From Opitutales bacterium (GTDB lineage: Bacteria > Verrucomicrobiota > Verrucomicrobiia > Opitutales > Opitutaceae), in NCBI GenBank assembly GCA_018700525.1, contig JABITN010000105.1, positions 1 to 64,000 on the forward strand: a stretch of 64,000 nt of DNA. The letters are read 5' to 3'. Under the pieces are notes generated by a model. The model was not told the origin of the DNA, did not search any database, and worked only from the letters and a program-made list of their open reading frames with translations. Made by a program: the position numbers and the translations under genes. Positions 1-64,000 of this stretch are shown here, in pieces; position 1 is the first letter of the stretch; every line of letters starts with the position of its first letter.

Positions 1-1231
1 GGCGTTGATCGCTCTGCCAGCCCTCGAATCCTTCCCTGTATTCGGCGCCGCAACAAAAGCAGCAACCGTTTCTGCCAAAAAGGCCCGCTGCTTAGTCTCA
101 GTGGGCTCCTACTTAGGTCTCCATCAAAATGCATTCTTTCCCAAAGAAGTAGGCCGAGGCTACGCAATGCCGGAAACGCTTAAACCTCTCTCGGATCATC
201 GCGACGCCTTTACGGTTTTCTCCGGTCTCGACCATCGTGCGGCCAATGGTCATGGAGCTTGGAGCAACTTCCTCTGCGGAAACTCTCCTAACGCTTACTC
301 GCTCGACCAAATGGTCGCCGATCAAATCGGACAGAAGTCGCGCTTCCCCTCCGTTCAACTAACCGCTGGCACCGGCGAAGGTAGCAAGGCGATGAGTTTT
401 ACCAAACAGGGAATCGGCCTCCCAATGGTACAACGTCCTAGCGTCTTCTACAAAGAGCTCTTCATGTCCGAAGCCGACAAGGCTCGCATGGAATATATGC
501 TGCGTAGCGGCAAAAGTTCGATCGACTACGTATTGGAAGATGCCCTACGACTCCAAAAATCTGCGACGCGTCGGGATAGCGACAAACTCGACGAATACTT
601 CGATTCAATGCGATCGGTCGAAAAACGTATGACTCAACAGATCGCCTCGATCGACGACCCTATCCCTACGACCGACTACAAACTTCCCGACTCGGACCCC
701 ATTACGCCCAACCTCCTCATGGAAGCGGAAACGCTCATGTACGATCTCATGACGCTAGCCATCGAAACCGAATCAAGCCGTGTCCTGTCGTTTTTCATCG
801 ACGGTCTCGGACAAGTATTCTCCTTCGATGGCGAACCTCTCAAAGCAGGCTACCACGGTCTTTCCCATCACGGAAACGATCCGGCCATGATTCGGGATCT
901 CATAAAGATCGAACAATCTCACATTCACTGCCTCAGCGGTTTTATAAAGCAACTGAAAGAGAAGAAGGACACCCAAGGAAATTCGCTGCTCGATAGCACG
1001 ATCGTCCTAATGGGTACCGGTATGGGAGATGCTAGTCGTCACTCCAACGCGAATCTCCCGACCCTCGTCGCTGGAGGTGGCTTTAATCACGGCAGTCATA
1101 TAGCGGTTGACCATACGAAAGATGACTCACCTTTGTTGGGCGACCTCTACGTCACCTTGATGCAACGTCTGGGAATGGAAGTAGATTCCTTCTCCAATGC
1201 GTCGCGCAACATGAACCAGCTTTTTAGCTAA
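1..1231 (+). CDS. DUF1552 family protein, 5'-truncated by the window edge
   Basis: ORF 5..1231; paralogous to 6628..7896 (LVCVGSHLG / LVSVGSYLG, YHGLSHHG, GTGMGDASRHSNANLPTLVAGGG). The listed start is a TTG and the Tat-like N-terminus lies upstream of the window. Confidence 0.88.
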   Translation, partial: ALIALPALESFPVFGAATKAATVSAKKARCLVSVGSYLGLHQNAFFPKEVGRGYAMPETLKPLSDHRDAFTVFSGLDHRAANGHGAWSNFLCGNSPNAYSLDQMVADQIGQKSRFPSVQLTAGTGEGSKAMSFTKQGIGLPMVQRPSVFYKELFMSEADKARMEYMLRSGKSSIDYVLEDALRLQKSATRRDSDKLDEYFDSMRSVEKRMTQQIASIDDPIPTTDYKLPDSDPITPNLLMEAETLMYDLMTLAIETESSRVLSFFIDGLGQVFSFDGEPLKAGYHGLSHHGNDPAMIRDLIKIEQSHIHCLSGFIKQLKEKKDTQGNSLLDSTIVLMGTGMGDASRHSNANLPTLVAGGGFNHGSHIAVDHTKDDSPLLGDLYVTLMQRLGMEVDSFSNASRNMNQLFS

Positions 1232-1234
1232 AAA

Positions 1235-3907
1235 ATGAGCAAGAAGCTATGCAAGGTAGCGGCCGATCTCCGAGCGGCCATGAGCGCAACTATGTTCGCG
1301 ATCGCATTCGCCAACATATCCACAAGTCCCCTACACGCGAACACAGACCTCCCAATCCCCGAGCAAGCGATTGAGATTCTTTCTAACTATTGCTTGGATT
1401 GCCACGATGAGGCCGAAATGAAGGGCGACCTCAATCTGGATTTCCTTTCCATAGATTGGAGCCTCAAGGAAAATCGGAAACTGTGGGAAAACGTCCATTT
1501 AATGGCGAAAGGCGGCCACATGCCTCCTGCCAAGAAAAAGCAACCTAGTGACGAAGAGCGCGAAACCATATTAGCCTGGCTCGATTCATCTTTACTCGAA
1601 CACACCTCGATTGGCGGCACCCTTCCACGACGTCTCAACCAATCCGAATACGAGGCCACCATTCGCGATCTGTTCAATCTAAACGACTTCACTCTGCCTG
1701 TCGGATTCCCTCGGGATACCGAGTTCCACGGATTCAACAACGTGGGCGAAGGTCTGGTACTCTCGCCACCACTCATGGAAGCCTACGGCAAAGTCGCTTC
1801 ACGGATCGCGGACGAAGTTTACCCGCCGAAAAAGCCAACTCCAAAGTCCACCACGCGCCACGCAGGGCCTGAGGACATGGTACTCAGTTTTTCCGCAGCT
1901 ACCGTAAAAGGCGATTCCCTCCTTCTCGCCTCGCGTGCCGAACAAATCATGCGCAGTTGCACATGGCCCAGCCGAATCGAGATCATGGCTTCCGGCACCT
2001 ATCGCGTCACTGTTAGTACCTCCCAGTTCCGACCAATATCCGATGAACCGATGATTCTCGAATTTCGTGCCCGAGAACTGACCGCTAGCGATCGTTCCTT
2101 TACTGAAATATTTCGCCTTCTAAAAGAAATCGAAGTCACCTCCGAGTCTCCTCAAACCGTAACCTTCGAAGCCGATCTCTACGAAGGCCAAACACTTCTC
2201 TTACGCTGGACCAATGCAGAACTGGACCACGAATTCAATAATCTTGCGGATCAAATGGAAGCCTGGTTCAAACGCGATCCGCGTTTCTTGGCAGCCTGGC
2301 AAAAAGCCGTCTACCCAGACGGCATTGTTACCGAGAGAGGAAAGTTTACTTATCTTCGAGGAAGGAATGGCTGGGACGTCGTAACCGATAATTTGGCGGA
2401 TCCCGAGCTAGACATGAGTCAGGCTAAAATGGATACGAATATGACCCAACAGCTGCTCAAATCTATGCGAGGGCTTGGAGGCGGGACGTATTCTACTGCC
2501 GACGCAATGTGCCACTACTACTTCGAAAACGGCCCAGCGCTTGCGGTACACGGTCTCACAGTCGAAGGTCCATTGAAAATAGTCGAAAACCCAACAGATA
2601 TTCGACGTAGAGAAACGCGTGAACAGTTGATCGGCGAACGCAAACCCGGTCAATCCGACGAGGCGCTCGCACGGCAAATGCTCAAAACATTCCTTCCCAA
2701 GGCCTTTCGCCGACCGGTAGACGAACAGACGATTAATACCTTTCTGAAAATCGCAAACCAACACTGGTCTGAAGGAGCTTCATTTGAGGACGGCATCCAC
2801 TTATTGCTTCGCAATATCCTCATTTCCCCTCGCTTTCTCTACCGCGTGATCGGTCCGAATGAAATGGACGACTACGACCTCGCCTCGCGACTCTCCTATT
2901 TCCTAACGCAATCTCCTCCAGATACGAAGCTCAAGAAACTCGCCAAAGCAGGTAAACTATCGAATCCCGAGACCTTGCGCCGGGAAGCCCGTCGCTTGAT
3001 GCCCGACAGTCCCGATCATCCTATGATCCAAAGTTTCACTGGTCAGTGGTTGGATACGAAAATGCTGAATGACATCATGCCTGATCCGAAGCTCAAGTTT
3101 TCCGAAAATGACATAAAAATAGCCAAGGCGGAAGTCGAGTGGTTCTTCTCTGCGATTCTAAACGAGAACCGTCCCTTAACTGATTTCATCGATCCGGATT
3201 TCACGTATTCAACCGTCGGATTCGCCAAAAAAATATACGAATACCAAGACCCGAATCCCAAGCCCAAGATGGACAATTATCGAGTAGACGTACGCGGCTT
3301 ACAACTCGAGCGAATACCTCTACCACGCGGCGGTCGATATGGGGGCCTGATGGCGCAATCCGCCATTATGACAGCCACCGCAAATGGCGTGGATACACAG
3401 CCCGTTCTTCGAGGAGTATGGATCCTGGAAAACATCCTCGGCACGCCTCCACCACAGCCGCCGAAAAGTGTCCCAGCGCTAACGCCCGACATTCGTGGTA
3501 CGACCAATCCTAAGGAAATGCTCGCCGCCCACATGGCAGATGGAGCCTGCGCGACTTGCCATAAGCAAATCGACCCTATCGGTTTCATGCTGGAGAACTT
3601 CGACCCCGTAGGCCGCTGGCGTGAAAACTGGCCGAAAATAGATGTACCGATCGAATCCTCAGGCACACTGCCCGACGGTACCGTTATTCACGATGTAACA
3701 GATTTCAAGGCATGGCTGGTCGACAATATCGACCTCTTCTCCCAGTGCCTCTCCGAAAAGCTCCTGACTTACGCCACAGGCCGCGTCCCCAACTACAAGG
3801 AACGCAAAGAGATCGAAACCATCGTTAAACTAAACCACGGAGCCGGCAACGGCTTCCAAGATCTCTTTCTCGCTCTCATCCAAAGCGAGACTTTCCGCAC
3901 GAAGTAG
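1235..3907 (+). CDS. DUF1592/DUF1588/DUF1587/DUF1585 Planctomycete-type cytochrome protein
   Basis: ORF 890 aa; CLDCHDE heme-like motif, LARRLNQSEYEATIRDLF, LSYFLTQSPPD, CATCHKQIDPIGFMLENFDPVGRWR. True start may be an internal Met near 1280-1292. Confidence 0.9.
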   Translation: MSKKLCKVAADLRAAMSATMFAIAFANISTSPLHANTDLPIPEQAIEILSNYCLDCHDEAEMKGDLNLDFLSIDWSLKENRKLWENVHLMAKGGHMPPAKKKQPSDEERETILAWLDSSLLEHTSIGGTLPRRLNQSEYEATIRDLFNLNDFTLPVGFPRDTEFHGFNNVGEGLVLSPPLMEAYGKVASRIADEVYPPKKPTPKSTTRHAGPEDMVLSFSAATVKGDSLLLASRAEQIMRSCTWPSRIEIMASGTYRVTVSTSQFRPISDEPMILEFRARELTASDRSFTEIFRLLKEIEVTSESPQTVTFEADLYEGQTLLLRWTNAELDHEFNNLADQMEAWFKRDPRFLAAWQKAVYPDGIVTERGKFTYLRGRNGWDVVTDNLADPELDMSQAKMDTNMTQQLLKSMRGLGGGTYSTADAMCHYYFENGPALAVHGLTVEGPLKIVENPTDIRRRETREQLIGERKPGQSDEALARQMLKTFLPKAFRRPVDEQTINTFLKIANQHWSEGASFEDGIHLLLRNILISPRFLYRVIGPNEMDDYDLASRLSYFLTQSPPDTKLKKLAKAGKLSNPETLRREARRLMPDSPDHPMIQSFTGQWLDTKMLNDIMPDPKLKFSENDIKIAKAEVEWFFSAILNENRPLTDFIDPDFTYSTVGFAKKIYEYQDPNPKPKMDNYRVDVRGLQLERIPLPRGGRYGGLMAQSAIMTATANGVDTQPVLRGVWILENILGTPPPQPPKSVPALTPDIRGTTNPKEMLAAHMADGACATCHKQIDPIGFMLENFDPVGRWRENWPKIDVPIESSGTLPDGTVIHDVTDFKAWLVDNIDLFSQCLSEKLLTYATGRVPNYKERKEIETIVKLNHGAGNGFQDLFLALIQSETFRTK
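1255..1281 (+). repeat. Single REP arm GGTAGCGGCCGATCTCCGAGCGGCCAT inside the 5' end of an ORF
   Basis: 27/27 identical to the complement of 41592-41618. Confidence 0.75.
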
Positions 3908-4138
3908 ACACCTGAATGTAGAATTAAGGGCGAAGCTCTACATCTCGGCTTGCCTTTCAAGAATCGACCAACCACGCGAGACTTCGAAATGGCTAAGAAC
4001 CTGCCAACGCTTCTATTCTAGCGTTCAGGCCTTTACTCTCACTTCTACTTACGTTTCTCGTGGAGCTCCTCCAAAAACAATCGATCCGGGACAAGCTCGG
4101 ACCAACTTAAGCGAATCTGGATATTATCCCACACGTAT

Positions 4139-6610
4139 TCAATTTCTCATGAACGATTCGCTGAGCACGATCCCCTCGATCAGGCCCTGGAGACCACCTT
4201 CATTATCATCAAGCTCTTCCAATATCGAATCGATTACCGGGCGATCCCTAGGATCCAATTCCCGACCAAGAGCATAGGTCATGAGCTTCTCCGCTAGACA
4301 GCGAGTAAACTGATCGGTCCGTTTGATCATTAAAGAACGAAATTCAGGCACGCCATTAAACGTATCTCCATTCGGCAGCGTTCCCGATGCATCGATCTTC
4401 AATTTACGCCCATAGTGGCTCCGCCACATTCCGGTCGCATCGAAATTCTCCAATGCAAAGCCCAAGGGATCGATCTTACGATGACACTCCGCACAAGTCT
4501 CGACTTCACGGTGTTTCGCAAGCTGCTCTCGAATCGTCTTTGCCCCGCTGATACCCGATTCGATCACCGGAACATCTGGCGGCGGTGGCGGTGGCGAGTA
4601 GCCGAGCAGATTCTCCAATACGTAGATTCCACGAACCACCGGAGAAGTATCCACTCCGTTAGCGGAAGCGGTCAAGAAAAGCGATTGCCCGATCAATCCA
4701 CCTCGCGGCGTTCCTTTCAAAGAGACCTTTTTGAGCTCATGCCCATCCACGCCTTCAATCCCGTAATGCAAAGCCAATTCCCGATTAAGGAACGAATAGT
4801 CAGCGGAGATTAATTCACTCGGTCTTAGATTATTACTCAACACGTGCCTAAAAAAGGCTTCCGTCTCGCCAATCATTGCGGTTTCTATGTCATCGCGAAA
4901 ATAGGTCCTAAAGTCCTGCGACACCGGCATCTCGCCAATATTATCCAGCTCAAGCCAACGACTTATAAAATTGGATACAAATCGATCAGACTTCGAATCA
5001 AGCAACATTCTCGATACTTGTTTTCCCAAGACAAGCGGATCGCTTAGCTTCCCTTTTCGAGCATCACGAAACAACACTTCATCCGGTTGAGACGACCACA
5101 GAAAATAGGACAAACGCGCCGCCAAGGCAAAATCGTTCAAAAGCCCTTCCCCCTCGGACAAATAGATAAACCCAGGAGAGCAGAGGATCGCCTGGAAGCC
5201 TAGCTGCACCGCTTCGAGCTCAGTCAAACCTTCTTCAATCTTCGCCAAGACCATCGACTCGATCGGCTTCAACTCATCGCTTTCCAACGGACGGCGATAG
5301 GCTGACGCCGCAAAGTAACGCAGTCGCTCAACGGCAGCTTCGCGCGTCAGGTCGCTCAATTCAAGATTCCCATAGAGCAATTGATGCCCTTTGGGGGGCC
5401 ATTGCTCCAATAACGGCCCTTCAACTTGAACCTCCCAAATACGCAATTTCGGTCCCCGGTAGACCTTCAACAATCCATGGGATTTTTCATTCCCACCCTT
5501 CATATCGACGAAAGGTTTCACCTCCTCATACTCTCCCCCATTCTGAGTCATGATCCGCACCAACCTCTTGGTTGCGAGAGTTCCATTGCGAAAACGCACT
5601 TCCGGCTCAAAGCCTTCTTCGAAAAACACTTCCCACTCGAACCATTCCGGCTCATCGCTGGTCAATTCGACCCGGGCCAAAGAACGTTCTGCCGAGACAT
5701 TACCCGTGCTTTCAACGCTTCCTTCTCGATCGACTGCTACCAGTTCGAGCACCAGCGGATCCCCATTGCGAAAATCGTCAATCACGTCCCCATAGGGATG
5801 CTCACGATCGATTGCCGCCGCTTGTACCCGCACGCGATACATGCCGCTTGCCGGCACTCCACCTCTCGCCAAAGGCTCGAAGCCAATATGTCCTCCACGA
5901 TAGTGCCGACCATACAAATCCGTATAGGGCGTCTCCGGAACGAATCGAAATCGATCTACCCGAAACAGCTTCGGTAGGTCTGCGTTCTCTTCACCCTGAA
6001 AATAGAACGGAGTCCGTTGTGAATAACGCTTTGATTTAGGTCGCTTGCCAAATTTCGTCGCTCGGTCGATCGCCTCTTCAGCAGCAGTAAAATAATGATC
6101 CAACAACATCCCTGAAGTGACCAACTCCGCACCTATATTATCAAACCCATGTTTAACGACTTCCTTCGGAAAATCCGCCGCAGGATTCCATGCAGAGACA
6201 TTCAACCCAAGCAAATCTCTGATCGTTTGCTGATACTCCCATGCGTTGATCCGGCGCAAGACGCTATGCCCCCCTGTGTCCGATAATTCTGCCAAGGCAG
6301 TCTTCACTAATTTGGTCGTCGAATCAATCATCGCCGTCCGTTCTTCGATTGAAGGCTGCGGTTCGTCCTCAGGCGGCATATCGCCCAGATTGAGCATATC
6401 CAAAACCTCCTGCCACAATTCAATATCCTCCAGACCCGTGATCTCATCGGTGAGACCATCCAAGCGGCGGTCTCCCTTCTCTTTGTGCGGTCCGTGACAA
6501 TCGATGCAGTGCTGCTGAAGAAATTCCGTACGAGACGAGCCGAAAGAAATGCTGGAAAGCAAAACCGAACCAAGAGCCGTGATTATCCGCTTATCGAAAA
6601 AAGTATTCAT
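4139..6610 (-). CDS. DUF1592-type Planctomycete cytochrome protein (paralogue of 1235..3907)
   Basis: ORF 4139..6757; the signal-peptide start MNTFFDKRIITALGSVLLSS at 6610 is preferred because the longer ORF overlaps the upstream gene. CIDCHGPHKEKGDRRLDGL, CAECHRKIDPLGFALENFDATGMWR. Confidence 0.9.
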   Translation of the reverse strand: MNTFFDKRIITALGSVLLSSISFGSSRTEFLQQHCIDCHGPHKEKGDRRLDGLTDEITGLEDIELWQEVLDMLNLGDMPPEDEPQPSIEERTAMIDSTTKLVKTALAELSDTGGHSVLRRINAWEYQQTIRDLLGLNVSAWNPAADFPKEVVKHGFDNIGAELVTSGMLLDHYFTAAEEAIDRATKFGKRPKSKRYSQRTPFYFQGEENADLPKLFRVDRFRFVPETPYTDLYGRHYRGGHIGFEPLARGGVPASGMYRVRVQAAAIDREHPYGDVIDDFRNGDPLVLELVAVDREGSVESTGNVSAERSLARVELTSDEPEWFEWEVFFEEGFEPEVRFRNGTLATKRLVRIMTQNGGEYEEVKPFVDMKGGNEKSHGLLKVYRGPKLRIWEVQVEGPLLEQWPPKGHQLLYGNLELSDLTREAAVERLRYFAASAYRRPLESDELKPIESMVLAKIEEGLTELEAVQLGFQAILCSPGFIYLSEGEGLLNDFALAARLSYFLWSSQPDEVLFRDARKGKLSDPLVLGKQVSRMLLDSKSDRFVSNFISRWLELDNIGEMPVSQDFRTYFRDDIETAMIGETEAFFRHVLSNNLRPSELISADYSFLNRELALHYGIEGVDGHELKKVSLKGTPRGGLIGQSLFLTASANGVDTSPVVRGIYVLENLLGYSPPPPPPDVPVIESGISGAKTIREQLAKHREVETCAECHRKIDPLGFALENFDATGMWRSHYGRKLKIDASGTLPNGDTFNGVPEFRSLMIKRTDQFTRCLAEKLMTYALGRELDPRDRPVIDSILEELDDNEGGLQGLIEGIVLSESFMRN

Positions 6611-6627
6611 AATAAAACAACTCTCAA

Positions 6628-7896
6628 CTAAGCGATTTCCATGGGTGAAAACGTACCCGTACTCCGACCGAAACGTTCGATATCCAAGCCGAACCATTGC
6701 AGGGACGATAGCCAGAGATTGGAAAGCGGGATACGCTTGCTCTTTTCCTCCGGGCAAACCAAATGGCCTTGATGATCCAACCCTCCACCGGCAAGCAATA
6801 CCGGAATATCGCGATTGCTGTGTGTATGCGCATTTCCCATACCGCTTCCCATGACAACTAAGGTATCGTCAAAAACTTTCGCTTCTTTCAATCGATCCAC
6901 GAACAAGCCGAATTGCTTCATCAAGTACGCCTCCACAATTTGTAGCTCACCGAGACGATTTTCCTCCTTACCGTGATGCGACAGGCCATGATAGGATCCG
7001 ACCTCCAATTCGCTCGTTTGAAATCCCATCGGCACTTCAAAAGTCGCCACCCTCGTCGAATCGGTCTGCAGCGCCAAAACCAATAGATCGTACATCAACG
7101 GCATCTCCTCGATATGCATACGGTCTTCATCCAAAACGCGATCTATCGGCGAATTGGGTTTCGGTCGATCAAGCCACTCTTTGGACATTTGCAAACGTTG
7201 CTCAACTTCGCGCACTGAGGTCAGATACTGGTCCAATTTGTCCCGATCAGTCGCGTTCAGTTTTCCGCCTAAAGTATTCGCCGATTCTCGAAGCGCATCC
7301 AAAACGCTACTACGATGCAATAAACGCACGCGTTCTTTTTCCAATGCTGCCTTACCGGAATTGACGAACAAGGCTTCGAAAAGATTTGCAGGGTTGCTGA
7401 CCGGTGGAATGTTCACACCTGAACGTGTCCAGCACATGTTAGTTCCGCCACCAAGGCCCGCAGAAATCGACGAATACCGCGCCGCACTCCCGGAGAATTC
7501 CGCAGCTGCCTGGTCGATCGTCATATTCTTTTCCGCAAAACCTGCCGCCTCGCCTTTCTTAACGCCGCTCAGAAATGAATGCACAGCCGAATGTCCCCCG
7601 CTGACGCCGTGGTCCAAATGGGAAAAGACAGTGAAGTCGTCGCGATGCCTATCGATACCCCCAAGGGTCAAACTCGTCTTATAATCCTTGCCAGACGTCT
7701 TTGGGAAGAACCCTCCCGGCCAAAAGCCCAAGTGACTCCCCACACACACCAATCGACGCGAACTTTGCGGATTCGCCGATGTGGCGAAACCCGTATTGAG
7801 GCTTTCGAAAGCTGGCATTGCCATTACCACTCCCAGTCCCTTCAGGAAATGGCGGCGATCGATAGGGGCATTATAAATACGTTTCATAAATTTCAA
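6628..7896 (-). CDS. DUF1552 family protein
   Basis: ORF 422 aa; RRHFLKGLGVVMAMPAFESL Tat-like N-terminus, paralogous to 1..1231. Confidence 0.9.
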   Translation of the reverse strand: MKFMKRIYNAPIDRRHFLKGLGVVMAMPAFESLNTGFATSANPQSSRRLVCVGSHLGFWPGGFFPKTSGKDYKTSLTLGGIDRHRDDFTVFSHLDHGVSGGHSAVHSFLSGVKKGEAAGFAEKNMTIDQAAAEFSGSAARYSSISAGLGGGTNMCWTRSGVNIPPVSNPANLFEALFVNSGKAALEKERVRLLHRSSVLDALRESANTLGGKLNATDRDKLDQYLTSVREVEQRLQMSKEWLDRPKPNSPIDRVLDEDRMHIEEMPLMYDLLVLALQTDSTRVATFEVPMGFQTSELEVGSYHGLSHHGKEENRLGELQIVEAYLMKQFGLFVDRLKEAKVFDDTLVVMGSGMGNAHTHSNRDIPVLLAGGGLDHQGHLVCPEEKSKRIPLSNLWLSSLQWFGLDIERFGRSTGTFSPMEIA

Positions 7897-7946
7897 TTAA
7901 GGTCAGGGATTGAGACCACAAGGACGCGAATCTTATCGATTTCCTG

Positions 7947-7968
7947 AAAGGTCTCGAAAGAGACCTTT
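7947..7968. terminator. Perfect hairpin AAAGGTCTC-GAAA-GAGACCTTT, possible terminator/processing element
   Basis: 9-bp perfect inverted repeat with a 4-nt GAAA loop directly abutting the ECF remnant stop codon. Confidence 0.45.
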
Positions 7969-8228
7969 TAAGCACGCCTATCCGGATCCAGTATCAAACC
8001 AAGCACTCCGAACTTTGCCACCGTAATAACCCAAGGGTGAAAAGGCGTTTCAGGATTCCATTTTTCGCGTTTCTTCCACGAAACGATGTTCGCCCGCTGC
8101 TCGACCTCTTTCGGTACTTCGCTGTGGCCTAAAGATGCCTGGCAGTATCCGCGCAAGGCCGTCTGACTCTCGGTCAGGGTGCTTACGAATACTTCGCTTG
8201 GATTCTTTGGCTTAGGGTTCTCATTCAC
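7968..8228 (-). pseudogene. Truncated ECF-type sigma-70 factor remnant
   Basis: 86 aa (FVSTLTESQTALRGYCQASLG...VEQRANIVSWKKREKWNPETPFHPWVITVAKFGVL) aligns by eye with the sigma2 region of the intact ECF at 20236..20772 (FVELFTQNEQTMRTFVRSLVP...VQEVALVAWQKFEQFERGTSFLKWTCVIARFKAL), then stops; sigma4 absent. Confidence 0.65.
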
Positions 8229-8425
8229 TAAATCTAATCTAACGACCTCATGCTACATTTAATTACCATTAGACCATTGCCAAGCAAGTATAATTAAGCC
8301 TTCCAATTCCCAATAATCAAGCGGCTAACTAACGTCTCGAAAATCAAGACGTTTTTCAAATCCACTCAAATCTCAATTTATCGATGGCTTCCACTCGTCA
8401 AATGTGATATTCGTACCGCGTTCCA

Positions 8426-9964
8426 ATGTTACTAATGCAATACCCCAATCCCCTACTCATAATCGCCGTATTAGCCTTCAGTATACCGTTTTGCGAAGCT
8501 GACCCCATCAATCTAGGAGATCGCCGGGAATTGCTGGTAGATGATTACCTCATCGAGTCCTTGGATGGAGAAATCTCTTTAAAACTCAATCATCCGACGG
8601 CCAAAGAAATCGTATTCACGCACGACGCTCCCTGGGAGGGCAGTGGTTCTGGATACCATAGCATTTTCAAAGATGGCGACAAGTACCGCATGTACTACAA
8701 ATGCTATCAACTATCGGTTCAGGAGGGAGAGCTGGCTCCATCCGATGCACGATTCACTTGCTACGCTGAAAGCGACGACGGCATCCACTGGACTCGCCCA
8801 TCACTCGGACTCGTTGAATTCCCCGAAGGCAGCGGCGATACGAACAACAATATCGTCATCGGTCGCGCCAAAAAGGACTGGATGGGGCAGGCTGAACTGG
8901 ACGGTGCTCACTCCGCCGTCTTCAAAGACGCCAATCCAAACTGTCCGCCCGATTCTCGCTACAAAGCAGTACTGAGATCCAGCGGCGAAGATGAAGGTCT
9001 ACTGATCCTGAAATCCCCCGATGGAATTCATTGGTCAATGCTGTCGGAAAGACCCGTCATCACGGATGGTCGATTCGATTCTCAAAACCTAGCTTTCTGG
9101 GATCCAATACGAAAAGAATACCGCGCTTATTGGCGAATATATCCAAATGAAATAAGAAACATTCGAACCGCCACTTCCCAGGACATGTTAACCTGGGAAA
9201 ATCAAACAGATTTGACGTATCCAGGAGCTTCGCCCGAACAATTGTACACCAATCAGATCCTGCCCTACTATCGAGCGCCTCATATTTTCATCGGATTCCC
9301 CAGCCGTTACATCGATCGAGGCTGGAGCCACTCTATGGAGCAACTTCCCGAATTGAGCCACCGGAAAATGCGGTCGTCCGCATCAGAGCGCTATGGCACG
9401 GCAATTACCGAAGCCCTATTCATGAGTAGTCGTGACGCCACTACTTTCAAGCGATGGCCTGAAGCGTTCCTCCGCCCTGGCATCGAACGTCAAAATCAAT
9501 GGAAATACGGCGACAATTATCTCGCGTGGCAAATGGTCGAAACCGCTTCAAGCATGAATGGAGCCCCCAACGAAATATCCCTCTACGCATCCGAAGACTA
9601 CTGGACCGGAAATAGCAATCAACTGCGTCGTTATACCATGCGGCTCGATGGCTTCGTATCCGCAAGCGCCCCCATGAGCGGCGGCAGCTTCAACACCAAA
9701 CCTGTTACTTTCGATGGCAGTGGACTTTTTCTAAATTTCTCATCTTCCGCCGCAGGAGGTATCAAAATCGAAATTCGCAATGAAGGTGGTACAGCGATTC
9801 CTGGATACGCTTTAGCTGATTGCGAAGTCGTTTTCGGTGACGCCATAGACCGTCCTGTTTCCTGGACTGCCAAAGGAACCGACATTTCGGAACTCAAAGG
9901 GAAACCAATCCAGCTACATATCAGTCTACAAGACGCCGACCTGTTCGCCTTCCAGTTTCGGTAA
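8426..9964 (+). CDS. Secreted glycosidase-like beta-propeller protein (GH32/GH43-like)
   Basis: 512 aa; NLGDRRELLVDDYLIE, YRMYYKCY, YAESDDGIHWTRPSLGL, ILKSPDGIHWSML repeats typical of five-bladed propeller glycosidase-like proteins. Confidence 0.7.
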   Translation: MLLMQYPNPLLIIAVLAFSIPFCEADPINLGDRRELLVDDYLIESLDGEISLKLNHPTAKEIVFTHDAPWEGSGSGYHSIFKDGDKYRMYYKCYQLSVQEGELAPSDARFTCYAESDDGIHWTRPSLGLVEFPEGSGDTNNNIVIGRAKKDWMGQAELDGAHSAVFKDANPNCPPDSRYKAVLRSSGEDEGLLILKSPDGIHWSMLSERPVITDGRFDSQNLAFWDPIRKEYRAYWRIYPNEIRNIRTATSQDMLTWENQTDLTYPGASPEQLYTNQILPYYRAPHIFIGFPSRYIDRGWSHSMEQLPELSHRKMRSSASERYGTAITEALFMSSRDATTFKRWPEAFLRPGIERQNQWKYGDNYLAWQMVETASSMNGAPNEISLYASEDYWTGNSNQLRRYTMRLDGFVSASAPMSGGSFNTKPVTFDGSGLFLNFSSSAAGGIKIEIRNEGGTAIPGYALADCEVVFGDAIDRPVSWTAKGTDISELKGKPIQLHISLQDADLFAFQFR

Positions 9965-9976
9965 GAAGGTCACCAC

Positions 9977-10840
9977 CTATCGCCAATCGTTTTCGACTAG
10001 GTATTCCAAGGTTTCTTCAGGGTAATTCGTATGCAACATTCTAACACCCAATTCGGCGAGTTCCTCAATTTGCTTTGTATCTTTATAAATATGCGTTTGC
10101 ACCAAAACTTCGCTCTTCACGGCAAAGCGAATAGCTTCGCTTGTTGAGGCTGAAACCGGCTCGTCCTTCACCAGGTCCACATGGACTGCCTTTGGATGAA
10201 ACGTTGTGATTACATGCCGCAACTCCGAAAGGTCTCGAGTTTTAATCATCACTTCCACCTTGGGCGTACCGCTTTCAAAATACGCTTGGATCTTTTTAGT
10301 ATCCTTGAAAACCGTACGAATAAAAACCTGATCTGTCATTCCCAGCTTAGACACCAATCGCGCCAAATCATCGAAATGATCGATGATCCCTGGCTTCAAA
10401 TCAGGTTTGAATAGAATCTTCCCCCTTCCCGCCAACAACAGCTCTTCCAAAGTCGCCACCGATTCATTGGATACCGAACCATCGCGGTAGCGTTTCTTGA
10501 GCGCTTTCAATTCCGCAAGCGTCAGGTCTTTTGCTTTACCCGTAGCGTTTGTTTCCCGATCCAAAGTCGGATCATGAACTACGACAAAAACACCGTCCGA
10601 AGTACGCTGAATGTCGGTTTCGTAAACATCGTACCCCTTTCGAATCGCTATCGCCAAATTCGCTAGCGTATTCTCAGGGGCCTGATCGGCTTTATCATTC
10701 GAATACCCTCCCCGATGCGCAGCGACGAGTATAGCTCCATTCCTAGAGGCTTCCAACAATTCCGTCGTTTGCAAATCATCGCCCCGGCAAAGTACCGGAA
10801 ACGCCAATACAAAAAGCGATAGCAGGTATTTTCGCCCCAT
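9977..10840 (-). CDS. Glycerophosphodiester phosphodiesterase family protein
   Basis: ILVAAHRGGYSNDKADQAPENTLANLAIAIRKGYDVYETDIQRTSDGVFVVVHDPTLDRETNATG; start set at the internal Met MGRKYLLSLF (10840). Confidence 0.88.
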   Translation of the reverse strand: MGRKYLLSLFVLAFPVLCRGDDLQTTELLEASRNGAILVAAHRGGYSNDKADQAPENTLANLAIAIRKGYDVYETDIQRTSDGVFVVVHDPTLDRETNATGKAKDLTLAELKALKKRYRDGSVSNESVATLEELLLAGRGKILFKPDLKPGIIDHFDDLARLVSKLGMTDQVFIRTVFKDTKKIQAYFESGTPKVEVMIKTRDLSELRHVITTFHPKAVHVDLVKDEPVSASTSEAIRFAVKSEVLVQTHIYKDTKQIEELAELGVRMLHTNYPEETLEYLVENDWR

Positions 10841-10845
10841 ACAGT

Positions 10846-12330
10846 CTAGTAATCCGCTCCGGTTAAACTCTTGAGAACCGACTCCTGCCACGTACGGAGC
10901 TCAGCTTGCAGCTTTTTAGCGGCGACCGGCTTCTTTCCGATAAGGTTCTTGGTTTCAGCTGGATCCTTTATCAGGTCGAAAAGTTCCTGTTCGGTTTCGC
11001 CGCTTTTACTCTCGCGCACGACCAGTTTTAAACGACCGTCGATAATCGCTCGAGGACCCATGTAATCGGCGGCACTAATGCTAGGATGTTTAAGGTTTTT
11101 GAAATTACGAGTAGCGATACCGCCCATGAGCTTAACAAGAGGGGTGGTTCCTACTTGCAACTCAGGATCAAGGTAGTTTTCCGCTTGATCGCCGCCGCTG
11201 TTTCCGAACTGCCAAAAATAGAGGGGATTGGATCGAGACCTCATCGTACCATCTATCAAGGAAGTAAGATCAATACCATCGATCGGGCGCTTCGGAAGCG
11301 CCTGACCGACGATGCCACAAAGCGTCGGAAGCAAATCGCTGGTGCTGGCACGAATCCTTGTGCTACGCGGTTTCGAAACTCGAGCAGGCCACTCGATCAA
11401 TCCCGGAACAAGAATGCCTCCATCATAAACTTCCCCCTTCACTCCACGATGGGGAGTAACAAGCGAGCCGTCGCGCGACGTGCCATTGTCCCCACAATAA
11501 AAGAGAAGCGTATTGTCGCGTAATCCCTCATCGGCAAGATACGTTCTCAACGTTCCGATTGAGCGATCCATGGCAGTGATCTCAGCATAGCGTTCGCGAA
11601 GCACGTCACCTTGCGGGCGCGTCGTGGGACTTCCGGTTTCGTTGGAAGTGAGCTTAACCTGCTTGTCTTTATATTTCCCTGGCAAGTCGTCGTAGAGCGC
11701 TAGGTCTGCGGGGAGCCCGCTGTAAGGTTCGTGAGGCGAACCAAACCAAACAACCGTGAAAAACGGCTTATTGGAGTTATCCGCTTTACCGATAAAATCG
11801 ATCAATTCGCGAATTAGGATTTCAGAACTTTCGCCAGGATAAACTTCTGGTGGTCCGCCGTTGCGGGAAAATGACGGATTGAGTTCGAAGAAATTATCGT
11901 GAGAAAGCCATTCGTCGAATCCCATTGCTCCTGGATTCAGCGGCGATTCTGCTTTAACCGTGCCAATATGCCATTTTCCAAAGTGAGCGCTCCGGTAACC
12001 CGCATTGCCCATAATACGCGCACTCGTGATCTCTTCAGGACGAATAGACCACCCCGGTGAAAACGTACCCATACGGTTCGGATGGCGCCCAGTCAGAAAG
12101 CTCGCCCTTGTTGGAGAGCAAGTCGGGTGGCCTGAATAGAAATTCTCCAAATGCAGACCTGTCGCCGCCATATCATCGAGCACCGGAGTTTTGACGTACG
12201 GGTGACCATTGTATCCCGTTTCCTCCCAACCATGATCGTCGCCCATCAGTAGGATAACGTTTGGCTGATCGGCAAACGATAATCGGCACAAACCAATTCC
12301 AAAAAGAATAATGAATGTAATGAGCTTCAT
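10846..12330 (-). CDS. Sulfatase (arylsulfatase A-like)
   Basis: 494 aa; signal peptide, LLMGDDHGWEETGYNGHP, CSPTRASFLTGRHPNR, HFGKWHIG. Confidence 0.92.
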   Translation of the reverse strand: MKLITFIILFGIGLCRLSFADQPNVILLMGDDHGWEETGYNGHPYVKTPVLDDMAATGLHLENFYSGHPTCSPTRASFLTGRHPNRMGTFSPGWSIRPEEITSARIMGNAGYRSAHFGKWHIGTVKAESPLNPGAMGFDEWLSHDNFFELNPSFSRNGGPPEVYPGESSEILIRELIDFIGKADNSNKPFFTVVWFGSPHEPYSGLPADLALYDDLPGKYKDKQVKLTSNETGSPTTRPQGDVLRERYAEITAMDRSIGTLRTYLADEGLRDNTLLFYCGDNGTSRDGSLVTPHRGVKGEVYDGGILVPGLIEWPARVSKPRSTRIRASTSDLLPTLCGIVGQALPKRPIDGIDLTSLIDGTMRSRSNPLYFWQFGNSGGDQAENYLDPELQVGTTPLVKLMGGIATRNFKNLKHPSISAADYMGPRAIIDGRLKLVVRESKSGETEQELFDLIKDPAETKNLIGKKPVAAKKLQAELRTWQESVLKSLTGADY

Positions 12331-12512
12331 GATACTTTATTTTTTTAAGTTTCTCAATTCAGGGGCGTCGCGTGCGACGATTGCGCAGGTAGGGGTTATT
12401 AATTATCGCAGACCGACTCAAAGATCGGTCCTAAGACAATACCCTACTCCATACACGCCAGATTGGTTCTGCAATGACAATTAGCCTATCGCCTGAAACT
12501 CCCTACGGAAAA

Positions 12513-12812
12513 TCAGACGAGTTCTACCAACTTGTTGTACTGAGATACAACCGCTCCTAGGGCCTTGCTATGTTTCACATAGATCTGCCACTCAGGGTCT
12601 TCCCACATCAGCTCACGCTTGGCTTCACGATCCGCGAGGTCTTCGTAGCTCCACATTAGAATAAATTCATTGGGATCTTCAATGGACTTCACGTATGAAT
12701 ACGGGTCTCCAAGCAATCGAGATTGCGGACCTAGTCCATACTTGTCGAAAAGCTCAAAGTGCTCCTCGCGCATTCCCGGTTTCGTTTGATAGATTCGTAT
12801 GTCGATAATCAC
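12513..12812 (-). CDS. NIPSNAP family protein
   Basis: 99 aa; MIIDIRIYQTKPGMREEHFELFDKYG...EFILMWSYEDLADREAKRELMWEDPEWQIY. Confidence 0.8.
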   Translation of the reverse strand: MIIDIRIYQTKPGMREEHFELFDKYGLGPQSRLLGDPYSYVKSIEDPNEFILMWSYEDLADREAKRELMWEDPEWQIYVKHSKALGAVVSQYNKLVELV

Positions 12813-12857
12813 TTTCTCAGGTCTCCAAATTGTTTTCTCGTTTTCGAAATCCCTACT

Positions 12858-13751
12858 TCAACAAGCACGTTCTTTGAAAAACGCGCCTATACGAGCCGTA
12901 GCCTCAATAGCTTCAGGCATACCCGGAACAACATGAGCACTGTTGTGCCATCCATGTATTACGTCGTCGTAAGGATCGAATTCAACCTGCACACCAGCTT
13001 GACGCGCTTTTTCGGCATAGCCCAATCCATCACCAAACATCGTTTCCAATTTTCCAACTTGCACGAGCATCGGTGGCAAACCTGTCATGTCGGAAAAAGT
13101 TGGAGACGCAAGCGGATCTTTGGGGTCCGCACCATCAAGATACTGTGCAGCCATGCGATCGAGGTAGACTTTCGAGATCGTCGGATCCGAATCGGCATTA
13201 CTCACAAACGTGTCTGCGCTTTGAGTTAAATCGGTCCATGGCGACAAGAGCACTGCAGCCGCAGGTTGGCTTTCACCGGCAAGCTTAAGTTTCGCCAGCA
13301 AAGCCGCGGTCAATCCCCCTCCAGCCGAACTCCCGCCTACGACAATCTGCTTAGAGAAAAGTCCCTGTTTCACCAACCATTTAAAAGCAGTATACGCATC
13401 GTCGACGGCGGCCGGAAAAACATGCTCTGGAGCCAATCGATATTCGACAGTGAAACAACGACACCCGCATGCTGCGCTCAGATTAGAAGCAACCATACGG
13501 CTCGCCTTGGCTGAACTACGGTAATAACCGCCCCCGTGTAGAAACACAAAGACGCATTCCGACGTAGGATCGCCGTTGGTGACCCACTCGCAATATACGC
13601 CATCAGCATCGCATGATTCGACCTTCGTATCAGGTCTTGGGATACTACCTCCATCGGGACCGGTTCCGCGAAGGAAATCGATCGATTGACTCGGATCGTA
13701 AGGATTCGCGCGTTTTCGATCTATCAATTTTTTCAACTCATCGCTCGCCAT
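12858..13751 (-). CDS. Alpha/beta hydrolase fold-3 (HSL-type) esterase
   Basis: 297 aa; VFLHGGGYYRSSAKASRMVASNLSAACGCRCFTVEYRLAPEHVFPAAVDDA, GGSSAGGGL. Confidence 0.9.
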   Translation of the reverse strand: MASDELKKLIDRKRANPYDPSQSIDFLRGTGPDGGSIPRPDTKVESCDADGVYCEWVTNGDPTSECVFVFLHGGGYYRSSAKASRMVASNLSAACGCRCFTVEYRLAPEHVFPAAVDDAYTAFKWLVKQGLFSKQIVVGGSSAGGGLTAALLAKLKLAGESQPAAAVLLSPWTDLTQSADTFVSNADSDPTISKVYLDRMAAQYLDGADPKDPLASPTFSDMTGLPPMLVQVGKLETMFGDGLGYAEKARQAGVQVEFDPYDDVIHGWHNSAHVVPGMPEAIEATARIGAFFKERAC

Positions 13752-13769
13752 AAAAAATGCTTTTCAAAT

Positions 13770-14630
13770 TCAAGATGCAGTGTTTTTAAATGTGGATCGT
13801 CCCAACACTGATTGAGTTTCGTAGATGGAACCAGTTTGTTTCGGTCTGGGCAAAGGGATACGCACCGGAACATTGGTCACACGCGGTTGATTGGTGGCCT
13901 CCCCTCGCACGAAGCTTCTTTCATATTCATCCCATTCGGCACCTCGAAGAGGCCAGGCATCACCTGCACAATACTGAAACAACAACAATCTTCGAGGATT
14001 AGGAGACAGATTGGGCAGAGATCCGTGCAACACGCGAACATGGTGAATCGATATGCCTCCAGCTTTTACTTCAATTTTTTCAGCCTTGGAATCATCAAAA
14101 CCCTCTTCCGTTACTGCCCCTGCAAAACAACCATCCAAATGATGGTCTAGAATGGGTCCCTTATGAGTGCCCGAAATACCCAACAAACAACCGTTTTCCT
14201 CGGTCATATCGTCAATACAAACGCCTACCGCCAAAAGGTCATCATTAGTAAATGGATACCAAGCCCAATCCTGATGCCATTCAACCGGACTACCACCTCC
14301 GCCGGACTTCATATTAAGTTTATTGCCATTCGTCCAAATTGAAGGGCCGATCAGTTGAGCGACAATATCCAAGATGCTCTCATGCCCCAAGGTTCTTCGG
14401 TACACTTCGTGAGCCTCAATCGGACTCTTAATACGGCGTAGTTTAGGACCCATTGCAGAGTGCCCTGGCTCCAAATCATAAACATCATCGCTTTCAACTA
14501 TCTGACGGGAGCTTTCAACAAACGAATCAGTCACCCGTCGAAGCTCTTCTACTTCTGCCAAACTCAGCACCCCATCTACGCCAATAAATCCGTCCCTACG
14601 ATAATCTTCAACCTGTCGCTCTGTTAACAT
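13770..14630 (-). CDS. Phytanoyl-CoA dioxygenase (PhyH) family protein
   Basis: VEWHQDWAWYPFTNDDLLAVGVCIDDMTEENGCLLGISGTHKGP, ISIHHVRVLHGSLPNLSPNPRRLLLFQY; start set to MLTERQVEDY (14630). Confidence 0.88.
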   Translation of the reverse strand: MLTERQVEDYRRDGFIGVDGVLSLAEVEELRRVTDSFVESSRQIVESDDVYDLEPGHSAMGPKLRRIKSPIEAHEVYRRTLGHESILDIVAQLIGPSIWTNGNKLNMKSGGGGSPVEWHQDWAWYPFTNDDLLAVGVCIDDMTEENGCLLGISGTHKGPILDHHLDGCFAGAVTEEGFDDSKAEKIEVKAGGISIHHVRVLHGSLPNLSPNPRRLLLFQYCAGDAWPLRGAEWDEYERSFVRGEATNQPRVTNVPVRIPLPRPKQTGSIYETQSVLGRSTFKNTAS

Positions 14631-14728
14631 AACAAGTACTCCGTTTCCACGTTTCAAGAGATATTGAGGCGAGAATTCTTACATAGACAAAGGAAGCAAA
14701 ATCCCTCCGAGAAAACCATACAAAAATT

Positions 14729-14743
14729 AGTCAATAGTCGACT
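14729..14743. promoter_or_regulatory. Candidate operator AGTCAATAGTCGACT
   Basis: Near-palindrome of the recurring RGTCAAYRGTYGACY motif, about 99 nt upstream of the PhyH CDS. Confidence 0.6.
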
Positions 14744-14873
14744 TAGATCCAACCACCAAATTTATCGTCAACGAACTATTCAAACGACCCTTACCCCCGA
14801 TTGGCGGGTACGTACAATTCAACCGAAATGTTTCTTGATATCGGGTGCAGCATTGTATTGGTGATCAAAATGA

Positions 14874-15761
14874 TTAGTAAGGCGCGACTTCCGCGAGCCT
14901 ACCGTAAGCCTCTAACGATTCTTCCAAAGTACGTGGCTGCTCCCAACCAAGCTCAGCCTCTACCTTCGAGCAATCTACCAACGAATCCATTTCCTCCAAT
15001 GGTATCTTGGATGGGATATCCGATAACTGCTCTTCAATCACCTCCCTAGCAGGCCGCTGCTCGAGATTATCTTTCGAGGATACGAAATACTGCCGGTAGC
15101 CACTAAGCTCAGCCGTGATCGCTTTCACTGCCACTTCCGCAGCTGAATAGATCGGCAAATACGCGAATCCATCGTAACAGTTTCCTCGTTCCAACCCACC
15201 CATTTCCTTCGTCTTGGCGAGAAGAGTCGAATCCAGAAGCAAAGGAAAACGAACCGCGATACAGGTCATTCCCTTTGTATCCGAAAAATAGTTCAACAGA
15301 TTCTCCCCAATCTGTTTGCTCAAAGAATATCCATTTCGAGCCAATGTCGGCATATCCGAATCAATCGGAATGTACGGCAAAACGATTTCGTGAATCGCAC
15401 GATCACCAACCGGCAACTGCCCATTACAAACCTGTATTGAACTAGAAAATATGATTCGGCTACACCCAGAATTCGCCGCTGCTTGAAACAAATTCATGTC
15501 CATCGATGTGTTCTCCTTCAATACATCTTGGGGAGAATCGCTATCCCACTTCGTATTGCTGGCAAAATGAATCAATACATCGATCTCTTTTAATAGCTCT
15601 TCGCAAGCTTCCCAATCCAACAGATCCACAATCTTCACCGAATACGCAGCTTCTACATCCGAAACGCAATCAACCGCAGTAAACGTCATCCCAAGCTCAT
15701 CCAACAAACGACAAACGCAGCTCCCTAAACGCCCTGCAGCTCCTGTAACTAAAACGTTCAT
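14874..15761 (-). CDS. NAD-dependent epimerase/dehydratase
   Basis: MNVLVTGAAGRLGSCVCRLL Rossmann motif; YSLSKQIGENLLNYF (YxxxK). Confidence 0.88.
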   Translation of the reverse strand: MNVLVTGAAGRLGSCVCRLLDELGMTFTAVDCVSDVEAAYSVKIVDLLDWEACEELLKEIDVLIHFASNTKWDSDSPQDVLKENTSMDMNLFQAAANSGCSRIIFSSSIQVCNGQLPVGDRAIHEIVLPYIPIDSDMPTLARNGYSLSKQIGENLLNYFSDTKGMTCIAVRFPLLLDSTLLAKTKEMGGLERGNCYDGFAYLPIYSAAEVAVKAITAELSGYRQYFVSSKDNLEQRPAREVIEEQLSDIPSKIPLEEMDSLVDCSKVEAELGWEQPRTLEESLEAYGRLAEVAPY

Positions 15762-15815
15762 ACCACCAATCTAAACAGACTGATCAGATCGCTCTTCAAA
15801 AACCACTCGAAGAAC

Positions 15816-15830
15816 AGTCAACAGTCGACC
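15816..15830. promoter_or_regulatory. Candidate operator AGTCAACAGTCGACC
   Basis: Motif instance 55 nt upstream of the epimerase start. Confidence 0.6.
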
Positions 15831-15933
15831 AATGAACAGCGATTCTTAGGCAAAAGCCATTCTAAAAAGGTGCCCCCTTGCAACATAGCCACACCAAGCA
15901 CTCAGCTTGGAGCACTCCTCATAAAACGCTTTT

Positions 15934-17658
15934 CTAATTCGGCCCAAATTTCTCAGTTCGGCGAATTGGGATATAGATCGCTCCTGAAATACAGCCAAGG
16001 ACGATTGCAAAAGCGATTAGCAATCCAGACTCTTCTCGGTTTATAAAGGACAAGACAAACATCACGACCGCGATAACCGCCAGTGAAACCACCACCATTT
16101 TCCCTGGTAGCGTCGACGACTTCAAAGTAGTCGCTTGGCGAAACACTTGTTTCTTCGCCAATACTCTCTGCCAGCCCGGGTGCTCTCCATCGCTTCGCAA
16201 TTCAAGTGTTACCAGTATGATCAACGGCAATACGATTCCCGCTATAAGATCCACGATTCGATTATTCGCCGCTATCAAATCCACAAGCGGTCGAAGTGCC
16301 TCTACTCCATTAAGAAACCCTTCATTCGACAGACCGAACTTAACAATAAAAGCCGTTAGGAAGCCCGCCAAAATAGTTGCCCAAACGGCACCCAAGCCGA
16401 TCTTCCGCGAAAAGAGCCCCCAGATGGTAGGCAACATAAGGGGGCCATTCAGCAACGCATTAATCGAAATAAGGAAACTCGTGTATCCATATTTCGGAAT
16501 TAACAAAGCGCCCGAAAGCACCACGCATCCCAAAATAATCGTCGCCGCGCGCCCGACGAATACCAGACGCTTCTCCGAGGCCGCCTGATTGATGATTCGA
16601 TGATACACTTCGGAAGTGAATGCACCCGCGAAAACATTAAGACGAGTCGTCGCCATACTTGCGGTAGCCGAAGCCATCGCTGCGACCATCAATCCCACCA
16701 TCCCCGCCGGCAACACTAGCTGACAGGCTAGAATATAAGCCTGCTCCGAATCGGCCTCCGAATTCAATACGCGATAAATGAGCGGCGGCAGCATCCATAA
16801 AATCGGACTTACGAAATACAAGGCACCAAACAAATAGGCTGACTTCCGAGCATCCTTTTCCTCCGGTACACACAGGTAACGTTGAACGAAAGTCCATTCC
16901 GCCCCGATGTTGAAAAAATTGACGATCATCCACCCCGTGATGAACCACCAAGTGAAATCCGCAGCGACTGGAGACATGAACCCTTTTGGAGCTGCCTCCA
17001 AAAAAGAACCCCAACCGCCTGCCTCCATCAAAATGAGCGGAACCACGAATATCACTGAAACCATCAGGATCACGAATTGCAGAACATCCGTCATCAAAAC
17101 TGCCCAAAGGCCCCCAATGAAAGTGATCAGGATGACTATGAGACACAAAGCGACCGATGCGTAAGTGACCGACAAAAATCCTGTCGCAGGATCTGCCAAA
17201 ACATGCCCCACAGGCAAAGGGACCAACACGCATACGATCTTCGACAACGCATACACCCCTCCTCCCATCGTAAACAAGGTCGCCGTCCCCTTAAACCAAG
17301 TATAGAACTGCACTACGGACCCGCCAAACCGGAGATGAAGGAATTCGGAAGCGGAATCGACGCCGACTCGTCGCCAATGGCCAGCCACGAACCGCCCTAC
17401 CATCATCGCCGCAACCCCGTAACCGAGATTGATGACGATCGCCACAAAACCATAACGGTAGGCAACTCCTCCCCAAACGACGAATGTACCGGCCGAAAAC
17501 TGAGTCATAAAACCCGAAAGCCCCGAAACCCACCATGGCGATTGCCCACCAGCAGAGAACATCTCTTTCGAGCTCTTCATCCTTCCGGCGAACATCATGC
17601 CCGCTCCGATGATACCTAGGACGTAGAGCAGAATTACGAAGTAATCAACCCCTTGCAT
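15934..17658 (-). CDS. Sodium:solute symporter (SSS) family transporter
   Basis: 574 aa polytopic; GGQSPWWVSGLSGFMTQFSAGTFVVWGGVAYRYG; paralogous to 39717..41450. Confidence 0.9.
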   Translation of the reverse strand: MQGVDYFVILLYVLGIIGAGMMFAGRMKSSKEMFSAGGQSPWWVSGLSGFMTQFSAGTFVVWGGVAYRYGFVAIVINLGYGVAAMMVGRFVAGHWRRVGVDSASEFLHLRFGGSVVQFYTWFKGTATLFTMGGGVYALSKIVCVLVPLPVGHVLADPATGFLSVTYASVALCLIVILITFIGGLWAVLMTDVLQFVILMVSVIFVVPLILMEAGGWGSFLEAAPKGFMSPVAADFTWWFITGWMIVNFFNIGAEWTFVQRYLCVPEEKDARKSAYLFGALYFVSPILWMLPPLIYRVLNSEADSEQAYILACQLVLPAGMVGLMVAAMASATASMATTRLNVFAGAFTSEVYHRIINQAASEKRLVFVGRAATIILGCVVLSGALLIPKYGYTSFLISINALLNGPLMLPTIWGLFSRKIGLGAVWATILAGFLTAFIVKFGLSNEGFLNGVEALRPLVDLIAANNRIVDLIAGIVLPLIILVTLELRSDGEHPGWQRVLAKKQVFRQATTLKSSTLPGKMVVVSLAVIAVVMFVLSFINREESGLLIAFAIVLGCISGAIYIPIRRTEKFGPN

Positions 17659-17755
17659 ATTACAAATTAATCATCGCTTGAGTTGAACGCGGGCTTGGGG
17701 TCATAGTCGGAATTTCGAAGGTATTTCAGCAAGAGAGTCTCTCAATGCCATAAAA

Positions 17756-17770
17756 GGTCAACGGTCGACT
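17756..17770. promoter_or_regulatory. Candidate operator GGTCAACGGTCGACT
   Basis: Motif instance between divergent SSS (-) and the secreted protein at 17869 (+). Confidence 0.55.
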
Positions 17771-17868
17771 TCCTGCTACCTTGTCCGATCACGCTCTGAT
17801 ACATTTTGTTAGATCCATCGTTCCCGTTTCGATGCCATTCGATTAACTCTTCCACTGCCTCTCTCGCA

Positions 17869-18576
17869 ATGAAACCGCTCGCAATACTTTCCCTTATCGT
17901 TCTCCTATCCAATTCGTGGGCCCATGACTTCGGAACGCTCATTTTCGAAGATTCCTTTGAACGCGTTGAATCCCAGGAGCTCAAAGACGAGCCCGGCAAC
18001 GAATGGACTACCAGCAGCGATAAGACTGCCAAGGGATACAAAGAAGTCGATCTGCGCGATGGTCACATGTACATCTACACGCACGCGAAAGCCAACCATG
18101 CCACATCCGTTAGGCATGCCTTCAAGTTCAAGGACGGCACTCTCGGCCTCAGGTTTAAGCTCGAAGACAAAGACGATATCCTAACTCTCAACTTCGCCGA
18201 TATGGACTTGAAAACCGTTTGGGCTGGGCACCTTTTCAAGGTCACCATCGGCACGAATGACGTAAAAGTCACCGACCAAAAAACCGGTGAAATGAACCTC
18301 AAACTCCGTAACGCGCGGAAAGAAGGGACCATCACTGAGCATCAAAAAGCGCTCATATCCCAAAAAAACGCTACATTTCCGAACAAGCTTAAAACCAGGC
18401 AATGGCATCAGGTCTACACCACGATCAAAGGCGACGAACTCACCATTACGATTGATAGCAAGATCGTAGGCTCCTTCAAATCCAAAGGATTCGCTCACGA
18501 AACGAAAGGACTTCTACGACTGCTCGTCGCCAAGAATGCTTATGTCGACGACGTAAAAATCTGGAGACGCCAGTAG
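17869..18576 (+). CDS. Secreted jelly-roll (LamG/DUF1080-like) protein
   Basis: Start set to MKPLAILSLIVLLSNSWA signal peptide; LIFEDSFERVE...GNEWTTSSDKTAKG, LRLLVAKNAYVDDVKIWR. Confidence 0.65.
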   Translation: MKPLAILSLIVLLSNSWAHDFGTLIFEDSFERVESQELKDEPGNEWTTSSDKTAKGYKEVDLRDGHMYIYTHAKANHATSVRHAFKFKDGTLGLRFKLEDKDDILTLNFADMDLKTVWAGHLFKVTIGTNDVKVTDQKTGEMNLKLRNARKEGTITEHQKALISQKNATFPNKLKTRQWHQVYTTIKGDELTITIDSKIVGSFKSKGFAHETKGLLRLLVAKNAYVDDVKIWRRQ

Positions 18577-18598
18577 CTATTCCAATCCGCAGTCTAAA

Positions 18599-20239
18599 TC
18601 AATTCCCCTGCCCTTTTTGGTAGAGCGTCTTGATTTCACTTTCACTGAGTGCCGCGTTGAATATCGCGAGCTCGTCGATCCGTCCGTTAAGATTACGGAT
18701 CGCGTAGCTAGGATCTTTGCGATTCGGGTCTCCCCAATTGCCGATCTCGGCATTGCCGATTCGAAGCCTTTTGATAACATATGCCTCTTGGACTTCCTGT
18801 TCGCTAACCTTCTCGCCATTCACGTAGTGAGCCGCCTTGCGAGAACCCGGATCGTATATCGAGACGAGATGCAGCCACTGGCCGCTTTTCGTAATATCCC
18901 AAAACGGAGGCGAATAATAATTGCGAGAACGACCTAAATGCGACTGTCCAGCAACTGGATTCAAACGCGGCGCTTGATCATCCACCATGACGCCAATCAT
19001 CAACACGCCATCATTTCGGATTTGCCAGTGCGGCTCGCCAGTCTGGTAGCTGTCCGCCAAAAACAAAGCATTGTACCGGCGATCCAAACTATCGATACGC
19101 GCCCAGCATGAAAACGTATACGCTTCAAAATCCCCCGGAATATTAACCCGCACCCGTGATCCAGGTCGGCGAAACTCCACCGCTCCCTTCAATCCGCTCC
19201 ATCGACCATCAACCCATTCCGCTAGCACAACCGCTCCATCCAGTTCCTTGTTTTCTGGATACAAGCCACTTGGCACCCAGTCGCTTCGCTCCGCCGGTTC
19301 CGATATAAAAGGGTAGTAGGCAATCAATCTTGGGTCCCGACTAAACGAATCGCTGTAATCAACCCAATTGGCAAAAGAACGTTTAGCCGATTCGGAAATC
19401 CCCGTCGCCATTGTAAACAGATTAGAGAAAGAATCAATATCCGATTGAATCGGAGTGGTCCGCCCATCTCGCGTCAACGAAACCGCGTCTCCCTTCAAAA
19501 GCTCGCGATCCTCCAACTCGATTTTCCCAGAAAACACTTCGACCTTCACTTCGTCGGCAGACGTATCAATCCCAAACTCCGTGCCCAAATCAACGATACG
19601 CCGCCCATTCGCCTCGATCGTAAACCCTCGAGCCGCAGGCGGTACCTTAGCTCTTAATTTACCGCTATGAAAGGTAGCCTCCCAAGCCGATCGTATTTCC
19701 AACTTAACAGGCGCCTCAATATAAACTTGAGCCCCAGAGAAGAAATCCACTCGAGCGCTACCACTAATAAGCGAGATCGTTTCCGATCCCAATACGTCTC
19801 CTGCATGGATTTCCGAACCGCTCTCGGTTTTAGCGTCAATAATGCCATGCACCACCGCGTATCCATTGGCAGTAGCTTCGAACTCAGACGAGCTCGTGGC
19901 TACTTCATCAATTCTATTGTTCGAGTTGGACAAAAACCAATCCGACCCGAAACCTACTAGAAAGGCAATCGCCGCCGCTGCGGCGATTCCAATCCAGCTA
20001 GGAAAACGAACCACTTTGCTTGGCTCGGATGAGCTCCAAGCCGCTTCGATATCCGCCACTAATTCCGAACCTTGACGCAAATTAGAATCGAGAGCCAGAT
20101 ACTGACGTGTCGCAGCTCTCAAATCAGGCGACAGCTCGAGCGCTTTTTCGAAGAGAGCGAACTCCTCCCGGGAAATCGTCTGGTTGCAATAATCCTCGAT
20201 CCAACGCCTCTCGATCTCCGTCATTTCGTATTTGCTCAT
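18599..20239 (-). CDS. FecR-like anti-sigma factor fused to LamG/concanavalin-like domain
   Basis: 546 aa; one TM (WIGIAAAAAIAFLVGFGSDWFL), FecR core (VVHGIIDAKTESGSEIHAGDVLGS...GRRIVDLGTEFGIDTSADEVKVEVFSGKIEL), C-terminal laminin-G-like region; 4-nt overlap with the ECF gene. Confidence 0.88.
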   Translation of the reverse strand: MSKYEMTEIERRWIEDYCNQTISREEFALFEKALELSPDLRAATRQYLALDSNLRQGSELVADIEAAWSSSEPSKVVRFPSWIGIAAAAAIAFLVGFGSDWFLSNSNNRIDEVATSSSEFEATANGYAVVHGIIDAKTESGSEIHAGDVLGSETISLISGSARVDFFSGAQVYIEAPVKLEIRSAWEATFHSGKLRAKVPPAARGFTIEANGRRIVDLGTEFGIDTSADEVKVEVFSGKIELEDRELLKGDAVSLTRDGRTTPIQSDIDSFSNLFTMATGISESAKRSFANWVDYSDSFSRDPRLIAYYPFISEPAERSDWVPSGLYPENKELDGAVVLAEWVDGRWSGLKGAVEFRRPGSRVRVNIPGDFEAYTFSCWARIDSLDRRYNALFLADSYQTGEPHWQIRNDGVLMIGVMVDDQAPRLNPVAGQSHLGRSRNYYSPPFWDITKSGQWLHLVSIYDPGSRKAAHYVNGEKVSEQEVQEAYVIKRLRIGNAEIGNWGDPNRKDPSYAIRNLNGRIDELAIFNAALSESEIKTLYQKGQGN

Positions 20240-20772
20240 ACGAGCCCCTCTTCTTTCAAGCTCTTATTAATGCACCCCCGCAGAGTATTTCGGATCCGAT
20301 TCAATCGCATGTAAAATGCCCCCGGCTTGATTCCCATTTCCTGAGCCATTTCAAGAGATGAAACTCCCGGCGTATGAGCTAAGGTCACCCACTTACGCTG
20401 CTTCTCCGGCAACTTCTTCAAACACCCTTCCAAGACCTCGTATTCCCATTTTCGTTGCTCGGCCTCTCTGGCCGACTCATCCGCCATCACATCCATCAAT
20501 GCCTCATTGAAAGCCAAACGCTCACGAGCAAATTTGCGTCGATAGGCCAGAGCCTTGAAACGAGCAATCACGCAGGTCCATTTCAAAAACGATGTCCCTC
20601 GCTCGAATTGTTCAAACTTCTGCCAGGCAACCAAAGCCACTTCTTGGACAATTTCATCGGTATCGTGCCATGTCGGAACCAAACTACGCACGAAGGTCCT
20701 CATAGTCTGCTCATTTTGCGTGAACAACTCTACGAAAAGCTCGTACGGGTCTGATGATTCATTCTTCGGCAT
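20236..20772 (-). CDS. ECF-type RNA polymerase sigma factor
   Basis: 178 aa; sigma2 (VQEVALVAWQKFEQF) and sigma4 (LPEKQRKWVTLAHTPGVSSLEMAQEMGIKPGAFYMRLNRIRNTLRGCI). Confidence 0.92.
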   Translation of the reverse strand: MPKNESSDPYELFVELFTQNEQTMRTFVRSLVPTWHDTDEIVQEVALVAWQKFEQFERGTSFLKWTCVIARFKALAYRRKFARERLAFNEALMDVMADESAREAEQRKWEYEVLEGCLKKLPEKQRKWVTLAHTPGVSSLEMAQEMGIKPGAFYMRLNRIRNTLRGCINKSLKEEGLV

Positions 20773-20978
20773 AACCGGACTATTCCAATCCTAACTTATA
20801 CTATTCTCCCAAACCCCAAAACCTCACGTTTTTTCGGCAAACGAAGCAAAATCGAAAGAATTCCTACCAGGCCACTGCAAATTAACAGGATCATCATGCA
20901 GCGGCAAAGCCGCGTATTCTGTTCAAAAAACTCATGTGCAAATGTAGCTCAGCACTTTAGCCTGAGCCTCAACGCAGA

Positions 20979-22208
20979 CTAAAGCTCTGCCCAACGGACT
21001 TTTCTAGATTCAAGCGCTTCCAGGATCCTGTAGTACGCCGGTTTCGGATGCGAATTTACATCGAATAGCAAGGGGTCGTTCGGAAGCATCCTACTGAAAG
21101 GAGGAATGACGTTAAACCAAGTCGACTTATCGCTCAGACCCCAAAATGTGAATCCTGCGCAATGCGGATTTTCGATACAGACCTTCGCGTATTCAGCCAT
21201 GTAATCCGCTTGAGCTTGATAAGGATCTTCGAACTCGTCGAACAGGCGAATACGAGCATCGAATTCGGTCACCTCGAAGTGCAAACCAAGTTCGGTGATT
21301 CGATTCACGAATTGACGAAACTCTACGAGGTTATGCGTCTTGAATATCGAATGAGCCTGAATCCCCACTCCGTGGATCGGGACATCTGCTTCCTTTAGCC
21401 ATTTGAGGAGATCGAAAAACACTTCCACTCCTTCTCCCGTATAATTTCCAAATTGCTCGTTTAGGTATAGCTCCAGCGTCGGGTCTACTTCGTGAGCAAT
21501 TCGAAATGCTTCCGCAATGTAATCCTTACCCAGTGTATTCAAATAAATATTTTTATCCAAATAAGGCCCATCCATCGACATTGGTTCGTTAACCACATCC
21601 CAGGTTTCAATCCGACCTCTGAAGTGATTCAACGTCACAGTAATGTGATCACGCATAATTTGACGCAATTCCGCTGCTGGGTCTTCAGCCGATGCTATGC
21701 GGTCATCCAATTCTTTTGGATAGGTTTTACCGGAAAACTTTCCCCAAACCAAGGTATGACCTCGTACGCGAACGTCTTTGGAAACCGCAAAATCAACTAT
21801 CGCATCAGCCTTAGTGAAATCGTATTCACCTATTTTTCCATTCACCAACAACTGGCGAAACTTCGTAGCATTTTCAGGCGTTATCGAGTTATACGCGCTC
21901 GGCACAAGTTCACCATACAACGGATTCGATGCATTGACGACCGCCGCGCCAATATAGAAATCCTTTGCTGTAGCCGTCTCTGCCAAAACAATCGCTGCTG
22001 AAGCCCTCTCGCTCAAATAATTGCGAGGATAGTCTTTCGACACAAACCATTGATTATACAATACTCCCAGTATTAAAATTTCCACGACAATCAACCCAAT
22101 CGCATACTTACGCGAAGCCGATCGACGAAACAGCGCTACAACCAGCCAAATAATCGATGCCAAAACCAAAACGGACGGAACCGCAGAGATAAGAAAATAC
22201 TTAATCAT
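20979..22208 (-). CDS. GH10 endo-1,4-beta-xylanase, N-terminally membrane anchored
   Basis: GH10 acid/base ETWDVVNEPM, nucleophile FEVTEFDARI, AVVNASNPLYGELVPSAYNSITPENATKF; start set to MIKYFLIS (22208). Confidence 0.92.
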   Translation of the reverse strand: MIKYFLISAVPSVLVLASIIWLVVALFRRSASRKYAIGLIVVEILILGVLYNQWFVSKDYPRNYLSERASAAIVLAETATAKDFYIGAAVVNASNPLYGELVPSAYNSITPENATKFRQLLVNGKIGEYDFTKADAIVDFAVSKDVRVRGHTLVWGKFSGKTYPKELDDRIASAEDPAAELRQIMRDHITVTLNHFRGRIETWDVVNEPMSMDGPYLDKNIYLNTLGKDYIAEAFRIAHEVDPTLELYLNEQFGNYTGEGVEVFFDLLKWLKEADVPIHGVGIQAHSIFKTHNLVEFRQFVNRITELGLHFEVTEFDARIRLFDEFEDPYQAQADYMAEYAKVCIENPHCAGFTFWGLSDKSTWFNVIPPFSRMLPNDPLLFDVNSHPKPAYYRILEALESRKVRWAEL

Positions 22209-22249
22209 AATAATTTCAGTTTCGAACCATCTCCCGTAAACAGATCCCC

Positions 22250-23158
22250 CTACGGAACACCGTGTCCATGGGCTGCCGTCCAAAAGGCATACCAATCTTC
22301 TCGGTCAAGCTGAATGTCCACCGCTTTAGCAGCGCTTTCAATACGTTCGATTTTATTGGTTCCGATAATAGGAATCGGACGGCTCGGATGAGCCATAATC
22401 CAGGCGTAGGCAAATTGCTCGAGAGTGGCATTATTGTACTTTCCAGAAAGATTGTCAGCGGTCTGAGCCAATCGAGTTGCCGCTTCATCGGTCTTATCGA
22501 AGAGGCGCCCTCCGGCCATTGGGCTCCAAGCCATTGGTTGAACCTTCAACTCTTGGCACTGATCAAAAGTTCCGTCATGAATCGAGTCCATGTTCAGTAG
22601 ATGGAACTCCAATTGATTTGTAGCCAATGGTTGCTCCATGCGACTATTCAGGGTGCTGAACTGACTCGCAGTGTAATTCGAAACTCCAGCGCTGCGGATT
22701 TTTCCGTCACTCAGCAATTGATTCAATCCTCCCGCAGTATCATCGATGCTCGTCAGCCAATCGGGACGATGTACCAAAAAGAGATCGATTCGATCCGTTC
22801 CAATAAGACGAAGCGATTTCTCCAGACTTTTAACGAGACGCGGAGCCGACGCATTGTAGAACGCAACCTTTCGATCGGGATGCCTTGCGTTCGGAACGTA
22901 AATACCCGCTTTCGTCACAATCTCGATTCGATCTCTCAAACCAGGCGACAACGCCAATGCTTTGCCCAGAGCTTCCTCCACCTCATAGAGGCCATAAATC
23001 TCGGCCGTATCAATGGTAGTGATACCCAGTTCTACGCAACGATTGAGCCGAGCATTTATGTCCTGAATCGAAGAATCGTCATCCAGCATTCGCCAGGTAC
23101 CGTACACTAGGCTAGAAATTTCAGGACCATTTGAAGATAATTGGTTACGTGTAATCAT
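22250..23158 (-). CDS. Aldo/keto reductase
   Basis: GITTIDTAEIYGLYEVEEALGKAL, DRIDLFLVHRPDWLT, GVSNYTASQF, IPIIGTNKIERI; start set to MITRNQLSSNG. Confidence 0.92.
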   Translation of the reverse strand: MITRNQLSSNGPEISSLVYGTWRMLDDDSSIQDINARLNRCVELGITTIDTAEIYGLYEVEEALGKALALSPGLRDRIEIVTKAGIYVPNARHPDRKVAFYNASAPRLVKSLEKSLRLIGTDRIDLFLVHRPDWLTSIDDTAGGLNQLLSDGKIRSAGVSNYTASQFSTLNSRMEQPLATNQLEFHLLNMDSIHDGTFDQCQELKVQPMAWSPMAGGRLFDKTDEAATRLAQTADNLSGKYNNATLEQFAYAWIMAHPSRPIPIIGTNKIERIESAAKAVDIQLDREDWYAFWTAAHGHGVP

Positions 23159-23219
23159 TGAATCATTTCGGGGATTGAAGAGGTTCAGAATCGTTTCGCT
23201 AAGATAGCGTTTTCTCAAG

Positions 23220-23240
23220 TGCTTTTTCTACGAAAAAGCA
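23220..23240. terminator. Perfect hairpin TGCTTTTTC-TAC-GAAAAAGCA
   Basis: 9-bp perfect inverted repeat between the beta-helix gene 3' end and the AKR start. Confidence 0.45.
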
Positions 23241-23270
23241 AGGCCAGCTAAAACGCCTCTAACTCAATCC

Positions 23271-23333
23271 GTAAGAGCGAGTTTACCCCGCGATTCTCAT
23301 TTCTAGGTCATCGCGGGATAAACCCGCTCCTAA
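23271..23333. repeat. REPIN-like inverted pair of REP units (TTAGGAGCGGGTTTATCCCGCGAT type)
   Basis: GTAAGAGCGAGTTTACCCCGCGAT (23271-23294) is inverted against TTAGGAGCGGGTTTATCCCGCGAT (complement of 23310-23333), about 20/24 matching. Confidence 0.65.
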
Positions 23334-23386
23334 GTTGATTCCAGTGTCCCCATCTTAGGTAAAGCCTCCATTCTCCAAGACCCTAT

Positions 23387-26236
23387 TTACCGCATCCACT
23401 CGATCCGAACGCGAAAGAAACCAACAGCATCGGTATCCATTTGCTCAAATGCAAAATCCGATCCCAATTCGTTGCTTTTAGGAGCAAAGGAATCAATCGC
23501 TTTCCATGGATACGTTTTTCCGAGATCGGTTGACCTTTCCAGAATATAAATACGCCCTCCTTGCACCGATTCGCCAGGGATCGACACTTCCGTCCCGGTG
23601 ACCACCAAAGCAATGGGTGGAAGAAAACGTGCTGAACGTTTAGTCGGATCCGAACCAAACATGAATTCATCCAGGTTCGAAAGCCCATCTTCATCCAGGT
23701 CGCCATTCGCATCATTCGGATCTTCCGGGTTCAATCCAAAGGTTTCCTCGTATTGATCGCCCATGCCATCTTCATCCGTATCCAAATCGCGAGCCAATTG
23801 CCAAAACCTCAAATCACTCGCCAAGTAGACATCGCTTCGAGCCGTACTGCCTCCCGAATCGGAAGACAAAACGCCGTCATCGTCATGGTGAAAAAACACT
23901 CCTATGAAATTCGAAGGATCCACTCCGGAATCAATAAGTTCGCTCGCGCTGACTTCAATTTCGAAGTCACCCGTTTGATCGACCTGCGGACTCGTAAGCT
24001 CGCCGAACACGGATTCCTTGACGCGACGAACCATAATTCCGCTCGTCGCATCGAACTCCCCGATTCCAACGATAATACCCAAACTATTCTCCAACAAACT
24101 CTTTATCCTCCACGAACCCGAAAAACGATAGCCTCGATTCAAACCAATCGCTTGTTCCGCATAACGTCGTATTTCGACTTCGTCGAATCCCCACCCCAAT
24201 CGTAAAGCGGGCCCGGAACCCGAAGATTCGATACCGACTGACGTTCCCGAATTATCGCGTTGCCACGCCGTCGAATCATCGCAGTGCCATACATCCACTG
24301 GATACGGACTTGAACGATTGCCCACATAGTTACTGGAGGCAAAAGTCTCCTGAAAGAGAGATACATTCTGGAACGGGTTTATTCGACCGGTCGTCACCTC
24401 CTCAACCGAACTATCCGCAAGACCCCGCAGCTGAGCATCGCGCATGGATACGCGATATTGATAAACCGTATTAGGCAGCAATGCTTCATCTTCATAGGAG
24501 CGACTTGCCTGCCAGCCGGAATCCGATCCGCCGGCATTACCCGATACTTCCTCGAACAGATACTCCACGGGCTCAAAAGCTCTAACCGCCTTCATGGCGA
24601 CCTCTCCTAGTCCTTCCACTACAGGTGTTTCGTCAAAGGAAGCCGCATCCGGTAGGGGCGGTCGCGTATCACCCGCCTCCACCGCGCCAAGATCCGGCAA
24701 GCCTACGATAGGATTCCCGAAAAAGTCCTCCGTCACCTCCAAGCCGATTCGCAAACCAATCGCATCTCCTGGGATCTTTTCGATCGGAACGCCCTTATCG
24801 CGAATATTCTCGAAGAAGAAAGCCTCGTAATCCTCTGCATCGGATCCTCCTTCATTCGCAAACCCTGGGTCGCCAATCGAAGGAGCTGTATCCGAAATCA
24901 CCAACGTGTCCGGCAGCAAATTCGCTTTCTGATAAAGATTGTTCTCCCAAACAACGCGATCGATATTCGCCTGAGTCCAGGTCCCAGTCGTATCATCCAC
25001 AGTATCGCTTTCGATGAAGAAAATATTGTTCGCGACCAACAATCCGCCCGTGGTTCCTTCGAACCGGAAACCAACGCGTTGTCCTTTAGAAACGTATATC
25101 GAATTATTATAGATGTAGCTATTGAAAGGACCACTCAATGGATTGCCATTGCCCACGAACCCGCTCGTCCAAAGCAAACCACCATTGCCGCTCGCCCCGT
25201 TCACTCCAGCTACACGAGAACCGTCATCGATGCTAATATTGTAACGGTAAGCGCAGTTATTGTTGTTACCCAATATCTCGACAAACCCGCCTTCGTTATC
25301 CCAACTCAAGTTGTATTGAATAACGACATCGGTACAGTTGAAATCGATGTGAGCCCCACAGGAATCATAACGACCTCGCGCATGCATGAATTTGTTCTTT
25401 TCGATTAAAACGCGATTGCTGCTCCACGGCCAAATCCCACTACCTCTTCCATGCATACGCGGATCCGAGTAGTCGCCCGAACCATCGACCGTATTCCCTC
25501 GAACCAAGAGATCATCCACTCGACTCGGTTGCATCGCAGGTCCGCCGATATGCTGCATGAAATTGTCGAGAATCTCCACATTGTTAATACGCTGCATCTC
25601 GATTGCCTTGAATCCCACTCTCCGTATATCGCATCCCTCCACCACGAAATGCGACGAGGTCGAGTTCTGTATTCCCCACAAACGAACCCCCGTTCCCAAA
25701 TACGTGGTAGGATTCTTACCTTCGTGCTCCGCATCAATCTCTGGATACACTTCGTAAATGGTCATATTCCGAATTGTCACATGACTAACCGAACCGCCAT
25801 CCAGAGCTCTTACCAACACGCCGTAGCGCTGATCGCGAGTCGAACCGTCCACCGTCACTCCTCCATCAGCAGTGATCTCCAAATCGCTCGCTTCCACGTA
25901 ATGGGAATTCTGAATCTGAACACCCGCAAGATAGCCCGCCGCGTCAATGAGCGGCTTGTCGCCCTCTCCGTAGGTCCCGATCACAATAGGATCAGCTTCA
26001 GTGCCACTCACCCCATTCAAGAATAACTTTCCCATAAACGCGTCGCCCCTCTGAAGTAAAATCCGATCTCCCGGACCATAACTCCCCGTATTCGCTTTTG
26101 CCAAAGTAGCCCACGCTTGATCGGAAGCCGTTCCCGAATTCAAGTCGCTACCGCCATCCGCATCGACAAAATAGTCCGTAGCAACCGCCCAAGAACAAGC
26201 GCCAATACACACAATTACAGCGAGAACTCGTCTCAT
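23387..26236 (-). CDS. Secreted right-handed parallel beta-helix protein (polysaccharide lyase-like)
   Basis: ATDYFVDADGGSDLNSGTASDQAWATLAKAN, repeated VxIxxNxx beta-helix rungs, Ca-binding-like DTDEDGMGDQYEETFGLNPEDPNDANGDLDEDGLSNLDEF near the C-terminus. Confidence 0.85.
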   Translation of the reverse strand: MRRVLAVIVCIGACSWAVATDYFVDADGGSDLNSGTASDQAWATLAKANTGSYGPGDRILLQRGDAFMGKLFLNGVSGTEADPIVIGTYGEGDKPLIDAAGYLAGVQIQNSHYVEASDLEITADGGVTVDGSTRDQRYGVLVRALDGGSVSHVTIRNMTIYEVYPEIDAEHEGKNPTTYLGTGVRLWGIQNSTSSHFVVEGCDIRRVGFKAIEMQRINNVEILDNFMQHIGGPAMQPSRVDDLLVRGNTVDGSGDYSDPRMHGRGSGIWPWSSNRVLIEKNKFMHARGRYDSCGAHIDFNCTDVVIQYNLSWDNEGGFVEILGNNNNCAYRYNISIDDGSRVAGVNGASGNGGLLWTSGFVGNGNPLSGPFNSYIYNNSIYVSKGQRVGFRFEGTTGGLLVANNIFFIESDTVDDTTGTWTQANIDRVVWENNLYQKANLLPDTLVISDTAPSIGDPGFANEGGSDAEDYEAFFFENIRDKGVPIEKIPGDAIGLRIGLEVTEDFFGNPIVGLPDLGAVEAGDTRPPLPDAASFDETPVVEGLGEVAMKAVRAFEPVEYLFEEVSGNAGGSDSGWQASRSYEDEALLPNTVYQYRVSMRDAQLRGLADSSVEEVTTGRINPFQNVSLFQETFASSNYVGNRSSPYPVDVWHCDDSTAWQRDNSGTSVGIESSGSGPALRLGWGFDEVEIRRYAEQAIGLNRGYRFSGSWRIKSLLENSLGIIVGIGEFDATSGIMVRRVKESVFGELTSPQVDQTGDFEIEVSASELIDSGVDPSNFIGVFFHHDDDGVLSSDSGGSTARSDVYLASDLRFWQLARDLDTDEDGMGDQYEETFGLNPEDPNDANGDLDEDGLSNLDEFMFGSDPTKRSARFLPPIALVVTGTEVSIPGESVQGGRIYILERSTDLGKTYPWKAIDSFAPKSNELGSDFAFEQMDTDAVGFFRVRIEWMR

Positions 26237-26360
26237 CTCTACTTTCCAATTAATACACACGCGTCAAAATAGTTAAAACGTTTTATAAACCACGAAGGGG
26301 AGGTACGGAGAAAAGCAAGTCCCAAAACCTCCCTGCCCCCTCGACATCCTCATTCACCAT

Positions 26361-27983
26361 TCATCCTTCATCCTTAGGAAGAGCAGCTTCCCATCCGGCA
26401 TCGAATTGCTTTAGCAATCGCTTAACCAATTCCGGACGTTTGGCCGCAACGTTCCGCGATTCCGCAGGATCCTTCCTATGATCGAATAGCTCGATAAACA
26501 AAGGCTCCGCGTCCGGCTTGGTATAATCCTTCCAAACCACCAAACGATAACGGTCAGTTCGCATAGCGTAACCCATAAGGTCGTTCTCGAAAAGATCGCG
26601 ATCCCATTTATCCCCTTGTTGCTTAATAATCCGATTTTCCACTTTCTCGATCAAGGGACCGAAAAAAGTTTCCCTAACGCCTTGAGACAGAGGATTAGCT
26701 GCCCATTCGCGAAGAGCCGGGTTAGGATACTGGCTGAAAGCTGCCGTCTTCCATTTGCGATTCGGTTTTTGGAGAACTGGAGCGAAACTGGTTCCTTCTA
26801 AATGGCTGGGGATACCAACGCCCGCCAAATCACACAAAGTTGGATACATATCGATCAGTTCCACCAAAGCTGAGGTCTTCTTACCACGACTCGATTTTGG
26901 CAAATCCGGCGTCCATGCAATCAGCGGCACGCGCGTCGCAATTTCGTAATTGGTCGCCTTTCCCCAAACGCCCATGTCGCCCAGATGCCATCCGTGATCC
27001 GCCCATACCAATATGATCGTATTTTCGCGCAGTCCTGCTTCCTCCAAGGCATCGATCGCATAACCGATTTGCGCATCCACATAACTGGTACATGCCAGAT
27101 AAGCATGACGCAAAGTACGCGCCAACTCGGGACCGATCGGTCCATCCTTAGGAATGCCATGACGCACCCGCAATTCGAAGGAAGCGTGCAAGCCCATCTC
27201 AGCCCCATCCTCGGGAGCCTCTTGATGTTCAGCCAAAGTAATCGCTTCCGGATCATACAAATCCCAATAGCGCTTGGGAGCGATCCAATTCAAGTGCGGC
27301 TTTTTAAATCCGAGACCGATAAAAAACGGCTTAGACGGATTCTTGGCCATTTCCTTCATGGTCGCGATCGCTCGCAACGTATCGTATCCGTCTGTATAGA
27401 AATGATCCTCCACATCGCCCGCTTCGTAGGCCGGCCCGTTCCCCAATCCACCTCGAGCTTCGGGCGGATATTTAGCCGCTGCCTCCGCTCGATTCCTATT
27501 TTGAATCTCCATATTTTCCTTTTTGGCATAAGGCATGGGCCGCTTGATGCCCGGAAGCTTGGAAACCGGCTGACGGCTCCAGGACTTTTCCTGATCATCG
27601 AATTTGCCATGATAGATTTTTCCCGCATGGACGGTTTCATAGCCCTGCGAAATAAGATACTGCGGAAGCGTTACGATATCGGGATTCGCATCGCGGAAGT
27701 AAGTGTAGTTTTCAATGACGCCATTCGTATCCGGCCGCGTACCCGTCATAATGCTCGCTCTCGAAGGACTGCAAATCGCCTGCTGGCAATAAGCCCGTTC
27801 AAACAATACGCCTTCGCTAGCTAGCTTATCCAGGTTAGGGCTAATCGCCAATTCCGACCCGTAGCAGCCGAATTCCGGCCGCATGTCATCGATAGCGATG
27901 AAAAGGATATTGGGACGATCGGCAGCGCAAACACCGCCAATAACTGATGCAATCAAAGATATTAAACGTATTGATTTTTTCAT
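26361..27983 (-). CDS. Sulfatase (iduronate-2-sulfatase-like)
   Basis: 540 aa; FIAIDDMRPEFGCYG, CSPSRASIMTGTRPDTNGV, DHGWHLGDMGVWGKATNYE. Confidence 0.92.
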   Translation of the reverse strand: MKKSIRLISLIASVIGGVCAADRPNILFIAIDDMRPEFGCYGSELAISPNLDKLASEGVLFERAYCQQAICSPSRASIMTGTRPDTNGVIENYTYFRDANPDIVTLPQYLISQGYETVHAGKIYHGKFDDQEKSWSRQPVSKLPGIKRPMPYAKKENMEIQNRNRAEAAAKYPPEARGGLGNGPAYEAGDVEDHFYTDGYDTLRAIATMKEMAKNPSKPFFIGLGFKKPHLNWIAPKRYWDLYDPEAITLAEHQEAPEDGAEMGLHASFELRVRHGIPKDGPIGPELARTLRHAYLACTSYVDAQIGYAIDALEEAGLRENTIILVWADHGWHLGDMGVWGKATNYEIATRVPLIAWTPDLPKSSRGKKTSALVELIDMYPTLCDLAGVGIPSHLEGTSFAPVLQKPNRKWKTAAFSQYPNPALREWAANPLSQGVRETFFGPLIEKVENRIIKQQGDKWDRDLFENDLMGYAMRTDRYRLVVWKDYTKPDAEPLFIELFDHRKDPAESRNVAAKRPELVKRLLKQFDAGWEAALPKDEG

Positions 27984-28112
27984 GATTTGAATAATTTAGA
28001 ATCTGATTTTGACGAAACCCATTCTGTACTCGCTACGTAGCTACGCCGCGAATGCAGCGTAAAAACAAATCCAGCCTCTCTATACACTCCAAAACTCAAA
28101 TAGGAAAACCCT

Positions 28113-29627
28113 CTATACTAATACCTCTTTAACCACATGACCATGAACGTTCGTCAACCTGCGTTCGAGGCCGTTGTTGTAGAAGCTCAAACGTTCATGA
28201 TCGAGACCAAGCAGATGAAGAATAGTCGCATTAAAATCGTAGACTGAGGTTTTGTCTTTCGCTCCTTTGTATCCAAATTCGTCACTCTCGCCGTGGGCGT
28301 AGCCTTTCTTAACGCCCGCACCCATCATGAAGCTCGTAAAAGCTCCCGCATTGTGATCGCGACCAGAGCCATTGCTCGCCTGCAGAAACGGCATACGACC
28401 GAATTCCGTACACCACACGACCAGCGTATCGGCGAGCAATCCACGTCGCTTCATGTCCGCCAATAATGCAGCAGTTGGCTGATCCATAATATCGGCTTGC
28501 ATGCCATGAGTTTCATGAATCTTACTATGGGAGTCCCAATTGGTAACACCGTTACCGCCAGACGCATCCGAACCGTTAAACAACTGCACGCAGCGCACTC
28601 CCTTCTCGATCATTCGGCGAGCAAGAATACAATTCTTGGCGTATGCGCTTTTCAATTCATTGGAACTATCAGCACCGTATTCCTTAAGCACGTAATCCGG
28701 TTCCCCATCGATATCCGTCAGCTCCGGTATCGACATTTGCATACGACCCGCCAACTCGTAACTCGCTATTCGAGCCGCCAATTCAGTATCGCCTGGGAAT
28801 TGATCGAGATGCTTGGCGTTCATGCGTTCGATAGCATCGATGGTCTTTTTATTTCGAGAGGATCCAATCGAATCCGGAGTCGCAATATTAGGCACCGGCT
28901 CCGCTGCGCTAAAATTCGTACCTTGAAATGATGCAGGCAGAAATCCATTCCCCCAATTATTCTTAGCCGAACGTGGCATGCCGCGTGGATCGTTGATCGC
29001 TACATAAGCCGGCAATTCTTGATTCTCTGTTCCAAGAGCATACGACACCCAAGAGCCTATCGAAGGAAAGCCTTCAAAAGTAAAACCGGTCGACATAAAG
29101 TTCTCGGCGGTTGGGTGAGCGCTGGTTCCGCTATGAAGCGCATGGAAGAAGCAATAGTCGTCCACCATGCTACCCAAATTCGGCAACAAATTCGAGATCA
29201 TCTTGCCAGTCTCTCCTTGAGGGCTGAAGTCCCAAAACGGCTTATGGATGTTGCCCGATGGACCTTCGAAGGTCACCGCCGGTTGTCCAGGAGCCCGCAT
29301 ACCGTGATACTTGAACAGCTCTGGTTTATAATCAAACGTATCGATATGACTGACCGCCCCTGCACAAAAAATAATTAACAGTTTCTTCGCCGATGCATCG
29401 AAATGCGGATCGCGCGGAGCGTAAGGATTCTTCGGATCAATGATTGGCCGTATTGGCGTTTTGTCGCTCGACTGACCCGCGACCTCAGAAGCGAGTAGAC
29501 CATCATTTTGCAGCAAACTCATCAGCGAAAAGCTGCCCATTACGCTCGCCGTATCCTTTAGAAACTTACGACGATCTAAAAATTGCTGACCAAAGGCGGA
29601 GAGTTTAACGGGATCTGGATTTTTCAT
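28113..29627 (-). CDS. DUF1501 family protein
   Basis: DRRKFLKDTASVMGSFSLMSLLQ, FCAGAVSHIDTFDYKPEL, CTEFGRMPFLQASNGSGRDHNAGAFTSFMMGAGVKKGYAHGESDEFGY. Confidence 0.93.
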   Translation of the reverse strand: MKNPDPVKLSAFGQQFLDRRKFLKDTASVMGSFSLMSLLQNDGLLASEVAGQSSDKTPIRPIIDPKNPYAPRDPHFDASAKKLLIIFCAGAVSHIDTFDYKPELFKYHGMRAPGQPAVTFEGPSGNIHKPFWDFSPQGETGKMISNLLPNLGSMVDDYCFFHALHSGTSAHPTAENFMSTGFTFEGFPSIGSWVSYALGTENQELPAYVAINDPRGMPRSAKNNWGNGFLPASFQGTNFSAAEPVPNIATPDSIGSSRNKKTIDAIERMNAKHLDQFPGDTELAARIASYELAGRMQMSIPELTDIDGEPDYVLKEYGADSSNELKSAYAKNCILARRMIEKGVRCVQLFNGSDASGGNGVTNWDSHSKIHETHGMQADIMDQPTAALLADMKRRGLLADTLVVWCTEFGRMPFLQASNGSGRDHNAGAFTSFMMGAGVKKGYAHGESDEFGYKGAKDKTSVYDFNATILHLLGLDHERLSFYNNGLERRLTNVHGHVVKEVLV

Positions 29628-29734
29628 AGCGTTAAGGAAAAAGAGTCTAATGTAATCCACGCCGAATGACTGGCCTTGCTCTTCGAGCTGAACTCGGCGT
29701 AGCTACATCGCGGCAGCGGCGTGGTTTTCAAAAA

Positions 29735-32700
29735 TTAGTTCAGATAAAAGAATTCGTTGAGATTAAATAACATGCGCCCTACCGAGCTGAGCTCATCGGA
29801 GGTTGCCAAGTCTTTGGAAATCGCAAGCTCTTCAGCTTTAGGAGCTCGACCAAGCGTATACATAAACATCAGTCGTACTTGCTCGTCTAGTGCTCCACCC
29901 GCTTCCTGCTTCGCCCTTTCGGCGAGAAGCTTCGATTGTTCTACGATGAGATTTCCATTCATCAAATTCAGCGCTTGCAACGGTGTTGTTGACCGAGGTC
30001 GCTTACTCTGCACTTGGGCACAACTCGGAAAATCGAATGCCGTGAACATCTGATCATCCACGCGACGCATACGTTGCTGATAGAGCATCCGTCGCCACGT
30101 ATGAGGTCCGAAGTTATCGACCACTCTCCACTGATCGTAACGCAATTTCGGCGTGTAGATATGATACCCTAGCCCTCCTAGCTTCAAATCGATGGCGCCA
30201 GACGAAACCAGGATCGAATCTCTCAATACTTCAGCTTCTAGCCAGCGAGGCGGAAAGCGCCAAAGCAATTTGGCATCAGCATCGACAGTCAACCATTCTT
30301 CGGAAGGAACACTTGACCGCTTAAAAGCGTCTGTCGTTACCATTTTCCGCAAGATCTTTTTCATCGACCACCCCTCGTCGACAAAATCCGCCGCCAGCCA
30401 ATCAAGTAATTCAGGATGACTCGGCATTCCACCTGCAAAACCAAAATCTCCGGGCGTCGTCACAATACCCTTGCCGAATACATGGAACCAAAGACGATTT
30501 ACCATAACACGGGCCGTCATTGGATTTTCTGATTGAGTCAACCAATTCGCAAACGCTACTCGCCGCTCAGGCCCCGAGGTATCGCTAGATTGACCGAAGT
30601 CGCCATCCAACACCTCCAAGCCCATGGGAGCTACTTCTGCTTTCGGACTTAAAGGGCTGCCTCTGTGCATCACATGCATAGGTGTCGGCTCGATGAGCTT
30701 TCCAGCAAAGATTGGAGCTGGGCCTTCGTCGACATGCCGTATAGCCAACGCGTTGATTCGATTCACTCGGTTCTTGTAATTATTCGATCGACCTTCGCTT
30801 CCAGAACGGGAAACCGTTTCCCAGTTTCCTAATTCGTTTAGAATTTCGATACTAACCAATCCCTTGGGAACCGCTCCCTTAATTTCATCCCCGGCCTTAT
30901 TGATCATGAATTGCCAAGCATAGTGAGCCAGGCGATTCACACTCAAGTCGGCTCTAGCCAAAGTTGTTTCCTTTGGCATATCGATGCGTACCCATGGTTT
31001 GGATTCGCCGCTATCGCCTTTCTCATGCTTCCAAACGAAGAAGTTATCCAAGCGATTATCGACGAGAAAGAACGGCGGCTTGGTTATACTCTCTTCCAAT
31101 TTCGAAGTAGTCACTACTACTCCCTTTTTCAATGCCAAATTCTCTTCGGAATCCGCGGCATCGAAGAGCTGAATTTCATCAAGGGTTAAATTTCCTGGCT
31201 TAAAATTGAACCGAATTGACTTCGTGGTCTTGGCTGGAAACTGCGCCTTCAAATGATCCACCCAATTTTCCGTCCAATCGCCCCGCTCGCCAAAGCCCGC
31301 TCGCTCCTTCGCTAACAACGCCTTGATTTCCCGATCCGCGACCATTCGGGGATCGCCATCCTCCCACTTCGGAACACGATGATCGTATTCGATATCGTTA
31401 AACACCGCCGCCATTGAATAGTAATCCGCAATGGATACAGGATCGAACTTATGATTATGGCAGCGTGCACAGCCCATTGTAACGCCCATCATCGAGGAGC
31501 CAACCGTTTGGATCGTCTCATCCAAGCGATCGAATCGAGCTTGCTTTTGATCGTCCGGATTCTGCCCAACCGTCGAACCGGGAGCGTGCGGCCCAGCAAC
31601 GAGAAATCCCATCGCTACATCTTGTCCATATTGATCGCCCGCCAATTGTTCTCGAATAAACTGGTCGTACGGCTTGTCATCATTGAACGCATCGACGACA
31701 TAGTCGCGATAAGGCCAAGCGTTCTTTCTAAACTCATTGCTCTCGTAGCCGGTTGTTTCCGCCCAGCGAATAACGTCCAACCAATGCTGAGCCCAACGCT
31801 CTCCGAAATGTGGCGAATCGAACAATTCGTCAATCAGTGCATTGTACGCTCTTTTCGAGTTACGGTTCCATTTCCTAACGAAATCTTCAATACGCTCTGG
31901 TGCAGGCGGTAAACCGGTCAATACAATCGATGCACGCCTTATCAAAGTCGCTGGATCAGCAACTCTATTCCACGCAATACCTTTTTCATTCAATGGAACA
32001 TTCAAAAGCGTATCGATGGGGTTCAATTTCCGCTTCCTTGGAACATCTGGCTTTACGATCGGCTGCATAGACCAGAGATCCGTCGTCACCTTTTCCTCAA
32101 CGGCATCCATTTGCCCGGGCCAGATAGCGCCTTCCGCTATCCATGTTTCTAAAATAGTTTTCTCATCTACTGAGAGTGGTTCACCTTCGCGCGGCATGCG
32201 AAATTCCTCATCGTCGCTATGGATGCGTTTCAGCAATTCGCCATCGTCGATCTTGCCAGGAACGATTGCCGGCGAGCCTGTATCTCCACCCTTCAAGAGA
32301 GAAGTTCGCAGATCCGTTCTAAGATTAACTTCCTGCTTGTCCGGACCGTGACAAACATAACAGCGAGTTTGGAAAATAGGCTGCACTTGAGTGACGAAAT
32401 CGATCGTCGGCTCAGGAGTATCTTCCCACTCAGCTCCTTCCGTTACCCATTGCTTGAGCATGGCGATTTGCTCGACGGTCAGAGGATCGGCTTTCCCCTC
32501 GGGAGGCATTCGATCCTCTTCGAACTCCGCCTCGATTACTTCGATCAAAAGACTTTCGATCAGATCTCCAGGAACCACAGCCGGAATTTCAGACTCGCCC
32601 CCCTTAAGCAGCGATTCGTAGTCATCGACGCGAAAATCGGATTTCTGCTTCTCCGGCCCGTGACACTCAACACAGCTCTGCTCGAAAATGGGACGAATAT

Positions 32701-32791
32701 CGCGATGAAACTGGATAGCCCCGGTATCGGCATTCAAGGAGTAACCAAAACAGCTGATAGCCAATGAGATGTAAGTAAGGGTACGATTCAT
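29735..32791 (-). CDS. DUF1549/DUF1553 protein with two PSCyt1-type c-heme-like domains
   Basis: 1018 aa; CVECHGPEKQKSDFRVDD, CYVCHGPDKQEVNLRTD, HFGERWAQHWLDVIRWAETTGYE, CARCHNHKFDPV, RVMVNRLWFHVFGKGIV. Confidence 0.94.
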   Translation of the reverse strand: MNRTLTYISLAISCFGYSLNADTGAIQFHRDIRPIFEQSCVECHGPEKQKSDFRVDDYESLLKGGESEIPAVVPGDLIESLLIEVIEAEFEEDRMPPEGKADPLTVEQIAMLKQWVTEGAEWEDTPEPTIDFVTQVQPIFQTRCYVCHGPDKQEVNLRTDLRTSLLKGGDTGSPAIVPGKIDDGELLKRIHSDDEEFRMPREGEPLSVDEKTILETWIAEGAIWPGQMDAVEEKVTTDLWSMQPIVKPDVPRKRKLNPIDTLLNVPLNEKGIAWNRVADPATLIRRASIVLTGLPPAPERIEDFVRKWNRNSKRAYNALIDELFDSPHFGERWAQHWLDVIRWAETTGYESNEFRKNAWPYRDYVVDAFNDDKPYDQFIREQLAGDQYGQDVAMGFLVAGPHAPGSTVGQNPDDQKQARFDRLDETIQTVGSSMMGVTMGCARCHNHKFDPVSIADYYSMAAVFNDIEYDHRVPKWEDGDPRMVADREIKALLAKERAGFGERGDWTENWVDHLKAQFPAKTTKSIRFNFKPGNLTLDEIQLFDAADSEENLALKKGVVVTTSKLEESITKPPFFLVDNRLDNFFVWKHEKGDSGESKPWVRIDMPKETTLARADLSVNRLAHYAWQFMINKAGDEIKGAVPKGLVSIEILNELGNWETVSRSGSEGRSNNYKNRVNRINALAIRHVDEGPAPIFAGKLIEPTPMHVMHRGSPLSPKAEVAPMGLEVLDGDFGQSSDTSGPERRVAFANWLTQSENPMTARVMVNRLWFHVFGKGIVTTPGDFGFAGGMPSHPELLDWLAADFVDEGWSMKKILRKMVTTDAFKRSSVPSEEWLTVDADAKLLWRFPPRWLEAEVLRDSILVSSGAIDLKLGGLGYHIYTPKLRYDQWRVVDNFGPHTWRRMLYQQRMRRVDDQMFTAFDFPSCAQVQSKRPRSTTPLQALNLMNGNLIVEQSKLLAERAKQEAGGALDEQVRLMFMYTLGRAPKAEELAISKDLATSDELSSVGRMLFNLNEFFYLN

Positions 32792-33045
32792 GGAATGGAT
32801 ACTTGGTATTGAAATTGGTAAAGGTCACCGGGCACTGAAAACCCCTTGCTTTCCCAATTATTCCCAAAAAAAAGAAATCCTCACGATTTTTTAGGAAAGA
32901 ATCTCCATTTGATCAAAACCAGCCCAGATTGCCGAGTCTATACGGAATCCCTACCCATCGATTCGACCTAGAACTAGCCCTCGCACCCCCGCCCGTCTAG
33001 AGAGGGATTCCGTGTCGCGGCGCGGCGCGAGCGCCGACCCTACCC

Positions 33046-34563
33046 CTAAGGTTGCTTTGGCCTCAACAGAGGGCCTACCTTACCCGTGCTGTAATCATAC
33101 TGCTTTCCCCGATACTTATAAAGATCAAACACATCGCCCTGACCCAATGTACGTGGATCGCCCTGCACAGTCAGCTGCTCTTCCATCTGCTTGCGGAGAC
33201 GTTTCTTAATTGCCGCATACTCAGGATTCGTAGCGAGATTGTTCATACAATCAGGATCCTTCTGAATCAGGTAGAGCTCTTCCTCGGCACGCATGCCAAA
33301 ACTGAGTTCGTAATAACGATACTCGGGATCTCCCAGCTTCAAATCCGTGAGATAGGATTTCGTCGGAGATCCATCCGTATTGCGTAGACCATGCTCTGGG
33401 TTTCCCGCGGGCCAACGATCCGGCTTAATATTATGGGCGTAAAAGAAATCCTTCGTCCGAATAGCTCGTACGGGGTAAGCTAGGTCCGTACCTTCTGCAT
33501 TCGAACGTCCCGTGTCGTGCCTCTCTTTTCCAAGTAATACGTAATCGCGCTCCGAATCGATTTGCCCCGAATCGGGCGAACGCAGTAGCTCCAAGAAACT
33601 GTTTCCAGTCATTTGCTCATGCGGCTTAAGTCCCGCAATTTCCATAAATGTTGGGGCAACGTCAGGGAAACTCACGAAGTCGTCGATCACGCGTCCCGGT
33701 TTAATAACGCCTTTCCAATAAGCCACCAAAGGAACGTGAAACCCCTCCTCATACAATTGCCCCTTCACTCGCGGAAATGGCATACCATGATCTGAAGTGA
33801 CGACAATCAGAGTATTCTCCATCAAGCCTCTTTCTTCTAGGACTTCAATAGCTCGGCCAATATGCGTATCGTACCATTCCACCTCTAAAGAATAGTCGAG
33901 CAAATCACCGCGGATCGTTTCGTTATCGGGGTAAAAAGATGGAACCTCCGCGTCTTTCAATTGTTTGTCGGTCTTCTTCCAGGAGTCTTTCTCGTAACCA
34001 CGATGGGGTTCTTTAACGCCGAGCCAAAAGCAGAACGGTGTATTTTTCTTTTTCTCATCCAAGAAGACTTCAAAGTTGCCCGCATAATCGATGTTGCTCA
34101 TGCCTTTGAACGGAGCCTTAAGTTTTATGTCGCTATACATCGGTCCAGACGGATTATGTTCCGTATCGTAGGAGCCGGGTCCCCAGCCTTTACCAGTAAG
34201 CCCAACATGATAACCAGCCTCCATCAGCAAGTGCGGGTAATATTTAAATTCAGGCGGAAAATGCGGCCAGTGATTAGTCGCTTCCTGTAGCTGCCAACTG
34301 TACTTCCCCGTCACCAAGCACGCACGAGCCGGAGCGCACTTCGGATTGCAATTATAAGCATTATTGAAAACCACCCCTTCGCGAGCCAAACGGTCAACCG
34401 CCGGCGTCTTAACGAACTCGGAACCATAGGCCCCGAAACTTTTCATCGAGGCATCGTCCGCGATACAGAACAAAATATTCGGTCTTTCAGGAACCGCTGC
34501 AAAAACTGCTAATCCCAAAAAAACGACTACACTCAAAGAGGCAACTAATCTGCGAGAACCCAT
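33046..34563 (-). CDS. Sulfatase (heparan N-sulfatase-like)
   Basis: 505 aa; FCIADDASMKSFGAYGSEFVKTP, CAPARACLVTGKY, TSDHGMPFPRVKGQLYEEGFHVPL. Confidence 0.92.
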   Translation of the reverse strand: MGSRRLVASLSVVVFLGLAVFAAVPERPNILFCIADDASMKSFGAYGSEFVKTPAVDRLAREGVVFNNAYNCNPKCAPARACLVTGKYSWQLQEATNHWPHFPPEFKYYPHLLMEAGYHVGLTGKGWGPGSYDTEHNPSGPMYSDIKLKAPFKGMSNIDYAGNFEVFLDEKKKNTPFCFWLGVKEPHRGYEKDSWKKTDKQLKDAEVPSFYPDNETIRGDLLDYSLEVEWYDTHIGRAIEVLEERGLMENTLIVVTSDHGMPFPRVKGQLYEEGFHVPLVAYWKGVIKPGRVIDDFVSFPDVAPTFMEIAGLKPHEQMTGNSFLELLRSPDSGQIDSERDYVLLGKERHDTGRSNAEGTDLAYPVRAIRTKDFFYAHNIKPDRWPAGNPEHGLRNTDGSPTKSYLTDLKLGDPEYRYYELSFGMRAEEELYLIQKDPDCMNNLATNPEYAAIKKRLRKQMEEQLTVQGDPRTLGQGDVFDLYKYRGKQYDYSTGKVGPLLRPKQP

Positions 34564-34736
34564 TTAATACACCTTCTAGTCTGAATGCATGCCTCTACAC
34601 AAGCCCTTTAAAGAAACCTTCCGCGTGCAACCGAACTTCATAATGTAGGGCTGGCGCTCGCGCCACGTAGGAGGATCGTCTATCGCGAAGACTCTACAGA
34701 CAAACCTTGTGATCGGAACGATCATCTCGGCTATAA

Positions 34737-35105
34737 TCAATGGCCGCTTTTGAAATCATCGATCGCTTGATCTACTTTACTGGGATCTACAGCGTATTCT
34801 GTTAGCAACTCCTCAAATGAAACTCCATCCACAAGATGAATCGCCACAGCTCTCGTTTCAATCGTTGGCGATTCTAACGCATCTCTCATCGCTCCGACCA
34901 CTCGTTTCGTGGTAAAGTCCTGAAGCAAATGCACAATGGCGTCTTTCTCATCCCAGTCGCGAGATTTCTCATACATTCTCACCAACGGCTCCAAACACCC
35001 CTTTATCGTATCGCCCCTCAGCGCTTCGAGGCTTCCGTAATCAAAATCGTATATGGCGTTCACAATCTCCTCGGGAACGCCCCGGTCGTTGTCTTTTGGT
35101 TTCAT
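34737..35105 (-). CDS. Hypothetical 122-aa protein, HEAT-like helical repeats
   Basis: ORF between two sulfatases; DAIVHLLQDFTTKRVVGAMRDALESPTIETRAVAIHLVDG. Confidence 0.55.
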   Translation of the reverse strand: MKPKDNDRGVPEEIVNAIYDFDYGSLEALRGDTIKGCLEPLVRMYEKSRDWDEKDAIVHLLQDFTTKRVVGAMRDALESPTIETRAVAIHLVDGVSFEELLTEYAVDPSKVDQAIDDFKSGH

Positions 35106-35185
35106 AAGGTCAAAACAATACCTTCAACAGGATTATCCGCGCTGTCGAACATTATGACCGATTGGCTTTTAAGGATCGCCTTTAC

Positions 35186-36562
35186 CTATTCCCTCGAAAC
35201 CGAAGGATCCCAGGTTCCCAGAGGATCGAAGATCGCGGGTTTCAGTTGCGAGCTCCATTCCTTCAGTTTGTTATCCAAAAGATCGGTCCGTTCAGCATTA
35301 GCGTTGGAAATATCCGCCGATTCATCGATGTCATCGGAAATACGATACAAACTCGTTTTGCTTTCCGGATCGATCGTGACCAGTTTATCCGATCCACTCC
35401 TTACCGCAGTATGCTCCTTATCAAACATACGCCAAAAGAGATAATCATGGGGAGCACTCGAATTCTCTCCCGTAAGAAACGGCATCAAATTGACCCCATC
35501 CAAAGACCGATCGGCAGCAATCTCCACTCCCGTCAAACCAACCATCGTACCGAGCATATCCATCGAGCTAACAGGATGATCATAATCGATGCCCGAAGGA
35601 ATCTTACCGGTCCACCGAAATGCGAACGGCACCCGTAAACCACCATCGTAAACCATCCCTTTTTTACCGCGAAGCGGAGCATTAATCGACCCATTATTCG
35701 TAGCGCCACCATTATCAGACAAGAAGAACACCAGTGTATTTTCAGCGAGATCATGCTCGTCCAATTTGTCGATTACTCGACCCACTCCATCATCGACCGC
35801 GCTGACCATTGCGGCATAGGTACGACGAAGCTTGTCTTCGATATGCGTGAATCGATCCAGGTATTTTTGACTCGCCTGTATCGGCGTGTGCGGAGCGTTG
35901 TAGGTCAGGTAGAGAAAAAACGGTTTCTCGGCATTTCGCTCGATAAAGTCGACCCCTTCGTTTGAGAATTCATCCGTCAAGTATTCGTCGGTTTCAACAC
36001 GCGTCTCATTGCGCAACAGCTTCGTATTATACCAACCGCCCTTCCGGTCGACCGATTCGATATCCGAATAGATCAGGTCCTCCGGGAAGTAGCGATGTCC
36101 TCCCGCAACGAATCCATAGAACTCGTCAAAACCACGAGCATTCGGACGAAACTTCGGATGCGTACCCAAATGCCACTTACCGATGATTCCATTGTGATAG
36201 CCTACCTTATGCAGGATTTCCGCAATATTCTCTTCCTCGAGAGGCAACCCGGCCATTTCGTCAAACGGATTAAGCGTCGGGTTTCTCCGATAGCCAAAAC
36301 GGCCCTGATAACGGCCCGTAATCAACCCGGCCCGACTTGGAGAACAAACTGGATAGGTCACATACCCATTAGTGAAACGAACTCCTTCTCGAGCAATTCG
36401 ATCGATATGCGGGGTCGGGATATCCTTGCACCCATTGAACCCCACATCCCCGTAACCTTGGTCATCCGTCATGATAATGACCAAATTCGGCCGTTGATCC
36501 ACGGCAAAAAGGGCCGCGATCGAAAAGCAAAGTAGCAAGCAGCCAGTCAGAAATTTGATCAT
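35186..36562 (-). CDS. Sulfatase
   Basis: 458 aa; VIIMTDDQGYGDVGFNGCKDIPTPHIDR, CSPSRAGLITGRY, GKWHLG. Confidence 0.93.
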   Translation of the reverse strand: MIKFLTGCLLLCFSIAALFAVDQRPNLVIIMTDDQGYGDVGFNGCKDIPTPHIDRIAREGVRFTNGYVTYPVCSPSRAGLITGRYQGRFGYRRNPTLNPFDEMAGLPLEEENIAEILHKVGYHNGIIGKWHLGTHPKFRPNARGFDEFYGFVAGGHRYFPEDLIYSDIESVDRKGGWYNTKLLRNETRVETDEYLTDEFSNEGVDFIERNAEKPFFLYLTYNAPHTPIQASQKYLDRFTHIEDKLRRTYAAMVSAVDDGVGRVIDKLDEHDLAENTLVFFLSDNGGATNNGSINAPLRGKKGMVYDGGLRVPFAFRWTGKIPSGIDYDHPVSSMDMLGTMVGLTGVEIAADRSLDGVNLMPFLTGENSSAPHDYLFWRMFDKEHTAVRSGSDKLVTIDPESKTSLYRISDDIDESADISNANAERTDLLDNKLKEWSSQLKPAIFDPLGTWDPSVSRE

Positions 36563-36884
36563 AGAAATTAGGAGTTTCGTTTCAGGATCTTACATAAAGC
36601 CGATGCCACCCCAACAAATCAACTCTAAGGCAGATTCTTAACGCTTCAACTTGGAGAAAGTTGGCCACAAAGAGGCGCAAAGACCTCAATCCAATATTCT
36701 CTCATCAATAGAAACCCAACAAGATCTACTTTGGAACCGAACCAAACCCCACGACTCCTTCCCCTCGTAATCTTTGCGTCTCTTCGTGCTTTTTTGTGGC
36801 AGAAAAATCACACAACAAATTCAAAAACACCCGCATGCCCCAAAACCATCTGCGACAATCTGAGCAATCTGCAGGCAAAAACCT

Positions 36885-38444
36885 CTAATCCATCCACTCA
36901 AGCTCTGCCCATCGCTCCGAGCCGTCGTTCTTCTGTGGCGCTCCTGGCGTGCTGCGACCATCGACAATGTACTTCTCGAGTAACGCCTTTAGTTCCTTAA
37001 CGCGCTTGGGATTTCTGGATACGAGATTCGATTTTTCGGATGGATCCTTCTTTAGGTTGTACAACTGAAACTTTGGCAGGCCTTTCATATCTTCTTCCGT
37101 TGCAGGATAGGCCCAGCCACCAGAGCCAGCCCACAGAATGAGTTTCCAGTCTCCTTTTCGAATAGCAAAACGCCCATCGCTAGAATGCATAACCGTCGCT
37201 TCCCTAATGGGAGACTCTAGCCTCTCCTGCGTAAGCGCTGGCACAATACTGTAGCTGTCTTCCGCAGCGGTACCTGGCAAACGAGCTCCTAACAAATCCG
37301 CAGCGGTCGCCATAAAATCGACCGTGCAAATCGTCTCGTCCGAACTCGATCCCTCTTCGATTTTACCCGGCCAGCTGGCGATAAACGGCACGCGGTGACC
37401 ACCCTCGTAGATATCGAACTTCTTTCCACGATAAATGTAACTGCCATTGTGACCTGCTAACGGAAGCTCGTCGTCATCGAAATCAGCGCGAGGCGATTGA
37501 CCGTTATCGCTGGTAAAGAAAATCAATGTATTTTCCAGACGACTGTCTCCTGTAATCGCATCGACGATTTGTCCTACCGCTTCATCGACCATGAGCACAA
37601 AATCACCGTAAGCGCTGGTATTGCTCTTCCCGATAAATTCCGTCGTAGGAATGATCGGCGCATGAGGAGCCGTCAAGGCGCAATAAAGGAAGAACGGCTT
37701 GTTACTTCCCGCTTGATCCTTGATATACTCAGCCGATCGATTCGCAAGATTAGGTAACGTATTCGCATGTTTAAAATCCTTACCCAAGGGGCCTTTTCTC
37801 CAAAAGGCTTTCTCATCGTAATTAACCGATGTCTCTTCGGGGATCGATGTTGGCTGACTGTTTTCGACATACACGAATGGAGGAGAAGACAGCGATGCCA
37901 TCGTGCCATAGGAATACATGAATCCATGCTCTTCGGGGCCATTGGAAATAGGCTTGCTGAAATCGATCACGCGCCGCGTCTTATCATCGAACCGCACCTC
38001 CTTCTTGCCTTGGAATTGCCAACTCAATCCGAGGTGCCATTTCCCGATTAAAGAAGTATTGTATCCATGATCTCGAAACAATTCGGCAATCGTGAAACGA
38101 TCATTATCAATAAGCGGATTAGAGTAGCCGTCATAACCGCTCTTTTTCAAAGTCGTTCGCCAACTGTACCGTCCGGTCAATATTCCATACCGGGTCGGCG
38201 TACACAATGCCGCACTCGTGTGGGCATCCGTAAACGACCTCCCTCTGGCTGCCAATTTATCGATATTGGGCGTCTCCCAAGCGGAGTTCTCGTTGAACGA
38301 CGATACATCGCCAATACCCAAATCATCCGCGAGAATGATCACGACATTGGGTTTTCCTGAATCTGCAGAATCGGCGCTCGTGGCGGCAAGACCTGTACGC
38401 GAGGTAATCGCTAGCGCTACAAACAAAATTAGAATAGCTTTCAT
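36885..38444 (-). CDS. Sulfatase (arylsulfatase)
   Basis: ADDLGIGDVSSFNENSAWETPNIDKLAARG, CTPTRYGILTGRYSWRT, GKWHLGL; start set to MKAILILFVALAITS. Confidence 0.93.
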   Translation of the reverse strand: MKAILILFVALAITSRTGLAATSADSADSGKPNVVIILADDLGIGDVSSFNENSAWETPNIDKLAARGRSFTDAHTSAALCTPTRYGILTGRYSWRTTLKKSGYDGYSNPLIDNDRFTIAELFRDHGYNTSLIGKWHLGLSWQFQGKKEVRFDDKTRRVIDFSKPISNGPEEHGFMYSYGTMASLSSPPFVYVENSQPTSIPEETSVNYDEKAFWRKGPLGKDFKHANTLPNLANRSAEYIKDQAGSNKPFFLYCALTAPHAPIIPTTEFIGKSNTSAYGDFVLMVDEAVGQIVDAITGDSRLENTLIFFTSDNGQSPRADFDDDELPLAGHNGSYIYRGKKFDIYEGGHRVPFIASWPGKIEEGSSSDETICTVDFMATAADLLGARLPGTAAEDSYSIVPALTQERLESPIREATVMHSSDGRFAIRKGDWKLILWAGSGGWAYPATEEDMKGLPKFQLYNLKKDPSEKSNLVSRNPKRVKELKALLEKYIVDGRSTPGAPQKNDGSERWAELEWMD

Positions 38445-38580
38445 AAAATAGTGTTTTGATGCCAGAGAGGCTCGAAGGACAGGTAGGATCCGCGAATGCC
38501 ATTCCAATACCTATTTCGATGAAACTAAATACAACATGAACATAGGATCTGCCAAGTCATCGCTTTCTTTTTAGTTTATC

Positions 38581-38595
38581 GGTCAATAGTTGACC
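38581..38595. promoter_or_regulatory. Candidate operator GGTCAATAGTTGACC (perfect arms)
   Basis: 6-bp perfect palindromic arms in the divergent promoter of the sulfatase (-) and epimerase (+); a degenerate second copy AGTCAACTGTAAACC lies at 38621-38635. Confidence 0.65.
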
Positions 38596-38723
38596 CCCAA
38601 TTCGACAAGCCTTGATCCACAGTCAACTGTAAACCGTAGCGTCTCTTGATCAAGGGACCGAAGATAGCACTCTTAAAGTAAGATCAGCCCCTCTAAGCCC
38701 GAGCCCTATACCGCAATCGAATC

Positions 38724-39707
38724 ATGAAAAAAGTCCTTTTAACCGGAGCCTCCGGACGCATTGGTAGCCGACTTGGCGAGCAGTTGCTGAATGACGGCTT
38801 CCACGTAGTTGGATTGGACTTGGCTCCGGCACGCACAAGGCACCCGAACTACGCGCATGTCCAATCGCAAATTAGGCGAAAAGACGAACTCGTCAAATCG
38901 TTCGAAGGTGCAGATTTTGTTCTGCATCTGGGTTCGATGATGTCCTGGAATCCAAAGGACAATGCGGCCATGTTCGAAGCCAATGTCAATGCGACTCAAT
39001 TGATTCTCGAAGCGGCAAGCGCGGTCGGCGTGAAACGCTTCGTATTCGCTTCCTCCGGCGAGGTATACCCTGAAGTCAAAGCGAAGACGCTTCCGGTAAC
39101 GGAGGATCACTCGCTCAATCCAACTTCGTTCTATGGATTAACAAAAAAGATAGGCGAAGAACTCGTACAATTCTATCAGACGCAAGGCCTGGAAACCGTC
39201 ATCCTGCGCTTCCCGCATACCCAAGCCGCATCGGAAATTCTAGATCCTGAGAGCTTCTTTTCCGGACCTCGTTTTTTCCTAGATTCCAAGATCCGTCAAA
39301 TGGAACAATTCGGCAATACCCAGGTAGCGGAATACTTGAAATCGCTCCGAGGCGACGGCTCCCCCAAGATGATTCTCCAATGCGGAGAAGACCAAAAACC
39401 CTATATGATGCACATCGCCGACATTCGAGATATTCTCTCGGGAGTCGCTCTAGCAATGCAACACCCCAATGCCGCCAATGAGATTTTCAACCTAGAGCCC
39501 GATGACGTTGTACGATTCGAAGAGGCATTACCTAAGATGGCAGAAATTGCGGGTCTACCATTGGTTAAAGCCTACATGCCAGGCCCGGCTGTCCATTACA
39601 GGACCAGCAATGCAAAAATAAAATCCGCGCTGGGTTACCAACCTAGCCACACATTCTCGGCCATGATAGAGGAGAACCGGAAGAACTCCGAACAGACTGC
39701 ACTCTGA
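38724..39707 (+). CDS. NAD-dependent epimerase/dehydratase
   Basis: MKKVLLTGASGRIGSRLGEQLL, YGLTKKIGEELVQFY. Confidence 0.9.
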   Translation: MKKVLLTGASGRIGSRLGEQLLNDGFHVVGLDLAPARTRHPNYAHVQSQIRRKDELVKSFEGADFVLHLGSMMSWNPKDNAAMFEANVNATQLILEAASAVGVKRFVFASSGEVYPEVKAKTLPVTEDHSLNPTSFYGLTKKIGEELVQFYQTQGLETVILRFPHTQAASEILDPESFFSGPRFFLDSKIRQMEQFGNTQVAEYLKSLRGDGSPKMILQCGEDQKPYMMHIADIRDILSGVALAMQHPNAANEIFNLEPDDVVRFEEALPKMAEIAGLPLVKAYMPGPAVHYRTSNAKIKSALGYQPSHTFSAMIEENRKNSEQTAL

Positions 39708-39716
39708 CATACCTCC

Positions 39717-41450
39717 ATGTTATCTACCTTAGACATTGTCGTCATTGTCGCCTACTTGCTCGCCCTGCTGTGGATGGGCTACAAAGTCTCTAAGCGAGTC
39801 AATTCGGCCGACGACCTGTTCACTGCCAGCAACGAAGTGCCCTGGTGGATGTCTGGCATTTCCGCTTATATGACCATGTTCTCTTCGGGTACATTTGTCA
39901 TTTGGGGTGGCATCGCGTTTAAGTACGGATTCGTAGCTGTATCCATTTGTATGACTCACGGTCTAGCAGCGCTTATAACCGGATATTTCATCTCAGCCAG
40001 ATGGCGGGCCTTAGGCGTATCATCCGCGGGCGAGTTCGTTCGTATCCGATTTGGAAACACAGCTACTGACGCGTTTACTTGGCTCAATCTACTTTCCCGC
40101 ATCATAGGCGTCTCGGTATCTATTTATGCAATGGCGGTATTGCTCACCGCGCTCATCGAGATCCCCATTGGCAGCTTATTCTCCGACGGCAACGGAAAGC
40201 TATCCGTACAATGGGGAGTCATTATCGTTGGTATCGTCGTAGTAGGATACACTGTTTTGGGTGGACTATGGGCGGTGCTGCTAACGGACATTCTTCAATT
40301 CATCGTCCTCATAGCGGTCACTTCGATCACGGTCCCGCTTCTCTTTTCCCACATGGGAGGAATCAGTGCAGCGCTAGGCTCTCTTCCGACCGAACATTTC
40401 AATTGGACGACAGTCGACTATCCATTTCTCTTTTTGGCAGGGTGGACAACTCTGATTTCGCTTAAGATCGGAGGCGAGTGGGCATTCGTGCAGCGTTCAA
40501 TATGCGTTCGAACGCCAAACGATGCCAAGAAAGCCAATCTCCTTTTCGGAACCGTGTACCTAATAACTCCGATTTTCTGGATGCTTCCTCCCCTATTGTA
40601 TGCGGGAATAAACTCCGACGCGGCCCAAGGTCAGGCGTATATTCTAGCCGTTAGCTCAGTATTGCCCGTCGGACTATCGGGAGTGATGCTTGCCGCTATG
40701 TTTTCCGCGACCGCATCAATGGCCGACTCGGAAATCAATGTATTTTCAGGGGCGATTACCGAAACCTACAAACGCATCAAACAAAACGCTTCGCAAAAAG
40801 ATCTCGTTAGAGTGGGACGTATTTTCACGTCACTACTCGGCATCGCCATTATCGGCCTCTGCCTGCTGATCCCTAAACTTGGAGGAGTGGAACGGCTCGT
40901 ATTGTCAGGTGTGAGCTTACTCGTAGGACCCATGATTATGCCTGTCGTTTGGAGTCTCTTGTCGAGACGTATTTCCCTATCCGCTTTTTGGATCGTAATC
41001 GCGATCAGCTTCTCCGCGTCATTCATTCTCAAATACGTTTTACCGGGCTCAATCGACTCGCAGGGGTTCGTTGCTCAAATAGCTCAATGGGTAGACGCCA
41101 ATAAAAACCTATCCGAGCAAGTGAGCGGACTGCTCATTCCATTCATCACGCTATCAATCCTCGAAATCCGAGGGAGAACTAAAGACACTACGGACAAAGG
41201 TTGGCTTGCGGTTGAGGCCTTCAGAAAAGAACACGGCATGTCGATGGACACGCGGTTCACCGGATCACTGCCAACCGACTATAGCAACTACACTCTAATT
41301 GGCGGATTTATAATCGCCATCGCCTGTTTTATGACACTCATAACCCTATTCGCATCAACCGACAAATTGATCGTATTCGTATTTGCCGCAGGACTGCTCC
41401 TAATCGGAGTTCCAATCTTCCGAAAGGGGAAAAGAAGCTCGAACCTTTGA
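39717..41450 (+). CDS. Sodium:solute symporter (SSS) family transporter
   Basis: 577 aa; EVPWWMSGISAYMTMFSSGTFVIWGGIAFKYG; paralogue of 15934..17658. Confidence 0.9.
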   Translation: MLSTLDIVVIVAYLLALLWMGYKVSKRVNSADDLFTASNEVPWWMSGISAYMTMFSSGTFVIWGGIAFKYGFVAVSICMTHGLAALITGYFISARWRALGVSSAGEFVRIRFGNTATDAFTWLNLLSRIIGVSVSIYAMAVLLTALIEIPIGSLFSDGNGKLSVQWGVIIVGIVVVGYTVLGGLWAVLLTDILQFIVLIAVTSITVPLLFSHMGGISAALGSLPTEHFNWTTVDYPFLFLAGWTTLISLKIGGEWAFVQRSICVRTPNDAKKANLLFGTVYLITPIFWMLPPLLYAGINSDAAQGQAYILAVSSVLPVGLSGVMLAAMFSATASMADSEINVFSGAITETYKRIKQNASQKDLVRVGRIFTSLLGIAIIGLCLLIPKLGGVERLVLSGVSLLVGPMIMPVVWSLLSRRISLSAFWIVIAISFSASFILKYVLPGSIDSQGFVAQIAQWVDANKNLSEQVSGLLIPFITLSILEIRGRTKDTTDKGWLAVEAFRKEHGMSMDTRFTGSLPTDYSNYTLIGGFIIAIACFMTLITLFASTDKLIVFVFAAGLLLIGVPIFRKGKRSSNL

Positions 41451-41529
41451 CATTCAATAAAGCATCCCCGGGGTAAACCGTCTTCGTTCTTCGAACTACG
41501 CCGAGTCAAGAACCCCGAGGTATTTTAAA

Positions 41530-41618
41530 GGTCGCGACCGATCTCCGAGCGGTCATTTTGTCAAAGTTTCTGAACGATAGCATCGTTCATAATGGCCGCT
41601 CGGAGATCGGCCGCTACC
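41530..41618. repeat. REPIN/MITE-like 89-bp inverted repeat
   Basis: Left arm GGTCGCGACCGATCTCCGAGCGGTCATT (41530-41557) and right arm complement GGTAGCGGCCGATCTCCGAGCGGCCATT (41591-41618) differ at 3/28; internal hairpin GAACGAT-AGC-ATCGTTC. Confidence 0.75.
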
Positions 41619-41673
41619 AAAAGTCAAAAACGAAGCCCTGCGACAAGTTTCGAGGTCTTAAACGAAATACTAC

Positions 41674-42600
41674 CTATTCAGATAGATCGAGAACGGCATT
41701 CATCCAATTCCAGGTTAATTCACGGTAATCGCTCGGCAAATACGCCCAGAAGTCCGTGTGGGCCGCTTTGGCCAGCGGATGAGGAAACGAACCGAAGATC
41801 TCAAGCGTGCTGAAATTGTTAAACGTAAAGTTATCTACCGATTTCAGAACGGATTTGACGAACGCCTCCGTCCCATATTTGTCGCCGTTTTGACAGACCA
41901 GATAAGGACGCCCACCCAAGCGTTTCAGTCGCTCAATAGCTCCAGTGCGATAGATTTCCAAGGGTTTGCCCCACGAAGTACCTCCCCACTCCTTAATTCC
42001 GTCAAAGTGATCGTGAGTGATAAATGCCGTCCAGAGTTTAGCAACCTCATCGTCATGCAAACCGAGGTAATTCACCCCTATCGCTCCTCTCGAAAAACCA
42101 CACAGAAAAACGGCATTCGGATTCGCCCCATATTCTTCGATGATTCGCGGAACGTTGACTTTGGCGTAAGCGATCGTCGCCGCCTCATCCCCCCACCAGG
42201 TCACTTGGTTGTCACGGCCACCTTCGCTGATATACGGAAGCGACACCCAAATATACTGTCCGCCGGAAAGACCATAACCCAAACCGGCCCCCTCGACTTC
42301 GCCCGTCGAACCGGATTTCGGAAAATAGTTGCCCGTGTATTCAAAAATAATAGGCAGTCGCTCCCCTCCCTTTTTCCAATTTCCGGGTAGATACAACGTA
42401 TGAAAAACCTCAGTACCGACATACTCCTGAGCAGTCAACGTAACGAACTTGCCCGCAGCCGGCTTCCCTTTAGAGAGGACCGGAGCCGTCAACGTTTCCT
42501 GAGAAGCCGCATCCAAACGCACCCCTCCCTCAGCGATCGACAGCGAAGACCAAGCTGCGAGAACTGCCGGAAAGCAAAGAAGGTTCCAATTACATTTCAT
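41674..42600 (-). CDS. Secreted alpha/beta hydrolase (esterase/PHB-depolymerase-like)
   Basis: Signal peptide MKCNWNLLCFPAVLAAWSSLSIAEG; FLCGFSRGAIGVNYLGLHDDEVAKLW. Confidence 0.72.
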   Translation of the reverse strand: MKCNWNLLCFPAVLAAWSSLSIAEGGVRLDAASQETLTAPVLSKGKPAAGKFVTLTAQEYVGTEVFHTLYLPGNWKKGGERLPIIFEYTGNYFPKSGSTGEVEGAGLGYGLSGGQYIWVSLPYISEGGRDNQVTWWGDEAATIAYAKVNVPRIIEEYGANPNAVFLCGFSRGAIGVNYLGLHDDEVAKLWTAFITHDHFDGIKEWGGTSWGKPLEIYRTGAIERLKRLGGRPYLVCQNGDKYGTEAFVKSVLKSVDNFTFNNFSTLEIFGSFPHPLAKAAHTDFWAYLPSDYRELTWNWMNAVLDLSE

Positions 42601-42660
42601 CGTTTCAGGGCACTCAGCCCCAACACAACATAAGAACCCAAGAGCTTCCAAGGCTTTCCC

Positions 42661-42675
42661 AGTCAATAGTTGACT
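42661..42675. promoter_or_regulatory. Candidate operator AGTCAATAGTTGACT (perfect arms)
   Basis: Perfect 6-bp arms, 61 nt upstream of the alpha/beta hydrolase start. Confidence 0.65.
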
Positions 42676-42682
42676 GTATAGT

Positions 42683-42822
42683 GAAGCAAATTCAGATGAG
42701 ACAAAAATACATCGTGCCCCTGACGTGTCAGCACCCCATCCTACAAAAGCCAAATGTAGGCCGTCTCGCCGAGCCGACAATCCATAATGAACCGAAATCA
42801 ACGCGTCATGAGGCCACTTTCC
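42683..42822. repeat. 140-bp dispersed repeat, copy 1
   Basis: About 90% identical by eye to 52741..52880 (GCAAATTCAGATGAGACAAAAA...ATCCATAATGAACC...AATCAACGCGTCATGAGG). Confidence 0.8.
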
Positions 42823-42920
42823 ACATCATCTTCAATTGGCGCAGGTGGAGCTCGGCCTCCGGACGGGCATTCACGATTATTGCACCCTTATTATTATCGA
42901 TTGGGCCTGTGGTGTTCGTT

Positions 42921-44423
42921 TCACTTCCCTTCTCGCATCCAGCGCAGGTAGAGCTCTGAACTCTCCCGGTATCGCTCGCGCGACTCTACGTTTCGCGTGG
43001 ACTTCATTTGATCCTCAGTCTCCAAGATGTACACCTCAAGCGTCTCAGGCCCCTGGTCGCCCGTCTCCTCGATCCACCGATCCAAGCGTGACCGATGCTG
43101 TTCGAGTGCCGCCAGGTGCTTAGGGTTTTCAGCGAGGTTTCGAATTTGCCATCGATCCTCCTTGTAGAGATAGAGCTCTTCAGGCGGCCTAGTCGGAGAA
43201 AAGAGTAGCTTTTCGGTCAAGGGGCCAATCTTACCTTCGCTTCGCAACTGCCGCAACCGCTTTAGAATGAGCTTATTATCCTTGTACTCGCTCGGCATAA
43301 GAAACGGACGCTCCGGATAGAAGTTTTTAATATAGAGATAATCATCCGTACGTACTGACCGGATACGATCCGCCGCTTCGCCACAACGATCGCGGGCTGC
43401 GAAAACGGCCTCTTTCGGCCGGTAGTTCGGAGCGAGAATATCCCGCCCTTCCATTCTCTCCGAAATATCAATACAGGCCGCAGCCAAGGACAAGGCTGCC
43501 ACATCTATGTGTTCTACCAGGTCGGTCCTCGTTTCGCTTTCGCCGATACCGGGACCGCTAATGACTAACGGAATACGAGAGCCCTCATCATAGATGAATT
43601 GCTTGCCGCGAGCATGACTGATACCGTGGTCGGTGAAAAAGATCACGAGCGTATTTTCCAAGAGCCCCTCCTTGGTCAAGCGCGCAATAACCCGACCGAC
43701 ATGCCGGTCCGTGATCTTGACGCTATCGAGGTAGGTTGACCAATCCCTCAGCATTACGGAATCCCGCGGATAATACGGTGGCAGTTCGACGCTTTGCGGC
43801 TCCGTCGCCGAGCCAAACTCTGCAAGCATGCGTTTCTCGATCGCTTCGTAGTGCGCCTCCGACGCGCCGCGAATCTTACCGCCATTAAGCTGGACTTGCA
43901 TAAAAAAGGGCTGGCCCTCAGCTCGACCCGCCCAGTCATGGCTGTCATACATATCCTTATCCCAATCGAAATTGTAGTCGGTCTTGCCCAAGCGATCACG
44001 TTCAGTGGGATTTCCTTTGAGATCGAACCCTGGCAACCCACTACCGATGCACGTCCAATAGCCCGCTTCCTGGAAATATTCCGGCACGGGACGCACGCCA
44101 TCCGGAAGTTGGATGCTGTGCTCGCCACGGCCACTGCGATGATGATGAACGCCGATGGATGTCTGGTACATCCCTGTAATCATCGCCGAGCGAAAAGTCG
44201 AACATACCGGCGATGTCGCATAAGCTCGCGAAAAGCGAACGCCTTCCGCCGCCAATCGGTCGACATGCGGCGTCTCTATCGTTTTCTCGCCATAACAGGA
44301 AAAATTCGCCGACATGTCGTCGACAACGATCCAAAGAATATTCGGTCGTCCCGAGGAGGTATCAGCCGAGCAAAGCACTGCTACCGAGGTCAGCATCGCA
44401 AAAACAAGAACGATTGGTTTCAT
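42921..44423 (-). CDS. Sulfatase (heparan N-sulfatase-like) with non-canonical CSTFR active-site motif
   Basis: VVDDMSANFSCYGEKTIETPHVDRLAAEG, ATSPVCSTFRSAMITGMYQTSIGVHHHRS; start set to MKPIVLVFAML. Confidence 0.9.
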   Translation of the reverse strand: MKPIVLVFAMLTSVAVLCSADTSSGRPNILWIVVDDMSANFSCYGEKTIETPHVDRLAAEGVRFSRAYATSPVCSTFRSAMITGMYQTSIGVHHHRSGRGEHSIQLPDGVRPVPEYFQEAGYWTCIGSGLPGFDLKGNPTERDRLGKTDYNFDWDKDMYDSHDWAGRAEGQPFFMQVQLNGGKIRGASEAHYEAIEKRMLAEFGSATEPQSVELPPYYPRDSVMLRDWSTYLDSVKITDRHVGRVIARLTKEGLLENTLVIFFTDHGISHARGKQFIYDEGSRIPLVISGPGIGESETRTDLVEHIDVAALSLAAACIDISERMEGRDILAPNYRPKEAVFAARDRCGEAADRIRSVRTDDYLYIKNFYPERPFLMPSEYKDNKLILKRLRQLRSEGKIGPLTEKLLFSPTRPPEELYLYKEDRWQIRNLAENPKHLAALEQHRSRLDRWIEETGDQGPETLEVYILETEDQMKSTRNVESRERYRESSELYLRWMREGK

Positions 44424-44534
44424 AATAAAGCGTTTTTCGCCCATACGATTTTGATCTCGTTATTTCGATTCGCAGGCTGAGGCATTCGAGGCAGGGACCC
44501 TACCTCGTCGCCTCTAATATAGAAGTTTCGATTC

Positions 44535-44549
44535 GGTCAATAGTTGACT
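44535..44549. promoter_or_regulatory. Candidate operator GGTCAATAGTTGACT
   Basis: Motif instance 112 nt upstream of the sulfatase start. Confidence 0.65.
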
Positions 44550-44582
44550 ATTCTCAAACGCCACAAGGGATCAAACCAAACA

Positions 44583-44671
44583 GGCGGGACGTAAAACCTC
44601 GTCCACCGAATGGTAGACTGCCCGATCCTACGAGATTCAAATGTAAATCGTCTCGCCGACCGCGTCCCGCC
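44583..44671. repeat. 89-bp REPIN-like element bounded by GGCGGGACG / CGTCCCGCC
   Basis: 9-bp perfect inverted ends; interior contains CAAATGTAaaTCGTCTCGCCGA, shared with both copies of the 140-bp repeat. Confidence 0.5.
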
Positions 44672-44728
44672 GAAGCTTTACGCTAAGGAGGAGGCGACAA
44701 CCCTCTTCGCCCTCATCACTTCCAAAAA

Positions 44729-45925
44729 TCACTTCTTTTTCCCAACAAATTTCAAACGATAAACCCTATTTCCGCTATCATCGCTAAAGAGAATAGATCC
44801 GTCTGGAGCCTGAACGCAGTCGGTCGGACGACCGAGAACCTCTCCGTCTTCTTTCAGGAAATTCACCATCTTTTGCTCTCCGTAAGGGTGACCGTCTTCA
44901 AACAAAATACGAGATAGGCTGTAGCCAACCTTCTGGGTAGCGTTCCACCCTCCTTTTTGCGCTACGAACGCATCCCCGTGTCCTTTCGGGATTTTATTGC
45001 CCCTATAGAAAATCAACGAGTTGGCCGAACAATGAGCTGCCATGGTCCATTCGGGAATGGTGGTCATCCGAGCATACTTCATCAAATCCGGATGGTCGAT
45101 GAATATCAAATTGGGCATCATTTTTCCTACAATCCAAGGATGACCGTAGAACTTCCCTTCCTGATAATGGTTCAATTCGGCGGGCGGGTTATGGTCAGTT
45201 ATCGGTTGGCCTTCCGCCTCTTTTTTGCTGCTTATTCCTTCCATCGCCCATCCCATCATGTCGACATCGTGGTCTACTCCCCAGATCTCGTCAGTTCCCG
45301 GACGAATCACCAATTTCTCGGAATTGCGAATACCCGATGCAAAGAGTTTTTTGTCCGAACCATTCAATGCGAAGGACCAGATCTTTTTTCGCTCGGAAGC
45401 CTCGATCGGTTCATCCGTCGCATTGGTCTGATCACCCACATGCGTGTAAATCCGTCCCTTGTGAATCAATAAGGCACGCCAGCGATGACCGGTTTCTTCA
45501 CCGGTAGGGAGATCATCTGCCCCCAGAACTTCTTCAATCTTGTCAGCCTTGCCATCACCGTTAGTATCCTTGGCTCGGGAAATGGCGTTTAGCTGGGCGA
45601 AATACAACCAGCCATTGTGAACCTGAACCCCCTGCAGCTTGCTTTTGCCCCCCTTGCCTTCGATGAAAGGCGTTACGGATTCATAGCTCCCGTCACCGTC
45701 ATTATCCCGACAGGCGAGAATCTTACCTTCGCTGATGACACTGACATACAAAACGCCTTCCTTATCGAATGCCATGAATCGAGGTTTTTTGATCGTGTCC
45801 TCGACGACCGTCAACTCGTAGCCATCGCGAACCCAAACACCGTCAGGAACTTCGGCCGCATTCGATTGAGAGAAACCAGCGACCAGCAAGGTCGAAAGAC
45901 AGAATAATAGAACACGTTTTTTCAT
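44729..45925 (-). CDS. Secreted PQQ-type/sorbosone-dehydrogenase-like beta-propeller protein
   Basis: GYELTVVEDTIKKPRFMAFDKEGVLYVSVISEGKILACRDNDGDG, DCVQAPDGSILFSDDSGNRVYRL; start set to MKKRVLLFCL. Confidence 0.8.
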   Translation of the reverse strand: MKKRVLLFCLSTLLVAGFSQSNAAEVPDGVWVRDGYELTVVEDTIKKPRFMAFDKEGVLYVSVISEGKILACRDNDGDGSYESVTPFIEGKGGKSKLQGVQVHNGWLYFAQLNAISRAKDTNGDGKADKIEEVLGADDLPTGEETGHRWRALLIHKGRIYTHVGDQTNATDEPIEASERKKIWSFALNGSDKKLFASGIRNSEKLVIRPGTDEIWGVDHDVDMMGWAMEGISSKKEAEGQPITDHNPPAELNHYQEGKFYGHPWIVGKMMPNLIFIDHPDLMKYARMTTIPEWTMAAHCSANSLIFYRGNKIPKGHGDAFVAQKGGWNATQKVGYSLSRILFEDGHPYGEQKMVNFLKEDGEVLGRPTDCVQAPDGSILFSDDSGNRVYRLKFVGKKK

Positions 45926-46233
45926 AGGGGAACCAATGGATTTAATTGTAAAGCATACGCAGCCTGGCAGTAAAATCACAAAGAATCAACGCGAATACAG
46001 ATAATGAAACGATTAGGTTCTTCCGACCAAACACGTCCCACATTAAGTCGTAAATAAACCTAAGTCCGACAGTGAAACGCTCTCAACCAAAGCGAACACA
46101 CATTCATAAGATTTTATCCCACCGATTGGATTTTTCTGGATTTCCAAAACCATTCCCACTAACCCTCATAATCCACAAAAACACACACGTGTTGGATTCG
46201 TTTACAAATCCAAGACTCTCAAACTTTATCTCC

Positions 46234-47760
46234 ATGCACCGTCTTCTACGAATAGCCCTATTTACGCTCTCAACGTTCCCTTTAAATAGCATCGCCGAAC
46301 GCCCCAACATTCTCCTCATCATGGTAGACGACATGGGCTGGAGTGACATCGGCTGCTATGGCAGTGAAATCGATACCCCGCATATCGACCAGCTCGCGGC
46401 AGAGGGCATGCGCTTTACCCAGTTCTATAACAACGCAAAGTGTACCACAACTCGGGCTTCGATCCTCACCGGACTCTGGCCACGACGCGAAGGCGATCTT
46501 CTCAAAACCAACATGGTCACTTTCGGCGAGGTAATGCAAAAGGCGGGCTACGCAACCGGCCTTTCCGGCAAATGGCATCTGGGCCACTCCGAAACCACCC
46601 ATCCCTACAAGCGCGGGTTCCAAGAATACTACGGCCTCCTCGACGGGGCATCCAATTTCTTCAACCCCGTTCAACCCGACCCCGACTACAAAGGCGGCCG
46701 AAAGCGCACCTTCGGACACAACGACCAATACATTCACTCCTTCCCCAAGGACTACTACGCGACGGATGCCTTCACCGACCACGCGATCGAAACCATTTCA
46801 AATTCCGTAAAAGAAGACCGCGATCGCCCCTTCATCCACCACGTAACCTACAACGCTCCTCATTACCCACTACACGCCAAGCCTGAAGACATCGCCAAAT
46901 ACCGCGGCAAATACAAAATGGGCTGGGAGGTGATGCGAAAACAACGCTACGAGCGTCAGGTCGAAATGGGCCTGATCGACCCCGAGCGCTACCGGCTCTC
47001 CGGCACCGATTCCGATTCCTATGATTGGGAAACTGCCGACCACGATTTCGAAGACCACCGCATGGCCGTCTACGCCGCCATGGTGGATTGCGTCGACCAG
47101 AACATCGGCCGACTCCTCCAAACCCTCAAAGACCTAAAGGTCTACGACAACACACTCATCTGCTTCCTCTCCGACAACGGCGGTTGCGCCGAAGAGCCAG
47201 GCGGACGCGACCCCGCCCTCCGCAACCCTGGACCCGTCGATGACTACGTCGCTCTCGGCCCTGCTTGGGGTTGGGCTCAAAACGCGCCTTTCCGCCGCCA
47301 CAAAAGCTGGCTCCAAGAAGGCGGAGCCAACACGCCAATGATCGCCTGGTGGCCCGGCAAAATCGAAGCCGACACGCTCACCGAAACGCCTGGTCACATC
47401 ATCGACTTCATGGCCACATTTATAGACATCGGAAAAGCTACGTATCCAAAAAAACACAACGGCGAAAAGATCCTGTCTCTAGAAGGAAAGTCGCTCATGC
47501 CAATATTCGAAGGCAATGAACGCCATGGGCACGACTATTACGCCTGGGAATGGTCCGGCAACAAAGCCTACCGCGAAGGCGACACCAAAGCCGTCTGGGA
47601 CAAGATTACGAATGAATGGGAGCTCTTCGATCTCTCGATCGATCGAACCGAGACCAACAACCTCGCCGAGACTCACCCAGAACGCCTCAAGCAACTCACT
47701 ACATCCTGGTACGAATGGGCCAAAAAAACCGGCGCCAAGACATCAGCGAAAAAGAAATAG
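46234..47760 (+). CDS. Sulfatase (arylsulfatase) with CTTTR motif
   Basis: LIMVDDMGWSDIGCYGSEIDTPHIDQLAAEGMRFTQFYNNAKCTTTRASILTGLWPRR, GKWHLGH; start set to MHRLLRIALF. Confidence 0.92.
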   Translation: MHRLLRIALFTLSTFPLNSIAERPNILLIMVDDMGWSDIGCYGSEIDTPHIDQLAAEGMRFTQFYNNAKCTTTRASILTGLWPRREGDLLKTNMVTFGEVMQKAGYATGLSGKWHLGHSETTHPYKRGFQEYYGLLDGASNFFNPVQPDPDYKGGRKRTFGHNDQYIHSFPKDYYATDAFTDHAIETISNSVKEDRDRPFIHHVTYNAPHYPLHAKPEDIAKYRGKYKMGWEVMRKQRYERQVEMGLIDPERYRLSGTDSDSYDWETADHDFEDHRMAVYAAMVDCVDQNIGRLLQTLKDLKVYDNTLICFLSDNGGCAEEPGGRDPALRNPGPVDDYVALGPAWGWAQNAPFRRHKSWLQEGGANTPMIAWWPGKIEADTLTETPGHIIDFMATFIDIGKATYPKKHNGEKILSLEGKSLMPIFEGNERHGHDYYAWEWSGNKAYREGDTKAVWDKITNEWELFDLSIDRTETNNLAETHPERLKQLTTSWYEWAKKTGAKTSAKKK

Positions 47761-47773
47761 TCCCATGCTGGGA

Positions 47774-49612
47774 CTACTCACTTGAGAGTCGCCTCGCAAT
47801 ACGTCGCGTGAATTCGTAAGGACTGTCAACTGCTAGCTCCACTGCAACTTGCGCATCAGGAGTTCGAACTCCAGACCATTCCAAAGCTCGGATAGCGTAC
47901 ATTCCAGCCAACCAGTTGTCGTCTTCGATGGTCTCTAAAATGACGTCGATCCCTTTTTCCGCTTTTCCCAACCGAGCCAACGCTAGTGCCGAAGCAACGC
48001 GAACAGCCGGATCAGAGTCCTTAGTCGCCTGGATCAACGCTTTGCTGGACTCGACATTCTTTTGAACGCCAAGCCAGGTAGCAGCCCAATAGCGAACCGC
48101 TGAATTTTCGTCTTTCAAACCCATACGCAGGGCCGCGATATCATTGCGTTCTCCCGCCTCGATAATGGCGATCAGATCACGAACCATCGTCTTATTTTTC
48201 GGCTGTCTCAAGACCTTGTATTTACTGCCGTAGCGTTTACCCAGGTCCTCGAGAATCGGCTCGGGAATCAGCCCCAGATCTCGGCTTCGCTCCATATGAG
48301 CATACAGTCGCTCGCGAAGCGACGTGAGAGCCTTTTGGTATTTGGGGTTCTCCGCCAAATTGACGGTTTCGTTAGGATCCTTCTTGAGGTCGTAAAGCTC
48401 CTGCACGGGACGAGTAGGATTAAAAACGCGAGCCTGGAGTTCGTTCAGTTTACCTGCATTATGTAAACCGCGCATTGTCTTCATGATGGTCTTCCCGTCC
48501 TTGTACTGGTTTGGTTGGGCATGGGGAAGGTAGGAGAGAAAGTTCCGGATATACTTGAAACGTGGGGTGCTAACGCTTCGGCCAATCTCGACTGTTTCAT
48601 CGCAACGATCTCGAGCCGCGAACATGACTTTCCGAGGCTGGTAATCCTCAGCCATGATGTTTTTTCCCTGAATGTATTTCGGAATATCAATCCCCGCAAG
48701 CCCAAGGCTGGCCGCGCTAACATCGATCTGGCTAACAAAATCATCTCGCCGGGTTCCCCCCAAATTCCCATTGGGAAGACGAACGATCAAAGGAACCCGA
48801 ATACCCTCGTCATAGAGAAATTGTTTTCCACGCAAGTGGCTGACCCCATGGTCCGTCATGAAAAAGATAACGGTATCCTCCAAGCGTCCTGCATCTTTTA
48901 ACTGCTTTACCGCTTCCCCGACTTCTCGATCCACCTTCAGCCAAGAATTCAAATACTGAGCCCAATCCTCTTTCAAAACAGGGTCCTGTGGATAATACGG
49001 CGGGAGGACCATTTTCTCAGGATCGACGCTGCCGCTGTTATCACCTCGATTTTTACCGCCCTTGAGCTGCAACTGAGCGAAGAAGGGCTTGTCTTCAGGA
49101 CAACCCATCCAGTGATTGCTATCGTATTCAAAGTGCTTCCAGACGAAATTGTAGTCCGTCTTGCCGCGTCTCGATTCAGGGCTGACCCCGGAATTCAAAG
49201 CGACGTAATAGCCCGCCTTCTTAAAAAGCTCTGGTACCATTCTCGTCGGCAAGCGATAGCTCTCCAGATAAAGGTCGCTTCCCATCCCCTTTCCGGAATC
49301 GGTCTGGCTGCGATGGTTGTGAACGCCAATACTCCACTGATACATGCCCGTAATCATGGCCGAACGACTAGCCGAGCAAACGGGCGCCGTCACGAATGCA
49401 GAATCGAAGGTCACTCCTTGAGCCGCCAATGCATCCAGATTGGGGGTGGCGATGACCGTCTCGCCATAAGGCCCAATATGCCGAGAGGCATCATCGGCGA
49501 AAATCCATAGAATATTAGGACGTTCATTCGCCGCACTCGCGACCGACAAGGCAAAAAGAGACGCTAAGAACGAAAGTTTTGGGAAAAAATTCTGTGTTTG
49601 GTTTCGCTTCAT
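47774..49612 (-). CDS. Sulfatase with C-terminal HEAT-repeat extension
   Basis: 612 aa; FADDASRHIGPYGETVIATPNLDALAAQG, CSASRSAMITGMY; C-terminal DENSAVRYWAATWLGVQ / DSDPAVRVASALALARLG repeats. Confidence 0.9.
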   Translation of the reverse strand: MKRNQTQNFFPKLSFLASLFALSVASAANERPNILWIFADDASRHIGPYGETVIATPNLDALAAQGVTFDSAFVTAPVCSASRSAMITGMYQWSIGVHNHRSQTDSGKGMGSDLYLESYRLPTRMVPELFKKAGYYVALNSGVSPESRRGKTDYNFVWKHFEYDSNHWMGCPEDKPFFAQLQLKGGKNRGDNSGSVDPEKMVLPPYYPQDPVLKEDWAQYLNSWLKVDREVGEAVKQLKDAGRLEDTVIFFMTDHGVSHLRGKQFLYDEGIRVPLIVRLPNGNLGGTRRDDFVSQIDVSAASLGLAGIDIPKYIQGKNIMAEDYQPRKVMFAARDRCDETVEIGRSVSTPRFKYIRNFLSYLPHAQPNQYKDGKTIMKTMRGLHNAGKLNELQARVFNPTRPVQELYDLKKDPNETVNLAENPKYQKALTSLRERLYAHMERSRDLGLIPEPILEDLGKRYGSKYKVLRQPKNKTMVRDLIAIIEAGERNDIAALRMGLKDENSAVRYWAATWLGVQKNVESSKALIQATKDSDPAVRVASALALARLGKAEKGIDVILETIEDDNWLAGMYAIRALEWSGVRTPDAQVAVELAVDSPYEFTRRIARRLSSE

Positions 49613-49711
49613 ATTTCTAGTGTTTTCAACAGTTTATCATATCTTGCCGATCTACGAGATCCAAATCCCCCCAACATTTTCTATCGCATTAGGCAGGCAT
49701 TATTATTAACC

Positions 49712-50270
49712 TCAAACATGACATAGGTATCTCTTTCCACAAAAGTGCCCCCTATGGTTTCTCCAATTCGAGAAGTATGCGTATAGCATTGGCAACTCTG
49801 GGTTTATAACCGTAACGAGCGGCTGATCTAACAAATTCCCAGGAACTGCCGGAGCGTAATATATATTGTCGAGGTCTTGCTTCCATCCTAGCAGGTCATC
49901 TTCCTTCAATCCATAGCCTGCAGCCATTTTGTCTTCCCAGCGAATGGCTCCACCGACGCTAAACCCTTTCAGGAAGCTAGGAGTATCATCGCTGAAGGTA
50001 TAATTGGTGATGAAATTAGCCCGGTATTGACGAAGCTCAGGGACAGGAAAACCATCCAATGCTGTTTGAAAAGCGACCTCGGCCATTTTTTCCAGTATAT
50101 CTCCGTGCAGCGCCCCTGTCATGGGGTTGACCAGTATTCCGTCATAATTAGTCTCGCCAGCTTCGCCAATTTCCTCATCCCAACGACTATCCTTATACCA
50201 CAAATTTACTGCAGCTGCAGAATTCCAAAAGGGTCAGTGCTTGATCTTTGTGATGATCCGGTCGAAGAGC
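49712..50270 (-). pseudogene. TonB-dependent receptor C-terminal remnant
   Basis: LKGFSVGGAIRWEDKMAAGYGLKEDDLLGWKQDLDNIYY beta-barrel-like segment; same-frame sequence continues upstream across an in-frame TGA (KLFDRIITKIKH*PFWNSAAAVNLWYKDSRWDEEIG); no plug or signal peptide. Confidence 0.6.
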
Positions 50271-50282
50271 TTTTTCGCCCCC

Positions 50283-52691
50283 CTACTCGTAAGTAAACAC
50301 AGCCGATGCCACGCAATCGCCAATCGCCACTAAGCGGGCCCAGTGGGCGCTAAAAGCCTTGGGGAATTCAAATCTAACCGCTTTTCCAGGAGTCACTTTC
50401 CAGGTGCGGTACACATGGTATCCGTGATGGTCGAAATTGATCTCTAGCGTTACTTCTGTCGGTTCGTCTACAGACAGGACGAGGCTCTTCTTATCGTATC
50501 CTGTCATCAAATACGGATCGGAAGCTTCGCCTGCCTTGACTCTCGTATTTTTCCATGGACCACCGACGCCTACCGGCTTGCCTAACTTCCAAAGGTCATC
50601 GATTCCACCAAACCAGAGGGCTTCCTTTCCGTCTTCGCTTCGATAGACATGCAAACTTTCCTTTTCCTTTGCGCCCACACCGGTCATGACAAGCATTCCA
50701 TTCCACGATGCGAAATCGCCGATTTGCTTTCGATGACTACTCACTGGGCGTAATTTCTGGAACAAGGGAGGTTTGTCATTTACTACCAGCGGTAACTCGT
50801 AAAAGGTACCGTGGATATTGGCCAACTCTCGTTCCGACTCGATTTCACGATAAGAACGAGGCCAGCCAAACGAGAACGGCTGATCATAGGCGGCGTCCCC
50901 TTTCGGCAGTCGCAGACGCTCTCCATGCGACTCAACAACGACGGAAGCTTCGTCCACGTAGAACTTCGGCTTCATGCTAAGATGCTCTTTCACCTCGAGG
51001 CCCAGGTCTTCACCACTGACAAACGTAAATTTCTCTTTACTGAATTCGCTTGTAACCCCCTTTAAGTCACTAACCGCCAGATTTCGGGACTCTCTCAGTG
51101 CATACAGAGAGGAACCACTAACCACCTTTTCTCCCAGGTCCGCTAAACCCGAAAACAATTTCCGACCTTCGCCAGAGGAGCGATAATTCGCATCGGATTG
51201 ATGAAAATAGCCAGAAGCGATACATGCGCGACTAGGGCGTAGGCGAACCCACTGCGCTTGGAACGATTCCGGAAGCACAATCGGAACGTATCCGGAAACG
51301 GATACTTCCTTATACTTCTCCCATTTCCCAGTTCCCTTATAATCCACTTCAATGGTAATCGTCACATTCTTCTGATCGTGAACGACCAAGTGAAGCGTTC
51401 GCTCTTTGAATCCATTTACCAGAAACGGCAGGCTAGGGACGTTACCAGCGACCGGCTCGTTAATCCACGGACCGCCGTAGCCGGAACCCGGGCCCCAATG
51501 CTTAAGATCCTTTCGTGTACCGAACCATAGATTGCTTTGCGGCTGCCCCGCTCGTGGGTTTCCCTGAATCGAGGTTTCATCCGTAGCGAGTACCAATCGA
51601 CCATTCCAATCGCAAAAATCGGGAACGTAGCGCAGGTGACTGCCAATCGGAGACAGGCCCGCCGAATTGCTTGCAGAAAAGGTCGGCGGAAAGTCAAAGA
51701 ACATACCGTGCATATCCATCATCCACTTACCGCCGCTCAGCTCGCGAATACGCGGCCACTCCGTATACCAGCCATGAATGGCATCGTTGTTAAATGAAGC
51801 CTTAGGCAGCAGGTAGGTCGACCACTGCCCATCGTCCATTACCTTAAGCCTAAGCGCACGATCATCCCAACCAATCGACCAGACCTGATCGGTATCATTC
51901 GAATTCCCACGCAAACCTCCGGGACCCATCACGTCGGTATACTGTTTGCGCTCGAGCACTTCCCAGTATTCGCCATCCCATGACGACAGAGAGCCTCGTT
52001 CATCTTCACTCTTAGCCTTAATACGCGCCAAGATCGCCTTGGCTTCCTCATCTGAAACTCCTGCTCGGAAAGAACCTCCCACGTGCTCGCCATTATTGGC
52101 CACTATCAATTTCCCTTGGGCGACATAAGCCCCCTTCGCGTGCCACCCAGGCATTGGTTTGTGAAAGAGCTTTCGTACTTCCAGACTGTACACGTTCAGC
52201 TCATAGATCATACCCTCCATATCAACCACATAGACCCAATTCTCCGGATTTTTTAGGTGACGAGTGAAGGCAGTTATTCTTCCCGGCATGATATCCGGCG
52301 AAACCGCCCTCACCTTCCCAGCTTGATCAATGACGTAATGAGCCATCAAAAGTTGATTCGACTCTTTGTGAATCATTCGACCTGCAGGCGTACCGCCCAC
52401 GCTTTCCAGGTGAATCGTTTGCTTCAAGTCTTCACCGATAGAATACAATTTGTGATCGCTTCCAAACGGTTCATGGGCCGCGTAATTCACCAACCACAAT
52501 TTCCCAGCCCAGGGCACGACCGCTCCGATTCCGCACTCATTGAGTCGATTACCCAAATTTCCGTTGTCAGCATAAGTCGTCAGGTGCGGATAGACGCCGC
52601 TGATGAGTAGTAGAGAATCGGCATCCTCGCCATTGCTCCGGAAGACAGAGACAAACACGAGGCATAGAAGAAGGGGTCGTTTTAATTTCAT
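50283..52691 (-). CDS. Secreted hypothetical protein, 802 aa, probable beta-propeller
   Basis: Signal peptide; repeated WNGRLVLATDE / WNGMLVMTGVG, LWFGTRKDLKHWGPGSGYGGPW / LWFGGIDDLWKLGKPVGVGGPW internal duplication. Confidence 0.7.
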   Translation of the reverse strand: MKLKRPLLLCLVFVSVFRSNGEDADSLLLISGVYPHLTTYADNGNLGNRLNECGIGAVVPWAGKLWLVNYAAHEPFGSDHKLYSIGEDLKQTIHLESVGGTPAGRMIHKESNQLLMAHYVIDQAGKVRAVSPDIMPGRITAFTRHLKNPENWVYVVDMEGMIYELNVYSLEVRKLFHKPMPGWHAKGAYVAQGKLIVANNGEHVGGSFRAGVSDEEAKAILARIKAKSEDERGSLSSWDGEYWEVLERKQYTDVMGPGGLRGNSNDTDQVWSIGWDDRALRLKVMDDGQWSTYLLPKASFNNDAIHGWYTEWPRIRELSGGKWMMDMHGMFFDFPPTFSASNSAGLSPIGSHLRYVPDFCDWNGRLVLATDETSIQGNPRAGQPQSNLWFGTRKDLKHWGPGSGYGGPWINEPVAGNVPSLPFLVNGFKERTLHLVVHDQKNVTITIEVDYKGTGKWEKYKEVSVSGYVPIVLPESFQAQWVRLRPSRACIASGYFHQSDANYRSSGEGRKLFSGLADLGEKVVSGSSLYALRESRNLAVSDLKGVTSEFSKEKFTFVSGEDLGLEVKEHLSMKPKFYVDEASVVVESHGERLRLPKGDAAYDQPFSFGWPRSYREIESERELANIHGTFYELPLVVNDKPPLFQKLRPVSSHRKQIGDFASWNGMLVMTGVGAKEKESLHVYRSEDGKEALWFGGIDDLWKLGKPVGVGGPWKNTRVKAGEASDPYLMTGYDKKSLVLSVDEPTEVTLEINFDHHGYHVYRTWKVTPGKAVRFEFPKAFSAHWARLVAIGDCVASAVFTYE

Positions 52692-52740
52692 ATTAAAACT
52701 GAGTCAAACTCAGGCAGTCTGCATTCCTTAAGGTACTGTG

Positions 52741-52880
52741 AAAGCAAATTCAGATGAGACAAAAACACAACGTGCCCCTGACGTGCAAGCTCCCCATCCT
52801 ACAAAAGCCAAATGTAAGTCGTCTCTCCGAGCCGAAAATCCATAATGAACCAAAATCAACGCGTCATGAGGCTACTTTCC
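52741..52880. repeat. 140-bp dispersed repeat, copy 2
   Basis: See 42683..42822. Confidence 0.8.
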
Positions 52881-53400
52881 TAGACGAACTGCTTGCTGGT
52901 GTTCAGTATCCAAATACAACGACCGTTCATCGCTCGCATGAAGTCATTCGGCTAGTCGACCAGACAGATCGACCCGATCTAGATCGCCGAATGCTTCGAT
53001 TCCTACCAACCCACAAATAGTCGGATAAACGTCCAAAAGACTGACTAGTACGTCCCATTCGCCCGCTAGCACTTTTTTCTCCGGAAAGCGAAAACACCAT
53101 AGATACTCTTAGACCTCTTTCCAGCAAGGAGTATTCCCTCCATTCGAAGGGGCATTGTTGGCATAAGCCACGAGCTACCCTCCATTGTCGATCACGAATA
53201 CGATGATCGTAGATTCAAGCAGATCTTCTTCTTCGAAACTGGCCAAGGAAATTTGCAATTTCTAGATCCAGTAGATGCAGTTGCCCGAGGTAATAATCTA
53301 TCCCTTGCGGATGAGCCGGGAAAAGCAGAAAGGCCATGCCTCTCCAAATACGTATCTGGCAAATGAATTTTCGCTGGGATACGACCTTCAGTCGTCAACA
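52880..53400 (-). pseudogene. Decayed sulfatase gene (frameshifts and stops)
   Basis: Pieced-together complement-strand frames: KIHLPDTYLE...IDYYLGQLHLLDLEIANFLGQFEEEDLLESTIIVFVIDNGG*LVAYANNAPSNGGNTPCWKEV...LVSLLDVYPTICGLVGIEAFGDLD, the typical sulfatase order of motifs; catalytic N-terminus absent. Confidence 0.75.
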
Positions 53401-53560
53401 TAAAAATATAAACACAACTGATCTAAAATTGCTAGTGGGAAACGTCTTGGTTGAATATTTTCATACCGCGATCAACCTGATTGACGGATCGAATAGTTGA
53501 ATCGCCCGAACCCACTATAAATTCGGTTTTCACTTCCACCGAAATACCCCAAAAGGGAAA

Positions 53561-53588
53561 GCGCCACTGAGAATTTCTCAGTGACGCC
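53561..53588 (-). terminator. Strong hairpin terminator for the 53596..53826 gene
   Basis: + strand GCGCCACTGAGAATTTCTCAGTGACGCC, one mismatch in the stem, followed on the - strand by CTTTCCCTTTT. Confidence 0.65.
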
Positions 53589-53595
53589 TAAAAGT

Positions 53596-53826
53596 TTAAG
53601 ACTTCTTGGTCAACACACTGTAGAGAATAGCAGCGGCTATCAAACCAACCAATCCTCCATCACCCAAACTTTGGATAACCGAAGTTAAGTTGCCAACTAC
53701 ATCTACCTTCAAGAATGCGACATCCGTGCCAAATACAACTTGGAGAACTACTGCTAACGCTAAGAACGCTACTCCGAGTTCAGTTACTTTTTTCAGGAAA
53801 CCGATTATACTGTCTACTACTTGCAT
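53596..53826 (-). CDS. Small hydrophobic membrane protein, 76 aa, unknown function
   Basis: MQVVDSIIGFLKKVTELGVAFLALAVVLQVVFGTDVAFLKVDVVGNLTSVIQSLGDGGLVGLIAAAILYSVLTKKS; two hydrophobic helices, own terminator. Confidence 0.7.
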   Translation of the reverse strand: MQVVDSIIGFLKKVTELGVAFLALAVVLQVVFGTDVAFLKVDVVGNLTSVIQSLGDGGLVGLIAAAILYSVLTKKS

Positions 53827-54302
53827 ATTTTATGAGGTTTAATTTAGGCCTGGCTCTTATTTGAGCCTGCCATAGGGGGGGAGAGGGTATACTGGCTTAG
53901 CTTGTGTAGATGGACCAAAATAGCCTTCCTAAAAAAATGCAATAAAAAAATTAATTCTATTTTAACAGGATTTCTTAGAGTCTATGTGCTTTTAGCTATG
54001 ACGCTCCCTTGCAGGTGGTTATCGTCTATCTTACATTTTATCTCGATGACGAAATGGTTGATTGGGGATTTCACCTTAGGACCTAAATGAATCAACAAAA
54101 ACAGTCTAAAATCAACAAAGCGCCTTGTCCTAGGCTCTTAAACTACTGAAGACGTATACCAGCAACGATTTACGCCAAGAGAGTTTAAATGCGTGCAAGA
54201 ACAACCGCTTTTATCGAAAAATCACTCTTGGTAGCCAACTCCAAAGTTCAAACGCCTAAACTTAACTGCCACCCCCCAATCAATCACTTAACAATCCGAA
54301 TT

Positions 54303-55286
54303 CTAGGCTAACTCACCCGCTTTCCTAAAACTTTCGATAATCGAATTCGCAACCTTGATACCCGAAAGATAAGCCCCTTCAACTCTAGCGGCAACGTAAC
54401 CGTCCCCCGCATGCCACAGGGGCTCATTCTCGCTTTTTAAAAACGCCGCGCTCAGTCCATGTTCCTTTCGCTTGGCAAAGCGCCACTTTTGTAGGGACAT
54501 GTCCACTACCTTTAACTTATCTTGAAAAGGCAAAGCACCCAACAATGCAGTGGAGATCGAATCAGCAGGCTCTCCAAAATATTTTTCCGCAAACTCCGAT
54601 CCCGATTGAATCACAATACCAGGACGCCCTGTAGTACCCTTGATCGATGTCTCCGTTATGGTCGCAATAGGCTCCCCTGGCTCGCCTTTGATCAATCCCG
54701 AATCCGAGAGATTTAGTTCGGACTCGAGAAGTAACATCAACGAGATGCACTTTTCGTACTCGATTGTCTTAAGGGTATCGAGAAAGTCAGCACCAAACGT
54801 TTCTTCGCCCGACTCAAGAAGAGCTACTGCTTGCGGTGCCGGGGTCGCTAGAAGCAGTCGCTCGCATTCGAACGAATCCTTCTCCGAGCGAACCGTCCAC
54901 ACGCCGTTTGCAAATCTAATTGAATCCACCTTCTGCTCACGCCTCACGTCGAGCCCTGCCGCAAGCTGCTTGGCCATTGAATTCATCGCTCCCACTCCAC
55001 GGTACCGGACGTGACCAGACTCTTCGAACCAACTCTGAGCGATACCGTTTGCGATCCATTGCTCAACCTCTTTTTCGAATGACTTTTTGCGAGTAGTAAA
55101 AAACTGGGCCCCGTGGTCAAAAGACTCCCCATCTAATCGTCTAGTTGCCAGCCGACCGCCTATCCCCCGGCTCTTTTCGAGAATGCAAACCGAAACTCCC
55201 GCTTCGACTAGCTTCCTCGCCGCTGCGATTCCTCCAAGACCAGCGCCGACCACCAAACAATCAAACTTCAGAGCAGATAAAACCAT
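54303..55286 (-). CDS. FAD-dependent NAD(P)/amine oxidoreductase (renalase-like)
   Basis: DCLVVGAGLGGIAAARKLVEAGVSVCILEKSRGIGGRLATRRLDGESFDHGAQFFTTR. Confidence 0.9.
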   Translation of the reverse strand: MVLSALKFDCLVVGAGLGGIAAARKLVEAGVSVCILEKSRGIGGRLATRRLDGESFDHGAQFFTTRKKSFEKEVEQWIANGIAQSWFEESGHVRYRGVGAMNSMAKQLAAGLDVRREQKVDSIRFANGVWTVRSEKDSFECERLLLATPAPQAVALLESGEETFGADFLDTLKTIEYEKCISLMLLLESELNLSDSGLIKGEPGEPIATITETSIKGTTGRPGIVIQSGSEFAEKYFGEPADSISTALLGALPFQDKLKVVDMSLQKWRFAKRKEHGLSAAFLKSENEPLWHAGDGYVAARVEGAYLSGIKVANSIIESFRKAGELA

Positions 55287-55324
55287 CTCTTACTTTTTCT
55301 TAAATTACTCTAATTGACAATTAT

Positions 55325-55357
55325 TGAACATTAATTGAACGGCCAAAATACTGTTCA
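55325..55357. promoter_or_regulatory. TGAAC-box cluster (11-bp spaced direct repeats + inverted copy)
   Basis: TGAACA at 55325, TGAACG at 55336 (11-bp period), TGTTCA at 55352; divergent promoter of FAD oxidoreductase and SOUL gene. Confidence 0.5.
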
Positions 55358-55483
55358 AAAATTATTCATACATCGAAGATCCTTTCAACCCCGCTCTAAT
55401 TCTGTAAAGTTTTGTTTTAACTCCAACTCCGCCACCCGATGGCACCTTTAAACAACTAACTAAACGCCCGCTAAAACCACTAC

Positions 55484-56035
55484 ATGAAACGCTCTCTCAC
55501 CTTTACTGTGCTAATCCTCGGGTTCGGACTAACTTTCCTAATGACCACAACAATGGCAAGCGAAGCATTTGAAAAGACCCCATCAGGATCAATAGAAATC
55601 AAGGAACTCCCGGCAGGGAGGCTTTTGGAATCGAAGAGCGAAGGAGACTATTTCGAAGGATCCAATCAGCTTTTCAGACCCCTCTTTTCCTACATTCAAA
55701 AAAACGGAATATCTATGACAACTCCTGTCGAAGTGCAAATCGCGCCAGGGAAAATGTATTTCTGGGTAGCCGAGGATCAAAAGGAGAAAGCGACAAATGG
55801 AAATGATCGCGTGACCGTGGTCGATGTCCCTAAACGAAAAGTAGCGTCGATAGGCTCCCGAGGCTCCTACAGCAAGTCAAACTACGACCAAGCCAAATCG
55901 AAGCTCCTGGAATGGGTTGAATCAAACGATTCAATCATTTTAGCTGGGGAACCTTACGCGGTCTATTGGAGCGGACCCTTCACTCCTTGGTTCCTCAAGT
56001 CTTTCGAAGTTCACGTTCTCGTCTCGTCGGATTAA
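55484..56035 (+). CDS. SOUL family heme-binding protein
   Basis: IEIKELPAGRLLESKSEGDYFEGSNQLFRPLFSYIQKNGISMTTPVEVQ...VASIGSRGSYSKSNYDQAKSKLLEW. Confidence 0.88.
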   Translation: MKRSLTFTVLILGFGLTFLMTTTMASEAFEKTPSGSIEIKELPAGRLLESKSEGDYFEGSNQLFRPLFSYIQKNGISMTTPVEVQIAPGKMYFWVAEDQKEKATNGNDRVTVVDVPKRKVASIGSRGSYSKSNYDQAKSKLLEWVESNDSIILAGEPYAVYWSGPFTPWFLKSFEVHVLVSSD

Positions 56036-56289
56036 ACGTCTTTCACCAGCCCTTCCCCCGCCCTAACTCTCTAGCTCGGATACGCCGACGTTAATCCGCC
56101 ACTCCTTTTTGTCAGAGGACGCATTTCATAAACGTTAGCATATGTAAGAGATTGTCCGAACATTTAGTAACGCTGCTCGATGCTACAGCCGCCAATAAAC
56201 AACAACTCCGAGCCCGTGGCAGTGGCCCATGGCACTTACTCACGACGTTCGCTTCAAACGATCAGTACTGCTGGATCGACAACCTAATC

Positions 56290-56790
56290 CTAAATGGGCC
56301 GCAGATTAAAAGGCGATTGAGGGCTGAGCCAGATCGAGAAATAAATTCCCTGAAAATCATCGCCGTCAATCGTGATGAGTTCCTTGTCATTCAGGCTCAG
56401 CGTCGTTCCTTTTTCGGGATAATAGCGTAACGTATAGCAATCTCCCGAGCCGACTTCACGATAGGCCGCATTGAGCGCCTCCATTCTAAGAGAAACTGTT
56501 TCTAATACCGTTTCCTCGTATAAATTGCGAAGAATTTTTTCAGCCGCTTGAATCAGTTGTTCTTGGCTAATCTTTCGCGAGTAAGTGAATTCCAATGACT
56601 TTGGGAAATTGCCCAATGGATCGCTTTCCCGATTTATGGAGTACGTAGAGAATGTAAGGTCGAATACATGAAAAAGTCCAAAATGCTTATAACTCGTTCG
56701 CGCATTGGGTTCGAAATCCGTCAAGCGAGTGCTCGCGATTCCAAGGAACGTAAGACAGCATATTGCATAAAGAATCGCAGATCGTCGCAT
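56290..56790 (-). CDS. Chalcone isomerase-like domain protein
   Basis: FPKSLEFTYSRKISQEQLIQAAEKIL...GDCYTLRYYPEKGTTLSLNDKELITIDGDDFQGIYFSIWLSPQSPFN. Confidence 0.72.
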   Translation of the reverse strand: MRRSAILYAICCLTFLGIASTRLTDFEPNARTSYKHFGLFHVFDLTFSTYSINRESDPLGNFPKSLEFTYSRKISQEQLIQAAEKILRNLYEETVLETVSLRMEALNAAYREVGSGDCYTLRYYPEKGTTLSLNDKELITIDGDDFQGIYFSIWLSPQSPFNLRPI

Positions 56791-56800
56791 CGAATGTCGA

Positions 56801-57526
56801 TTAACGGGGAGTAAGAACGCGCATTTTGCTCAATGTCCAGATTACCGGATAGGCGAGATCGAGCTCGTACCAACGTGTAGCGAAATTGAGGCGGTTAGGG
56901 TATTTATGGTGATTGTTCTGGAAAGTCTCTCCAACGAAAAGCACATCCCAAATGAAGGTATTGCGCGATTGATCGTTAATCGCGTAATTTCGATATCCGT
57001 ATTTGTGGCCGCACCAATTCACGAAAGCTCCATGAATCGGACCCATCAGAAAATGAATGGGAAGTAATAAGTACCACCACAGGCTCGGCGCGAAAGCCAC
57101 GTACACTGACGTGTAAGCGACGCAAAACATCAGTCGAACGAAATGATTATTACCTAGCCGATCGACAACGCCCCAAGTTGGCAGTCCTTCGATGTAGGGA
57201 GAACTCGATCGCCGTTTGCCGCCCTTGAACTCCATGTAGACTCGAGCAGTGCTAACCATCATCGCAACAACATCCTTAAAAAAATGCGGCGAGTGAGGAT
57301 CCTCTTTCGTGTCGCTATGTTTGTGATGCTCGAGATGGAGCTGAGCGTAGGACTTGGGATGCAAAAAAGACGAGCCCTGCGTGACAAACGTACCCAGGTA
57401 GAAAAATCTCTCCCAGAAAACACTCATCGTAAACATTCGATGAGCCATATACCGGTGCAAGAAAAAGCTTTGGGCAAAGACACTGGCGTACCAATGGATG
57501 AAGAGAAAGCTAATGATTATTAACAT
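56801..57526 (-). CDS. Fatty acid (acyl-lipid/acyl-CoA) desaturase
   Basis: His boxes HRYMAHR, HLEHHKHSD, NNHHKYP. Confidence 0.9.
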   Translation of the reverse strand: MLIIISFLFIHWYASVFAQSFFLHRYMAHRMFTMSVFWERFFYLGTFVTQGSSFLHPKSYAQLHLEHHKHSDTKEDPHSPHFFKDVVAMMVSTARVYMEFKGGKRRSSSPYIEGLPTWGVVDRLGNNHFVRLMFCVAYTSVYVAFAPSLWWYLLLPIHFLMGPIHGAFVNWCGHKYGYRNYAINDQSRNTFIWDVLFVGETFQNNHHKYPNRLNFATRWYELDLAYPVIWTLSKMRVLTPR

Positions 57527-57537
57527 CTATTAAAACA

Positions 57538-58563
57538 CTACGGGTTAATCTTTTTGCCTAGGATGTAATGAGAGACACCCCACTCCGATCCGTTTTTGTA
57601 TCCAAACAATTCGGCGCAAGCGATAAAAAAAAGGCGCCAGCGCCACATCCATCGATTGGCATTCTCCGCGCCGTAGGTCTTTTCGAACAAGGTATGAATT
57701 TCATCCTGATGGCGATTCATGTTATCGAGCCAAGCGTCGGATGTTTTCTGATAGTGCGTGCCATCGAGCTGCCATGACTCTTGAAGCTTGAGATGCGTAT
57801 CGAAACTGGGAAGCAGAGCGTGGGAGGGCATAATACCTCCTGTGAAAAAATGCCTCGCCATCCACTCGCTGGGATTATCCGCCTCGTAGGCATAGGCGTA
57901 TTTTCGGTGAGAGAATACGTGGACAAACATTTTGCAATCATCCTGCATCCATGAAGCGATACGAGCGAAGAGGCTCTCGTAATTGCGCACGTGCTCGAGC
58001 ATTTCAACGGATACGATTCGGTCGAATTGCGCTTTCGGATCAAATTCGTTGATGTCGCAGGTTACAACCTTCAGATTCTTAATTCCGCGCCGCGAGGCTT
58101 CTTCGCGAATAAAGGTCGCTTGCGTATGGGAATTCGATACCGCGAGGAAAGTTGAGCTCGGATGGCGAGGAGCCGCCCAGAGGGAAAAGGACCCCCAACC
58201 ACACCCGAGATCGAGGACGGATTGTCCGTCGGACAATTCAACGCGTTCCTCAATCAATTTAAGAGCTGCCGCTTCAGCTTCGGCAAGCGACTTACAACCT
58301 TCGGGCCAGTAGGCGGAACTGTATTTAAGATGTGGCCCCAGAGCGAGTTTGTAGAATGCAGTAGGTACTTCGTAGTGCTGCTCGTTTGCGGCCTCCGTAT
58401 CTTGTGCAATCTGACTTGATGCGAGACTTCGAGCAAAACGGTCCCGTTCCTCGGGAGATTTCGATTTCTCGATAACTAATTTTTGTCCAACGCGTTGACG
58501 TATTCCAAAACGCAGCAACCAGTATGGCAGAAAGCCGTTTTCGGCGAGTGATATAGGATTCAT
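57538..58563 (-). CDS. SAM-dependent methyltransferase, CFA-synthase family (short form)
   Basis: HYEVPTAFYKLALGPHLKYSSAYW, VLDLGCGWGSFSLWAA, ERIVSVEMLEHV-type segment (DRIVSVEMLEHVRNYESL). Confidence 0.9.
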   Translation of the reverse strand: MNPISLAENGFLPYWLLRFGIRQRVGQKLVIEKSKSPEERDRFARSLASSQIAQDTEAANEQHYEVPTAFYKLALGPHLKYSSAYWPEGCKSLAEAEAAALKLIEERVELSDGQSVLDLGCGWGSFSLWAAPRHPSSTFLAVSNSHTQATFIREEASRRGIKNLKVVTCDINEFDPKAQFDRIVSVEMLEHVRNYESLFARIASWMQDDCKMFVHVFSHRKYAYAYEADNPSEWMARHFFTGGIMPSHALLPSFDTHLKLQESWQLDGTHYQKTSDAWLDNMNRHQDEIHTLFEKTYGAENANRWMWRWRLFFIACAELFGYKNGSEWGVSHYILGKKINP

Positions 58564-58617
58564 AAGAATGTACGGATTTTAAATTAAGGATACTGTTTTT
58601 CAGGCTCCTCGGGGAAA

Positions 58618-58725
58618 CTAAGGAAAGAAGCTGTTGGTTTCTCGTTGATAGGCTCGATAGTCGTCAAAGCAATTGGAGATTGCTTGAACATCGATGGGCG
58701 GGATCCCAATTCTTTTTGGGTTCAT
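58618..58725 (-). pseudogene. Possible C-terminal remnant of a DUF1295-like gene
   Basis: Complement frame ...MNPKRIGIPPIDVQAISNCFDDYRAYQRETNSFFP*; the YxxYQRxTxxFxP ending resembles DUF1295 C-termini. Weak evidence. Confidence 0.25.
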
Positions 58726-58747
58726 ACAAAGAAATGAAACAGCGGTT

Positions 58748-60025
58748 TCATAAAGCAGTAAGAGATCTGAATAACTGCGGCGAGAGAGTTTCTTCACGAT
58801 GCGCCGACTCGTAAGAATAGGCTGTTTCGTCCGCTCTACCTAAAATGAGCTGGCATACGTTGACGTGCCGCTCCAGGAAGCCGGCTTCGCAATAGGCCAA
58901 ATAGTATTCCCACTTTCGCTTGAACGCGTCATCGAATCCTTGTCGGCTAATTTTATCCCAGCACTTCAGAAATTGGATTCTCCATTCCCGCAGCGTTCTC
59001 GCATAATGAACGCCGAAACTCTCCATATGGTAGGTTTCCAACTGACCGTGAGTTTCTGCGTTCTCGATAAGTGCTCGAGGGGACGGCAGATGGGACCCAG
59101 GGAAAATGTGCTTCTGTATCCAATCAACTCGTTTACTATAGTCTTCGTATAGTGGGTTTGGACAGGTAATGACTTGAACACCGGCCAAGCCATCGGGTTC
59201 AAGCAAGTTTTCCACTTGCTGAAAGTACGTCCCCAGAAATTCCTTACCCACCGCCTCAAGCATTTCTATGGAAGCAATTCTATCGAATTTTCCTTCGAGC
59301 TTTCGATAGTCGGTCATTGTGACATGGATGCGCTCTTGCAACCCAGCTGCGTTAACCCGTCGAGTGGCTTCGCGGTACTGCTCTTTCGAAATCGTTGTGG
59401 ACGTAACACAGCAGTTATAATTCTTCGCTGCATGAATGGCGAACCCTCCCCATCCACAGCCTATCTCTAACACGTGATGCAGTGAATTGATCCCTAGTTT
59501 GCGGCACAGACGATCATACTTTTCCTCTTGAGCCTTTTCGAGAGAATCGTTCGGACTAGTAAAATAAGCGGAGGAGTAGGTCATACTGGGATCGAGAAAA
59601 GTAGCATAGAACGTATTCCCCAAATCGTAATGAGCGTGAATATTCTCCCGACTTCCCGCAATTGTGTTTCGGTTCTTGAAGTGAAGAAACGTATCCAAAA
59701 ATTGATTTCCTTTTCGAGCCAAGCCAGCGAGCATCGGACTGATTTTCGGGGCAATAAAGGGACTGTTTACGAGTAACCACTGGAGAATACCCGTTAGGTC
59801 ATTCGAACGCCAGAAATCGCGCTGGTAAGCCTCTCCTAAACCAATACCTCCTTTGAGTACAATCTCTCTGAAGAACGCTTTGTCTTTAACCTGGAGCTCG
59901 AGCGTGTGAGCTTTGCTTGATTGGCCGAAAACCAGGGACGAGCCATCCGGTAAACGAACGGTTGCGCCTCCAATTTGCGCCTTCTCTAGGTTTTTTAGAA
60001 CAATACTCTGGTACGAAAATTTCAT
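58748..60025 (-). CDS. Cyclopropane-fatty-acyl-phospholipid synthase family protein
   Basis: HYDLGNTFYATFLDPSMTYSSAYF, VLEIGCGWGGFAIHAA, ASIEMLEAVGKEFLGTYFQQVENLL, WIQKHIFPGSHLPS. Confidence 0.93.
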   Translation of the reverse strand: MKFSYQSIVLKNLEKAQIGGATVRLPDGSSLVFGQSSKAHTLELQVKDKAFFREIVLKGGIGLGEAYQRDFWRSNDLTGILQWLLVNSPFIAPKISPMLAGLARKGNQFLDTFLHFKNRNTIAGSRENIHAHYDLGNTFYATFLDPSMTYSSAYFTSPNDSLEKAQEEKYDRLCRKLGINSLHHVLEIGCGWGGFAIHAAKNYNCCVTSTTISKEQYREATRRVNAAGLQERIHVTMTDYRKLEGKFDRIASIEMLEAVGKEFLGTYFQQVENLLEPDGLAGVQVITCPNPLYEDYSKRVDWIQKHIFPGSHLPSPRALIENAETHGQLETYHMESFGVHYARTLREWRIQFLKCWDKISRQGFDDAFKRKWEYYLAYCEAGFLERHVNVCQLILGRADETAYSYESAHREETLSPQLFRSLTAL

Positions 60026-60029
60026 AATT

Positions 60030-60836
60030 TCAATATATGGGATGATTATGATTTACGATATAGGGCCTTACACCCGTCTGCTGATGTGGATTCGCCGCTT
60101 TGGGGCGAGCGCGAATGCCTTTTAAATAAAGGACAAATGCCTGCCAATGAATCGCGAATACGATGTTCAGAGTGATCAAAGGAAAACGAATAGCATAGAG
60201 TGCTAGGTTCCAGTCTGTTAGTCCCGCACGATTCCCCGATAAGGCTGTGCGAAAGTAGGTCTTCCCCTCTTTCGATTGATTAATACTTAAGCGCAGGCAT
60301 TCTTGTGGAGCACTGAGTCGAAAATGAAACGACGTATCCAAGTCGCTAAAAGGTGACACATAGAACTCTTTCTTTTGAACGGCTTGAGAGATTCCCTTTG
60401 AATCGGAGGGCAGCAGAAACATCTTTTGCTCATTAAATGTGTTTCCAACTTCAGCGATTGAGCAGATCGATTCGCCATCCCTATTGGATACAAAATAGAA
60501 AGATACGGGATTGAACACATGCCCCCAGGTTCTGAGATGCGTCAGCAGGTGAATTTTGCCAATTTCATCATGGAGGCCCTTCTCTTTCAAAAATGCTTCG
60601 ATGCTCCCACGAATTGGAAGACTCCTAACCTGATAATGATCGGAGTCGTGGAAAGAATAGGGAGCAAATCGATTGTGCCCCAAAAGACGCTTGGATTTAT
60701 CCAGCATTTCCAGTTCGTCGAGATCCAAGTAAAACATAAAGATACTGTACTTGAAGCTGTGTTTCCGTGGTGAGCTCCGGCGGTGGGCGATGCTGCATTT
60801 ATAAAGGCAGGAATTCACGTTTACCCCCTTTCTCAT
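60030..60836 (-). CDS. DUF1365 family protein
   Basis: LYKCSIAHRRSSPRKHSFKYSIFMFYLDLDEL, HLLTHLRTWGHVFNPVSFYFVSNRDGE, NTFNEQKMFLLP. Confidence 0.92.
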   Translation of the reverse strand: MRKGVNVNSCLYKCSIAHRRSSPRKHSFKYSIFMFYLDLDELEMLDKSKRLLGHNRFAPYSFHDSDHYQVRSLPIRGSIEAFLKEKGLHDEIGKIHLLTHLRTWGHVFNPVSFYFVSNRDGESICSIAEVGNTFNEQKMFLLPSDSKGISQAVQKKEFYVSPFSDLDTSFHFRLSAPQECLRLSINQSKEGKTYFRTALSGNRAGLTDWNLALYAIRFPLITLNIVFAIHWQAFVLYLKGIRARPKAANPHQQTGVRPYIVNHNHPIY

Positions 60837-62091
60837 CGATCAACTCATCCACCAGTTTTAGGGAAGACCAAAGGGCGTCTTCATGAAAACCATCGCGAAA
60901 ATAGCTGCCGCAAAACCGAATGCGACTGTTCGTGTTGAGCCCAGGCAATCTATCCTTCGCACGTGTAGCAGCTTCGTCAAAGAGTGGATGCTCGTAAGTG
61001 GTTGAAAAACGTATTTTTTCGCGGTCAATTTCACCGTCGTAGTCGATGCTCACAAAATAATCTACGTCTGTTTCCAAATTCTGGAGACTGTTCATCCAAT
61101 AGTGCGTGGATGATTTCGAATTTCCAGTCGAATCCAAAGAGTGAAGTACGTTCCACGATGCCCATGCTTTCTTACTTCGCGGCATTACCGAATCACAGGT
61201 ATGCAGAACCGCCTTATTGCGATTGTACTTGAAGGCCGAAAGAGCGCTTTTCTGCGCAGAACTGGGGTCCCCTAAAAGAGCGAGAGCGTGATTGGCATGC
61301 GTTGCCACGATTATATAGTCATAGGTTTGTTTCTGCCCGCACTCATCGCAATAGTATGCCGTATCATTATCTTGATGGATACTGGCGATCGATTGACTCA
61401 GCAACGCCTCGTTTGGCAGGCGAGCCAAAAGCTTCTGCTTGTATTGCTCACTCCCGCTTTCGACGGTTTTCCACTGTAATTGAGTGCCAATGCCAAGCAT
61501 CCTGTGGTTTTGCATAAACTGGAGCAATGGCAGGGCTGGAAAATTCAGGATGCCTTCAGGGGGCGTTGACCATATCGCACCTGCCATCGGAAGGATGAAA
61601 TCGTTCATCACCGATCGACTTAAAGAATAATCCTTTGCGAACTCAGCCATTGTATACCGAGGCTCGGGGCCTCGAAGTATCAGTTCATCGGCTGCCTTAA
61701 AGAATTTGGTTATCTCACTGTAGAGATTCCAGTGCCGGAGGTTTACTAAGTTTCTTTTCTGAGCGAAAAACCCAGCGAATCCAGTGGATGAATACTCCAA
61801 ACGAGTATCGATATTCCGAACTCCGAATGACATTGATGTATTGTAACTGATCACTCCCAATTCACTGAACAGACGTACCAAATTGGGGTATGTCGTTTCG
61901 TTGAAGACCATAAAACCAGTGTCAATCGGAATACTTCTGTCCGACTCATGAACGTTCACCGTATTCGTATGCCCACCGGCGTAGCTATTTTTTTCTATAA
62001 GCGTAACATCAAATTGGTTACGTAGATAGTAAGCTGCGGCCATTCCAGCAATACCGGAGCCAATAACTGCGACGCTCTCCTTCATTCTCAA
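60799..62091 (-). CDS. NAD(P)/FAD-dependent oxidoreductase (amine-oxidase family)
   Basis: VAVIGSGIAGMAAAYYLRNQFDVTLIEKNSYAGGHTNTVNV, PIDTGFMVFNETTYPNLVRLF, RIRFCGSYFRDGFHEDAL. Confidence 0.93.
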   Translation of the reverse strand: MRMKESVAVIGSGIAGMAAAYYLRNQFDVTLIEKNSYAGGHTNTVNVHESDRSIPIDTGFMVFNETTYPNLVRLFSELGVISYNTSMSFGVRNIDTRLEYSSTGFAGFFAQKRNLVNLRHWNLYSEITKFFKAADELILRGPEPRYTMAEFAKDYSLSRSVMNDFILPMAGAIWSTPPEGILNFPALPLLQFMQNHRMLGIGTQLQWKTVESGSEQYKQKLLARLPNEALLSQSIASIHQDNDTAYYCDECGQKQTYDYIIVATHANHALALLGDPSSAQKSALSAFKYNRNKAVLHTCDSVMPRSKKAWASWNVLHSLDSTGNSKSSTHYWMNSLQNLETDVDYFVSIDYDGEIDREKIRFSTTYEHPLFDEAATRAKDRLPGLNTNSRIRFCGSYFRDGFHEDALWSSLKLVDELIDEKGGKREFLPL

Positions 62092-63026
62092 TCAGAGGGT
62101 ACAACCAAATTGTCTTTCTCGCACAAATACAAAAGGGCATTCTCAACAATCGATCGAGCTTTAGCTATTTCCGAACCTAAGTAGGTGTGCACGTCGGCAT
62201 CCGCAGGAGATTCAATTTCGCAACGGCGGCAATAGTTCTCGAATGAGGCGAGACTGGCTACCAGCGCGGAAATGTGATGAGGACACTCGCACCTTATGTT
62301 GGGATTCGACGTTGCGATCGTAGCAAGTTGCTTGTCCGAGAACACTCGAGGAACAGACGGGATCCCGTTATCATCCGGCCCGTCCATCGGCGCGTTTTGG
62401 TGAGTTGCATTCACCATGGCCGCATGTAGGTAATGCGTGAGCAATTCTGTGGAGCAAGGCATACGAATGAGAAAATAGCCCGAAACGGAAAACTGCTGTA
62501 TAAGCTCGCGTGGAGCATAGTCATACAGAATGGCGATCGGCGTATTTGGGTTTTCGTGGCTGACTATCGTCACCGTTCTTCTGCTTTCCGCAATTGGCCC
62601 GTCCACAGCAATCACGATTATATCGGGGGCTCCCTCTTTCTCTGATACATATTTGAACTGAGCAGGGAGAATTGAAACCCAATCTTTCGCTCGCTCGCCG
62701 AATGGTAAAATACGGACAACCGTAGTGCGGGCCGACGACGCTTCAGTTTGGTTTGTTTGGTATTCGAGCAATCTGCTGCGTAATTCACCCAAACTAAGGG
62801 TCGCTATAGAACTGATAGCGTCGCCCATCCCTGTAAGCTTTTTCATAAGAGCAAGAATCTCTACCTGCTCTTGCGAGTACCGTCTTCTTCCTGTCGCAGA
62901 GCGGCTACTGGCTTGGATGAAATTTCTGCGCTCCCAAGTACGAAGCGTGTTCGCTGAAAGTCCCGTTATTTTCGATACTGCACCCACTTCAAAGTAGGGC
63001 AATTCTGTATTTTCAGATATGGTCAT
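62088..63026 (-). CDS. MerR family transcriptional regulator, LitR/CarH-like architecture without cobalamin-binding motif
   Basis: FEVGAVSKITGLSANTLRTWERRNFIQASSRSATGRRRYSQEQVEILALMKKL HTH; central Rossmann-like region (PDIIVIAVDGPIAESRRTVTIVSHENPNTPIAILYDYAP); C-terminal CECPHH domain. Confidence 0.88.
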   Translation of the reverse strand: MTISENTELPYFEVGAVSKITGLSANTLRTWERRNFIQASSRSATGRRRYSQEQVEILALMKKLTGMGDAISSIATLSLGELRSRLLEYQTNQTEASSARTTVVRILPFGERAKDWVSILPAQFKYVSEKEGAPDIIVIAVDGPIAESRRTVTIVSHENPNTPIAILYDYAPRELIQQFSVSGYFLIRMPCSTELLTHYLHAAMVNATHQNAPMDGPDDNGIPSVPRVFSDKQLATIATSNPNIRCECPHHISALVASLASFENYCRRCEIESPADADVHTYLGSEIAKARSIVENALLYLCEKDNLVVPSD

Positions 63027-63070
63027 TTGACTTACTTAACTTTAACAATATTGGTGAATTTCGACCCGCG

Positions 63071-63122
63071 TGAACAATAAAAGAAGCAGTTCAAAACCAT
63101 ATTATTGTTCATAAACTGTTCA
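63071..63122. promoter_or_regulatory. TGAACA/TGTTCA box array upstream of MerR gene
   Basis: TGAACA 63071, AGTTCA 63088, TGTTCA 63106, TGTTCA 63117 (last two at 11-bp period); further TGAACA 63241 and TGAACC 63262 toward the lipocalin. Confidence 0.5.
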
Positions 63123-63312
63123 ATAGTTAAAAACTGCCCGTTTTTCACCCAATTGCGGACAACTCTTAAAAGACAAACCGTGAGTAGGTTACAAAATTGC
63201 GGCTTCGACTGTCGATCCATTATAGACATTGGACAATCGATGAACAATTACGAATCGCTCATGAACCAATTCGCTTATTGAGTAAAATTTCAGATTGGCC
63301 ATAGTCAATCCT

Positions 63313-63858
63313 ATGAAAAGGATGTATAAGCCCCTTGTATTAATTACCGGACTACTCATTGGACTAACTGCATGCCGATCCAATGTTGATATCGCTGGTC
63401 CCAATCAAAAGCTCGCGGATAGCGTGGATTTGAAGCGCTTTCTCGGCAAGTGGTACGTTCACGGTTTCACCCCCACGTTTCTCGACAAGAACGCTGTGAA
63501 TGCTACGGAGACCTACAAACTGGGAGAGGATGGAAAGATAAACACCACTTACGCTTTTCGAAAACACGAGCCAGGCGGCAAGCAAAAGACCTACAAGCCC
63601 GTTGGCTGGGTTCATGACAAGAGGACCTCTGCGGAATGGAGAATGCGGTTTTTTGGACTCTTTACAGCTCCGTACTACATCCTCTACGTTGACGAAAACT
63701 ACGAAACGACCGTCGTAGGACATCCTAAGAAAGAGCTAGCGTGGATTATGTCACGCTCCCCCCAAGTGGAATCGGACACTTACAACCGGCTGCTAGACGA
63801 ATTGAAAAACCGAGATTACAAGCTGGAACGTTTCCGACGTATGCAGCAAGAATGGTGA
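63313..63858 (+). CDS. Lipocalin family lipoprotein (Blc-like)
   Basis: Lipobox LIGLTAC; VDLKRFLGKWYVHGFTPTFLDKNAVNATETY, LYVDENYETTVVGHPKKELAWIMSRSPQ; start set to MKRMYKPL. Confidence 0.88.
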   Translation: MKRMYKPLVLITGLLIGLTACRSNVDIAGPNQKLADSVDLKRFLGKWYVHGFTPTFLDKNAVNATETYKLGEDGKINTTYAFRKHEPGGKQKTYKPVGWVHDKRTSAEWRMRFFGLFTAPYYILYVDENYETTVVGHPKKELAWIMSRSPQVESDTYNRLLDELKNRDYKLERFRRMQQEW

Positions 63859-64000
63859 GTCGTGAGGGATCCCCTCTACCGAAATAAAACTAGGCTAAAA
63901 ACTGTACACGCTTCCAAACGCATTAACATGGCCCAGCCTACTTTGAAGCTCGGAGCTCGACGTAACGAGACCGCCCTACTTTCTTCAGGGTGTTTCCCGA

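Follow-up and report, generated by a model that had tools for sequence, protein, structure and literature searches.

CarH-type regulators, described from Thermus thermophilus, Bacillus megaterium and Myxococcales, carry a B12-binding domain, control carotenoid genes and bind tandem 11-bp repeats following the rule nnnnTnnACAn (PMC9304148). CarA of Myxococcus xanthus, a paralogue of CarH that is relieved by the antirepressor CarS (PMC9304148), acts on a CarH-type operator independently of B12. The class II LitR proteins PmlR2 and PplR of Pseudomonas are LitR/CarH-type MerR regulators that do not use B12 and are controlled by a short LOV protein; their sites read TGTACA-N12-TGTACA (18-bp spacing) and their neighbours include photolyase, SDR, FAD oxidoreductase and UfaM genes (PMC9758184). 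Class III LitR of Burkholderia multivorans is devoid of a B12 domain and needs another chromophore (PMC9758184, PMC6739363). In Vibrio cholerae, the MerR protein VCA0056 is co-transcribed with a photolyase and tied to the blue-light photo-oxidative response (PMC5241685). A paper on photolyase under nitrosative stress was dropped as a precedent, since it concerns ChrR and not a MerR protein.

Here, a 64-kb stretch of DNA of an Opitutales bacterium (contig JABITN010000105.1, positions 1 to 64,000; in the following the window) was analyzed, which contains a MerR gene next to lipid and redox genes (Table 1). We hold it to be quite probable that three repeats in the two divergent promoters, termed O1 to O3, are operators of a CarH-like MerR protein of the non-B12 kind governing a lipid/redox regulon, with a light or photo-oxidative response as the likely context.

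Gene content of the cluster

Table 1. Genes and predicted operators of the lipid/redox cluster (positions in the window).
Feature	Position	Strand	Basis or remark
FADox, FAD-dependent oxidoreductase	54303..55286	-	Pfam; divergent from SOUL
O1, predicted operator, TTGACA-N5-TGAACA-N5-TGAACG (11-bp spacing)	55314..55341	+	Between the divergent FADox and SOUL genes
SOUL haem-binding-family protein	55484..56035	+	Pfam
Chalcone-isomerase-like (Chalcone_3) protein	56290..56790	-	Pfam
Fatty acid desaturase	56801..57526	-	Pfam
CMAS (cyclopropane-fatty-acid-synthase) family methyltransferase 1	57538..58563	-	Pfam
CMAS family methyltransferase 2	58748..60025	-	Pfam
DUF1365 protein (UfaO-type family)	60030..60836	-	Pfam; PMC7380195
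FAD amine-oxidase-like protein	60799..62091	-	Pfam; conserved order, operon with MerR
MerR regulator, 312 aa	62088..63026	-	CarH-like HTH, receiver-like middle domain, CxCPxH...C...H C-terminal module
O2, predicted operator, TGAACA-N5-TGAACA	63106..63122	-	Promoter of the MerR operon; kept in relatives
O3, predicted operator, TGGACA-N5-TGAACA	63230..63246	+	Before the lipocalin gene
Lipocalin (Lipocalin_2)	63295..63858	+	Pfam

Opitutales relatives retain the gene order merR, amine oxidase, DUF1365, CMAS, CMAS, desaturase. Relatives that carry a name are Opitutaceae, Opitutales and Pelagicoccus, which makes this order the most likely source of the window as well. In the furan fatty acid pathway of Rhodobacter, UfaO belongs to the DUF1365 proteins and UfaM acts as a SAM-dependent fatty acyl methylase (PMC7380195). 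On this precedent, the operon (56801-62091) plausibly makes methylated or furan fatty acids, which would shield membranes from photo-oxidative damage.

The MerR protein

The genome search gave two MerR_1 matches, of which only one is a stand-alone protein, namely the MerR protein that a sequence-only reading of the window had named as the candidate regulator; the other is, as read from its sequence, a helix-turn-helix (HTH) forming the end of a Fic-like protein. A comparison of the alignment profile with solved structures resulted in CarH as best match (9.5e-17), together with the HTH of CarA (2jml, 8e-14), the similarity being restricted to the HTH region. For 51 homologues, the listed Pfam matches at an E-value of 0.1 include no B12 domain. 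The proposed CarH/LitR type therefore applies to the HTH, which is closest to CarH and CarA, but not to the sensor, as the B12 domain of a B12-type CarH is listed for none of the 51 homologues (0/51).

In the profile search, the middle domain is similar to receivers. In the AlphaFold model (pLDDT 87.7), the HTH is accompanied by a middle domain of alpha/beta type and a pair of helices at the C-terminus; the arrangement of these domains is uncertain due to the pTM of 0.49. Apart from the MerR head, a fold search with the full model found nothing that matches well (TM-score to the query 0.2-0.3). At the C-terminus, a CxCPxH-x17-C-x10-H module (residues 246-280, starting with CECPxH) was found that belongs to no Pfam family. 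Its residues C246, C248, H251, C269 and H280 are invariant in 51/51 homologues, which suggests a metal or thiol-redox site.

Paired boxes in the two divergent promoters

The two pairs of TGAAC boxes reported by the sequence-only reading, TTGAACATTAATTGAACG (55324-55341, forward strand) and TTGAACAGTTTATGAACA (63106-63123, reverse strand), could be verified, each with a distance of 11 bp, or one helical turn, between the boxes. They are the only matches to TGAAC-N6-TGAAC in the window (2 vs. 0.10 expected), and none of 100 shuffles of the window (0/100) gave two matches. Taken singly, TTGAAC boxes show no enrichment, as the window contains 42 of them and 38.4 would be expected. Further boxes around both pairs had also been described; the box density amounts to 15.2 per kb in the FADox/SOUL promoter and 22.4 per kb in the merR/lipocalin promoter, as against 2.2 per kb for the remaining intergenic regions of the window and 2.7 per kb for those rich in AT, so that the boxes are far denser here than in unrelated intergenic DNA. 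Dinucleotide shuffles per region resulted in P = 0.0056 (FADox/SOUL) and P = 0.0002 (merR/lipocalin) for the number of boxes, and in P = 0.0004-0.0006 and P = 0.0018, respectively, for the 11-bp pair.

Two elements were absent from the sequence-only reading, namely O3 and the TTGACA at 55314, which forms a third in-register box of O1, so that O1 consists of two overlapping 17-mers. Three perfect TnnACA boxes in tandem have no match genome-wide, since G is the last base of the third box of O1. At O2, an additional TGAACT box follows 18 bp on (63088-63093). A sigma-70 scan that placed O2 between TTAACT and AATAAT with an 18-bp spacer was not used, as 0.9 such matches are expected by chance.

A pattern search for TGAAC-N6-TGAAC in the own genome (4.8 Mb) revealed no excess, with 8 matches vs. 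6 for the reversed control pattern. The bare pattern is thus not enriched genome-wide, and its distinctive feature is the placement in these promoters. By the same kind of search, TDRACA-N5-TGAAC was found 15 times (reversed control: 9); four of the 15 lie inside the two promoters and, among the other 11, only two are intergenic.

Conservation of the 11-bp repeat

Upstream of merR, TnnACA pairs at 11 bp were detected in 7 of 19 Opitutales loci and in 12 of 34 other loci, mostly of Gamma- and Betaproteobacteria, whereas none of the other spacings between 6 and 40 is seen in more than three loci. The Poisson tail for the 11-bp peak (3e-8 for Opitutales, 1e-14 for the others) is indicative only, as it ignores shared ancestry, for example that of two near-identical Woeseiaceae loci. 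The exact repeat is absent from the 300 bp before merR in 12/19 Opitutales and 22/34 other loci, and from the 400 bp before the merR orthologues of genomes G022, G066, G009, G010 and G002.

In six of nine relatives with MerR, TGAACA-N5-TGAAC is present exactly once per genome. This single site is located upstream of merR in four of the six: G003 and G007 have it about 100-175 bp from the gene, G005 and G008 500-570 bp from it. For G002 and G010, the sole strict match lies elsewhere. In total, 20 matches were counted over the nine genomes, compared to 4 for the reversed control. The O2 repeat is kept in several relatives (L028/L054, L029/L058, L037/L062 and L038), and L054 also carries TAGACA-N5-TGAACA on the lipocalin-facing side, as with O3.

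Intergenic DNA outside the merR promoters of the Opitutales neighbourhoods (27.9 kb) contains no 11-bp pair of TGAAC or TnnACA. In the Proteobacterial neighbourhoods, the other intergenic regions hold 14 TnnACA pairs at 11 bp, and no other spacing is represented more than three times. The half-sites are mostly TGAACA in Opitutales and often TAGACA or TTGACA in Proteobacteria; the two groups thus share the 11-bp frame but differ in the inner bases of the boxes, which drift. The repeat at MerR promoters is therefore conserved across Opitutales and Proteobacteria, and the computational case for its being an operator is strong.

Reach of the putative regulon

A further site of the own genome, TGAACAATCAATGAACA, is unlinked to the cluster and located between the genes for an MFS_2 transporter and a DUF1295 reductase; in G009, the same gene pair carries TGAACA-N5-TGAAC. 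In front of the DUF1295 gene, an 11-bp repeat was found at -148 to -201 in 6 of the 11 genomes having this gene. Full-length MerR is encoded in 15 genomes, nine of which are shared with DUF1295 (hypergeometric 5e-9, kinship ignored). The divergent MFS_2/DUF1295 pair with its conserved repeat (L240:4146-6702) is co-distributed with MerR. A literature search for DUF1295 in light regulons gave nothing useful. Another intergenic repeat, TGGACAAATATTGAACA (L122:1501), lies about 60 bp upstream of a gene for a TPR protein.

The FADox promoters of G010 and G005 show, by eye, a degenerate three-box in-register equivalent of O1. In G010, G005, G002 and G008, where SOUL is separated from FADox, the SOUL promoter does not contain the repeat. 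The membership of SOUL is therefore weak and forms the weakest link of the regulon. The idea of one regulon thus gains the unlinked DUF1295 locus with the same repeat, but is less well founded for SOUL.

In relatives (L186:1860-5585, L188:2068-10938), FADox is found near photolyase or photolyase-related genes, an SDR gene, a TspO-like gene and SOUL, a set that looks like a light response. Photolyase, SDR and CMAS genes also adjoin members of the MerR family. The own genome has a cluster with a photolyase-related (DPRP) gene (L238:1660-7133), which includes SDR, FAD enzyme, ADP-ribosylglycohydrolase-like and DoxX-like genes. As this cluster is devoid of the repeat, photolyase was rejected as a regulon member in the own genome.

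Comparison with described regulators

An HTH closest to that of class I CarH is present here, as is, by sequence and conservation, its 11-bp operator, whereas its B12-binding domains are not among the listed Pfam matches. Both systems share tandem 11-bp TnnACA operators, which here comprise either two or three boxes, TGAACA being the usual core. The genes predicted to be controlled are lipid and redox genes, in contrast to the carotenoid genes under CarH. Taking the published operator rule (PMC9304148) together with the match found here, operator and HTH would work as in CarH, while the protein is not a B12 photoreceptor. CarA offers a parallel for control without B12 through an operator of this type, but no counterpart of its antirepressor CarS was found here.

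Class II LitR proteins have similar gene neighbours, but differ in the C-terminal domain and in the operator, as the boxes found here are TGAACA at 11 bp with one extra box at 18 bp (O2). Of the regulators known, class III LitR would be the likeliest relative: it shares the absence of a B12 domain, and a Burkholderia cepacia protein belongs to the present family. No obvious light genes were found in the neighbourhood of this Burkholderia cepacia homologue.

Proposed regulation and alternative explanations

MerR would bind the tandem repeats O1, O2 and O3 via its CarH-like HTH; a CarH-like mode of DNA reading is likely. It would autoregulate its operon, comprising merR and the genes for the FAD amine oxidase, DUF1365 protein, two CMAS methyltransferases, desaturase and chalcone-isomerase-like protein, and co-control FADox, the lipocalin and possibly SOUL, as well as one or more unlinked promoters, including that between MFS_2 and DUF1295. 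Membrane-lipid and redox genes would thus probably be controlled together. MerR probably acts as a repressor in the dark or in the absence of stress, and light or photo-oxidative stress may relieve this repression through the C-terminal CxCPxH...C...H module instead of B12. A light signal is plausible in view of the neighbouring genes; like binding, repression and a chromophore or metal, it is inferred.

A narrower regulon, consisting of the own operon, the lipocalin gene and perhaps DUF1295, with the FADox/SOUL repeat as chance or relic, would fit the SOUL promoters of relatives without the repeat and the background of about one TGAAC-N6-TGAAC per 0.6 Mb in the own genome. We consider this rather unlikely, as O1 has three boxes in register forming overlapping 17-mers, degenerate in-register boxes are retained at the FADox promoters of G010 and G005, and the shuffle P-value of this promoter is low (0.0004-0.0006). 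Pure chance clustering in AT-rich divergent promoters is hardly credible; both regions are indeed 64% AT, but the boxes are 7-10 times as dense as in other intergenic DNA of the window, and the 11-bp peak appears in two lineages.

The sequence AAC is present in many ECF -35 elements, so the TGAAC boxes might belong to an ECF sigma factor of the AAC type (the RpoE/ChrR singlet-oxygen kind) instead of MerR. RpoE-ChrR governs similar gene sets in Rhodobacter (PMC7380195) and Vibrio (PMC5241685). This is very improbable because tandem repeats of 11 bp are not characteristic of ECF promoters, no ECF gene is located in the cluster, and the Proteobacterial half-site shifts to TAGACA-like forms while the 11-bp TnnACA frame stays beside the same regulator family. 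MerR could also be a light-blind repressor relieved by a separate short LOV photoreceptor, for which PmlR2 with its lack of B12 sensing is the precedent (PMC9758184). We regard this as unlikely: the canonical LOV motif GRNCRFLQ was not found at one mismatch in the own genome or most relatives, although variants could be missed; PmlR2 sites are spaced by 18 bp, a distance also seen for the extra box at O2; and PmlR2 retains a B12-binding_2-like domain that the present family is without.

Implications

Somewhat speculatively, the operators and the CarH-like MerR may represent a widespread, undescribed branch in which the DNA-binding head and 11-bp code of CarH are retained and the B12 sensor is exchanged for a receiver-like domain plus a CxCPxH-x17-C-x10-H metal/redox centre. 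This centre would sense light or singlet oxygen, and in Verrucomicrobiota and Proteobacteria the branch would control the remodelling of membrane fatty acids. The analysis also supplies a short list of precise sites and residues for tests. If the proposed regulation is true, the CarH operator code extends to a regulator without B12, and the DNA-reading head and the sensor of the CarH family evolve independently. It would furthermore define a Verrucomicrobiota regulon for lipid methylation and desaturation, including DUF1365, lipocalin, FAD enzymes and DUF1295.
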